Part shown: positions 1 to 36,685 of the stretch, in pieces
How positions within the stretch are numbered: position 1 is the first letter of the stretch
Layout of the letters: each line of letters opens with the position of its first letter
Source: a virus
Length of the DNA stretch: 36,685 bases
Strand: one strand, 5' to 3'
IMG/VR virus record: IMGVR_UViG_3300046455_000452
Location: 1-36,685 of that record
Position numbers and translations under genes: made by a program
Notes under the pieces: model-generated
The model's input: only the letters and a program-made list of their open reading frames with translations
Told to the model about the DNA's origin: nothing
The model's database searches: none

Positions 1-605
1 CCCTTGTAGACCTGCACGTTGTCCGCGGCGAAGTAGTTCGTGCCGTCCGAGGCCAGGGCCCTGATGGTGTTGGCGCCGCCCCACGTGATCGTGGTGCTGG
101 ACGCTCCGTCGTCGGACTTCAGGACGCTGCCCACGGCCGACCAGAAGCGGTCCGTGCCGTTGTTCCACCCCACGGTGAAGTGCGGGTTGCCCGACGCGTC
201 GGCGATGCGCTGCGTGGTCCTCCGCAAGAGCGTCAGCTTGCCGTTGGTCCAGGGGTTCACGCCCACGCTGTGGCCGTACTGGATCGCGTGGCGGTTCTGC
301 AAATTCGCCACCTGGACCTGGTCGGGGTCCTGGTAGAGCAGGCCCTCTCCGCCGATGAAGCTGGCCTGCGAGCGCAGCCACCAGTTGGCGAGCGACTGCT
401 CTCCGGGCTCGCGCTGGTTGTCGAACTGATCCTTCTTCAGCTGGGCCCCGGCTCTGGTCATGGTCCGGTCGTCGCTGATCGCGGAGAGCCACGGCATGCC
501 GCCGATGGCGTAGGCGTACTGCACGCCCTCCAGGGCGAAGGTCATGCTCGCCGAGGACGTCCGCCCCGAGAGGGGGAACGGCAGCCGGCTGACGATGCCT
601 GCCAT
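1..605 (-). CDS. Tail protein, N-terminal part (runs off window)
   Basis: An open frame starts at ATG 605 (MAGIVSRLPFPLSGR) and is still open at base 1, so only about 201 N-terminal residues are visible. The segment has WLRSQASFIGGEGLLYQD and VGVNPWTNGKLTLL, a style typical of actinophage minor tail or receptor-region proteins. The last visible part (LASDGTNYFAADNVQVYKG) resembles a beta-propeller blade. It is the last gene of the left-arm late operon and starts one base after the stop of the upstream tail-fibre gene, so the two are probably translationally coupled. Assignment to the tail rests on position and sequence style. I do not recognise a specific family. Confidence 0.7.
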   Translation of the reverse strand, partial: MAGIVSRLPFPLSGRTSSASMTFALEGVQYAYAIGGMPWLSAISDDRTMTRAGAQLKKDQFDNQREPGEQSLANWWLRSQASFIGGEGLLYQDPDQVQVANLQNRHAIQYGHSVGVNPWTNGKLTLLRRTTQRIADASGNPHFTVGWNNGTDRFWSAVGSVLKSDDGASSTTITWGGANTIRALASDGTNYFAADNVQVYK

Positions 606-606
606 A

Positions 607-1863
607 TCAGGCCACCTTGGTCAGACGGATCCAGGAGTAGATTTTCAGCGTGGTGGCCGTGGCGTTCGAGGTGGACTGGGCCCAGTCGATGGTGACGTTG
701 CCGGAGGTGCCAGCGACCTCGACCATTCCGAAAATCGGGATGCCGAAGGTCGAGCCTGCCACGGAGACGCCGTAGGCGCGGCTGGCGCCAATGGCCGAAG
801 CGATGGTGCGCACCGTGTCCGGGTCCGCGGTGGAGTTGAAGGAAACCGCGGTGGAGTTCCAGAAACCCGAGGATCCGGCAGGGGCATTGACGGTCAGGTT
901 GATGTCTGGCGTAACCGAGGCGGACGTTACGAACAGCACGCCTTCGATCTCGTAAACCGAGCTGGTGGCCACCGCCACCGTCAGGTGCGGGTCGGTGCTG
1001 AGCGTCGTGTTGCTGGCGACGTTGGTATCGCTAGTTTTGCGGGCGTGCAGCTGTCCGCCGATGCCCGACACGGTGAGGCTGCCGGTGACAGTCGCATTGC
1101 CACCGACCGTCAGGGCGGTGTCCGTCGTCAGGGTGCCGACGCCCGAGCGGTACAGGACTGTGTCGAAGCTGGTGGTACCCGGCCCCCAGGCCAGGCGCCC
1201 GTCCGTCCGTACGAACCAGCGGGCGTTGGCATCGCCCGTCACCCGGGACTCGTACTGGCTGTCCGTCGACAGGGCGCGCGTGCCGCGCAGCAGGTTGTTG
1301 AGGCCGATCTCTCCGTTGTTGGTGACGTTGCCGGAAAAGGTGGGCGTCCCCGAAAACGTGCCCGCCAGAGCGGCGCCACTGGAAATGCTCGGCGTACCGG
1401 ACAGCACCACGGCACCCGAGAAGGTTGGGGTACCGGTGAAGGTGCCGCTCAGCGCACCCGCGTTGATCGTGGGGCTCGTCAAGGTCTTGTTGCTCAGGGA
1501 CTGCACGTCGGACGTGCCGACGATGTTTCCCGTCAGGCCGTGTACGGCCCCTGTGGAGGCCTCGTGGGTACGGAAGTCCGTCGCGTCCTGCGCGTTGTAG
1601 ACGTGCCGTACGACGGCGCCCAGGGAGTGGCTCTGGGCGCTCGTGCCGCCGTAGCCACGGGTGACGGTGAGGGTCGTCCCGGCGGCAGCCGTGACCGACA
1701 CCAGCTCTTCCGTGGCCGCCCCGTAGTCCAGGGCGAGGATGTACGGGAAGGAGCCCGGGAATCCGGTGGTCGCGCCGACGTTGGCGGCCGTGGAGCCCGA
1801 GGAGATGCTGCCGCTCAACGTGGTCTGCTGAGCGACGTTGCTATAGAAGACGGCGTTGGGCAC
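607..1863 (-). CDS. Tail fibre / minor tail protein
   Basis: The 418-residue protein starts at GTG 1863. Residues 1-110 include an attachment-like region (YILALDYGAATEELVSV). A middle segment of low-complexity repeats follows, with SLSNKTLTSPTINAG and several GTFxGTPTFSG units, as seen in phage fibre shafts. The C-terminal third is a serine/threonine-rich beta domain ending in a hydrophobic strand (YSWIRLTKVA). This architecture indicates a trimeric fibre that contacts the host surface. Its stop is next to the start of the following tail gene and its start is 3 bases after the adaptor gene's stop. The fibre call is inferred from composition and position. Confidence 0.75.
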   Translation of the reverse strand: MPNAVFYSNVAQQTTLSGSISSGSTAANVGATTGFPGSFPYILALDYGAATEELVSVTAAAGTTLTVTRGYGGTSAQSHSLGAVVRHVYNAQDATDFRTHEASTGAVHGLTGNIVGTSDVQSLSNKTLTSPTINAGALSGTFTGTPTFSGAVVLSGTPSISSGAALAGTFSGTPTFSGNVTNNGEIGLNNLLRGTRALSTDSQYESRVTGDANARWFVRTDGRLAWGPGTTSFDTVLYRSGVGTLTTDTALTVGGNATVTGSLTVSGIGGQLHARKTSDTNVASNTTLSTDPHLTVAVATSSVYEIEGVLFVTSASVTPDINLTVNAPAGSSGFWNSTAVSFNSTADPDTVRTIASAIGASRAYGVSVAGSTFGIPIFGMVEVAGTSGNVTIDWAQSTSNATATTLKIYSWIRLTKVA

Positions 1864-1866
1864 GGC

Positions 1867-2775
1867 TCAGCTCCCCTGGAAGTACGCGTAGTTCGGGGTG
1901 TCGTTGAACTGCTGGTCCCGCTCTTCCGTCAGGCGCTGCTGGTAGAGCTGGGCATACATGGTCATCGCCCGGGTCGCGGAGGCCGGAGGCACCAGAGGCG
2001 CCCGCTCGGTGGCCTCTATGGACTGCTGCTGGAGCCGTGCGGACTCCAGCGCCGGGAGCAGGCGCATGCAGGTCCCGTAGACCACCATGTCGACGTAGCG
2101 GTCCGGGTAGCCGGTGACGGCCGCGAAGTCGTCGGAACCGTTGACCAGCGCCGTCGGAGGCTTGCCGTAGACGATGCGGATCTTCTGGCCCGGGGTGACG
2201 TAGTCGAAGACCTCGATGCTCTTGCCCGAGGTGAACGTCGTCGGGCTCGCCTTCGGGTTGTAGCGCCAGTTCGGCAGGGGCTGCCAGACCTTGCTGGGCC
2301 CGATCAGCTGGCCCACGACGTACCAGACGTCGGAGAGGTCCGCGGGAAGCTCGTACTCGATGACGACAGCGTTCTTGGTGATCTCCGTAGAGGAGAACAC
2401 CACCAGTTCCGGATAGAGCGTCTGGATCGTCTGGTTGATCGCTTCCTTGATCCGCGACCTGGGGAAAGCCGGGTTGCTCGTCACCAGGGCGTGGGCCGCG
2501 TGGCTCGCGGCCGTGGTGCCCTCGTAGCCACGCCCGTTGGCCAGGCCCATCACGGAGACGACTCCTGACGTGGAGTCGTAGGTCTTGACCAGGATCAGTT
2601 CGTCGTCGATCTCGACCAGACCGCGGCTCAGGTTCGTCACCGTGGCCGCGTCGCACGAGAACGAGGTGTCGCCGGCCGCCATGGAGGCGGCCAGCTCGGA
2701 CACGCTCTCCTGGTTCATGGCGAAGCCCAGCAGCTGCTGGCGCACCTGCTTCACGAGCTGATCGAAGGTGGTCAC
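1867..2775 (-). CDS. Probable head-to-tail adaptor / neck protein
   Basis: The protein has 302 residues from GTG 2775, which overlaps the preceding gene's TGA as GTGA. The N-terminal half holds a beta domain (DDELILVKTYDSTSG, NGRGYEGTTAASHAAHA), often seen in structural proteins that bind at ring interfaces. A helical region follows (SRIKEAINQTIQTLYPEL). Its place between the capsid module and the fibres fits a connector or neck component. An ORF can be opened further upstream in this frame, but the sequence there is shadow coding of the next gene. Function is inferred, not proved by a motif. Confidence 0.6.
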   Translation of the reverse strand: MTTFDQLVKQVRQQLLGFAMNQESVSELAASMAAGDTSFSCDAATVTNLSRGLVEIDDELILVKTYDSTSGVVSVMGLANGRGYEGTTAASHAAHALVTSNPAFPRSRIKEAINQTIQTLYPELVVFSSTEITKNAVVIEYELPADLSDVWYVVGQLIGPSKVWQPLPNWRYNPKASPTTFTSGKSIEVFDYVTPGQKIRIVYGKPPTALVNGSDDFAAVTGYPDRYVDMVVYGTCMRLLPALESARLQQQSIEATERAPLVPPASATRAMTMYAQLYQQRLTEERDQQFNDTPNYAYFQGS

Positions 2776-3155
2776 GACCGCTCGTCCACCTTCGTGGCGA
2801 TGAAGAACACGCTGTAGACGACCGACGCCGTGGCGTTGCCCGTGGCGTTGATGCTGAAGTTCGTTGCCCCGTCGCTGGTGAAATACGTCTCCCACACGGT
2901 GGGGACGTTGATCGCCGGCACAAGCGGGATCGAAGACAGCGTGGTACCGCCGAACCTGAACTCGATGTTCCCGTTGTCGGCTGCCGCCGGAGCGGCGCCG
3001 GACAGGTAGGCCCACACCTGAACGCGGTACAGGCCCTTGCCGCTGGGCGGCAGGGACGTCACCAGGGCCTGGCCCGCCGTAGGCGCCGTGACGGCCTTGG
3101 CGGCCCCCATGGAGGCGTTGGCCAGGGGCGCGGTGGTGACCCTCATGGACGTCAT
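2772..3155 (-). CDS. Small beta-rich virion protein
   Basis: The 127-residue protein starts at ATG 3155. It is rich in A, T, S and V with alternating hydrophobic residues (RVQVWAYLSG, IEFRFGG, SINATGNATASVVYSVFFIATK), the profile of a beta-sandwich head or neck protein. No catalytic residues are visible. The sequence resembles the C-terminal domain of the fibre encoded at 607-1863, which has a comparable VTIDW...IYSWIRLTK strand pattern, so the two may share a carbohydrate-binding or trimerisation fold. That similarity is by eye only. It overlaps the adaptor gene by 4 bases. Confidence 0.6.
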   Translation of the reverse strand: MTSMRVTTAPLANASMGAAKAVTAPTAGQALVTSLPPSGKGLYRVQVWAYLSGAAPAAADNGNIEFRFGGTTLSSIPLVPAINVPTVWETYFTSDGATNFSINATGNATASVVYSVFFIATKVDERS

Positions 3156-3156
3156 C

Positions 3157-3447
3157 TCAGGCCTCCGAGGGCATGGGGTCGGCCTTGCTGAAGTCGCGCC
3201 CGTACGCCGCTCCTGCGGCGTCGGAGGCCTTCAGGGCCGACATGATCTGGTTCGTCTTCGTGCCGTCGGGCTGGACGCCCTGCTTGCGTGCCTGGCGGTA
3301 CAGCTCCAGCTCGCTGTCCCAGCGCTTCTGCACCGTGGCGTCACCGCCACCGATGCCGCAGTACGCGACGCGCAGGTTGGCGGAGCGAGCGCACTCGCCC
3401 CAGCTCTTGTGCTGCCCGGGAGTAGGGCAGCCGCTCCGGCAGGCCAT
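3157..3447 (-). CDS. Hypothetical Cys-containing protein
   Basis: The 96-residue protein starts at ATG 3447. The N-terminal 30 residues contain four cysteines (C3, C7, C19, C30, in MACRSGCPTPGQHKSWGEC and following), compatible with a small zinc or disulfide site. The rest is helical and charged (KRWDSELELYRQARKQG). It lies inside the head gene cluster between the capsid and neck genes and is probably a minor virion or assembly protein. No function can be assigned from the sequence. Confidence 0.6.
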   Translation of the reverse strand: MACRSGCPTPGQHKSWGECARSANLRVAYCGIGGGDATVQKRWDSELELYRQARKQGVQPDGTKTNQIMSALKASDAAGAAYGRDFSKADPMPSEA

Positions 3448-3629
3448 CAGGAGCCCGCCACGTCGCCGTCGTGGTAGCCGATGGAGACGTGAGAGTCGTC
3501 CTCGGTGCCCAGGGCCGTGTTCTTGACCGGCACGGCTGCCACCGTGGCGTTCAGGATGAGCTGCTCATCCTGGTTCGTTATCGCGCTGTTACCGCCGTTG
3601 CCGGTCGGGCAGCGCTCCTGGCCGTCCAT
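3447..3629 (-). CDS. Small hypothetical protein in head cluster
   Basis: This protein has 60 residues from ATG 3629 (MDGQERCPTGNGGN). A GTG lies 3 bases upstream, but ATG is better placed after the G-run of the preceding gene, and it forms a TGATG stop-start junction with that gene. The sequence is mostly beta-like and polar (ITNQDEQLILNATVAAVPVKN). It overlaps the following gene's start. No family is recognised. Confidence 0.55.
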   Translation of the reverse strand: MDGQERCPTGNGGNSAITNQDEQLILNATVAAVPVKNTALGTEDDSHVSIGYHDGDVAGS

Positions 3630-3790
3630 CACTTACCCCCCGCCTTGCGCGGGGTGCGCTTCGGAGCGGCCTTCTTGGCCGCCTGCGTGATCCAGGGCGG
3701 CATGGCCTTGCCCGAGCCCGAGGGGGCGGGCGGCTTGACCGGCTGGACCTTCTTCTTGGCCGGCGCCGGGGGAGTGGTCTTCTTCGCCAT
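3629..3790 (-). CDS. Short Lys/Pro/Ala-rich basic protein
   Basis: The 53-residue protein starts at ATG 3790 and begins MAKKTTPPAPAKKK. It is almost entirely Lys, Pro and Ala with one aromatic patch (MPPWITQAAKKA), so it is intrinsically disordered and strongly basic. Such peptides next to a capsid gene are often DNA-binding or capsid-associated. The gene ends in TGATG, coupling it to the next small gene. A longer reading frame covers the same DNA but is a shadow. The start is chosen because this frame has the natural composition and the coupled junction. Confidence 0.6.
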   Translation of the reverse strand: MAKKTTPPAPAKKKVQPVKPPAPSGSGKAMPPWITQAAKKAAPKRTPRKAGGK

Positions 3791-3799
3791 GGCGAGTCC

Positions 3800-4081
3800 C
3801 TACGAGATGAGCGTGAAGTTGGCGCTGGTGACGCCCACACCGCCCGCGATGAGCGCGGCCTTGGTGGCGTCGGAGACCACGTATTCGTGGCCGCCCATGT
3901 ACATGCCGGGGGCAGAGGCTGCGATCTCGTCCTGGGTGGGAAAGCGGGCCGCCCGGTACGTCCCGGGCGGCCCTTCCAGGATCGAGATCCCACGGGCGAG
4001 CTTGACCCGCAGGAAGAGCCTGTCTTCCCAGGACGCCGGACCCTCGTTGACAGACGGGGTCCGGAATGTCCAAGTAGCCAC
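3800..4081 (-). CDS. Small head-associated protein
   Basis: The 93-residue protein starts at GTG 4081, 3 bases after the capsid stop. A tryptophan-containing N-terminus (MATWTFRTP) is followed by a region with alternating hydrophobics (RLFLRVKLARGISIL) and a final hydrophobic strand (VGVTSANFTLIS). Its position directly after the major capsid gene suits a decoration or head-completion protein. No diagnostic motif is visible, so the role is inferred from context. Confidence 0.6.
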   Translation of the reverse strand: MATWTFRTPSVNEGPASWEDRLFLRVKLARGISILEGPPGTYRAARFPTQDEIAASAPGMYMGGHEYVVSDATKAALIAGGVGVTSANFTLIS

Positions 4082-4084
4082 GAC

Positions 4085-5059
4085 TTACTGGAAGTCGATG
4101 CTCGACGTCGTCTCGGCGCGGATCAGGGCCTCGTTGCGGTAGATCTTCCAGCCGGCCACGCCGTACCAACCCAAAGGTCGGAATCGTGCCAGCTTGTCCA
4201 CGATGGGACCCGCCACGACGTGGAACTCATCCGCCACGGCCTCCGCCAGGGCCTGCTGGCCCGCGTAGTACGTACGGAAGCGGCGCACCGTGTTGTCACC
4301 GGTACCGGCGTCCACGGCGTTGTAGCAACGCGGGGACTCGATGTAGTACGCGCCCTCGTAGGCGCCGATCTCACCGGCCCAGATGTTGCCCGCGGCCGAG
4401 TAGTTGTGCGGGTCGCGCCACGCAGCCGCACCGGTCTCCGCGCGGAGGTCGTGAGAGACCTCGGGGTGGATACCGCACCAGTAGAGGCCGCTCTTCCGCG
4501 GAACGGCCTTGTTGGTGCGCAGCTTCACCGGAGCCAGGCGGGCGATGGCGCTGTTGAACGTGTCCGTGTTGGTCATGGTCGTGCCCACAGGCAGCGAGAC
4601 CGTACCGGTGGTCACGTACGAGACCGTGCCAGCCTTGCGCTGGATCACGTTGGTGCCCGAGCGAAGCTCGGTCTGGACCACGGTGTCGATCGAGTCCGCG
4701 GCGTTGAACGCGATGATGTTCGCGATCGCCGGGTCGACGTCGGTCAGCGAGTACAGGTACAGCTTGCGCGTGCGCAAGATGGGATTGCCGTACTCGTTGA
4801 GCGTGAGCGTGGTGGTGGTCGGGTTGCCCATCGCCACCGAGTCGGGGTCAACCGTCTCGGTGAGCGCCGTGGTGGCCACGGCAAGATCCTGGTAGCGCTC
4901 CAGGACGATCGAGCCGCCGGGGGCGGTGGTGTCCGCAGGTCGCTTGTCCGCGATGGCGCGGAACAGAGGCTGCGAGCGGAGAGCGAACTCGAAGCGCTTG
5001 TCATATGCCGCCTGGACGGCATTGGACATCGCTGAAGTGTCTGTATAGGCGTTAGCCAT
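4085..5059 (-). CDS. Major capsid protein, N4-gp56 type
   Basis: The 324-residue protein starts at ATG 5059. It shows hallmarks of N4-gp56-type capsids: an N-terminal AYDKRFEFALRSQPLF segment, GGSIVLERYQDLAV, the NEYGNPILRTRKLYLYSLTDVD segment, and the C-terminal YGVAGWKIYRNEALIRAETTSSI signature. HK97-fold capsid proteins of this family form the icosahedral shell. The gene lies just downstream of the scaffold gene and begins the head module. Its ribosome-binding region (GGAGGGGG and AGAGG) can form two alternative hairpins, described separately. Length and motif order are complete, with no sign of truncation. Confidence 0.92.
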   Translation of the reverse strand: MANAYTDTSAMSNAVQAAYDKRFEFALRSQPLFRAIADKRPADTTAPGGSIVLERYQDLAVATTALTETVDPDSVAMGNPTTTTLTLNEYGNPILRTRKLYLYSLTDVDPAIANIIAFNAADSIDTVVQTELRSGTNVIQRKAGTVSYVTTGTVSLPVGTTMTNTDTFNSAIARLAPVKLRTNKAVPRKSGLYWCGIHPEVSHDLRAETGAAAWRDPHNYSAAGNIWAGEIGAYEGAYYIESPRCYNAVDAGTGDNTVRRFRTYYAGQQALAEAVADEFHVVAGPIVDKLARFRPLGWYGVAGWKIYRNEALIRAETTSSIDFQ

Positions 5060-5085
5060 GGTGGCCTCTCACCCCCTCCGGGGTG
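5060..5085 (-). promoter_or_regulatory. Capsid gene ribosome-binding region with alternative hairpins
   Basis: On the minus strand, bases 5085-5070 read CACCCC-GGAG-GGGGTG, a 6-bp hairpin with GGAG in the loop. Bases 5073-5060 read GGTG-AGAGGC-CACC, a 4-bp hairpin with AGAGG in the loop directly before ATG 5059. The two share GGTG and cannot form together. This could modulate capsid translation, but only the base pairing is observed. Confidence 0.45.
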
Positions 5086-5105
5086 CCGTAGTGAACGGGG
5101 AGAGG

Positions 5106-5654
5106 TCAGGACCAGTCGTAGGGACTGCCGTGCGACTGCATGAGCTTGTTGAACTCCTCCGGGGTCTGGCATGCCGCGAGAGCGGCGGCCATTTCCTTGT
5201 CAGAGCCCTGTGGAGGGGCCACGCCCTGCGTGCCCTGCTCCGCCATGCGCTGCATCTGCTCCTGACCCAAAGCCGGAACGGTGGAAGCCGGAGGTCCCGA
5301 GGGGACCTGCTCGCCCGGGTTCTCCTCGCCAGGAGCGGCAGGGAGCTTGGCCAGGGCGCCGCCATTGGCGGTCAGCCAGTCGTCCAGCTTGGCGGGGTCG
5401 CCCTGATACAGGCCTGCGGCCTGCGGTGCGTACCCCTTCGCCTTGAGCGCGTTCTCCAGCTCGCTACGGGTCTGAGTTTCCTTGAGGCGCTTGTTCTCCG
5501 CCTGAAGCTCGTTCACCTGTCCCGAGAGCTTGGCCAGTCCTTCGCGGAACCACTTGGGTCCCTGCGGCTGGTCGTTCGTCTCGCCCAGGCCCGACGTCTC
5601 GTCGGACTCCTCGTAGCCGAAGCCGTACTCGCTCACTGCGTCACTCCCGTTCAT
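5106..5654 (-). CDS. Scaffolding protein
   Basis: The 182-residue protein starts at ATG 5654. It has an acidic N-terminus (YGFGYEESDETSGLGE), a coiled-coil stretch around residues 40-75 (KLSGQVNELQAENKRLKETQ), and a Pro/Gly/Gln-rich disordered C-terminal half. This is the usual plan of head scaffolds, and it sits immediately before the capsid gene. The protein would guide procapsid assembly and then leave or be cleaved. It is the first gene of the second late unit, about 100 bases downstream of the CTAG element. Confidence 0.8.
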   Translation of the reverse strand: MNGSDAVSEYGFGYEESDETSGLGETNDQPQGPKWFREGLAKLSGQVNELQAENKRLKETQTRSELENALKAKGYAPQAAGLYQGDPAKLDDWLTANGGALAKLPAAPGEENPGEQVPSGPPASTVPALGQEQMQRMAEQGTQGVAPPQGSDKEMAAALAACQTPEEFNKLMQSHGSPYDWS

Positions 5655-5753
5655 CTGCGCGGCCTACTCGCCCTCCGGGGGAAGGGGTCGTGCTCCGCTA
5701 CCGGCCTTGTCCGAGGACGGGGCCGGTCGGTCCGTCGGGCGGGGAATGTACGC

Positions 5754-5777
5754 GTGCTAGTACTTTTTAGCTAGCAC
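5754..5777. promoter_or_regulatory. CTAG palindromic element, copy A (probable late promoter/operator)
   Basis: The sequence GTGCTAG, ten T-rich bases, then CTAGCAC forms a perfect 7-bp inverted repeat. A second copy with the same geometry (GTGCTAG-N10-CTAG) lies at 21761-21784 in front of the terminase unit. On the minus strand both are followed by CACGCKTAC. Each copy lies just downstream (minus direction) of a terminator and upstream of a first gene. I infer a late promoter or regulator site. No canonical -35/-10 pair is clear. Confidence 0.6.
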
Positions 5778-5807
5778 TGGTAGTTAAAAGTTGTACGGGC
5801 AGCACAA

Positions 5808-5831
5808 AGCCCCCGACCGAAGTCGAGGGCT
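5808..5831 (-). terminator. Rho-independent terminator with UUCG loop
   Basis: Read on the minus strand this is AGCCCTCGAC, loop TTCG, GTCGGGGGCT, followed by TTG. The stem is 10 bp with one mismatch, closed by a stable UUCG tetraloop. It ends the transcript carrying the internal virion proteins and the tRNA-like element, and separates it from the scaffold/capsid unit. Confidence 0.75.
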
Positions 5832-5877
5832 AGGGCTGTACCTGCGCGCCCGCAGGTGTCGGCGGTACGTCCTCCGC

Positions 5878-5962
5878 CTCGCGGAATGGGACTTGAACCC
5901 ACATCCTCCCGGGCCGCCCGGGCCGCCCGGGTCGCTCTTCTCGCCTATTGAGCTATCCGCTA
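5878..5962 (-). tRNA. tRNA-like element with repeat-expanded anticodon region
   Basis: The minus strand has a good T arm (GTGGG-TTCAAGT-CCCAT), an acceptor stem (TAGCGGA with TCCGCGA, one mismatch), T8-A9, and a D arm beginning GCTC with AATAGGC. The anticodon region is replaced by CCCGGGCGG repeated twice plus CCCGGG. It has no U33 and no recognisable 7-nt anticodon loop, and CCA is not encoded. Total length is about 85 nt. Removing one 9-nt repeat would give normal tRNA length. The element overlaps the TAG stop of the 400-residue protein gene by 3 bases. It may be a degenerate tRNA, a decoy, or an RNase P/Z processing signal. It is unlikely to decode. Confidence 0.55.
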
Positions 5963-7162
5963 CGTCGCAGAGTACCCAGCATTGAGGCCCTGGACGCTGG
6001 AGCCCTGCTGGCCCGCGAACGCGGCCCGCTCCTGGGACTTGAGGCGCTTGCCCTTCTCCGCGGCGCTCTCGGCCCCTACGGAGGCCGCAGCGCCCGGCGT
6101 GAAGACTTCCTGCTCGGCTTCCCTCTGGCTCCAGTTGGTCCCGTAGCGGCCCGCGATGCCAAGCATCGACTCGAAGCCGTCCGCGATCTGGCTGTACGCC
6201 TGCTCGGCCTGGTCGGCCGTGATGCCGATGGTGGCGTACGACTCCAGGTCCAGCGTGTTCGCCGCGAAGCCGCGGCGGATGGCCGCGGCGCCGATGGCGC
6301 CGGCCGCTGCTTGTTTCTTGAGGATCGGCTCAGCCGTCTTGCGGTCCAGGAAGTAGGCCGTCAGGTCGGCCTCGTTGATCCCGTACATCTGGAAGAGGGC
6401 GTTCTTGTACTCGGGGTTCGCCTGGCTGGTGGCCGCCGTGGCCAGGTCCACGCGGTCCTTGATCTCCGTCGGGGAGACGTCGCCGGCTATCCAGTTCTGG
6501 AAGTCGGCCGGGTTGTCGTAGAAGCCCTTGGGCAGCCCGGCAGAGCTGAGGATCTGCCGGTACGACGATTCGGTCGACAGGTAGTCCGCAGGGCTCAGCA
6601 CGGGCAGGCCCGCCTTGATCCTGGCCTCGTTGCCCGCGAAGCGGGTCTTGTACTCCTTGGTGTCCTGGAGCAACAGGCCGATCGTGTCGGCCCCGTAGCC
6701 CTGCTTCACGTAGTCGTAGATCTTGCCCGCGAGGGAGTCCAGGCCGAACTGACCGAAGAGGCTCTTGAGCGACAAGAACGCGTCCCGGTTCGCCCCGCTC
6801 AGCAGCTTGTCGTACTGGCCCGAGACCTCGTAGACCGTGTTCTGTAGCGTGCCCTGCTTCGTCACCGAAGCCTGCTGGGCCGTGGTCTGCTTCTTAACGA
6901 TCGCCTGCTGGTCAGCGATCTGCTTCTGGATCGCGGCCTTGCGTACGCCGCTGATGCCCTTCTGGCTCAGCTGCGCCTGGAGGGACTTGACCCTGGCGTT
7001 CGCCGCTTTGATGGCCGTGGCGCTCGCCTGGCCCCTGGCCTTCTCCCCCGCCAGGGCCGCGTTCGCCTTGTCGATCGCGCCCTGATCGACCTGCCCCGGC
7101 GCGGGCAGGTCGATGGTGTTCTGGAACTCGTCGGGGACGTTCTGCTCTACGGGTGTGCTCAT
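5960..7162 (-). CDS. Internal virion-type protein, 400 aa
   Basis: The protein starts at ATG 7162. Residues 25-110 form a long Ala/Gln/Lys-rich helical or coiled-coil segment (LAGEKARGQASATAIKAANARV). A globular helical region follows (SLKSLFGQFGLDSLAGKIYDYVKQGYG, LLLQDTKEYKTRF), of the kind found in proteins packaged with or ejected with DNA. The C-terminus is Ala/Gly/Glu-rich. It follows the transglycosylase gene by 3 bases, in the block that encodes the likely internal virion proteins. No enzymatic motif is seen. Confidence 0.65.
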   Translation of the reverse strand: MSTPVEQNVPDEFQNTIDLPAPGQVDQGAIDKANAALAGEKARGQASATAIKAANARVKSLQAQLSQKGISGVRKAAIQKQIADQQAIVKKQTTAQQASVTKQGTLQNTVYEVSGQYDKLLSGANRDAFLSLKSLFGQFGLDSLAGKIYDYVKQGYGADTIGLLLQDTKEYKTRFAGNEARIKAGLPVLSPADYLSTESSYRQILSSAGLPKGFYDNPADFQNWIAGDVSPTEIKDRVDLATAATSQANPEYKNALFQMYGINEADLTAYFLDRKTAEPILKKQAAAGAIGAAAIRRGFAANTLDLESYATIGITADQAEQAYSQIADGFESMLGIAGRYGTNWSQREAEQEVFTPGAAASVGAESAAEKGKRLKSQERAAFAGQQGSSVQGLNAGYSAT

Positions 7163-7165
7163 CGC

Positions 7166-8467
7166 CTACCAGGCCAATCCGAAGTCCTTGGCCACGCTCC
7201 TGGCCACGGTCATCATGCTTTCCCTCGCGTTGTTCGTCTTCCGCCACAGCGGGTCCGCCCGCACTTCGTTCTCGAACTGCCACAGCGGCATCTGGGAGCC
7301 CGCCTGGGCTCCTGCTGCGGGCTTCGCGGTCATCGCCTTGGCGATGTGCGTGTTGAAGAGATCCACGTCCGTCTCAGGCAGCTCCAGGAGCGTGGCCGCG
7401 CTCTTGATGTACGGGGCGGCCAGGTCCATCACGTTCTGCCCGGCGTTGATCTGGTCCGCGAAGGCGCTGTAGCGGGCCGCTGCGGCCTTGCGGATCCCGG
7501 CCTCCACGTTCTCCAGCGTGGACTTGCCGGAGGCCACACCGACGGCGTTCTTCTTGTACCAGTCGCCGCTGTACTTCATCCCGTTGAGGTAAGCCAGCTC
7601 ATGGAACTTGTCGAAGGCCTCACCGGCCTCGCCCCACATGATCCCGCCGTGGGTGGTCGTCTTCGCGCCCATCCAGTCCTTGATCCGGGCATCGCTCCAG
7701 CCGAGGGCGAGCGAGTTGTAGATGGCCTGCTTCAGCAGGGCGTTGGGCTGCCCCTTGCCGGGGCCTGCCTGGAAGATCTGATTGCCCAGGCCGACGGCAA
7801 CGGCCAGGGCGTTGACCTTGTACTGGGCGTTGGCGTTGTTCTGCTTCCAGGTCGCCGGATCGGTGTACTTCGTCGTGAGGTATTTCCGCAGCGTGGAGGA
7901 CTGCGTGCGCCACCACTTGCTGTTCTTGAGCTGAGCGCCGAACTTGGCGGCCGACCACCCCCCGGCGACGGCCTTACCGAACAGGCCCTTCAGCTCCTTG
8001 TTGGAGTTGATCAGGGCGGACGACAGGCCGTACTGCGAGGCGAGTTCGTCCTTGTCGAGCACGGGCGTCACGGCGGCCGTCCCTGAGTAGCTGGAGGATC
8101 CGGCGATGGTGCCGCCGCCGGAGGCGCCCAGCACCTTGTTCACGTACTGCCGGACGGTGTTGCCGCCGTCCGAGGCACTGCTGTTGGGGTTGGGCTGGCC
8201 CGAGAACCACATGCTGGCCGCGCCCGCGGCCCCGTACTTCTTGTAGTAGCCCCCGAGGATCACCCGGGCCACCGCGTCCTGAGCGGAGCGCGAGTCCCTG
8301 AACTGCTGCCAGGTCATGCTGTACCCGAGGGCCTTCCTGGTCCAGCTCGGGATATTGCCCTTCATGACCTGGTAGGCGCCGACGGCGCCGATCGAGTTGA
8401 CCACCGAGTAGTTGCCGCCGGACTCCACCTGGCGGACGCCGTAGAGCAGCTGATCCAGTGTGGTCAT
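7166..8467 (-). CDS. Virion lytic transglycosylase with shared C-terminal domain
   Basis: The 433-residue protein starts at ATG 8467. The N-terminal ~115 residues are a lysozyme-like transglycosylase domain: catalytic Glu15 in RQVESGGNY, then GAVGAYQVM, and AASMWFSG. A Gly/Ser linker (residues ~115-130) leads to a helical C-terminal domain. That domain is clearly related to the one in the neighbouring NlpC/P60 protein, for example ELASQYGLS versus ELAETYGMS, KNSKWWR versus KNSSWWK, and the matching ends DPLWRKT and DPAWRKT. It probably cuts glycan strands during DNA entry and works with the neighbouring peptidase. Its start overlaps the previous stop by 1 base. Confidence 0.85.
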   Translation of the reverse strand: MTTLDQLLYGVRQVESGGNYSVVNSIGAVGAYQVMKGNIPSWTRKALGYSMTWQQFRDSRSAQDAVARVILGGYYKKYGAAGAASMWFSGQPNPNSSASDGGNTVRQYVNKVLGASGGGTIAGSSSYSGTAAVTPVLDKDELASQYGLSSALINSNKELKGLFGKAVAGGWSAAKFGAQLKNSKWWRTQSSTLRKYLTTKYTDPATWKQNNANAQYKVNALAVAVGLGNQIFQAGPGKGQPNALLKQAIYNSLALGWSDARIKDWMGAKTTTHGGIMWGEAGEAFDKFHELAYLNGMKYSGDWYKKNAVGVASGKSTLENVEAGIRKAAAARYSAFADQINAGQNVMDLAAPYIKSAATLLELPETDVDLFNTHIAKAMTAKPAAGAQAGSQMPLWQFENEVRADPLWRKTNNARESMMTVARSVAKDFGLAW

Positions 8468-9756
8468 CAGTGCATCAACCCCATGTCGCTCAAGACCTGG
8501 CGCCCGATGTTCATCGTCTTGTCGGCCACGGCCGAGGTCTTGCGCCAGGCCGGGTCATTGCGCACGAGCTGCGTGAAGTCGTGCAGGTCCATGGGCTCGG
8601 GCTGGCCCTTCGCATTCGCGCGGTTCAGGGCCTGCTTGACCTTCGGGGAGAAGGCGTTGATGTCCGTCTCGGGGAGGCCCAGTTCCTGGGCCACCACCTG
8701 GACGTACGGCTGCGCCAGATCCTGGATCGAGGCTCCCGCCTTGATCTGCTCGGCGAAGGCCGGGTACAGCCCAGCCGACTGCTCGCGCAGGCTGCCTTGG
8801 ATCTTCTCCATCGAGGTCAGGCCCCTGACCAAGTACTGCGCGTTGTTCAGCACGCTCTGCTCGGTCACGGCGACGCCGTTCTTGTACGCCTCGTCCTTGA
8901 TGGCCTTGGCCGCCTGGCCGGCGAGACCGCCCAGGGTGTGGTCCTTGGCGAAACTGACGTACTGGCCCAGGAAGTTCTGGACCTGGCCTTCCTCCCAGCC
9001 GAACCAGACCATGTTCTTGGCGAGCTTCTCGACGTTCTTGTCGCTCAGAATGGCACCGGCCTTCACGGCCATCTGCTGGGCCGCCACGCGGGCGGCCTCC
9101 ATGCTCGCCTTGTAGGTGGCCGGGTCGGTCTTCTGCAAGATCTGCTGCTGGCGGACGGTGTCGCTGTTCTTCTTCCACCAGCTGGAGTTCTTGACCTCGG
9201 CCTGGAACTTGTCCGGCGTCCACTGGTCGGCGACGGCCCCCTTCAGGAGCTTCATCAACTCGGGCTGAGACTTGAAGAAGGAGTAGCTCATCCCGTACGT
9301 CTCGGCCAGCTCGGTAGCGTCGAGCCGCGGGGCGACCTCTTCGGCGTACCCGCCGCCGGACGTGGGATCGGCAGAGACGCCGGGGATCCGGCGCCCGCCC
9401 ATCCACCGGTCCATGTAGTAGCCCTCAGCCAGGGACGAGATCTTGACGCCCTGGCCCGGGGCGGGGCTGTGGATGAACTTCCCGCCACCGATGTAGATCC
9501 CGACGTGATCGGGACCCCTTTGCTTCCGGTCCGTGTCGAAGAACACGAGGTCCCCGGGGCGCAGCTTGTTGGGCTGGACGCTGGCGCCCACCTGGATCTG
9601 GTTGTACGTGGTCCGCGGGAGCTGAATGCCGTTCTTGCCGAACGCATACTGCACCAGCCCCGAGCAGTCGAAGCCGCTCGGGGTGGACCCGCCCCAGACG
9701 TACTGCGTGCCCAGGTACTGCCGGGCCAGATTGACGATGTCGTCTCCGTTGGCCAT
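8467..9756 (-). CDS. Virion NlpC/P60 peptidoglycan endopeptidase
   Basis: The 429-residue protein starts at ATG 9756. Residues 1-130 form an NlpC/P60 domain with catalytic Cys31 (FDCSGLV), His84 (DHVGIYIG) and a third polar residue at His96 (FIHSP). The sequences YVWGG and LRPGDLVFF are typical of the fold. This family cleaves peptide stems of peptidoglycan. The C-terminal ~280 residues share a helical domain with the adjacent transglycosylase. The pair looks like a duplicated virion-anchoring module carrying two different hydrolases. It probably acts locally on the wall during infection rather than as the lysis enzyme. Confidence 0.9.
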   Translation of the reverse strand: MANGDDIVNLARQYLGTQYVWGGSTPSGFDCSGLVQYAFGKNGIQLPRTTYNQIQVGASVQPNKLRPGDLVFFDTDRKQRGPDHVGIYIGGGKFIHSPAPGQGVKISSLAEGYYMDRWMGGRRIPGVSADPTSGGGYAEEVAPRLDATELAETYGMSYSFFKSQPELMKLLKGAVADQWTPDKFQAEVKNSSWWKKNSDTVRQQQILQKTDPATYKASMEAARVAAQQMAVKAGAILSDKNVEKLAKNMVWFGWEEGQVQNFLGQYVSFAKDHTLGGLAGQAAKAIKDEAYKNGVAVTEQSVLNNAQYLVRGLTSMEKIQGSLREQSAGLYPAFAEQIKAGASIQDLAQPYVQVVAQELGLPETDINAFSPKVKQALNRANAKGQPEPMDLHDFTQLVRNDPAWRKTSAVADKTMNIGRQVLSDMGLMH

Positions 9757-9759
9757 GGC

Positions 9760-10650
9760 TTACTCCGGTGCGCCGAAGACGAGGCTTTCCAGGGCGTTCT
9801 GGTACGTGGTCGCCGCCTGGAAGGCGCCGTACTCCTTCTTCTTCTTGATCTGCTGCTGACCGATGTACGCCTTGCCATCGGCCGAAACACCGCCGGAGGA
9901 CTCGGTGGAACTGGAGAGGGCCTGACCGCTGTCCATGTCGTACTGCGTGGTCGTGTTTTGTACGACCGGGCTGTTCTCCTCCGCGGAGTGCAGGGCGCTC
10001 GCGAAGCTGCCCAGCTCGCCCGCTCCCGGGTCGCGGCCCATCATGTCCTGGAAGAGCTTGGTGGCCACGGACTTGGCCGTGTCCGGGTCGGTGAGGTCGA
10101 CGCGGGTGTCCGTCTGGAGCGCCTGGCCGTTGCCCAAGTACTTGCCGGGGCCCTTGTACCGGCGCTCGCCGGTGACCGTGTTGACCTCCCAGACGCCCTG
10201 CTGCGTCCAGGAGTTGCCTCCGCCGGACTGGCCGACGTACGTGGCCATCAGGTCGAAGGGCGTGACCTTCTTACCGGCGGCGCCGTACAGGGCCGCCTCG
10301 TCGACCAGCTTCTTCCAGAGCTTGGATCCCTCCAGGGGGCCGTCTCCGAGCTTCAGGAGGCCGCCCAGGATGCCCTGGGAGATGAAGTCTCCCTGCTTCT
10401 TCTGGCCCCACGTGAAGTAGTCCTTGTACGCCTCATCGCTGGTCATCTTGACGTCGCGCGTGCCGTACATGGACTTGCCGCGGGGCAGGGCGCCGCCGCT
10501 GCCCTTGTCCCCGCCGTTACCCAGGGTGTAGCGCTCGGAGCCCATGTAGACGACCCCGGAGCCGGAACCGGCCGGGCCGCTCGCCAGGGCCAGCAGGGCC
10601 TTCATCATGTTCGGGTCGACCCCGCCACCGGTGCTTGCCGCGATGGCCAT
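9760..10650 (-). CDS. Internal virion-type protein, 296 aa
   Basis: The protein starts at ATG 10650, directly after the stop of the 1617-residue protein gene. It is Gly/Ser-rich at both ends, with a central region that has aromatic residues and helices (SDEAYKDYFTWGQKK, KLWKKLVDEAALYG, DTAKSVATKLFQDMMGRDPGAGEL). The SVATKLFQDMMGRDPG segment resembles sequences in actinophage minor tail or internal proteins. No active-site motif is visible. Context points to a component of the ejected or internal complex. Confidence 0.6.
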   Translation of the reverse strand: MAIAASTGGGVDPNMMKALLALASGPAGSGSGVVYMGSERYTLGNGGDKGSGGALPRGKSMYGTRDVKMTSDEAYKDYFTWGQKKQGDFISQGILGGLLKLGDGPLEGSKLWKKLVDEAALYGAAGKKVTPFDLMATYVGQSGGGNSWTQQGVWEVNTVTGERRYKGPGKYLGNGQALQTDTRVDLTDPDTAKSVATKLFQDMMGRDPGAGELGSFASALHSAEENSPVVQNTTTQYDMDSGQALSSSTESSGGVSADGKAYIGQQQIKKKKEYGAFQAATTYQNALESLVFGAPE

Positions 10651-13600
10651 CTATGCCCCCTGCTGTATGTCCATGCCGAGATCCCTCGACAGGTAGCGGT
10701 TGTAGAGGTCCCCGAAGCGGGTGTCCGACTCGATGAGCCCGTCCACAATGCGGCCCCAGGCCGTGGCCAGATCCGCATTGCTCTTCGCCGTGAGCGTCGC
10801 GGAGCCGCCGCCCTTGTCCCGCTGGGCCAGGACGCCGCGCAGGGCCTGGCGGTAGCCCAGGTACTGCTGGAGCGTGCGCAGGTCGCTGCGGTTGGACTTC
10901 TTCGCCAGATCCGAGTGGGCCACGGCCGTGAGGGCTGGGATGAGCCGGTCGTACCGCTTGGGGTCGACCGTGTAGTAGTCCTTGGACCACTGCTCGTTGT
11001 AGTACGGGTTCTGGCTGCCGTCGGGCATCAGCGGGTCGCCCATGAGCTTTGCGATAGCCGAACGCATGCTCTTGAACTGTTCAGCGCCCGAGTCCTCGAA
11101 GGAGTTGTAGCCGGCCGAGTGGAGCTGAGCCGTGACCGCGTTGTTGAGCTGCGTGAACTTCGCCCACCCCAACCGTCGCTGGTTCTCCTGCATCGCCTGG
11201 TCCGCGCTCATGCGCGTGCGCTGCATCTCGGCTCCGCCGGGGATCAGCGGGGTGGACAGCTGGTACGCGTAAGCCTCAGGCGAGAAGGGGCCGTTGCCCT
11301 CCGGACCGATGATCAGGGACGCCAGCTCCGGGTTCTTCGCGATCAGGTTCCCGTACTTCTGCTGAAGCTCGGCTGCCTTCATCGTGGCGGGAACGCCAGA
11401 GACGTTCTCCGTCGTCGACTGCGCGAAAATGAAGTACGACTCGTCGAACCGCTTGAGGAACTCCTCATCCGCGGTCATCGGGTTCTTGCGGCGCAGGGCG
11501 TTGTACTGGTCCCGGTAGAACTGGTACTGGTCCGGCTTCTGGGTGCTGAACGGCTGCGTGAAGGCCGAGACCGCGCTGAACATCCAGTAGTTGCGCGTCC
11601 GGTCCGCGATCTCCTGAGCCGAAGGCATGGGCTTGCCGAGGTTCGCATGCTCATACGCGGCCTTCTGCATGATCTGGAGCTTGATCCGCTGGTAGCGCTC
11701 GTCACTGGTGTCGAACGCCGTCAGGAAGTTCCGCGCGTACGCGGGCAGGGACTGCTGCGTCACGGTCTCGGTGATCCCGCCGGGCGTCGGCCCGAAGGGC
11801 AGCACGCCCAGCTTGCGCAGCAGCTCCGCCTGCTTGGGCTTGTCCTTCACGATCATCGAGGCGGGGATGGACACAATCGGCCCGGTACCCGGGTTGAACC
11901 AGGGATCGCCCTGGGTGATCAGGTTCATGGAGTCCTGGGAGACCTTCCAGTTCCCGGAAGGGTCCATGCCCCAGACCTTGCCGATCGGCCCGTCCGCGAT
12001 GAACTTCGGGACGCGCGCCATGATCTGGCGCTCGCTCTTCGGGACGAAGCGGGGGACCAGGCGGTTCGCCTTCTGGTCCCACACCATGGCCGTGCCATCC
12101 TTCTGGACGGTGTTGCCGTCGGCGTCCTGCATCCAGCCCCAGCTGATGGGCGCGTTGAAGAAGATCGAGGCGTAGCCGACCGTCTGAGGACGGTCCGCGA
12201 TGATGCGCGCCCAGCGCTGCCACGCCTCCGTGGTGGCCGCGTAGAAGGGCGACATGAAGCGCAGCATGGCCCCCGCGTCCGTGCGGTGGGCGATGTCGAA
12301 GACGAGCTTCCTGGTGTCCTTCAGCGCCAGACGGCGAGCCGTCTGTGCGATCTGGTCGGCGTCCTTCTGCGAGAGCTTGACGCCCTGCTTCAGCTCCTGG
12401 CCCGCGATGGCGCGGGCGTGGCCCTCGTAAAGCTGGTTGAAGAGCGGGTGCCTCGACATGCGGTCCGCCGGGATCGAGGCGGCCCACTTGTACCACCAGT
12501 CAACGACCCGGTCCATGGAGCGCGAGGCCGCGTTCGATCCGGCCAGAGCCTCTCCGAGCTGCGTCGAATGCACGTACTGCGGATAGACGCCCGTCTTGGC
12601 GGCCTCCGTCAGGAACTCGTTGTCCGCCTTGCCCTCAAGGGCCGCCTTACGGATGTCGGGGCCGGCGCTGGTCACCGGCATGTACTCGTCCACCTCGTGC
12701 CAGACGGACTGCGCGATCCGCTCGGGGGTGTCGTACTTGATACCCAGACGCTTACGGTACGCCCGGCCCGCGGGCGTGCTCCGCAGCCACCGGGCCATCT
12801 CGCTTGCCGACGAGCCCTTGACGGCCTGGACGGCCAGCTCGTCCTGCATGATCTGGTGGTTGATCGCCTTGTCCCAGGACTGCACGAACAATCTCTCGTT
12901 GCCCGGGTAGGAGATCGGCGCCGCGGCCTTGGTGTTGTAGCTCTTCGTCAGGTTGCTGTGGATCATCTGCTTGTTGCGCTGGAGCAGCGTCCGCAACGAG
13001 TCGTCCGAGCTGATCATCTTCTGGTAGTACTCGCCCTGCTCGCCCCCGAGAGCCGGGGGCAGCACGACACCAGGAGCCACCTCGGGCTGCTTGTGGAGCT
13101 GTGAGGTCTGGCGGAAGCCCCGCTGGCGCGCCTGCTTCGCGGCATCCGCCGCGGTCACCTGGAGGTCCCGGTGCGACACCAGCTCGGAGAGCTGGTCGTC
13201 CAGGTCCGCAAGGCGCGCCTTGCGTAGGGGTGAGTGGTTGAGCAGGCTCTTGTACGCGATGTTCACTTCGGCACTGCGCACAGCCAGGAGCTGCTGAGCG
13301 GCCTGGAACTTCACCGGCTCGGCGTGCTGGTCGATCGAGGCCACCTTGTTCTGGACGCGCTGGGCACGCCGCAGAGCGCGGGCGTGGTCCGTCTTGAGGA
13401 CGGCCTCCCGCTGCTCGATCGTCGACCGTAGCTTGTCAGCCTGCGGCTTCAGGACGTTCAGCTCTTCGTCCGCGAACTTCACGCCCTCGCGGGCCACGGC
13501 CTCCTGGCCCTCGTAAAACGAGGCCGGCTTCCAGTGGAACAGGTTGGTCGCCAGGTTCTTGACGCCATAGCCGCCGCGCAGGGCGGTCACTCCGGCGCCA

Positions 13601-15504
13601 ACACGGGCCACCTGGCCCAGTAGGTCGTCCGAGAGCACGCGGGGGATGTACCCCAGGCGGAACAAGGTCGCGAACTTCCACAGGTGGCTGAGCCCGTCAA
13701 GACCGTCAACGATCCAGTCAGGGTTACCGATCCGTGATGTACGGATGCCTTTGAGCATGCTCGCGTTGCGCGCGAGCGTCTTGTTCAGCGCCGGGAAGTC
13801 GATCAGGATCTGATCGTTGGCCAGCTTCGTGACCATGTTCGGGTGCGGACGCAGGATCGAGCCGTCCTCGCCGCGAAAAAGGTCCGCCGTGGTGCGCTCG
13901 TCGCCGTAGTTGGCACCGGAGTAGCGGCGCAGCTCTTCCTGGCCGTGCGTAATGTTGGCCCGGTACTCGCGGTACAGGGCCATGCCCTCTTGGTAGGTGA
14001 AGCCGTGCTTCTGGGCGATCTTCGTGACGCCCAGGCGCTGGATGTCGTCCAGCTGCTGGATCCGCTCGCCCTCGGTCGTGGTCTTCAGGTAGTTGTTCAC
14101 CAGGTCGGCGCGGATGTCCGAGCCGATGCCCGGGATGCGGGCGATCTGCCCGCGCAGCTCGTCAATGGCCTCGGGGTGGAGGTCATCCACCGCGATCATC
14201 CCGTTGGGGTGCGCCTCCTTGAAGGAACGCACCACCGTGAAGGACGGCCCGAACAAGTCATTGGCGTAGATGCGGCTCTTGCTCAGAGCCGAGCGGTCCG
14301 TCCCGGCCGTGCCGAGCGCCGGGCCGGTGCGGAAGTTGTTCTCGTTCGAGGTGCGCGTGTACGCGCGGCTGCCGCTGTACTTCGTGAGGTTCAGCGCGTC
14401 CAATTCCGCGTAGTGGCCCAGCATCTGCTTGTAGCGGGCCGCCAAGTCCTCGTCAGCCGCAAACTGGGCGCGCAGCTGATCGGCGCGCCGGGTCGCCAGC
14501 GCCTCCAGGTTGGGATTCGCCAGCGCTCGTACGCGCGGCATCGTCTCCAGCTCCAGCTTGCTCAACCGCTCGTCCACCGCACTCATGCGCAGATCAGCTG
14601 CGGCGTTCTCTGACTTGAGCTGTGCGCGGGCCTCCGCGTCGCCCATCGTCGTTCTCAGGAAGAGGTTCACCTCGTCCGGGCTCTTGAGCTGGGAGATGAT
14701 GCCGCCGGCCCGGGGGCCGAGCGCGCTCTTCTTGAACATGGACAAGTTGTTGATCAGCTGGGCGTTGTCCTTGTTCTCCCACAGGAACTTCTGCGCCTTG
14801 GCCATGCGCGAGGACTTCATCAGGGAGTCGATGTCCCCGCTGGACCAGCCACCGGCCGGGCGCGGGCTGACCACGTACTTCGTACGCGCGGCCCCGACGG
14901 CCTTGCCGCCCAGGACCACCGGGTCCAGCCACCAGCGCGCCGCGAAGTCCGTCGCGCCGCTGGCGAAGTTGAAGAACGAGACGTCCCGCTTGATGTCCTC
15001 GACCGCGCGGTTGCCGACAACCGGCATGCCGGCCTTCTTCAGCAGACCCTGCTGCTCGTCCTCGCTCAGGTTGTTGAAGCCCGGCGGCAGGTAGGCGTCA
15101 CCCGGCTTGGCGTACAGCGGGCGATCCTTGAGGATCTCCTCCACCTCAGGGTGGTTCGCCCAGAAGGCCTGCCCGGGCGAGACGTGGTTCGCCACGTGCC
15201 ACGCCTTGGCCCACGCGCTGCCGCTGAGCAGCTCGCCCACGCCCTTGGTCTCCGCGTGCGTGCCCGCAAGCAGGAAGGTACTCATGGGCTGAGCAATGCC
15301 GTTGTCCCAGAACCATGCCGCGCCGTGCATGGCCTTCTCGATCGGCATCGAGCCCGGCTTCAGGAAGTTGTTCTCGATGAACCTGCTACTGGCGGTCCCG
15401 TCATCGTCGTGGGAGCCGATGTTCTGCACCCAGCCGCCCACGATCGGCACGATGAGTGCCGCATCGCGGACGTTCTTGAGGAAGTTGCCGAATCCGTCGC
15501 CCAT
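10651..15504 (-). CDS. Very large virion protein, 1617 aa (probable ejection protein)
   Basis: The protein starts at ATG 15504, overlapping the previous gene as ATGA. It is mostly helical. Heptad-like, charged stretches lie around residues 280-360 and 680-790 (LNVLKPQADKLRSTIEQREAV). A moderately hydrophobic segment lies around residues 600-640 (LFRLGYIPRVLSDDLLGQVARVG). A segment FMSPFYAATTEAWQRWARI resembles motifs in large packaged phage polypeptides. It fills 13% of the window and lies upstream of the two wall hydrolases, as large DNA-ejection proteins do in podoviruses. No enzyme active site could be recognised. Plus-strand frames across this region are shadows. Confidence 0.75.
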   Translation of the reverse strand: MGDGFGNFLKNVRDAALIVPIVGGWVQNIGSHDDDGTASSRFIENNFLKPGSMPIEKAMHGAAWFWDNGIAQPMSTFLLAGTHAETKGVGELLSGSAWAKAWHVANHVSPGQAFWANHPEVEEILKDRPLYAKPGDAYLPPGFNNLSEDEQQGLLKKAGMPVVGNRAVEDIKRDVSFFNFASGATDFAARWWLDPVVLGGKAVGAARTKYVVSPRPAGGWSSGDIDSLMKSSRMAKAQKFLWENKDNAQLINNLSMFKKSALGPRAGGIISQLKSPDEVNLFLRTTMGDAEARAQLKSENAAADLRMSAVDERLSKLELETMPRVRALANPNLEALATRRADQLRAQFAADEDLAARYKQMLGHYAELDALNLTKYSGSRAYTRTSNENNFRTGPALGTAGTDRSALSKSRIYANDLFGPSFTVVRSFKEAHPNGMIAVDDLHPEAIDELRGQIARIPGIGSDIRADLVNNYLKTTTEGERIQQLDDIQRLGVTKIAQKHGFTYQEGMALYREYRANITHGQEELRRYSGANYGDERTTADLFRGEDGSILRPHPNMVTKLANDQILIDFPALNKTLARNASMLKGIRTSRIGNPDWIVDGLDGLSHLWKFATLFRLGYIPRVLSDDLLGQVARVGAGVTALRGGYGVKNLATNLFHWKPASFYEGQEAVAREGVKFADEELNVLKPQADKLRSTIEQREAVLKTDHARALRRAQRVQNKVASIDQHAEPVKFQAAQQLLAVRSAEVNIAYKSLLNHSPLRKARLADLDDQLSELVSHRDLQVTAADAAKQARQRGFRQTSQLHKQPEVAPGVVLPPALGGEQGEYYQKMISSDDSLRTLLQRNKQMIHSNLTKSYNTKAAAPISYPGNERLFVQSWDKAINHQIMQDELAVQAVKGSSASEMARWLRSTPAGRAYRKRLGIKYDTPERIAQSVWHEVDEYMPVTSAGPDIRKAALEGKADNEFLTEAAKTGVYPQYVHSTQLGEALAGSNAASRSMDRVVDWWYKWAASIPADRMSRHPLFNQLYEGHARAIAGQELKQGVKLSQKDADQIAQTARRLALKDTRKLVFDIAHRTDAGAMLRFMSPFYAATTEAWQRWARIIADRPQTVGYASIFFNAPISWGWMQDADGNTVQKDGTAMVWDQKANRLVPRFVPKSERQIMARVPKFIADGPIGKVWGMDPSGNWKVSQDSMNLITQGDPWFNPGTGPIVSIPASMIVKDKPKQAELLRKLGVLPFGPTPGGITETVTQQSLPAYARNFLTAFDTSDERYQRIKLQIMQKAAYEHANLGKPMPSAQEIADRTRNYWMFSAVSAFTQPFSTQKPDQYQFYRDQYNALRRKNPMTADEEFLKRFDESYFIFAQSTTENVSGVPATMKAAELQQKYGNLIAKNPELASLIIGPEGNGPFSPEAYAYQLSTPLIPGGAEMQRTRMSADQAMQENQRRLGWAKFTQLNNAVTAQLHSAGYNSFEDSGAEQFKSMRSAIAKLMGDPLMPDGSQNPYYNEQWSKDYYTVDPKRYDRLIPALTAVAHSDLAKKSNRSDLRTLQQYLGYRQALRGVLAQRDKGGGSATLTAKSNADLATAWGRIVDGLIESDTRFGDLYNRYLSRDLGMDIQQGA

Positions 15505-15695
15505 CAGACCTCCGGACCGACGGAGGCCGTCTCTGAGGGGTAGACGTCGATGGGCGTCTGCGCGGCCTGGAGGCCGAACGCGAGGTCGTAGCCCACGTGG
15601 TCAGGGTTCGCACCGTTCAGGGCCATGTCGACGGCCAGGGCGGGCGTGTCGCCGAAGAAGCTGGTCATGTTGCCGATCGAGTCCCACCAGTCCAT
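15504..15695 (-). CDS. Small hypothetical virion-cluster protein, 63 aa
   Basis: It starts at ATG 15695 (MDWWDSIGNMTSFF). The longer frame upstream lies inside the next gene and lacks natural composition. The N-terminus is amphipathic with two tryptophans, and the C-terminus is acidic. It overlaps both neighbours by 1-4 bases, so it is translated as part of the coupled late operon. No function is recognised. Confidence 0.55.
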   Translation of the reverse strand: MDWWDSIGNMTSFFGDTPALAVDMALNGANPDHVGYDLAFGLQAAQTPIDVYPSETASVGPEV

Positions 15696-16153
15696 CAGGC
15701 CATCCCCTTCAGCTGTCGTACGAGGTTGCGGGCCGCCTTCGAGCTGCCCGGCTGGTTCGCCATGTGCTCGAAGACCGGGAGCCACGCCACCAGGCGGGCC
15801 ATGTCCTGATCCGGCTGGTTAGGCAGGCCCAGAGCCTCCGGGCCAGGGCCCTCGCCCATGGCCGCGCCGGCCGTAACCGGCGTGTCGGGCTGCTGCGTGG
15901 GCTGGTCGAAGCCGATGACGTTGGCGTCCACCGGCGCAGCCTCGGGTGCGCCGACATCGCCGCCCGGCGACGCCGACAAGGGCGCCGCCTGCTGGAGCTG
16001 CTCCAGCGCCTGACGGTCCCCGTACTTCCCGCCCGAAGGCGCGCGTACGGGCTGAGAGCCGCCGCCCTGCGGCCCGTCCGTACGGCGCGACAGAGCGCCC
16101 GGCCCGCTGACGGGGGCCGGGTTGCCCGGCTGTCGGTATCCGCCGCGGGCCAT
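15695..16153 (-). CDS. Hypothetical Pro/Gly/Gln-rich protein, 152 aa
   Basis: It starts at ATG 16153 (MARGGYRQPGNPAPVSG). The first 110 residues are low-complexity and disordered, rich in P, G, Q and A. The last 40 form a charged helix (DQDMARLVAWLPVFEHMANQPGS). It lies between portal and the large ejection protein. An internal head or scaffolding-like role is possible, but nothing in the sequence proves it. Confidence 0.6.
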   Translation of the reverse strand: MARGGYRQPGNPAPVSGPGALSRRTDGPQGGGSQPVRAPSGGKYGDRQALEQLQQAAPLSASPGGDVGAPEAAPVDANVIGFDQPTQQPDTPVTAGAAMGEGPGPEALGLPNQPDQDMARLVAWLPVFEHMANQPGSSKAARNLVRQLKGMA

Positions 16154-16156
16154 GGC

Positions 16157-16390
16157 TCAGTGCGCCTTGTTGCTGTCGTTGCTGCCCGTGGTCGGGTGAC
16201 CCGGCGCCAGGCTGGTGCTCGCCCAGCCTGTGATGTTGCCGGTGGTGTCGTTCGCACCACCGATCGAGTTGCCGGAGTTGTCGCCCGACATGGGCATCTG
16301 AGTGTTCGGTGCCTCCATGCCGCCCTTCTGGGACGCCATGGGCTGGCTGCCGCCCTCGTGGTACGGGTCGCCTGCAAGCGTGTCGCTCAT
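16157..16390 (-). CDS. Hypothetical polar protein, 77 aa
   Basis: It starts at ATG 16390 (MSDTLAGDPYHEGGSQ). The composition is Gly, Ser, Asn, Thr and Met with no hydrophobic core, so it is probably disordered. It sits in the operon between a zinc-ribbon-like protein and the Pro/Gly-rich protein, with short spacings of 2-3 bases. A longer frame extends into the portal gene and is a shadow. Confidence 0.5.
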   Translation of the reverse strand: MSDTLAGDPYHEGGSQPMASQKGGMEAPNTQMPMSGDNSGNSIGGANDTTGNITGWASTSLAPGHPTTGSNDSNKAH

Positions 16391-16392
16391 GG

Positions 16393-16614
16393 TCACTTCT
16401 CCTTCTTGTGTCCAGCGGCGCAGTACTTGGGCTTGGCGCCCTTGCCTGACCACTCCTTCTTGGGCTCCGAGCACCCGTCGTGCCCGCAGACATCCGCCGA
16501 CTCGGCCGCCACCGCAACGTGAAGGGCGCGGCGGTTCGGGCCGGGCTCCTCGCAGCCGAGCCAGTGGGTGGCCTGCCCGTTCTCGGCCGGACGGCCGCAG
16601 GTCTCGCACGTCAT
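16393..16614 (-). CDS. Small Cys/His-rich (zinc-ribbon-like) protein
   Basis: The 73-residue protein starts at ATG 16614, overlapping the portal stop by 4 bases. It has CETCGRPAENGQATHWLGC, then CGHDGC and YCAAGH, giving several potential metal ligands. The C-terminus is Lys-rich (KPKYCAAGHKKEK). It could bind DNA or a virion protein through a zinc site. No specific family is recognised. Confidence 0.6.
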   Translation of the reverse strand: MTCETCGRPAENGQATHWLGCEEPGPNRRALHVAVAAESADVCGHDGCSEPKKEWSGKGAKPKYCAAGHKKEK

Positions 16615-18434
16615 GCCGGAACGCTCCTCTTGATGGATGCGGAGGCGCGGGGCGCGCCGCCGCTCGTGAGCCCGGCGAGCAGCGACATGACGTCAGGCTT
16701 GCCGCCGGGCCCCATCTGGGCCTGACCGGGGGCCGTACCGCCCGGGGCGCCCGTGGTCGGGTTGATGCCGAAGGGCACCCCAGGGCCGCCCTCACCCGGC
16801 CCTGGGGTGCCGGGAGTCCCGTCCGCGGACATGGCGGGCGACGGCTGGGGCTCCGGCTTGAAGGCCGCCAAGACGGCCTCGTGCATCGGCATCTTTTCGC
16901 GCAGGTCGATCAGGGACGCGGCCTTGGTCAGCAGCTCTGTGGGGTCCATGCCCTGCTGGGCCATGATCCCGATCGAGGACAGCAGGGCGAAGATGCCCTG
17001 CTTGAGCGCGTCCACGGTCTGCTCCTTGTCGACCTCGGCCTGAAGGCTGGCCACGTCGACATCCATCGGCAGCTGGCGCTGGACGAAGTCGCGGGAGACG
17101 AGCTGATCTCCGCGGAGCTGGAGCAGGAAGATCAACGCTTGGTTGGGGTTCATCCCCGAGGCGAAGCCGTACGTGACGCTCACGCGGTAGTTGCCGCGGA
17201 TGTCCTTGCCCGGGGTGTACGTCTCCTCGAAGGGCGTGCCGTTGATCGTGCCGCTGATCGTCTTCTTGGCGTCCGGCCAGAACTTCTCGTCCATCTCGAA
17301 GGCCAGCTCAAGGGCGCGCTCCAGCGCGTCCCCGATCATCAGCTGGCCGGTGGCCACCTGGATGTCGTAGCCCCCGTTGAGGGCGTCCACGCCGCGGCCG
17401 GTGATGATCGAGGCCTGAACGTCGCCAGTGGCGCTGGCCGGCGTGCGCGTGCCCTTCATGACCTCGGACGCCAGTAGCTGATCCTGCTGCCAGGCCGCCT
17501 GCGGCATGTCCGTGCCCACGCGCCGGATCTTCTCCGGCGAGTTGGTACGAATGACCGCATCGTCACCGAAGGGGATCTTCTGCACGTCGGTCGGGATGGC
17601 GAGCGGCGCGCGTACGGTCTGCTGCGTGGCCTGAAGGCCCAGCATCGCCATGCGGTTACGGGCCAGAGACGGCCAGACCACGTCATCGAGCTGGCCGCGG
17701 TCCTGGTCGTCCCAGGTGGGCTTCCGGGCGATGGTCACCGGAACCTTGCCGAGGCGATTCTCCGTCTCCATCAGCACGAGGTTCTGACGCTCGGGCATGT
17801 AGAGGACGTACTGGGCCTTGTCGCAGAACTTCACCAGCTCAAGTTCCGTGTCGCCGGTCGTCTGCTGGCCAAAGGGTCGGTCCTTGCCCAGGATCGCTTC
17901 CTGGAACTCCGGGAACTTCGCGGCCAGCTGGCGCGCGGGCTCACGCCAGACCTTCGTGTACGAGCGGACCCGGCCCGAGAGGTCGTACTCCACGTACGAC
18001 TTCATCGGATTGTCGAGCCTCAGGCGGGGGCGGCCCTCCGTGAAATCGGGCTCCACGACGATCGGCATGGAGCCGTATGTCACGTACCAGTCGCACCCCG
18101 TCGGCATCTGCTTCTTGAGGCCGGAGTCGATCACGTACGAGTACGCGACCTTCGATTTCTTGGCCACGAACTTCTTCTGCCGCTCGCTGGAGACCACGCC
18201 CGGAGCGCAGTTGATCGAGGGCAGCGGCGCCAGGGTCTCGGCCATCTGGCGCGCGGAGGTATCCAGGAGGTTGGCCGTGATCGGACGCGGCCAGGCGTCC
18301 GGCATGCTGCCCGGCGCGATGTTGTCGATCTTCTGCGCGCGGGCATCGAAGATGGTCTGATGCCGCGCGTCACGCTCCTGGGCATCGCGGCGCAGCGCCT
18401 CAACGCGGATCGATATCTGCCGGATGTCCGCCAT
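16611..18434 (-). CDS. Portal protein
   Basis: The 607-residue protein starts at ATG 18434, chosen because AGGAGG lies 5 bases upstream. A GTG at 18440 is too close to it. It starts with a charged helix (ADIRQISIRVEALRRDA). The YSYVIDSGLKKQMPTGCDW region, a wing-like beta domain (PRLRLDNPMKSYVEYDLSG) and the SEVMKGTRTPASATGDVQASIITGRG type sequences are portal-like, and a Pro/Gly-rich C-terminal tail follows residue ~520. Twelve copies would form the DNA entry channel. It is next to the endolysin and close to the terminase, as expected. Confidence 0.82.
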   Translation of the reverse strand: MADIRQISIRVEALRRDAQERDARHQTIFDARAQKIDNIAPGSMPDAWPRPITANLLDTSARQMAETLAPLPSINCAPGVVSSERQKKFVAKKSKVAYSYVIDSGLKKQMPTGCDWYVTYGSMPIVVEPDFTEGRPRLRLDNPMKSYVEYDLSGRVRSYTKVWREPARQLAAKFPEFQEAILGKDRPFGQQTTGDTELELVKFCDKAQYVLYMPERQNLVLMETENRLGKVPVTIARKPTWDDQDRGQLDDVVWPSLARNRMAMLGLQATQQTVRAPLAIPTDVQKIPFGDDAVIRTNSPEKIRRVGTDMPQAAWQQDQLLASEVMKGTRTPASATGDVQASIITGRGVDALNGGYDIQVATGQLMIGDALERALELAFEMDEKFWPDAKKTISGTINGTPFEETYTPGKDIRGNYRVSVTYGFASGMNPNQALIFLLQLRGDQLVSRDFVQRQLPMDVDVASLQAEVDKEQTVDALKQGIFALLSSIGIMAQQGMDPTELLTKAASLIDLREKMPMHEAVLAAFKPEPQPSPAMSADGTPGTPGPGEGGPGVPFGINPTTGAPGGTAPGQAQMGPGGKPDVMSLLAGLTSGGAPRASASIKRSVPA

Positions 18435-18471
18435 GGCCACCTCCTGTCGGGAAAATGTACGTCCTGTACAG

Positions 18472-19215
18472 CTACTTCTGCGCCCGCAAAGCCTTGACGG
18501 CCGCTTCCAGCGCGGCCACGCGCTGCTCCAGCGTCAGCTTCACCTGGACGACCACGCCGCCCCACTTGCCGGCCGGGAGCGCCAGGCACGCGGCCACGTC
18601 CTTGCGCAGCTTGGGCATCGGCACGCCCTTGGGGTCCGACTTCCAGTCCGACCACTCCAGGTGCCCGATGATCGACTTGCCGCCGGTGCCCCAGTTGTCG
18701 CCCTTCGCGCGGTGCGCGCGGATCAGAGCGGCCTGGACCTTGACCATGGCCACGTACTGCGCGGCCGGCCAGGCCTCCTTGCCGTCGCCGGAGTTGACGC
18801 ACTCCCAGCCGTAGAAGTGGCTGTTGCCGTCCACGGCGCCGGCGCTGCCCTCGTGCTCGTGCGTGGCCGGCGGGTAGTCGCCGTAGTTCTCCGCCACCAC
18901 CGCGGCCAGGACCTTCGGGTCCCCGCCACCGGCATGGTTCGCCCGGCCGTTGCCGACCAGATAGACGTCACCCTTCTTGCCGATGAGCCCGGTGCACAGC
19001 GGCCCCGGCAGGTTGGCGTCCCCGGACCAGACGTAACCGAGGATCTGCGCCTCGGTGGAGTACGGCCCGGTGTGGTGCACGACGGAGCCGTTCACCGGCC
19101 CCCAGCCGCCGTGGCCCTCACGGTTGTGCGTACGCCAGCCCGCGTGCTCGTGCACAGTGACGCCCTCGGCCCTGAGGGCCGCCAGAAGCTGGTCTGCTGT
19201 CAGAGGGGCTGCCAT
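18472..19215 (-). CDS. Endolysin: N-acetylmuramoyl-L-alanine amidase (Amidase_2)
   Basis: The 247-residue protein starts at ATG 19215. Upstream extension is shadow sequence of the next gene. Zinc ligands of the amidase fold are visible: His47 or His48 (SVVHHTG), NHAG near residue 105, FYGWECVNSGDG, and GHLEWSDWKSDPKG, which holds the second His ligand and the conserved Lys/Asp area. The C-terminus is a short coiled coil (LEQRVAALEAAVKAL), perhaps for oligomerisation. It cuts the bond between muramic acid and L-Ala at lysis. A holin is not adjacent. Candidate small membrane proteins lie at 25.2 and 33.3 kb. Confidence 0.9.
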   Translation of the reverse strand: MAAPLTADQLLAALRAEGVTVHEHAGWRTHNREGHGGWGPVNGSVVHHTGPYSTEAQILGYVWSGDANLPGPLCTGLIGKKGDVYLVGNGRANHAGGGDPKVLAAVVAENYGDYPPATHEHEGSAGAVDGNSHFYGWECVNSGDGKEAWPAAQYVAMVKVQAALIRAHRAKGDNWGTGGKSIIGHLEWSDWKSDPKGVPMPKLRKDVAACLALPAGKWGGVVVQVKLTLEQRVAALEAAVKALRAQK

Positions 19216-19484
19216 CAGACGGTCCCCCAGTCCTCGCCAAGGATGTCCGTTTGGGATGCGAGCCACGGCACGAACGAGCCGTCGGCGGTCCGCATCATGA
19301 GGTAGGGCAGGAACCGGCACACAGTGCCCTGCTCCAGGCCGGTGGCCACCGCGGTGTTCTCGTTGATGGGGATACCGCCCGGGTAGCCCTTCTGAAGCAC
19401 CACGTACATGCCCTTGCCGTTCCAGCCCCCGCGGCTGAGCCGCGAACCCGCCCTGAGCAGGTCCAGCGCGTCACCGAAGTCCAT
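19215..19484 (-). CDS. tad2: DUF2829 / Tad2-like anti-Thoeris protein
   Basis: The 89-residue protein starts at ATG 19484, with GGAGAG 5 bases upstream. The longer frame has no such site. The whole sequence follows DUF2829: MDFGDALDLLRAG, SRGGWNGKGMYVVL, FLPYLMMRTADGSFVPW and LASQTDILGEDW. DUF2829 proteins include Tad2, which binds and sequesters the cyclic ADP-ribose signal of Thoeris defence. Tad2 relatives also bind other immune nucleotides. Its presence among the late genes, between terminase and endolysin, is unusual for an anti-defence gene. DUF2829 membership is seen directly. Anti-defence activity in this phage is inferred. Confidence 0.88.
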   Translation of the reverse strand: MDFGDALDLLRAGSRLSRGGWNGKGMYVVLQKGYPGGIPINENTAVATGLEQGTVCRFLPYLMMRTADGSFVPWLASQTDILGEDWGTV

Positions 19485-19491
19485 GTCTCTC

Positions 19492-21429
19492 CTACCAGTC
19501 CATGGCGCCGTTCCAGGCGCCCGCGCCCTGCTGCTGCAAGGCGAAATCAATGTCGACGACCATCTGTCCGGCCTGGTCGCGCTCTGAGCTGAACTCCGAG
19601 GTCTGCATGTGCCAGCCGGAGAAGTCGGACGTCATCAGCTCCCGCGCGCGGATCTCCGCGAACCAGAAGGCCATGACCGTGTCGGTCAGGCCCTTGGTCT
19701 CGGGGAACCAGCTGCATAGCTGCTCGATGAAGGCGCGGATGCCCTCGCTCTGCGACTGCGACGGCAGATGGATCATGTTCTGGCCGGACTCCCAGCCGGA
19801 GAACAAGGTGGCCATGGAGGCCACGCCGAAGTCCGAGTCCCACTTGTTCGTGTTCGTGTGGTGCGGGCTGATCAGGCAACCGCGGGCCGCGAGGAAGGAC
19901 TTGATCAGCTGGTCCTGCACGATGGACGCCTGATAGGCGTTCTTCTCCACCCGCCACTCAGAGATGCCGTAGCGCTCGGTCAGGCGCTCCATCTCGGAGC
20001 GCATCTCGTGCGGCGGCATACCGCGGCGGTTGACGACGTCCAGGACCCACCGCACGCCGGTGCGGCGGTCCACGCCCACCACCACCATGGCCGTGCAGCC
20101 CGCTGCGGCCGGGTCCATCCCGGCCACGACCGTGAGGCCGTCCATGCCGTGGCGCCGGTGCTGGGGCTGCCCGTCGAACATCCGGCCCGGGTAGCGGGAC
20201 CGGTCGATGCAGCCCTGCACGTCGGCCTGCTTGAAGATCGCGTCATCCGCGACCTGGTCCTGCATGTAGACCATCGACCAGTTCCGCGGCGTCATCTTGC
20301 GCCGCTTCCTGGCCAGGGCCTCCCCGTGCCACATCGGCCAGAGGCCGTCCTTCGGCCAGCCCTGGTCCTGGGCCGTCTTACGGGCCTGCACGGTGACAGG
20401 CGGCCGGTTGGTGACCGGCCAGAGCGTCTCCCAGTCCTTCGGGTCGTCAGCGAAGTTGAGGACCGCCGGCTGGGTCAGGTACGTCCAGGGCGAGCTGCCC
20501 TCGCTGTAGTACTGCGGCTTCAGGATCTCCGAGTACAGGTCCACGGTGTTCATACGCGTGCCGATGAGCAGCATCCGCCCGCCGACGTCGGCGACGCGGG
20601 AGCCCACGATGTTCTGAATCCAGTTGATCTGGTTCTCGAAGGCCTGGTGGTTCGTGTTGTCCACGCAGTCGTCCATGATGACCAGGTCGGTACGCGTGCC
20701 GTAGATCTGGCCGCCGATGCCGACGGCTTCGACGGTGTACTCCTTCTCGCCGGAGTCCGCTCCGGCCACACGGATCTGCGTGCTCGACCAGGTGGAGGCG
20801 CCTTCGGCGAAGCCTCCCGGCGGGCCGAAGGCCTGCTGGAGGTCGATGTACGTCTCGGACTCGGCCAGGCGCTGCTTGATCGAGAAGAGGAACTTGGCCG
20901 CCATGGACTGGGTCTTGGACACGAGCAGGATGCGGATGTTCGGGTCCTGCACGATGCGCCAGACCACGTAGTTCACGGTGAGCGTCGTGGACTTCGCGTG
21001 CTCCGGGGGCGTGTTGACGACGATCTGGTCCTCGTCGCCGCGGATGTACCGTTGCGCCGGGTGCAGGCCGCGGGGCTCGCGGCCCTCCAGCAGGTCATAC
21101 CACTGCAAGTGGTGCGTGAAGAGCCTGGTCCCCAGGTACCGGTCACAGAACTCCGGGAAGTCGGGGACCTGCTCCTTGGCCCCCTTGGCCTTCTCAAGGT
21201 TGCTCTGCAACGCCCGGTCGATCAGGTCCCGGAAGTCCGGGTCCCTCTTGCGGTAGTAGTCGTACGTCGAGCGGACGATGCCGGCCTGACGGCAGCCCTC
21301 CTCGATCGTGTGCCCCATGCGCACGGTCGCGAGGATGATGTTGCGGCGGTCCTTGGAGGACGCCTGCGAGATGCGGCGGTCACGGGGCTTGGCCAGCGAC
21401 CCATCCTTGTCGACGCGGAGTCTGGCCAT
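19492..21429 (-). CDS. terL: Large terminase subunit
   Basis: The 645-residue protein starts at ATG 21429. Residues 40-62 look like a small-terminase-type helix-turn-helix (TIEEGCRQAGIVRSTYDYY). The ATPase follows: Walker A variant PPEHAKST at 141-148, Walker B LVIMDD at 249-254, and an arginine/coupling region with LLIGTRMN. The nuclease half has AGMDPAAAG, a TNKWDSDFG segment and the C-terminal DTVMAFWFAE. The enzyme pumps DNA into the procapsid and cuts concatemers. No separate small subunit is recognised. The HTH at the N-terminus may supply DNA recognition, or the 91-residue gene upstream may act as the small subunit. Confidence 0.93.
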   Translation of the reverse strand: MARLRVDKDGSLAKPRDRRISQASSKDRRNIILATVRMGHTIEEGCRQAGIVRSTYDYYRKRDPDFRDLIDRALQSNLEKAKGAKEQVPDFPEFCDRYLGTRLFTHHLQWYDLLEGREPRGLHPAQRYIRGDEDQIVVNTPPEHAKSTTLTVNYVVWRIVQDPNIRILLVSKTQSMAAKFLFSIKQRLAESETYIDLQQAFGPPGGFAEGASTWSSTQIRVAGADSGEKEYTVEAVGIGGQIYGTRTDLVIMDDCVDNTNHQAFENQINWIQNIVGSRVADVGGRMLLIGTRMNTVDLYSEILKPQYYSEGSSPWTYLTQPAVLNFADDPKDWETLWPVTNRPPVTVQARKTAQDQGWPKDGLWPMWHGEALARKRRKMTPRNWSMVYMQDQVADDAIFKQADVQGCIDRSRYPGRMFDGQPQHRRHGMDGLTVVAGMDPAAAGCTAMVVVGVDRRTGVRWVLDVVNRRGMPPHEMRSEMERLTERYGISEWRVEKNAYQASIVQDQLIKSFLAARGCLISPHHTNTNKWDSDFGVASMATLFSGWESGQNMIHLPSQSQSEGIRAFIEQLCSWFPETKGLTDTVMAFWFAEIRARELMTSDFSGWHMQTSEFSSERDQAGQMVVDIDFALQQQGAGAWNGAMDW

Positions 21430-21704
21430 CAGGCCGCCTTGGCCTTGGCGGCCGTGAGCCGGTCAAGGCGCGCGTACTTCCCTTCGGTCGAGTGCCCGTC
21501 CCAGGCGGCATCGAGCGAGCGCTCAACGTGCTCGAACAGGTCGTAGTCGTCCGGCGAGACGTGCCAAGACGCCTGGCCCGTGGGCAGTTCGATGGTGACG
21601 ACGGCCCAGTCCGGCTCGGCCGGATCGGTCAGGCCGATCGTGGACGGATACAGGGCGGCAAGGTGCGCCACCAGGTGCGCTCGCTCGCGGTACACGCTGT
21701 CCAT
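21429..21704 (-). CDS. Small protein upstream of terminase, 91 aa
   Basis: It starts at ATG 21704 (MDSVYRERAHLVAHLAAL) with GGAG/AGGA just upstream. Reading back to 21794 would run through the CTAG element. A phage-typical segment near the C-terminus reads SWHVSPDDYDLFEHV and WDGHSTEGKYARL. It overlaps the terminase start by 1 base. Position suggests a packaging or regulatory role, possibly the small terminase, but the sequence lacks an obvious HTH. Function is unknown. Confidence 0.65.
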   Translation of the reverse strand: MDSVYRERAHLVAHLAALYPSTIGLTDPAEPDWAVVTIELPTGQASWHVSPDDYDLFEHVERSLDAAWDGHSTEGKYARLDRLTAAKAKAA

Positions 21705-21760
21705 GTCCTGCTCCGCCCGCCCAGGGCCCCCTGGGGGCCAGCCAGCGGGTGAGGGTAAGC

Positions 21761-21784
21761 GTGCTAGCACATTTCTGCTAGTGG
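21761..21784. promoter_or_regulatory. CTAG palindromic element, copy B
   Basis: The sequence GTGCTAG, ten bases (CACATTTCTG), then CTAGTGG has the same spacing and a T-rich centre as copy A at 5754-5777. It is preceded by GTAAGC, against GTACGC in copy A. The left half is itself palindromic (GTGCTAGCAC). It lies 57 bases upstream of ATG 21704 on the minus strand. It could also serve the divergent plus-strand gene at 21849. A regulatory role is inferred from conservation and placement. Confidence 0.6.
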
Positions 21785-21796
21785 TCCCGGACAATA

Positions 21797-21827
21797 GAAA
21801 GGGGCCCCCGGCAAGTGGGCCCCTTTC
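21797..21827. terminator. Bidirectional terminator-like hairpin
   Basis: GAAAGGGGCCC and GGGCCCCTTTC form a perfect 11-bp stem with a 9-base loop. On the minus strand it precedes the CTAG element, as the terminator at 5808-5831 does. It would stop antisense transcription entering the terminase unit. On the plus strand it lies in the leader of the small gene at 21849. Confidence 0.65.
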
Positions 21828-21848
21828 ATGCCGACATTCGGAGATGAG

Positions 21849-22103
21849 ATGAAGGCGCGGTACCAGACTACTTGCAAGCTATGTGCAATAAGGATCCAGC
21901 CGCGGGACGACATCGCTCCGCTTCTGCGGGGGTGGGTGCATATCGCATGCAAATCCCGCGAGATAGCCCGACGCACGGAGGGCCACGCGGTCCTCAAAGG
22001 CGTGACCTTCCTGCCGACCGTATACACCCCAGAACGGCAGATCGTCGGCGGGAACAGGCGCATCAAGCGACGGCGGGCCAACCGGGGCCGGAAGCGGCGC
22101 TGA
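21849..22103 (+). CDS. Small zinc-finger-like basic protein, 84 aa
   Basis: It starts at ATG 21849 with CGGAG 6 bases upstream. An in-frame ATG at 21828 lies on the terminator arm and has no ribosome site. The N-terminal domain has Cys9, Cys12, His31 and Cys34 (CKLC...WVHIAC), a plausible zinc site. The C-terminus is very basic (RRIKRRRANRGRKRR), suiting nucleic-acid binding. It is the first gene of the right arm and lies immediately before the hairpin array. A role in handling that structured DNA or RNA is possible but is only inferred from position. Confidence 0.75.
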   Translation: MKARYQTTCKLCAIRIQPRDDIAPLLRGWVHIACKSREIARRTEGHAVLKGVTFLPTVYTPERQIVGGNRRIKRRRANRGRKRR

Positions 22104-22284
22104 TGACGTTCCCGCAGGTCACGAGCGGTCAGGTCCCGGAAATCCGGAGCGGCTTTCGAGCGCTGATAGACTGCTGATAATTCGTGTGCGCTACGCGCAG
22201 CTTGGCGTGGCCGAGGCCCCCGAGGCCACGCCAGCATAGAGTGGCCAAAGGCCACAGCATGAGCCGCCCTCAGGCGGCCGAACG

Positions 22285-22313
22285 AAAAGCCCGGTCCCCC
22301 AGACCGGGCTTTT
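22285..22313. terminator. Bidirectional terminator inside the hairpin array
   Basis: AAAAGCCCGGTC, loop CCCCA, GACCGGGCTTTT makes a perfect 12-bp stem ending in a T run on both strands. It is the only hairpin of the array with a U-tract. On the plus strand it could terminate the transcript of the small zinc-finger gene at 21849. Confidence 0.75.
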
Positions 22314-22403
22314 GCATGAGGGCCTTGAAAGGCCCAGCTGAGCCGCCCTCAGCGGCTCCGCTCTGGGGGGTTGCATACGGAGTGCTGGTTGGAGACCAGC
22401 ACT

Positions 22404-22501
22404 CGGGGGCTGCGTCGGCTTTAACACCGGGGGGTCATACCCGGTGGAAAGCCGCAGGTCAGACACGGTCTGAGGCCCAGACAGGGCCTCCGCAGCCCCC
22501 G
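22404..22501. ncRNA. Multi-branched structure within the hairpin array
   Basis: An outer 11-bp stem (22404-22414 with 22491-22501, CGGGGGCTGCG/CGCAGCCCCCG) encloses three hairpins: 22416-22422/22448-22454 with an inner 22425-22431/22440-22446 stem, 22459-22464/22468-22473, and 22474-22478/22484-22488. This gives a closed four-way junction of about 98 nt, unlike the simple stem-loops on either side. It was found by pairing by eye. Confidence 0.65.
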
Positions 22502-22902
22502 AGCTGGCGAGGGGGACCAGCCCCCCGCACCTCCAGGTGCGGAGCTCGGTCCCAGCATGGGTGTGCACCCCTCGGTGCACACAGCATGAGGACACAGCGG
22601 TGCACCACCACAGTGGTGCACACCATGGGTGAGCGTGCGTCAGCACGCTCACGGCTGTGCGCTGGAGCGCACGCACGCGTACGCATGCACGGCCATCACC
22701 ATGGCCGTGAGCATGGTGTGCCCACCATAGTGGGCACTGCTGTGCGTGGGGCAGGCGGAGCCTGCCTCCTGACCCTTCGCCCAGCGAAGCGCCGACAGCC
22801 CCCTCCGGGGGCGTGCGTCGGAAGGGGGGAGCTGCCGGCCTGACGGCCGGCTGCCGAGCGGCCTGACGGCCGCTCCGCTGTGCGCACGCGCATGAATGCG
22901 CA

Positions 22903-23632
22903 GATCTCTTCACCCGTGGCTTGTTCGAGCCTTGACGTGCCCGCGTCTTGCCACACCCTGTGCGTGGCCTCTGCACCAGCTGTGACGTGCATGTATGCGA
23001 GTTCACACCCCGAGTGCACAAGGGTCGTGTCCGTATCTTCACAAGTCGACCCGATGGGGAACGAGCACACCCAGAACCGTGTTCGCGCTCATCCATGAGC
23101 AGGTGAACGATTACATGCCTCTGAGGCAACCCTTATCCATGCAGCGTGTTGGGCACTCTGAGAAAGATCTTGAAGAATCTTCGGAGAACCTCTTGACCGC
23201 GATCGCGCTCAGGGAGCAGTGTGGGCACTCCCAACCGGGACCGCCGCAAACGCGGAGGAAGCGGGAGGAACCCCGGAGCGTCGGACACCTGGAGTTCACC
23301 AGGCGTTCGAAGCCTTCGAACACGACACAGCGCATGACCTGCTTACACGCCGTCGATGCGCACAACTCAAGAGCGAGCCACTCCAAGGCTGATAAGGCCT
23401 CAGGCGATAGTGCCGATAGCGAGTGGTGCGGAGACCGGGCCTCACGGCCCGACGGGACCGCACAGGTTGACTCCCCTGGCCTGAACGAAGGGTGACGGTA
23501 TGCAGCGACCGAGACGCTGCAACAGGCCCTTAGAGGGCCACACACAAGCTGTCGAGGGCGGGCCTCCACGGGTCCGTCACTCGTCAAGTCGGCATGGAAG
23601 TGATGAGCCTTGCCGGCCTGATGAGTCGTCAA
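22903..23632. other. Gene-poor structured intergenic region
   Basis: No convincing gene is seen. Further hairpins occur at wider spacing: 23288-23292/23299-23303, 23305-23311/23315-23321 (GTTCGAA/TTCGAAC), 23436-23441/23446-23451 (loop TCAC), 23502-23507/23515-23520 and 23525-23529/23535-23539. A plus-strand frame at 22995-23495 (including MQRVGHSEKDLEESSENLL) is open, but it contains a TTA codon, lacks a clear ribosome site and overlaps these hairpins. I consider it doubtful. Promoters for the right arm may lie here, but I could not define one. Confidence 0.6.
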
Positions 23633-23654
23633 TGATCAACGGAGAGGCTGATCA
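23633..23654 (+). promoter_or_regulatory. Shine-Dalgarno presented in hairpin loop (unit 1)
   Basis: TGATCAAC pairs with GCTGATCA around the loop GGAGAG (23641-23646), giving 7 of 8 pairs. The loop is the ribosome site of ATG 23654, 7 bases away. It is the same layout as at 24552, 25404, 26099 and 26972, with a different stem. Confidence 0.6.
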
Positions 23655-24151
23655 TGAAGAGCGAGTACATCAAGGGATGGATCAAGCTCAACAACGGCAA
23701 GTGCGTTGACGCGTTGTTCCACCGCGAGGCAAACCGGGAGTGCGCTCGCATTAAGAGCTGCGTATGCGGCTTCTGCAAGGGCAACGGTCAGTGCGACCTC
23801 GGTGACTGCCACAACGCCATCCCGGCGGTCGGTGAGGTCACGCCCTTGGGCGTGGTGACCCAGCCCGGGAGCATCTGCGTGCCGTGCGAGGACAAGTGGT
23901 CGGCCGGCCTGGCCGGTCACCGCCGGAGCATCTTCGCGAAGCAGGATGAGCCGGCACCCCAGAGCGGATACACGCACTGCGCATGCCGTGACTGCATGGA
24001 GACCACGGTGTCCAGCGACACGAGCAAGCCGGAGCTGTGCACGGAGTGCAAGGGCGCGGGGTGCATGCCGCTCCCGAAGTACGCATCCAACGACAGCCCC
24101 AGGGCTGGCGGGCAGTGGGACTGCCAGCGTGACGACGCGTACGAGGGCTGA
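23654..24151 (+). CDS. Cys-rich protein with DnaJ-type CxxCxGxG motifs
   Basis: The 165-residue protein starts at ATG 23654. It has a first Cys cluster (SCVCGFCKGNGQCDLGDC), then CVPCEDKW, HCACRDCMET and LCTECKGAGC. Two of these fit the CxxCxGxG zinc-binding repeat of DnaJ (CGFCKGNG, CTECKGAG). The N-terminus (SEYIKGWIKLNNGKC) is not a J domain, so it is not a full DnaJ. It probably binds two or more zinc ions and mediates protein or nucleic-acid contacts. It leads a three-gene unit, and its first bases (GGCTGATCATGA) recur at the start of the next gene. Confidence 0.75.
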   Translation: MKSEYIKGWIKLNNGKCVDALFHREANRECARIKSCVCGFCKGNGQCDLGDCHNAIPAVGEVTPLGVVTQPGSICVPCEDKWSAGLAGHRRSIFAKQDEPAPQSGYTHCACRDCMETTVSSDTSKPELCTECKGAGCMPLPKYASNDSPRAGGQWDCQRDDAYEG

Positions 24152-24153
24152 TC

Positions 24154-24297
24154 ATGACCAGCGAGTACGAAGACATGATCGTCGCCCGTGCTGCCGATCT
24201 CTATCGGCAGTGGGAGGCCCGCCCCTGGCACGCGAAGCTGAGGGGCCGCATCCGCGGCGCATGGAGCCGCTTCCGTATCACCCGGAAGGGGTGGTGA
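24154..24297 (+). CDS. Small basic helical protein, 47 aa
   Basis: It starts at ATG 24154, 2 bases after the preceding TGA, and ends in TGG-TGA overlapping the next start. It begins MTSEYEDMIVARAADLYRQW and ends in an Arg/Lys/Trp-rich helix (LRGRIRGAWSRFRITRKGW). This could be membrane- or nucleic-acid-binding. It is too short for frame statistics, but the coupled junctions on both sides support it. Function is unknown. Confidence 0.6.
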   Translation: MTSEYEDMIVARAADLYRQWEARPWHAKLRGRIRGAWSRFRITRKGW

Positions 24298-24455
24298 GCG
24301 TGTACGTCGTGCAGGCCTTCGTGAGAGGTCAAGTGGTCTGCGATGTCGGTCCGTTCAGGCTGGCCGACATAAGGGCTATCAGCTACTTTGCGCACGAACT
24401 GCGCGACGAGTTTCCGGACGCCGTGGTCGCGATCATGCCGTTCCGGACCAACTGA
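24294..24455 (+). CDS. Small hypothetical protein, 53 aa
   Basis: It starts at GTG 24294, overlapping the previous TGA as GTGA. GTG 24300 is an alternative. The sequence is compact with beta and helix alternation (VYVVQAFVRGQVV, FRLADIRAISYFAHELRDEF, AVVAIMPFRTN). It is the last gene before the terminator at 24477. No family is recognised. Confidence 0.6.
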   Translation: MSVYVVQAFVRGQVVCDVGPFRLADIRAISYFAHELRDEFPDAVVAIMPFRTN

Positions 24456-24476
24456 TCATCCGCCGGATCACAGGGG

Positions 24477-24500
24477 ACGCACCTCTCGGAGGTGCGTTTC
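24477..24500 (+). terminator. Rho-independent terminator of right-arm unit 1
   Basis: ACGCACCTC, loop TCG, GAGGTGCGT forms a perfect 9-bp stem followed by TTC. It lies 22 bases after the last stop of the three-gene unit. Confidence 0.75.
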
Positions 24501-24523
24501 CCTTGCTCTTACGGATGAGAGCA

Positions 24524-24572
24524 CGCACGGAGTGATGTCCGTGCGCCCCATGGTTGACGGAGAGGTCACACC
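24524..24572 (+). promoter_or_regulatory. Leader hairpin plus Shine-Dalgarno hairpin (unit 2)
   Basis: CGCACGGA (24524-24531) pairs with TCCGTGCG (24538-24545). Then GGT-TGAC (24552-24558) pairs with GTCA-c-ACC (24565-24572) around the loop GGAGAG (24559-24564), placing the ribosome site 8 bases before ATG 24573. The CGCACGG/CCGTGCG arms also occur, in swapped order, in the leader at 26020-26085. Confidence 0.55.
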
Positions 24573-24953
24573 ATGACGTACCGCATTGAGGTCACGCGCA
24601 GCTCGTACTACGTCGAGTCGGACGAGACCGAGACGTGGACCACCGACCCGCACCGCATCGAGACGTCCGAGATGGAGTGCGACGCGGACGCGAAGGATGA
24701 GTACGACACGCCCGTTGCATGGGCGGTCGCCATGCTGAACAACGAGCACATCGTGCAGACCCCGGACGTGGCCGGTTTCCCGGACCTGGAGCCGTCCGGT
24801 TCCCCGATCCCCGACGGGATCGGCTCGCACTGGTGGCTGTCCGGCCAGACGCCCGACAACTACACCAACGAGGAGACCGAGACGACTGTCCGTCTCGTCG
24901 AGTGGACCGACGAGCAGCGCGCGGAGGTCTTCCGCGCCGTTGGTGGTGCGTGA
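24573..24953 (+). CDS. Acidic hypothetical protein, 126 aa
   Basis: It starts at ATG 24573 after GGAGAGG. The sequence is strongly acidic (YYVESDETETWTTDPH, ECDADAKDEYD, NEETETTVRLVEW) with few basic residues. It has an N-terminal beta strand pattern and a C-terminal helix (TDEQRAEVFRAVGG). Acidic phage proteins sometimes mimic DNA or bind host enzymes, but no specific family is visible. It leads the second short unit and overlaps the following gene by 4 bases. Confidence 0.7.
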   Translation: MTYRIEVTRSSYYVESDETETWTTDPHRIETSEMECDADAKDEYDTPVAWAVAMLNNEHIVQTPDVAGFPDLEPSGSPIPDGIGSHWWLSGQTPDNYTNEETETTVRLVEWTDEQRAEVFRAVGGA

Positions 24954-25213
24954 CCGTGGCCAAGATCTTCCCGCCCGGCACACGGGTGACGCTCGATGAT
25001 CCGGACTACGGCCCGTGGTACGGCCGTGTGGTGGTCTGTCTGTGCAAGCGGCACGTCTGGCAACCGGTCCTCCTTGACCGCGAATGCGGCCATGAGCGCT
25101 GCGGCCACGGCCGCGGGGCGGCTGCTTGTCCCTGGCCTATGCACGTCGTCTGGCGCAACGGCAACGAGTCGCACCAGGGCATGGACGGCCTCGCGGCCGT
25201 GACGACGCCGTGA
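24950..25213 (+). CDS. Small SH3-like / Cys-His protein, 87 aa
   Basis: It starts at GTG 24950 in a GTGA overlap. The N-terminus (FPPGTRVTLDDPDYGPWYGRVV) looks like a small SH3-like beta barrel. It is followed by CLCKRHVW and CGHERCGHGRGAAACPW, which could bind zinc. No known family is assigned. Spacing shows it is coupled with both neighbours. Confidence 0.65.
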   Translation: MTVAKIFPPGTRVTLDDPDYGPWYGRVVVCLCKRHVWQPVLLDRECGHERCGHGRGAAACPWPMHVVWRNGNESHQGMDGLAAVTTP

Positions 25214-25305
25214 GCGCCGTCCTGACGGCCCTGTGGGACGTCGTCGCGGTCGTAGTCCTGGCAGGCCCCGCACAGTTCGTGTGCGGGCACCACAGGATGC
25301 ACTGA
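25210..25305 (+). CDS. Small single-span membrane protein, 31 aa
   Basis: It starts at GTG 25210, overlapping the previous TGA. It consists of a hydrophobic segment (VLTALWDVVAVVVLAG) and a short polar tail (CGHHRMH). It is coupled to the upstream gene and followed by a terminator, so it is probably translated. It could be a holin-like or membrane regulatory peptide, but 31 residues do not allow a firm call. Confidence 0.5.
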   Translation: MSAVLTALWDVVAVVVLAGPAQFVCGHHRMH

Positions 25306-25323
25306 GCCCCTGTAAGAGCCATC

Positions 25324-25352
25324 GGGTCCACACCTCCGGGTGTGGGCCCTCT
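25324..25352 (+). terminator. Terminator of right-arm unit 2
   Basis: GGGTCCACACC, loop TCCG, GGTGTGGGCCC is an 11-bp stem with one T-G pair, followed by TCTT. It closes the unit 24573-25305. Confidence 0.75.
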
Positions 25353-25403
25353 TGGTTCCGCAGAGCGAACCGCACCGCTGGCCTGATGAACCATCGGTGA
25401 CCG

Positions 25404-25421
25404 CTGCATGGAGAGGTGCAG
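25404..25421 (+). promoter_or_regulatory. Shine-Dalgarno presented in hairpin loop (unit 3)
   Basis: CTGCAT pairs with GTGCAG (one T-G pair) around the loop GGAGAG (25410-25415), 9 bases before ATG 25425. A weaker hairpin GGTTC/GAACC lies at 25354-25371. Confidence 0.6.
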
Positions 25422-25424
25422 ATC

Positions 25425-25748
25425 ATGAGCATTCGCCAGCAGCTGCGCGACCGCTGGTTCGAGCAGCAGGCATCCGCCACCGCCGGGCTCGCGTGGCCCA
25501 TGGAAGAGCCCCCGCCCGTGGACCCGGCGCAGGATCCTCAGTACCCGTACAGCCGTGCGCGTGAGATGCGCGTGCTCCGCGACGCGGACGCGTGCAGCGA
25601 CTACACGGTGGCCTTCTGGCGCGAGCGCCACGACGACTTCGACCCCTCGGTCAACGAGCGGGAGTACTCCCTCGCGGAGGACGAGCGGTACGACAACGGT
25701 GACGGCGCGATCTACAGCGTGGAGTACCTCAAGCGGACGGGGGCGTGA
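25425..25748 (+). CDS. Hypothetical acidic protein, 107 aa
   Basis: It starts at ATG 25425 (MSIRQQLRDRWFEQQ). There is a proline-rich linker (MEEPPPVDPAQDPQYPY), then a charged helical part (RVLRDADACSDYTVAFWRERHDDF) and an acidic C-terminus (YSLAEDERYDNGDGAIYSVEYL). No motif is recognised. It is the first gene of the third short unit, and the next gene starts 2 bases after its stop. Confidence 0.7.
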   Translation: MSIRQQLRDRWFEQQASATAGLAWPMEEPPPVDPAQDPQYPYSRAREMRVLRDADACSDYTVAFWRERHDDFDPSVNEREYSLAEDERYDNGDGAIYSVEYLKRTGA

Positions 25749-25750
25749 TC

Positions 25751-25933
25751 ATGGCAAACCAGACTCCGCAAGAGATTGCCGAGAGGCTCGGCAAGTCCCT
25801 GGACTGGGCGTCGGAGCACTCCGGCTACCACGTCTGCGTGGATCGTAGGCACTACGTCTGGAGTTGCATCGTGGCTGACCCGGAGTGCGATTCGACCGCG
25901 CGCTACTTCATGAGGAAGTACCCGACCAGCTGA
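25751..25933 (+). CDS. Small hypothetical protein, 60 aa
   Basis: It starts at ATG 25751 (MANQTPQEIAERLGKSLDW). The N-terminus is a helix resembling the start of an HTH, then SGYHVCVDRRHYVWSC and a polar end. Two cysteines are present, and no family is recognised. It is followed by the strong terminator at 25970. Confidence 0.65.
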   Translation: MANQTPQEIAERLGKSLDWASEHSGYHVCVDRRHYVWSCIVADPECDSTARYFMRKYPTS

Positions 25934-25969
25934 TCCCACAGACCCCCGGCACCCCCCCCGCCGGGATGA

Positions 25970-26010
25970 GAGGTTCCTGCCCCGCCCCCTCCCCTAGGGG
26001 CAGGAACCTC
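25970..26010 (+). terminator. Very strong terminator hairpin of unit 3
   Basis: GAGGTTCCTGCCCC and GGGGCAGGAACCTC form a perfect 14-bp stem with a 13-base pyrimidine-rich loop. There is no T run afterwards, so termination may be structure-driven. It lies between the units ending at 25933 and starting at 26115. Confidence 0.7.
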
Positions 26011-26019
26011 GCCCCAAGT

Positions 26020-26112
26020 CCGTGCGAGCGGAAGTCTGCATGCCTACCACCTCTCCGGTGGGCATGCAGGCCTCGGTCCGCACGGGCCAAGCCATGACCT
26101 ACGGAGAGGTAG
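26020..26112 (+). promoter_or_regulatory. Structured leader with bulged hairpin and SD hairpin (unit 4)
   Basis: CCGTGCG (26020-26026) pairs with CGCACGG (26079-26085) and encloses CTGCATGC (26036-26043) with GCATGCAG (26062-26069), continued by CCACC/GGTGG across a CTA bulge. Next, CTAC (26099-26102) pairs with GTAG (26109-26112) around GGAGAG (26103-26108), 6 bases before ATG 26115. The leader could be a cis-regulatory RNA. Only the pairing is observed. Confidence 0.55.
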
Positions 26113-26114
26113 CG

Positions 26115-26444
26115 ATGGCCAACATTGAAGGGCTCCAGCAGACGCTGGAGTACATCCAGGAACACCCGAGCGACTGGGACCAGATGCGATGGGTCTCCTG
26201 CTTCGCCGGGATATCGCTCCGCGTCCTCAAGGGTGCGCAGCTGTCGGAACTCGACTGCTGCAACCTCTGCCGCGATCTGCGGATCGATGGCAGGCGCCTT
26301 GCGCCCCAGGAGATTCAGGAAGCCGCAGGCGCGGCCCTGGAGCTGACGGACGCGCAGCGCCGCGCGCTGTTCCACCAGACCAACGACCTCGCGGCACTGA
26401 CCGCGTTCGTGCAGGAGTTCACCGCGGAGAAGGTGCCCGCATGA
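26115..26444 (+). CDS. Hypothetical protein, 109 aa
   Basis: It starts at ATG 26115. The region EYIQEHPSDWDQMRWVSCFAG resembles a common actinobacterial/phage small protein family with HPxxWDQxxW and CFAG, whose function is unknown. It continues with CCNLCRDLRIDGRR and a C-terminal helical part (LELTDAQRRALFHQTNDLAAL). It ends in ATGA with the following gene. Both genes look like host-related accessory proteins. Confidence 0.7.
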   Translation: MANIEGLQQTLEYIQEHPSDWDQMRWVSCFAGISLRVLKGAQLSELDCCNLCRDLRIDGRRLAPQEIQEAAGAALELTDAQRRALFHQTNDLAALTAFVQEFTAEKVPA

Positions 26445-26794
26445 GCGAGATCGACTACGCGGCACGCGTCGCCAAGGGCGCGGCCCTGCTGGACGAGAAG
26501 CGCCCCGGATGGGAGCGCCTGATCGACCTGGAGATCCTCGACATCGAGAGCCCCACGAGCTGCGTCACGGCACAGCTCAGCGGCGTACGGGACTTCAAGG
26601 TCGGGCGAGAACAGCTCGGCTTGAACAACGCGTCGTACGTCGCCCACGGCTTCAACACCCCGAGCGACTGCGATTGCTGTTGGACGGAGGTCGTCCCTGA
26701 GGACTACAGCGCGGACGCCGCGTACGACACGCTCAACACCCTTTGGAAGGACTTGATCAGCAAGCGTCTGGCTCCCGAGCCGGCTGACGGCTGA
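26441..26794 (+). CDS. Hypothetical protein, 117 aa
   Basis: It starts at ATG 26441 in an ATGA overlap. The sequence (MSEIDYAARVAKGAALLDEKRPGW...) resembles small proteins seen in Streptomyces phages and chromosomes: a helix with GAALLDEKRPGW, then DLEILDIESPTSCVTAQLSG and NTPSDCDCCWTEV. Three clustered cysteines (CDCC) could bind a metal. Function is unknown. Confidence 0.7.
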   Translation: MSEIDYAARVAKGAALLDEKRPGWERLIDLEILDIESPTSCVTAQLSGVRDFKVGREQLGLNNASYVAHGFNTPSDCDCCWTEVVPEDYSADAAYDTLNTLWKDLISKRLAPEPADG

Positions 26795-26859
26795 TCAGCA
26801 TGCAGCCCCTGCCCGGCGGTGTGGCGAAGCCCGCCGGGTGGGGGCGCAAGGGAGGCGCA

Positions 26860-26988
26860 ATGCGTCAACAACGCGTGACCAAGCGTAAGAGAGTGGCAGA
26901 CAAGCGTCGTACGGCGCGAGAGGATGAACCGCAAGAGGAGAAACCGGAGATCCGCCCGGATCTCCGGCACTGGTTCGAGGAGAGGTGA
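26860..26988 (+). CDS. Small highly charged protein, 42 aa
   Basis: It starts at ATG 26860 with GGGAGG 6 bases upstream. The track-like extension back to 26800 includes a GC hairpin and is unlikely to be coded. The sequence is Arg/Lys-rich (MRQQRVTKRKRVADKRR) then Glu/Pro-rich (EDEPQEEKPE). A perfect 10-bp hairpin (26944-26953 with 26958-26967) lies inside its 3' end, just before the next ribosome site. Function is unknown. Confidence 0.6.
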   Translation: MRQQRVTKRKRVADKRRTAREDEPQEEKPEIRPDLRHWFEER

Positions 26989-26991
26989 ACC
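26972..26991 (+). promoter_or_regulatory. Shine-Dalgarno presented in hairpin loop (unit 5)
   Basis: GGTTC (26972-26976) pairs with GAACC (26987-26991), closed by a G-T pair, and presents GGAGAG (26979-26984). The nearest ATG at 7 bases is 26992, which opens a tiny frame MPWRPPSN with stop at 27016-27018. The DUF5753 frame begins at ATG 26997, 12 bases away. Confidence 0.55.
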
Positions 26992-26996
26992 ATGCC

Positions 26997-27791
26997 ATGG
27001 AGACCGCCGAGCAACTGATCAGAGCGTTACGAGCCCCGGACCAGCGGGGCATGGGCCGCATTGAGGCGAGCGACAACGGCCCGTCCAACATCAACCGCCT
27101 GGCTGATCTGGACGCCAGGGCGACGCACATCCGGGTCTGGGACAGCACGGTCATCCCGGGCAACCTCCAGACGCCGGGCTATTCGGCCGCGGTGATCCGT
27201 GCGGCTCACCCGAGACTGTCCTCCATCGAGCTGGAGCGGCGCGTCCTGCGCAAAGAGGCCCGCGCACGTGCGTTCCTGCGGCGCACGTTTGACGAGAGCA
27301 TGGAGCAGATCTGGATCATCATCGGGGAGCGGGCGATCACGCAAGCCGTGCGCCTCGATGATGACGGCGAGACGCACGCCAAGCAGCTCTGGCATCTCCA
27401 GCGCCTCGCGGCGCACGCGCGGATCCTCGTGCAGGTGTTGCCGGAAGGTGTCGTGACGCCAGGCTTGGCCGACCAGTTCTGTCTTCACACTCTGGACGCC
27501 GAACACCGCGTTGGCTACGTTGAGACGATCATGGGTTCGTGGTACTCCACGCGCCTTGAGGACGTGGCCAAGCTCCACAGCACCTTCACCGAGATCGGGA
27601 GCGCGGCCATGTCTCCCTCAGCCACCCGGACGTTCATTCGAGAGGTACTGGCGACATGGCGGTCAGCAAAGATCACATCACTCGAACTCACCGAGGAGAG
27701 CGATTCCTCTTCTCCTCGTATTCCACCCAGGGCGACGACTGCATTGGAGTCGCAGGACTCCCTACGGGCACCGCACCGCACGGAGCCATAG
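26997..27791 (+). CDS. DUF5753 domain protein without HTH (Scr1-type)
   Basis: It has 264 residues from ATG 26997. A GTG at 26985 abuts the ribosome site and is unlikely. The sequence matches the DUF5753 pattern: IRVWDSTVIPGNLQTPGYSAAVIR, then ARAFLRRTF, a WIIIGERAI strand, QLWHLQRLAAHARILVQVLPEG and a closing helix with SPSATRTFIREVL. DUF5753 normally follows an N-terminal XRE helix-turn-helix in Streptomyces regulators. No HTH is present here. Paired with DUF397 it resembles the Scr1-type toxin-antitoxin-like modules. Its last ~45 residues overlap the DUF397 gene, so true domain end is probably near 27660. Confidence 0.85.
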   Translation: METAEQLIRALRAPDQRGMGRIEASDNGPSNINRLADLDARATHIRVWDSTVIPGNLQTPGYSAAVIRAAHPRLSSIELERRVLRKEARARAFLRRTFDESMEQIWIIIGERAITQAVRLDDDGETHAKQLWHLQRLAAHARILVQVLPEGVVTPGLADQFCLHTLDAEHRVGYVETIMGSWYSTRLEDVAKLHSTFTEIGSAAMSPSATRTFIREVLATWRSAKITSLELTEESDSSSPRIPPRATTALESQDSLRAPHRTEP

Positions 27792-27883
27792 CGGTACTGG
27801 ACTCCAAGCGTCCCCAGGGCGCCGTCCTGGAGGTCACAGGCGGCGCCTGGAGCGCCTTTGTGCGCTCCGTCAAGGCTCTCTGA
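27656..27883 (+). CDS. DUF397 domain protein
   Basis: The 75-residue protein starts at ATG 27656, with AGAGG about 10 bases upstream. The FLFSSYSTQGDDCIGVAG segment, IAVLDSKRPQGAVLEV and the WSAFVRSVKAL end are the hallmarks of DUF397. These are small partners of XRE/DUF5753 proteins in Streptomyces, and some of these pairs act as growth or developmental modulators. It overlaps the DUF5753 gene by 136 bases in another frame. It ends just before the terminator at 27897. Confidence 0.85.
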   Translation: MAVSKDHITRTHRGERFLFSSYSTQGDDCIGVAGLPTGTAPHGAIAVLDSKRPQGAVLEVTGGAWSAFVRSVKAL

Positions 27884-27893
27884 GCCTTCCTGT

Positions 27894-27926
27894 ACCGAAG
27901 CCCCCACACTGCCTCGTGGGGGCTTC
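27894..27926 (+). terminator. Terminator after the DUF5753/DUF397 pair
   Basis: GAAGCCCCCAC and GTGGGGGCTTC make a perfect 11-bp stem with a loop of 7-8 bases, followed by GTC. Further small hairpins (CCGCCCC/GGGGCGG and CCCCT/AGGGG) lie between it and the first tRNA-like element. Confidence 0.75.
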
Positions 27927-28022
27927 GTCACGCCCGCCCCTGTGGGGCGGATGAGCGTCGGTCCCCTGCCGAGGGGTCCCATGGCCCGGTCTGGCACCAC
28001 CGGTGACGCGCAACGGTGCCGC

Positions 28023-28102
28023 CCCCTCGTAGCTCAGCGGTAGAGCAGCCCCCAGCGCGCCTTGGGGACGGTTGGTCGCCGGTTCAAATCCGGTCGGGGG
28101 GA
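28023..28102 (+). tRNA. tRNA-like element 2, abnormal anticodon arm
   Basis: The acceptor is CCCCTCG with CGGGGGG (one T-G pair), followed by T8-A9. A perfect D arm (GCTC-AGCGGTA-GAGC) and a T arm (GCCGG-TTCAAAT-CCGGT) complete most of the cloverleaf. The anticodon arm is CCCCA with TGGGG around an 8-nt loop GCGCGCCT, or 4 bp around 11 nt. No 7-nt loop and no U33 can be drawn, and the variable region is ~10 nt. No CCA is encoded. It might be called a tRNA by automated search, but decoding is doubtful. Confidence 0.55.
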
Positions 28103-28153
28103 CGTTCGCGGCCGACGGGCCGTGACTGGTGCACCGGGCGATATCCCGGTGTC

Positions 28154-28222
28154 GGGCGGATAACTCAACTGAGCAGAGACCCCCGCTAGGGGGTGATGCG
28201 GGTTCGAATCCCGCTCCGTCTA
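28154..28222 (+). tRNA. tRNA-like element 3, short anticodon arm
   Basis: The acceptor is GGGCGGA with TCCGTCT (7 pairs, two G-T), followed by T8-A9. The T arm is perfect (GCGGG-TTCGAAT-CCCGC). The D arm is weak (ACTC with GAG and a loop lacking the usual GG). The anticodon position is a 16-nt hairpin, ACCCCC-GCTA-GGGGGT, one base shorter than a canonical arm and with a 4- or 6-nt loop and no U33. Length is about 69 nt. It lies 52 bases after element 2. It is probably a degenerate tRNA or a tRNA mimic. Confidence 0.5.
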
Positions 28223-28471
28223 CGGAAGCGTGGCAGACGCTACGAGGAACGCCGCGCAGCCCCTTCGGGCAGCTGCGTCACCCGAAGGGACGGCCAACGC
28301 CTCGCGCGGGTCCTGGACCCTCTAGCTTCCGGTGAGTTTCGCTCCAACTAAGTGAGATCTGTCAGGAGGAGCTGTAAGGGTCTGGCCAGCCTGAACCGAA
28401 ACCAAATGGCCACCGCCCCGCCGGCCCGATGACCGGCGGGGCTCCCCATGTCCCGAGGAGAGGAGCCCGGC
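28223..28471 (+). other. Intergenic region with two hairpins
   Basis: No gene is seen. CCCTTCGGG (28261-28269) pairs with CCCGAAGGG (28281-28289), and GCCCCGCCGG (28415-28424) pairs with CCGGCGGGGC (28433-28442). The second lies 30 bases before ATG 28472 and contains no T run. It may be a leader or attenuator of the following gene. The ribosome site GGAGAGG of that gene is not in a hairpin loop of the type seen at 23.6-27.0 kb. Confidence 0.55.
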
Positions 28472-29374
28472 ATGTCATTGCCGCGCACGCTTGAGGCCGA
28501 GAGGGAACTGACTCCGGCCAACGATCCGCACTCCCTGCCCAGCCGGACCGGGGTCTACCCGGTCACGCCCGCGATGGCCAGTTCCTGGCTGTCGTATCGC
28601 AACCACCCGAAGAACCGCCCCCTCAGCAAGTCCGTCTCCGCCCGCTACCAGGCGGACATGGAGTCCGGCCGGTGGCGCGAGGCCACCCCCGAGGGCCTGA
28701 TCTTCGACACGGACGGCTACGTGATCTCGGGTCAGCATCGCCTCAAGGCGCAGGCGAACGCCGGAGCCACGCTGGACTGGTGGATCTTCGTGGACGAGCC
28801 GCGCGAGATCTTCGAGACCGTGGACCAGGGCTTCCGCCGCACTGCGGCGCACCTGATCCGCGGCAAGTACGCCTCTCAGGTCGGCGCCGGGGCGCGTCAC
28901 CTGGCAGCGCTCGCCTACGGCGACCGCTGGGGCATGCCGCACTTCAACGGCATCACGACCCCCGAGGCGGTGGCCACGTACCACGTATGGCCGGAGCTGA
29001 CGTGGCACCTGACCGAGGTCATGGCCTGCCACTACGAAGCCGGGGTCATAGGCCCCCCGCACCTGGCCGTGATCGCCCAGGCGGACCGCACGGAACACCG
29101 GGAACTGATCCCCTCCTGGCTGGAGGGCGTGCGCACGGGCTACGACCTGCGCAAGGGCGACCCGCGCGCGCACCTGCGGAACCGTTTCCGCAACGGCTAC
29201 GCCACCGCGGGCCAGGGCAACAAGCGTGACTCGATGTACGCGGTGATCGTCAAGGCGTGGAACGCCTACGTGACCGGCGAGTCCCTCACGGTCCTCAGGT
29301 TCATGACGTCCGAGGAACTGCCCACGGTCGAGGGCTTCAGCTTCAAGAACGACACCAGGGAGAACGCAGCGTGA
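28472..29374 (+). CDS. ParB/Srx-like DNA-binding protein
   Basis: It has 300 residues from ATG 28472, with GGAGAGG upstream. The N-terminal region contains SGRWREATPEGLIFDTDGYVISGQHRLKAQANAG, the xDGxxxxGQHRL signature of ParB/sulfiredoxin-fold proteins common in phages. The middle is helical (GARHLAALAYGDRW, VWPELTWHLTEVM). The C-terminal part has RFRNGYATAGQGNKRDSMYAVIVKAWNAY. It probably binds or modifies DNA, but the active residues are not diagnostic and the function of this subgroup is unclear. It overlaps the next gene by 4 bases. Confidence 0.65.
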   Translation: MSLPRTLEAERELTPANDPHSLPSRTGVYPVTPAMASSWLSYRNHPKNRPLSKSVSARYQADMESGRWREATPEGLIFDTDGYVISGQHRLKAQANAGATLDWWIFVDEPREIFETVDQGFRRTAAHLIRGKYASQVGAGARHLAALAYGDRWGMPHFNGITTPEAVATYHVWPELTWHLTEVMACHYEAGVIGPPHLAVIAQADRTEHRELIPSWLEGVRTGYDLRKGDPRAHLRNRFRNGYATAGQGNKRDSMYAVIVKAWNAYVTGESLTVLRFMTSEELPTVEGFSFKNDTRENAA

Positions 29375-29643
29375 CGCGCGGCAACCAGTACACGAACCGA
29401 GTTCCGCACGCCCGCCTGCGGCAGCTCCAGAAGCAGGCCCTGAGCCTGCTGGACGCCCGCGAGAAGGCCGAGGAGGACATCCTCGTGTTCATCCACGAGG
29501 CGACCGGGGAGAAGGTCAGCAACGCCGCCCTGGCGGGTATGTTCGGCACCTCCGCTTCCGGGATACCCGCGAAGGCCGCGCAGGGCGCGGACCTCAAGGC
29601 CAGGCGCGCCCGCAGAAAGGGCGCGTCCCCGACGGACGCATGA
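29371..29643 (+). CDS. Small HTH-like protein, 90 aa
   Basis: It starts at GTG 29371 in a GTGA overlap with the ParB-like gene. The middle has a helix (LQKQALSLLDAREKAEEDILVF), followed by KVSNAALAGMFGTSASGIPAKA, which looks like a helix-turn-helix. The C-terminus is basic (LKARRARRKGAS). A DNA-binding role in the ParB-like unit is likely, based on this motif. Confidence 0.65.
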   Translation: MTRGNQYTNRVPHARLRQLQKQALSLLDAREKAEEDILVFIHEATGEKVSNAALAGMFGTSASGIPAKAAQGADLKARRARRKGASPTDA

Positions 29644-29885
29644 CCATTCATCCCGGCACACCGGTACTGGTGCGGGCCCCGAGAGGACGGGGCCTGCCCA
29701 GCTACGCCATGGTGGTACGGACGCTGACCCCACACATCGTCAGGGTGATCATCACGGCAGACAGCGGAGGACGGCGCAAAGGCGCCGTCCTCCGCTGTCC
29801 CACGGGCCACGCTTCGACGGCGTGTCCGTGGTTGCCATCGCAGAGCGAAACCACTGCGTCGCAGGTGGCGACAGTGGGCGCTTGA
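29640..29885 (+). CDS. Small protein with a hairpin in its coding region
   Basis: It starts at ATG 29640 (ATGA overlap) and would encode 81 residues, with a beta-like start (GTPVLVRAPRGRGLPSYAMVVRTL). An 18-bp perfect hairpin lies in codons 41-53. The residues after that (GHASTACPWLPSQSETTASQ) are low quality. The gene may be real only in its first half, with the hairpin acting as a terminator. Confidence in the full length is low. Confidence 0.45.
   Translation: MTIHPGTPVLVRAPRGRGLPSYAMVVRTLTPHIVRVIITADSGGRRKGAVLRCPTGHASTACPWLPSQSETTASQVATVGA
29760..29799. terminator. 18-bp perfect hairpin, probable terminator
   Basis: GACAGCGGAGGACGGCGC pairs perfectly with the reverse complement 29782-29799 around the loop AAAG (29778-29781). 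It is the longest perfect stem in the window. It falls within a small reading frame and has no T run. It would end transcripts of the ParB-like unit and precedes the low-GC intergenic region at 29886-30025. Confidence 0.6.
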
Positions 29886-30025
29886 GTTTGGTAATTCCTG
29901 ATCCGCGTTCGTTCGGCATGTCGTCGATTGAGCTACGTTGCACGGAGTCACGTACTACCGGAGTAAGAGTCGGGCCTCTCACGGTCACGTGAACTGCTGC
30001 CAAGCCACATCGACAAGGGGAAGAC
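29886..30025 (+). promoter_or_regulatory. Intergenic region with lower GC, probable promoter
   Basis: This 140-base gap precedes the HTH/integrase unit and is less GC-rich than its surroundings. It contains repeats such as GGAGTCACGT and CGGTCACGTG, and TTGAGC followed at 19 bases by TACTAC. A promoter and operator for the next unit, or an attachment site, could lie here. I cannot define them exactly. Confidence 0.4.
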
Positions 30026-30325
30026 ATGCCGCCAAGGAAAAGAGTCGACTTGCCGGACCATGTGAGAGAAGCCGTGCTCGCAGACATCGCGCTGACTCAC
30101 GCACAAGCGCTGGATGCTGAAGAGCGGGACAAGATCCGTATCTACCTGGGCACCGAACAAGGCCTGACGACGCGAGAGATCGCCGACGAGGTCGGTCTCG
30201 GCCAGACGTCGGTGAGCAAGTACGCCCGTGAGGGCAAGGAGGCGTATGAGCGACGTCAACAGGCGCGAAGTCGCCGTGCTGGCGAAGATCCTGACGGATC
30301 CGCAGAACCAGAACCGTTCGGCTGA
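30026..30325 (+). CDS. Helix-turn-helix protein, 99 aa
   Basis: It starts at ATG 30026 with AGGGGA upstream. The segment EERDKIRIYLGTEQGLTTREIADEVGLGQTSVSKYAREGKEA contains a clear HTH around residues 46-70 (LTTREIADEVGLGQTSVSKY), similar to sigma-region-4 or recombinase-type HTHs. It is followed by an Arg-rich tail. It precedes the integrase and could regulate lysogeny or the integrase unit. No repressor dimer domain is present. It overlaps the next gene by 80 bases in another frame. Confidence 0.8.
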   Translation: MPPRKRVDLPDHVREAVLADIALTHAQALDAEERDKIRIYLGTEQGLTTREIADEVGLGQTSVSKYAREGKEAYERRQQARSRRAGEDPDGSAEPEPFG

Positions 30326-30932
30326 AGAGGTCGCCGAACTCTGCCTGACCGAGCTGGCGGACTACGTCAAGAAGATCAGGGCGGACGAGGTCGACCGCAT
30401 CGCCAAACAGGTCGTCGAGTCGGTGGAGGGCGAGAAGGCCGGGGGAATCCCGGCCCGCATCGCAGACCGGATCGACGACATGAGATCCGCGACTCACCGC
30501 ATTGCGGTGGTCGGGCAGATCCAGTACGGGCCCCAGGAAGCGCCTCACACGGTGGTCCTGGGGCCTTTCCGCGCCCGGGGCACCCTGGACACCGAGGCGA
30601 AGTTCCTGACCGCCATACAGGGCGGTACAGCCGCCCGTGAGGCGGGCCAGCACGTGGCCTGGGACACCAAGACCGGTACCGGCAAGGGCCGCTTCATGCT
30701 CGTGCCTGCCTTCAGGGCCGGCCGGGACGCCTGGGACTTCTACCGGGGCCAGGGCCCCGCGGAGGACATCGCCCAGGTACTGCCCATGATCCGCTCTCCG
30801 CACTTCGGGCCGGTCTGCGCATGCGGCCTGGCGAAGACCGAGGTGTGCCGCTGGTGCGGACTTACGTACGAACGCCATTGCCCTCTGCATGATCCAGAGG
30901 CAGAGGTACACCGGTGCCGCCCCGCGGCATGA
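30246..30932 (+). CDS. Protein with C-terminal zinc ribbon, 228 aa
   Basis: It starts at ATG 30246 with AAGGAGG 5 bases upstream. The N-terminal helical part (RREVAVLAKILTDPQNQ, EEVAELCLTELADYV) is followed by a beta domain (HRIAVVGQIQYG, HTVVLGPFRARG). The C-terminus is a zinc-ribbon-like cluster CACGLAKTEVCRWC with CPLH. It lies between the HTH gene and the integrase. A DNA-binding or replication/regulation accessory role is plausible, but I do not recognise the family. Confidence 0.7.
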   Translation: MSDVNRREVAVLAKILTDPQNQNRSAEEVAELCLTELADYVKKIRADEVDRIAKQVVESVEGEKAGGIPARIADRIDDMRSATHRIAVVGQIQYGPQEAPHTVVLGPFRARGTLDTEAKFLTAIQGGTAAREAGQHVAWDTKTGTGKGRFMLVPAFRAGRDAWDFYRGQGPAEDIAQVLPMIRSPHFGPVCACGLAKTEVCRWCGLTYERHCPLHDPEAEVHRCRPAA

Positions 30933-30945
30933 CACCAGGAGCGCC

Positions 30946-31077
30946 ATGCAAGAGCAGGAGGCCTCCAGCGAGGAGACCATCACGGCCATATGGACCGTGA
31001 CCGACCCCAACGACCTTGTGTACGCAGAGGTGTTGGAAATCCTGTTTGGTCCCGACAGCGACGATATGGCGGCATAA
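30946..31077 (+). CDS. Short acidic protein before the integrase, 43 aa
   Basis: It starts at ATG 30946 with AGGAG 5 bases upstream. It is very acidic (MQEQEASSEETITAIWTV; FGPDSDDMAA). It is followed directly by the terminator at 31093 and then the integrase. Recombination directionality factors of serine integrases are small and variable, so this is a candidate, but nothing in the sequence proves it. Confidence 0.55.
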   Translation: MQEQEASSEETITAIWTVTDPNDLVYAEVLEILFGPDSDDMAA

Positions 31078-31092
31078 TCGCGCCAGAAGAGC

Positions 31093-31125
31093 GACCCCGG
31101 GAAGCGGTGCATGCCTCCCGGGGTC
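31093..31125 (+). terminator. Terminator upstream of integrase
   Basis: GACCCCGGGA and TCCCGGGGTC form a perfect 10-bp stem with a 13-base loop, followed by TCGTC. It separates the HTH unit from the integrase and lies only 24 bases from its start. Integrase may therefore be transcribed from a promoter downstream of or within this hairpin, or by read-through. Confidence 0.65.
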
Positions 31126-31148
31126 TCGTCAGTCGCGAAGGGACCGAC

Positions 31149-32921
31149 ATGTCAGAGACTCTCACGATCGCCACAGGCCTTGTGGAGCGGGTGGTGAACC
31201 CGGGCCAGATCCGGGCCGTGGCCTACCTCCGGGTATCCACGGAGGAGCAGGCGAAGGGCTACGGCATCGCCTACACCGCCAAGAAGGTCTTGAAGTACTT
31301 CGAGAAGAAGGAGTACGCCCACGTCGGCACCTTCGCCGACGAAGGTCTCAGCGGCAGCCTGGAGGCGCACGAGCGCCCCGGCCTGAAGCGCCTGATGACC
31401 CTGGCGCGGCAGACCCCGCGCCCCTTCGATCTCGTGGGCGTCAACGAGGGCCGAGTCATCGGCCGCACCGGACGCGCCTTCTGGCGCTGGGTGTGGGAGC
31501 TGGAAGACCTCGGCGTCTACGTCGCTGTCGCCAAGAAGGACTACGACAACTCCACGCCGTCCGGGCGTGGCCAGATGCGCAAGGATGCCGACTACGCCGA
31601 GGAAGAGCGCGAGCTGATCCGCGAGCGCACCAACGGCGGCCGGCAGGAGAAGGCCGAAGAGGGCGGCTGGCCGGGAGGCCGGACCCCCTACGGCTGGATG
31701 ATCGAGAACAAGGGCCAGAAGGGCGCCTCGAAGGCCGCCAGGGACCCCCATGAGTGGGGCGTCCTGCACCGCATGCTGGAGCTGGCGGTGGTCCACCACC
31801 GCAATGCCGAAGGCATCGCCGCGACCCTCAACGCAGAGGGCACGCTCACCCGCGAGGGCAAGCGCTGGAGCAACAAGAACGTCCTCAACAAGCTCAAGAG
31901 CGAAGCCGTCCAGCAAGCGCAGGTGACCTTCCGCAAGGAGTCCCGCTCCCTGAAGGACCGGGACGGCAACCTCCTGTACGGCGCCACCGTGACCATCCCC
32001 CTCGTCCCCGCCTTCACGGCGGTGGAGCTGGCGAGCCTCAACGCGGCGCTGACGCAGTTCTCCGTGGTCCGCAAGAAGGACGGCACGCCGTCCTATCCGC
32101 TCTCCAAGCGGATCGTGGGGGAGTGCGGGAGGCACTACACGGGCTTCGTGCGGCCCCGCGGGGGCCGCGCCTACCGCTGCGCCGGGAAGCAGCAGGCCTA
32201 CGCGGGAGCGGGCATCTGCTCGTGCTCCCAGGTCGGCGCTGACGACCTGGAGCAGGCCGCCTGGACCAAGATCTGTCAGCTCCTGGGAGATGCCGAGCAG
32301 CTTCGGCGGCTCGCCGAAGAGCGCGCCGGTCTGGCCGCGGCGAACAAGGTCAACCACGCTGAGCGCCTGGAGAAGCTCGATCAGCAGATCGAGGAGCAGA
32401 CGGACGCCATCGACGCCACGATGGCTGTAGCGGCCCGCCAGGCCGCCAAGCGGGGCCTGAAGGGCCCCGCGGCCGAAGAAGCGATCGAGCGGGTGGTGAG
32501 CCCGCTGAACCAGGAGCTGGCCGAGCTGGAGAAGCAGCGGGCCGAGGTCGCCGACTGGCAGGCGGAGACCGAGCGGGCGGAGCAGAGGGCGAGGGACCTC
32601 CAGGAGCTGGCCAGGGCGGCCAGCAAGCGCCTGGACAACCTCTCGGAGCCCAAGCGGGCCCGGTTGATCAGCCTGCTGGACGTGCAGGTCACGCTGACCT
32701 CAGCGGTACCGCGGCCCTGCCGGGGCCGGAAGGCAGGACTACCGTCCTTCGAGGTCACGGGCCGGATCGAACCCCGGCTCGTGACGGAACACTTGGCGGA
32801 ACGCTCCCGAGGAGAAACGTGGCCTCATGTGCCATCTGGGGTCATCCAATTCCGTATGCGGGTGGCGGCCTCGCTGACCTCGGAAGATGCCCGAAGCCTT
32901 GTGGACCGTAGAGCGGCTTAG
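31149..32921 (+). CDS. int: Large serine recombinase / integrase
   Basis: The 590-residue protein starts at ATG 31149; in-frame sequence upstream is terminator. The N-terminal catalytic domain contains VAYLRVSTEEQ with nucleophile Ser30 and Arg28. It then has GTFADEGLSGS, GVNEGRVIGRTGRAFW and the helix E linker (YAEEERELIRERTNGG). The recombinase domain is GGRTPYGWMI, with GIAATLNAEG. A zinc ribbon is visible as CGRHYTG...YRCAGK...CSCSQV. A coiled coil (AERLEKLDQQIEEQTDAI) closes the protein. It performs attP-attB integration and, with an RDF, excision. The attP should be near the gene but I could not define it. Confidence 0.97.
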   Translation: MSETLTIATGLVERVVNPGQIRAVAYLRVSTEEQAKGYGIAYTAKKVLKYFEKKEYAHVGTFADEGLSGSLEAHERPGLKRLMTLARQTPRPFDLVGVNEGRVIGRTGRAFWRWVWELEDLGVYVAVAKKDYDNSTPSGRGQMRKDADYAEEERELIRERTNGGRQEKAEEGGWPGGRTPYGWMIENKGQKGASKAARDPHEWGVLHRMLELAVVHHRNAEGIAATLNAEGTLTREGKRWSNKNVLNKLKSEAVQQAQVTFRKESRSLKDRDGNLLYGATVTIPLVPAFTAVELASLNAALTQFSVVRKKDGTPSYPLSKRIVGECGRHYTGFVRPRGGRAYRCAGKQQAYAGAGICSCSQVGADDLEQAAWTKICQLLGDAEQLRRLAEERAGLAAANKVNHAERLEKLDQQIEEQTDAIDATMAVAARQAAKRGLKGPAAEEAIERVVSPLNQELAELEKQRAEVADWQAETERAEQRARDLQELARAASKRLDNLSEPKRARLISLLDVQVTLTSAVPRPCRGRKAGLPSFEVTGRIEPRLVTEHLAERSRGETWPHVPSGVIQFRMRVAASLTSEDARSLVDRRAA

Positions 32922-32944
32922 TGAACGGAAGATGAACGGACGGC

Positions 32945-32970
32945 GGGCTCCCGGGAAACCGGGAGCCCTT
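32945..32970 (+). terminator. Terminator after integrase
   Basis: GGGCTCCCGG, loop GAAA, CCGGGAGCCC forms a perfect 10-bp stem with a GNRA tetraloop, followed by TTT. It ends the integrase transcript before the next small gene. Confidence 0.85.
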
Positions 32971-32985
32971 TGCGCTGGAGGTCAC

Positions 32986-33312
32986 ATGCCCGAACCGGAC
33001 TGGAACGCACGGCTGGAGACCCAGCTGTCCAACCTCGCGAAGCTCTACCCGGAGGCCGAAGGCCTCTCGGAGGTAGTTCGCTCGCTTGTGACATGGCACC
33101 GCGTTGACGCGCATGACGCCGGATGGCTCGCCAACCGGAGCAAGGCGGGGTATCGCCTGGTCTCAGAGAACGAGAAGCTCCGCCGCGAGCTGGAGCTGAG
33201 CAAGAGAAAGGAGGACCCGTGTCCGACGGCTGCCCCATCTGCGGGGACCCCTTCCCCTGCCTCAAGCACTGAGGGGGATGAGCCGTGGGGCTCCCCCGCA
33301 GTCACAAGCTGA
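32986..33312 (+). CDS. Small coiled-coil protein, 108 aa
   Basis: It starts at ATG 32986 with GGAGG 5 bases upstream. The upstream extension covers the terminator. The first half has WNARLETQLSNLAKLYPEAEGLSEVVRSLVTWH. The middle is a short coiled coil (RLVSENEKLRRELELSKRKE). The Ser/Pro C-terminus overlaps two micro-ORFs. No function is recognised. Confidence 0.6.
   Translation: MPEPDWNARLETQLSNLAKLYPEAEGLSEVVRSLVTWHRVDAHDAGWLANRSKAGYRLVSENEKLRRELELSKRKEDPCPTAAPSAGTPSPASSTEGDEPWGSPAVTS
33219..33272 (+). CDS. Micro-ORF, 17-aa Cys peptide
   Basis: GTG 33219 is preceded by AAAGGAGGACCC, the best ribosome site in this area. The product MSDGCPICGDPFPCLKH has CxxC and CxxH, which could bind zinc. 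It lies inside the end of the previous gene in another frame. Short length means the call rests mainly on the ribosome site. Confidence 0.45.
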   Translation: MSDGCPICGDPFPCLKH

Positions 33313-33374
33313 TCATCCTGGCGGCCCTCGTGGTCGCCTTCGTCATGAATGGGGTGCCGTACTGGTGGAACTGA
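33285..33374 (+). CDS. Small membrane peptide, 29 aa
   Basis: GTG 33285 follows GAGGGGG by 7-8 bases. The product has one hydrophobic span (KLIILAALVVAFVMNGVPYWW) and no charged tail. It overlaps the next small membrane protein by 10 bases. A holin, antiholin or signal-anchor peptide is possible. Confidence 0.45.
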   Translation: MGLPRSHKLIILAALVVAFVMNGVPYWWN

Positions 33375-33502
33375 TCAGGCGCTGGTGCGCAGCGCTCAAG
33401 AAGAACCGGGCCCGACTGGGCTGGGGTATCGCGGAAGGGCTCATCGGGGCCGCTATCGGCCTCCTGGCCGCCACCCTGTGGGGCCACACGGTGGGCTGGT
33501 GA
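33365..33502 (+). CDS. Small membrane protein with basic N-terminus, 45 aa
   Basis: The likely start is GTG 33365 (VELIRRWCAALKKNRARLG). A glycine-rich transmembrane span follows (IAEGLIGAAIGLLAATLWG). A basic N-terminus and a single small-residue span fit holin-like proteins, and the neighbouring 29-residue peptide could be its partner. The WhiB-like gene starts 2 bases after its stop. No ribosome site is strong, which favours coupling. Confidence 0.5.
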   Translation: MELIRRWCAALKKNRARLGWGIAEGLIGAAIGLLAATLWGHTVGW

Positions 33503-33504
33503 CG

Positions 33505-34227
33505 ATGCTCTACGACCCCGAGCGCCGATGGCTGGCGCGGAGCATCTGCCGCTGGGAGGACCGTCACCTCTTCTTCGCCGACGGCGCGTCCGCCGGCCGC
33601 GTCTCGCAGAGCGTGCAGAAGGCCTGGGACCAGGCCAAAGAGATCTGCGCCATGTGCCCGGTCCAGGTCGAGTGCAAACGCGACACGCTGGGTGAGGACT
33701 TCGGCGTCTGGGGCGGACTGGACCAGAACCAGCGCGCCGCCATACGGCGGGCCCTGCCCAGGGCCGCCAGGAAGTGGCCCGAGGGCCGTCGCCTCGCCTG
33801 GGGCAAGGCCGTGCAGGCCCTGCGTGACGGTGAGGTGAGCTGGAGGGACATCACCCTCCAGACCGGTCTGCCGCACAACGTGGCCGAGGAGCTGGCCACG
33901 CAGTGGCGTGTCCACCTGATCGAGACCGAGAACCAGCCCAAGGTCATCGACCTGCCCTTGCCCGAGGAGAGGACCAGGGGGCCGGAGTTCCCGACGAAGC
34001 CCGGCAACCGTCACGCCTGGGTGCGGCACAACGGCCGCATCTCGGACGCGATCTACCGCGGCGAGACCCCGTCAGGGGTCTGGATCTTCGTGACCGTCTA
34101 CTCCGGTCACGGCCACGTCAACAAGTGGGTGCTGCGCAGGGACGTGCAGGTCTACCACCCTCAGCCCGTGATCATCATGTCCAAGCGACGGGAGGAAGCG
34201 GATGCGGTCACCGCACCAGCTGCCTGA
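33505..34227 (+). CDS. WhiB-family transcription regulator with C-terminal extension
   Basis: It has 240 residues from ATG 33505. The four iron-sulfur cysteines are Cys15, Cys48, Cys51 and Cys57 (CAMCPVQVEC), and the GVWGG loop is at 67-71, the WhiB hallmark. After residue 85 there is an extension of about 150 residues, with an HTH-like helix pair (YGEVSWRDITLQTGLPHNVAEEL region) and a beta domain (GVWIFVTVYSGHGHVNKWVL). Phage WhiB proteins can alter host gene expression through sigma-factor binding. The long extension is not usual for small WhiB proteins and may give extra DNA binding. Confidence 0.88.
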   Translation: MLYDPERRWLARSICRWEDRHLFFADGASAGRVSQSVQKAWDQAKEICAMCPVQVECKRDTLGEDFGVWGGLDQNQRAAIRRALPRAARKWPEGRRLAWGKAVQALRDGEVSWRDITLQTGLPHNVAEELATQWRVHLIETENQPKVIDLPLPEERTRGPEFPTKPGNRHAWVRHNGRISDAIYRGETPSGVWIFVTVYSGHGHVNKWVLRRDVQVYHPQPVIIMSKRREEADAVTAPAA

Positions 34228-34663
34228 GCTGGGCGAGAAGGACCAAGCCCGCTTCTGGGCCAAGGTCGCCCTGCCGAACGAGCAGGGCTGCATGTTGTGG
34301 CTGCGCAGCACGACTACTGGCGGGTATGGCCAGTTCAAGATCAATGGCCGCATGCGTCTCGCCCACCGCGTCTCTTACACGCTCACGTATGGCCCGATCC
34401 CGAGCGGTCTGACGATTGACCACGTGAAGACGCGGGGCTGCACCAACAAGCACTGCGTAGCTCCGCTCCATCTGGAAGCGGTGCCGAACGCCGTGAACGT
34501 CCTTCGGGCAAACCCGGGCGCGTGGCAGAAGCAGAAGACACGCTGCGCGAACGGCCACGCCTTTGACGAGGTCAACACCTACCAACGACCAAGAGGGGGC
34601 CGAGATTGCCAGATATGCAAGCGGCTGCGAAACCGCCGAAGCCGCCAGAAGCGGGCGGCTTGA
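34202..34663 (+). CDS. HNH endonuclease 1
   Basis: It has 153 residues from ATG 34202, with GGGAGG 6 bases upstream. Motifs: FWAKVALPNEQGCMLW, YGQFKINGRMRLAHRVSYTLTYGPIP, the core LTIDHVKTRGCTNKHCVAPLHLEAV with the H-N-H residues, and a C-terminal zinc site (CANGH; CQICKR). It belongs to the HNH_3 type found as homing or packaging-associated nucleases. It is clearly a paralogue of the HNH gene at 35456. It overlaps the WhiB-like gene start-side and the exonuclease by 58 bases. Confidence 0.9.
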   Translation: MRSPHQLPELGEKDQARFWAKVALPNEQGCMLWLRSTTTGGYGQFKINGRMRLAHRVSYTLTYGPIPSGLTIDHVKTRGCTNKHCVAPLHLEAVPNAVNVLRANPGAWQKQKTRCANGHAFDEVNTYQRPRGGRDCQICKRLRNRRSRQKRAA

Positions 34664-35502
34664 ACCTCCCCAGGCACCTGTCCCACTCGGCTCGTGAGTC
34701 GCTGGAGCGCTGCGCGAAGGCCTGGTTCCTTACCCGCGTCGCCAAAGCCCCCAAGAGGCCCGCCCTGTGGCTTGCTGGGGGCTCTGCGGTGCACGAGGTG
34801 ACGGAGGCCTGGGACAGGCTGGCGATCCATGACGATCTCCGCGCCTTCGACTTGGGTGTCATGTGGTCGCACGCCTTTGAGCAGCAACTGGACAAGGCCG
34901 CTGAGAAGGAGCCCAATCTCAACGTCTGGCGCAGATCCGCCAATGAGCCCATCGCGGCCTGGAACGTCCTCGGTCCGCAGTTCGTGCAGTCGTACATCCA
35001 GTGGCGCGAGCGCTCCCCGTGGGAGATCTGGACCACGCCCGACGGGCAGCCCGCCATCGAGCTGGACGTGTCGGGGATGCTCCCCGGCTGTCCGGTGGAG
35101 ATCAAGGCGTACCTGGACCGGGTCTTCTGGGACCCCGTTTTCAAGAAGCATCACATTCTGGACCTGAAGTCCGGCAAGCGGGCGCCGAAGAATGCCGACC
35201 AGTTCGGCACGTACGCGGCGCTGCTCAAGGTCATGTACGGCATCGACGTGGACTCCGGCGTCCCGTTCATGAACCGCAAGGGCGGGCTGGGCAAGCCCTT
35301 CGACCTGACCTCGTACACGCCCGAGTACGTGGGCCTCGTCTTCGGTGAGGCCTGGGAGCAGGTGGAGAGCGGGGAGTTCCCCGCGAACGGCTTCGATTCG
35401 GCTTGTTTCGTTTGTGATGTTGAGGCCGCCTGCTACGTGAGGGGAGGCCCGCTCAGTGCCCAGTACGACCCGGCAGACCCGGCGTATACCCCGCCTTACT
35501 GA
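34606..35502 (+). CDS. Cas4-like PD-(D/E)XK exonuclease with Fe-S cysteines
   Basis: It starts at TTG 34606 after AAGAGGGGG (ATG 34615 is possible), giving 298 residues. RecB-type nuclease motifs: His63 in GGSAVHEVTEAW, Glu152, Asp171 in YLDRV, and DLKSGK (Asp186, Lys188). Cys36 (LERCAKAW) and Cys267, Cys270, Cys276 (ACFVCDVEAAC) fit the 4Fe-4S cluster of Cas4/AddB nucleases. No CRISPR array or other cas gene is in the window, so it is probably a phage recombination or DNA-processing exonuclease. It is sandwiched between two overlapping HNH genes. Confidence 0.88.
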   Translation: MPDMQAAAKPPKPPEAGGLNLPRHLSHSARESLERCAKAWFLTRVAKAPKRPALWLAGGSAVHEVTEAWDRLAIHDDLRAFDLGVMWSHAFEQQLDKAAEKEPNLNVWRRSANEPIAAWNVLGPQFVQSYIQWRERSPWEIWTTPDGQPAIELDVSGMLPGCPVEIKAYLDRVFWDPVFKKHHILDLKSGKRAPKNADQFGTYAALLKVMYGIDVDSGVPFMNRKGGLGKPFDLTSYTPEYVGLVFGEAWEQVESGEFPANGFDSACFVCDVEAACYVRGGPLSAQYDPADPAYTPPY

Positions 35503-35902
35503 GGCGGACGAGCGCCGCTTCTGGGTCAAGGTCGCCCTGCCGAATGAGCAGGGCTGCATGCTCTGGTCCGGCAAGCCGGACGGTCACGGGTACGGCAACT
35601 TCCACTTGCAGGGCCGGACCTTCAGAGCCCACCAGGTCTCCTATCTGCTGGCCTACGGCCCGGTACCTGAGGGCCTGGTCATCGACCACGTCAAGGCCAG
35701 GGGGTGCACGAACCGCCACTGCGTGGCCCCGGCTCACCTCGAAGCCGTGACGCAGACAGAGAACATGCACCGGTCCCGCAGGGACCGGTGCGGCCAAGGC
35801 CACCTCTTCGACGAGACCAATACGTACATCCGTCCCGACATAGGCGTACGGCAGTGCCGTACCTGCCGACGGGCTACCAACCACCCTTCTGAGGACCCGT
35901 GA
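35456..35902 (+). CDS. HNH endonuclease 2
   Basis: It has 148 residues from GTG 35456, with GGGGAGG 10 bases upstream, inside the end of the exonuclease gene (47-base overlap). It shares FWVKVALPNEQGCMLW, YGNFHLQGRTFRAHQVSYLLAYGPVPEGLVIDH and CTNRHCVAPAHLEAV with HNH 1, and a C-terminal CGQGH/CRTCRR zinc pair. It is a diverged duplicate of HNH 1. A homing-type role is likely. Confidence 0.9.
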   Translation: MPSTTRQTRRIPRLTEADERRFWVKVALPNEQGCMLWSGKPDGHGYGNFHLQGRTFRAHQVSYLLAYGPVPEGLVIDHVKARGCTNRHCVAPAHLEAVTQTENMHRSRRDRCGQGHLFDETNTYIRPDIGVRQCRTCRRATNHPSEDP

Positions 35903-35956
35903 CAGCCACCGTGAGCTTCAGCGATCTGCTGGCCAAGTTCTTACTGCGGGCGCGCT

Positions 35957-36052
35957 ATGGACGAGCCCGTGGCGTACGACGACCCGCAGCGGGACCCCAA
36001 CTACTGCTGGACGCACAGCATGATCTATCCCGCCTGCGCGGACATGCACTGA
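35957..36052 (+). CDS. Small protein, 31 aa
   Basis: ATG 35957 encodes MDEPVAYDDPQRDPNYCWTH and ends in TGATG, coupled to the next gene. The composition is natural, whereas the alternative frame over the same bases (GTG 35899 onward) is Arg/Ala/Leu-rich shadow from about residue 22. No strong ribosome site precedes it. A GTG at 35899 in a GTGA overlap with HNH 2 could lead in the other frame. Confidence 0.45.
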   Translation: MDEPVAYDDPQRDPNYCWTHSMIYPACADMH

Positions 36053-36177
36053 TGCCGCCCGATTGCGATTGTGGCTGCTGTTGTGAGGCCTGCGGGCACT
36101 ACCCGGGCTGTATCAGCGGCAAGGGAAGGAGGGACGATGCCGATCCTGAGCCTGTGCACGGGGTACGGCGGCCTTGA
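36052..36177 (+). CDS. Cys-rich mini-protein, 41 aa
   Basis: ATG 36052 overlaps the previous stop as TGATG. The product begins MPPDCDCGCCCEACGHYPGC and has seven cysteines in 20 residues plus one His, a strong metal-binding candidate. The C-terminal half is charged and may be non-essential read-through, as it overlaps the methyltransferase start. Function is unknown. Confidence 0.5.
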   Translation: MPPDCDCGCCCEACGHYPGCISGKGRRDDADPEPVHGVRRP

Positions 36178-36685
36178 TATGGCCGTGGAGGCCCTGACGG
36201 GGGACAAGGTCGCCTACGTCGCGGAGAGCGACCCGGCGGCCTCTCTCGTGCTCAAGCACCACTGGCCCGACGTGCCGAACATCGGCGACATCACGACGTA
36301 CGACTTCACGCAGCTCGTCGGCTTGGTGGACACCATCGTGGCCGGGTTCCCCTGCCGCAACACCTCCAACGCCGGCCGAAGGGATGGGATCAATGGCCAA
36401 TGGTCGCGGGTCTGGAAGGACGTCTGCCGGGCCGTCCGCGATGTACGACCTCGTCACGCGTTCCTGGAGAACGTTGCGGCGCTCCGGTCGCGGGGCCTCG
36501 ATGTCGTCGCTGAAGACCTGGCCTCGATCGGGTATGACCTCTGGTGGACGACTCTTCGAGCTTCCGACCTGGGAGCCGCCCACCAGCGAGACCGATGGTT
36601 CGGCGTCGCTGTTCCCCACGCCGAAGGCGAGCGACGGCCCCCACGGGGGGCCGAACCAGCGCAGCAGCAAGGGGAAGTACGACGC
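36137..36685 (+). CDS. DNA cytosine-C5 methyltransferase, N-terminal part (runs off window)
   Basis: It starts at ATG 36137 with AAGGAGGG 5 bases upstream; 183 codons are visible. Motif I is ILSLCTGYGGLDMAVEAL, motif IV is AGFPCRNTSNAGRRDGI with catalytic Cys, motif VI is FLENVAAL, and motif VIII is AAHQRDRWFGVA. The target-recognition and motif IX-X parts are outside the window. From about 36600 two frames both look methyltransferase-like, so a 1-base indel or frameshift is possible (see findings). It may protect phage DNA from host restriction. Confidence 0.88.
   Translation, partial: MPILSLCTGYGGLDMAVEALTGDKVAYVAESDPAASLVLKHHWPDVPNIGDITTYDFTQLVGLVDTIVAGFPCRNTSNAGRRDGINGQWSRVWKDVCRAVRDVRPRHAFLENVAALRSRGLDVVAEDLASIGYDLWWTTLRASDLGAAHQRDRWFGVAVPHAEGERRPPRGAEPAQQQGEVRR

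Follow-up and report, generated by a model that had tools for sequence, protein, structure and literature searches.

A dense array of DNA-like hairpins at a predicted genome end of temperate Streptomyces phages related to Beephvirinae

The sequence analyzed, which is 36,685 bases long and is referred to in its entirety as the window, was an IMG/VR virus record, and its source is a temperate phage. Features of the window are listed in Table 1. The late genes run leftward and the early genes rightward, and a hairpin array occupies the interval between them, next to the gene for the terminase large subunit (TerL). A conserved inverted repeat resembling CTAGCAGAAATGTGCTAGCA, which is found ~30 to 350 nt upstream of TerL in most relatives, is probably the late promoter or its operator. 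Two tRNA genes were detected with Rfam, and one tRNA gene of the window was called by ARAGORN with an odd two-base anticodon. The gene for a small basic CxxC..HxxC protein, which the original prediction had pointed out as a zinc-finger neighbor of the array, proved to be an inconsistent partner. It was oriented opposite to TerL in 12 relatives, was codirectional with TerL in L004, L005, and L073, and was missing from other relatives, as if a cassette had been flipped or inserted repeatedly.

Table 1. Features of the window discussed in the text (coordinates are positions in the 36,685-base record)
Feature	Position	Strand	Remarks
Portal	16611-18440	-	
Endolysin	18472-19320	-	
Terminase large subunit (TerL)	19492-21429	-	phrog_38, 2.8e-72
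CTAGCAGAAATGTGCTAGCA-like inverted repeat	~21760-21785		Conserved
Small basic CxxC..HxxC protein	21828-22103	+	
Hairpin array	22187-22902	.	20 short perfect hairpins, with further imperfect and long-range stems
TerL-side half of array	22187-22397	-	Loops more varied; GNA bias absent
Imperfect hairpin	22203-22233		
Hairpin with A4/T4 flanks	22285-22313		Bidirectional-terminator-like; in TerL-side half; sole one of its kind
Hairpin GAGTGCTGGT-CTCCA-ACCAGCACTC	22380-22404	-	Bridges predicted cut
Predicted right end/terminase cut	22397-22398	-	GAGTGCT/GGTCTCC (cut at the slash), 23 nt after TTAA; by homology with Beephvirinae boundaries
Early-gene-side half of array	22398-22902	-	Would be right end of linear genome
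Long-range stem, 3' arm	22401-22414	-	Covariation
Core motif TATGACCCCCCGGTGTTAA (TerL-sense)	22421-22439	-	Single copy in window
Long-range stem, 5' arm	22491-22504	-	Covariation
GTCCCCCTC	22509-22517	-	GTCC invariant in subfamily B; tentative left boundary, giving a terminal repeat of ~120 nt
tRNA gene (Rfam)	28023-28103		
tRNA gene (Rfam)	28154-28222		
Serine integrase	30990-32921	+	
WhiB-like	33349-34227	+	

Perfect inverted repeats (arms of at least 6 nt, loops of 3 to 8 nt) covered 46.9% of the array, compared with 3.8% ± 2.5% (maximum, 10.8%) in 200 dinucleotide shuffles; coverage of the whole window was 9.2%. The dense array described in the original prediction is thus real. A nonoverlapping list contained 20 perfect hairpins, one imperfect hairpin, and a long-range stem of 13 to 14 bp. 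The statement that almost every base is paired was too strong, as about half of the bases lie in perfect local stems, with more recruited by long-range pairs. Loops of 4 nt were found in half of the 20 perfect hairpins. Stem sequences within the array were mostly unlike one another, as had been noted. Folding of the array was far more stable than that of dinucleotide-shuffled controls on both strands, with z-scores of -17.1 (plus strand) and -10.6 (minus strand) for RNA and of -18.0 and -10.5, respectively, for DNA, and 0 of 20 shuffles reached the folding energy of the array on either strand as RNA or DNA. Nucleotide searches with the array against phages and plasmids returned no match. In the Rfam search, tRNAs alone exceeded the threshold and nothing did so over the array, where subthreshold matches to LAGLIDADG-2 and PreQ1-III were judged to be due to chance.

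A scan of viral contigs with TerL yielded 64 relatives. Arrays were present upstream of TerL in all 35 loci that combined a TerL identity of 62% or more with an upstream sequence of 1.2 kb or longer, in each case between TerL and the early genes and ~0.1 to 2.2 kb upstream of TerL. Four loci with enough sequence had no array, and their TerL sequences were 46 to 54% identical. Across the family, arrays comprised ~10 to 30 hairpins and extended up to ~1 kb. Four arrays were found in prophages of Streptomyces genomes (L072, S. himalayensis; L073, S. composti; L074, Streptomyces sp. t39; L075, Streptomyces sp. MP131-18), which indicates that the hosts are Streptomyces and that the array is not an artifact of metagenome assembly. 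The sequence CATG was 4.7 times more frequent than expected in the spacers between hairpins (104 occurrences in all arrays).

The arrays enclose a conserved core, TGACCCssGGkTGTTAA, from which the copy in the window differs by one mismatch. The core was single copy in 9 of 10 phage genomes searched, and the reversed control was found 0 times in phage records. An exact scan of 2.9 million viral contigs recovered 16 stretches carrying the core, 14 of them within arrays; the other two were in L060 (TerL 46% identical, array absent) and in L086 (unexplained). In array phages, GGTCTCC starts 21 to 24 nt past the TTAA of the core, mostly at 23 nt, which is also the spacing in the window. Subfamilies E and F keep the core, with the boundary motif RGTCYCC absent or altered.

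The nearest phages with known ends were the Streptomyces phages of the Beephvirinae (Manuelvirus, Flowerpowervirus, and Immanueltrevirus), whose TerL is ~50% identical. Linear records of six Beephvirinae from these three genera contained direct terminal repeats of 253 to 276 nt, and the right repeat boundary in all six lay exactly 23 nt past GACCCsGGGTTGTTAA and was followed by AGTCCC. As in array phages, the site is located between TerL and the early genes, and the core is followed after 23 nt by RGTCYC. Because the core and the 23-nt spacing match the ends of Beephvirinae, the array most likely surrounds a terminase cut site near 22397/22398, and the packaging or genome-end site that had been listed among the possible roles is strongly supported by this homology in sequence. 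The left boundary of the Beephvirinae repeats starts with GTCC, like the invariant GTCC at 22517. Unlike the array phages, with ~10 to 30 hairpins around the core, the Beephvirinae are hairpin poor, with coverages of 0 to 5% in the terminal repeats and 0 to 13% when the flanks are included. The core therefore also occurs without an array, in the Beephvirinae and L060, so that it is probably older than the array, as judged from these sequences, and the hairpins are not required for cutting as such. Array phages include prophages, unlike Abafar (Beephvirinae), which is virulent (PMC11536984).

Several further sequence features were observed near these sites. Tandem 5-nt repeats (such as GATGG x3, CTGGA x2, and CTGGG x2) directly ahead of the predicted cut in L024, L026, L031, L034, L035, L037, L038, L046, and L080 occupy the place of the long-range stem sequence of subfamily B. 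Among contig ends of metagenomic TerL loci within 5.5 kb upstream of TerL, 20 of 37 fell in the first 1.5 kb, and contigs often stopped in or beside the array, as if hairpins or genome ends interrupted assembly. Contig ends were rejected as proof of physical ends; L085 stops 2 nt beyond the predicted cut, L088, L091, and others do not, and the ends are scattered. In the noncoding right end of Beephvirinae, upstream of early genes, a sequence resembling TTGAGTTCTCAA was found near L067:3838-3850 and L071:3053-3065. A motif of this kind is known from actinobacterial rRNA leaders, and the sequence may be a promoter or an element for antitermination that was taken over from the host.

In family counts, in which, as in the other counts given here, the sequences are related and thus not fully independent, GNA triloops were favored on the TerL-sense strand (53, versus 17 for the reverse complement), and 48 of the 53 were closed by C-G. 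As a hairpin in single-stranded DNA, C(GNA)G is exceptionally stable. The bias was absent outside arrays (46 versus 55) and had the same sign across all six subfamilies. Family-wide, 61 GNA and 11 TNC loops were counted on the early-gene side of the predicted cut (P = 1.5e-9), compared with 5 and 7 on the TerL side, and loops of 3 to 4 nt accounted for 76% on the early-gene side versus 54% on the TerL side. The array of the window itself holds few GNA loops, and the bias is a family-level result. If the genome ends at the core, the GNA-favored strand would carry the 3' end at the right genome end, and the other side is the unbiased one.

The confinement of GNA loops to one strand and one side of the core would also suit a replication origin, in which the hairpins would serve on one template strand as sites of single-strand initiation, comparable to plasmid single-strand origins and phage minus-strand origins, with the terminase site being no more than a neighbor. 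The position of the array at the divergent center of the genome fits such an origin, as does a DnaA-box-like inverted pair, TTATCCACA-N6-TGTGGATAA, between the array and TerL in L007, L012, L030, and L037. This pair is situated 0.1 to 0.4 kb upstream of TerL, and single copies were found in L006 and L016. DnaA-like boxes are, however, absent from the window and most relatives and were rejected as a general feature of arrays; the TerL side carries hairpins too, and the core matches a genome end and not any known origin. From the earlier suggestion of an origin using folded single strands, the folded strands are retained, as DNA depleted in wobble pairs and bearing GNA loops, and the origin itself is regarded as unlikely.

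Stems in the arrays remained paired as their sequences changed. Pairwise alignments of arrays showed 583 double changes in stem pairs, of which 468 still gave Watson-Crick pairs, and stems were substituted nearly as fast as spacers (0.172 versus 0.203 per site). The long-range stem, with 14 pairs, was paired in 99.6% of cells in an alignment of 19 members of one subfamily, with double changes at 7 of the pairs; inner pairs switched type without a visible G-U intermediate, and G-U was found in three cells, all at the outermost pair. The covariation score of this stem and the hairpin after it was 0.334, compared with 0.099 after shuffling (0 of 500) and at most 0.051 after sliding. The other hairpins vary too much to align, and consensus folding of the alignment accordingly yielded the long-range stem and hairpins close to the cut but no others. 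Uncompensated changes in the arms, which the original prediction had named as evidence against selected pairing, were thus not the rule, and the pairing survived. Selection of the array hairpins for pairing, and not for sequence, forms part of the best explanation.

Perfect Watson-Crick stems with almost no intermediates, together with the hairpin turnover seen between close relatives, could also be a mutational by-product, in which hairpins are made and perfected over and over by fold-back synthesis or template switching when genome ends break or replicate, and pairing is maintained through correction of imperfect palindromes rather than selection; stable loops on the 3' strand are expected from fold-back priming. 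Nevertheless, all members keep the array in the same location, the core is conserved, hairpins are retained at given positions while their sequences change, and the Beephvirinae have the same type of end without hairpins, all of which make a by-product quite improbable.

Pairing in the arrays looks like that of DNA. In local folds of 21 arrays, 5.2% of the pairs on one strand and 4.2% on the other were G-U, versus 11.8% in shuffles, a depletion that a need for pairing on both RNA strands could likewise produce; for eight tRNAs used as a control, the values were 12.7% (sense) and 5.3% (antisense). Among 221 tetraloops, 7 were GNRA and 3 were UNCG. A structured noncoding RNA or a bidirectional terminator or insulator transcribed across the divergent center, to which the decoy or structural RNA and the transcription insulator of the original prediction belong, would be consistent with the very stable folding of both strands, with the A4/T4-flanked hairpin, and with G-U depletion through pairing on both RNA strands, but is very unlikely, as neither strand tolerates G-U at the level of tRNAs, GNRA and UNCG loops are nearly absent, no Rfam match in the array exceeded the threshold, and nearly all hairpins are without T runs. 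When the array was read by sequence, a T run followed a hairpin only at the A4/T4-flanked one, a measure that leaves room for terminators without U tracts, and read-through of the array is not obvious because it lies upstream of both divergent operons. GOLLD and ROOL are large phage-associated structured RNAs with several hundred nucleotides of dense structure; unlike these, the array has no Rfam match, depleted wobble pairs, almost no GNRA loops, and unconserved stem sequences. A large virion protein acting as an N4-like RNA polymerase that reads hairpin promoters was rejected, with Pfam support absent.

With a probability of roughly 60%, we interpret the array as the packaging and terminal-repeat (genome-end) region of temperate Streptomyces phages related to Beephvirinae, in which folded DNA hairpins protect or prime the ends. 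The core, followed by 23 nt and RGTCYCC, would mark the terminase cut on replicated DNA; the terminase would read the core as sequence and cut 23 nt further, the core being placed within a covarying long-range stem and between many pairing-selected hairpins. The array would become single stranded during end formation, whether through strand displacement, resection, or duplication of the terminal repeat, and the TerL-sense strand, 3'-ending at the right genome end, would then fold into stable mini-hairpins, which most likely would protect the end or prime or position end synthesis, comparable to the palindromes of Streptomyces telomeres.

In T7-type concatemer processing, the terminal repeat at the concatemer junction is duplicated during packaging, much as proposed for the array, and hairpin ends have been reported as intermediates. 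T7 is not known to carry tens of hairpins arrayed at its ends. A phi29-type protein-primed genome was rejected, since family B DNA polymerase (PF00136) was found in 0 of 10 phage records and the control genomes were positive. By analogy, the likeness in form between the array and the telomeres of Streptomyces, the host genus of the array phages, appears close at the family level. These telomeres (archetypal and five other classes) likewise consist of packed palindromes with unrelated stems and loops of 3 to 4 nt (PMC8743542, PMC4513846). Their loops are usually 3 or 4 nt long and most often GAA, GGA, or GTA, with stems that are little alike (PMC8743542), and nuclease-resistant GCA loops closed by G-A sheared pairing have been reported for them (PMC4513846). 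Packed hairpins, loops of 3 to 4 nt, and favored GNA were all found over the array family, if sparsely for GNA in the window, and the telomere-like loop signature is limited to one side of the cut, though hairpins flank both. Streptomyces telomere folds span ~150 bp at protein-capped linear ends, the archetypal ones using Tap/Tpg, unlike the array, which reaches ~1 kb, is internal in the prophage, occurs in a phage that encodes a terminase, and matched nothing in the plasmid collection at the sequence level. Genes for Tap/Tpg or Tac/Tpc, which would go with a covalent terminal protein, were not noticed among the ORFs scanned. Terminal repeats of phages and telomere palindromes of their hosts are both established kinds of element; for a terminase site within tens of covarying DNA hairpins, no account was found in the open-access papers searched.

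These results predict precisely where the genome ends in a large group of uncultured Streptomyces phages. They also suggest that genome maturation in tailed phages involves folded single-stranded DNA in which pairing, rather than sequence, is under selection. How repeats are duplicated in direct-terminal-repeat phages is a long-standing question, on which the array system offers a handle. More tentatively, terminase-packaged, tailed double-stranded DNA phages might possess telomere-like ends, with ~0.5 kb at the terminus forming a string of single-stranded DNA mini-hairpins, with C-GNA-G loops on the 3' strand, that would help to replicate or protect the end, perhaps via the host telomere machinery. 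If true, this would tie phage ends to the hairpin-rich telomeres of the host, in which the rationale for GNA loops and the patching of ends are only partly understood.
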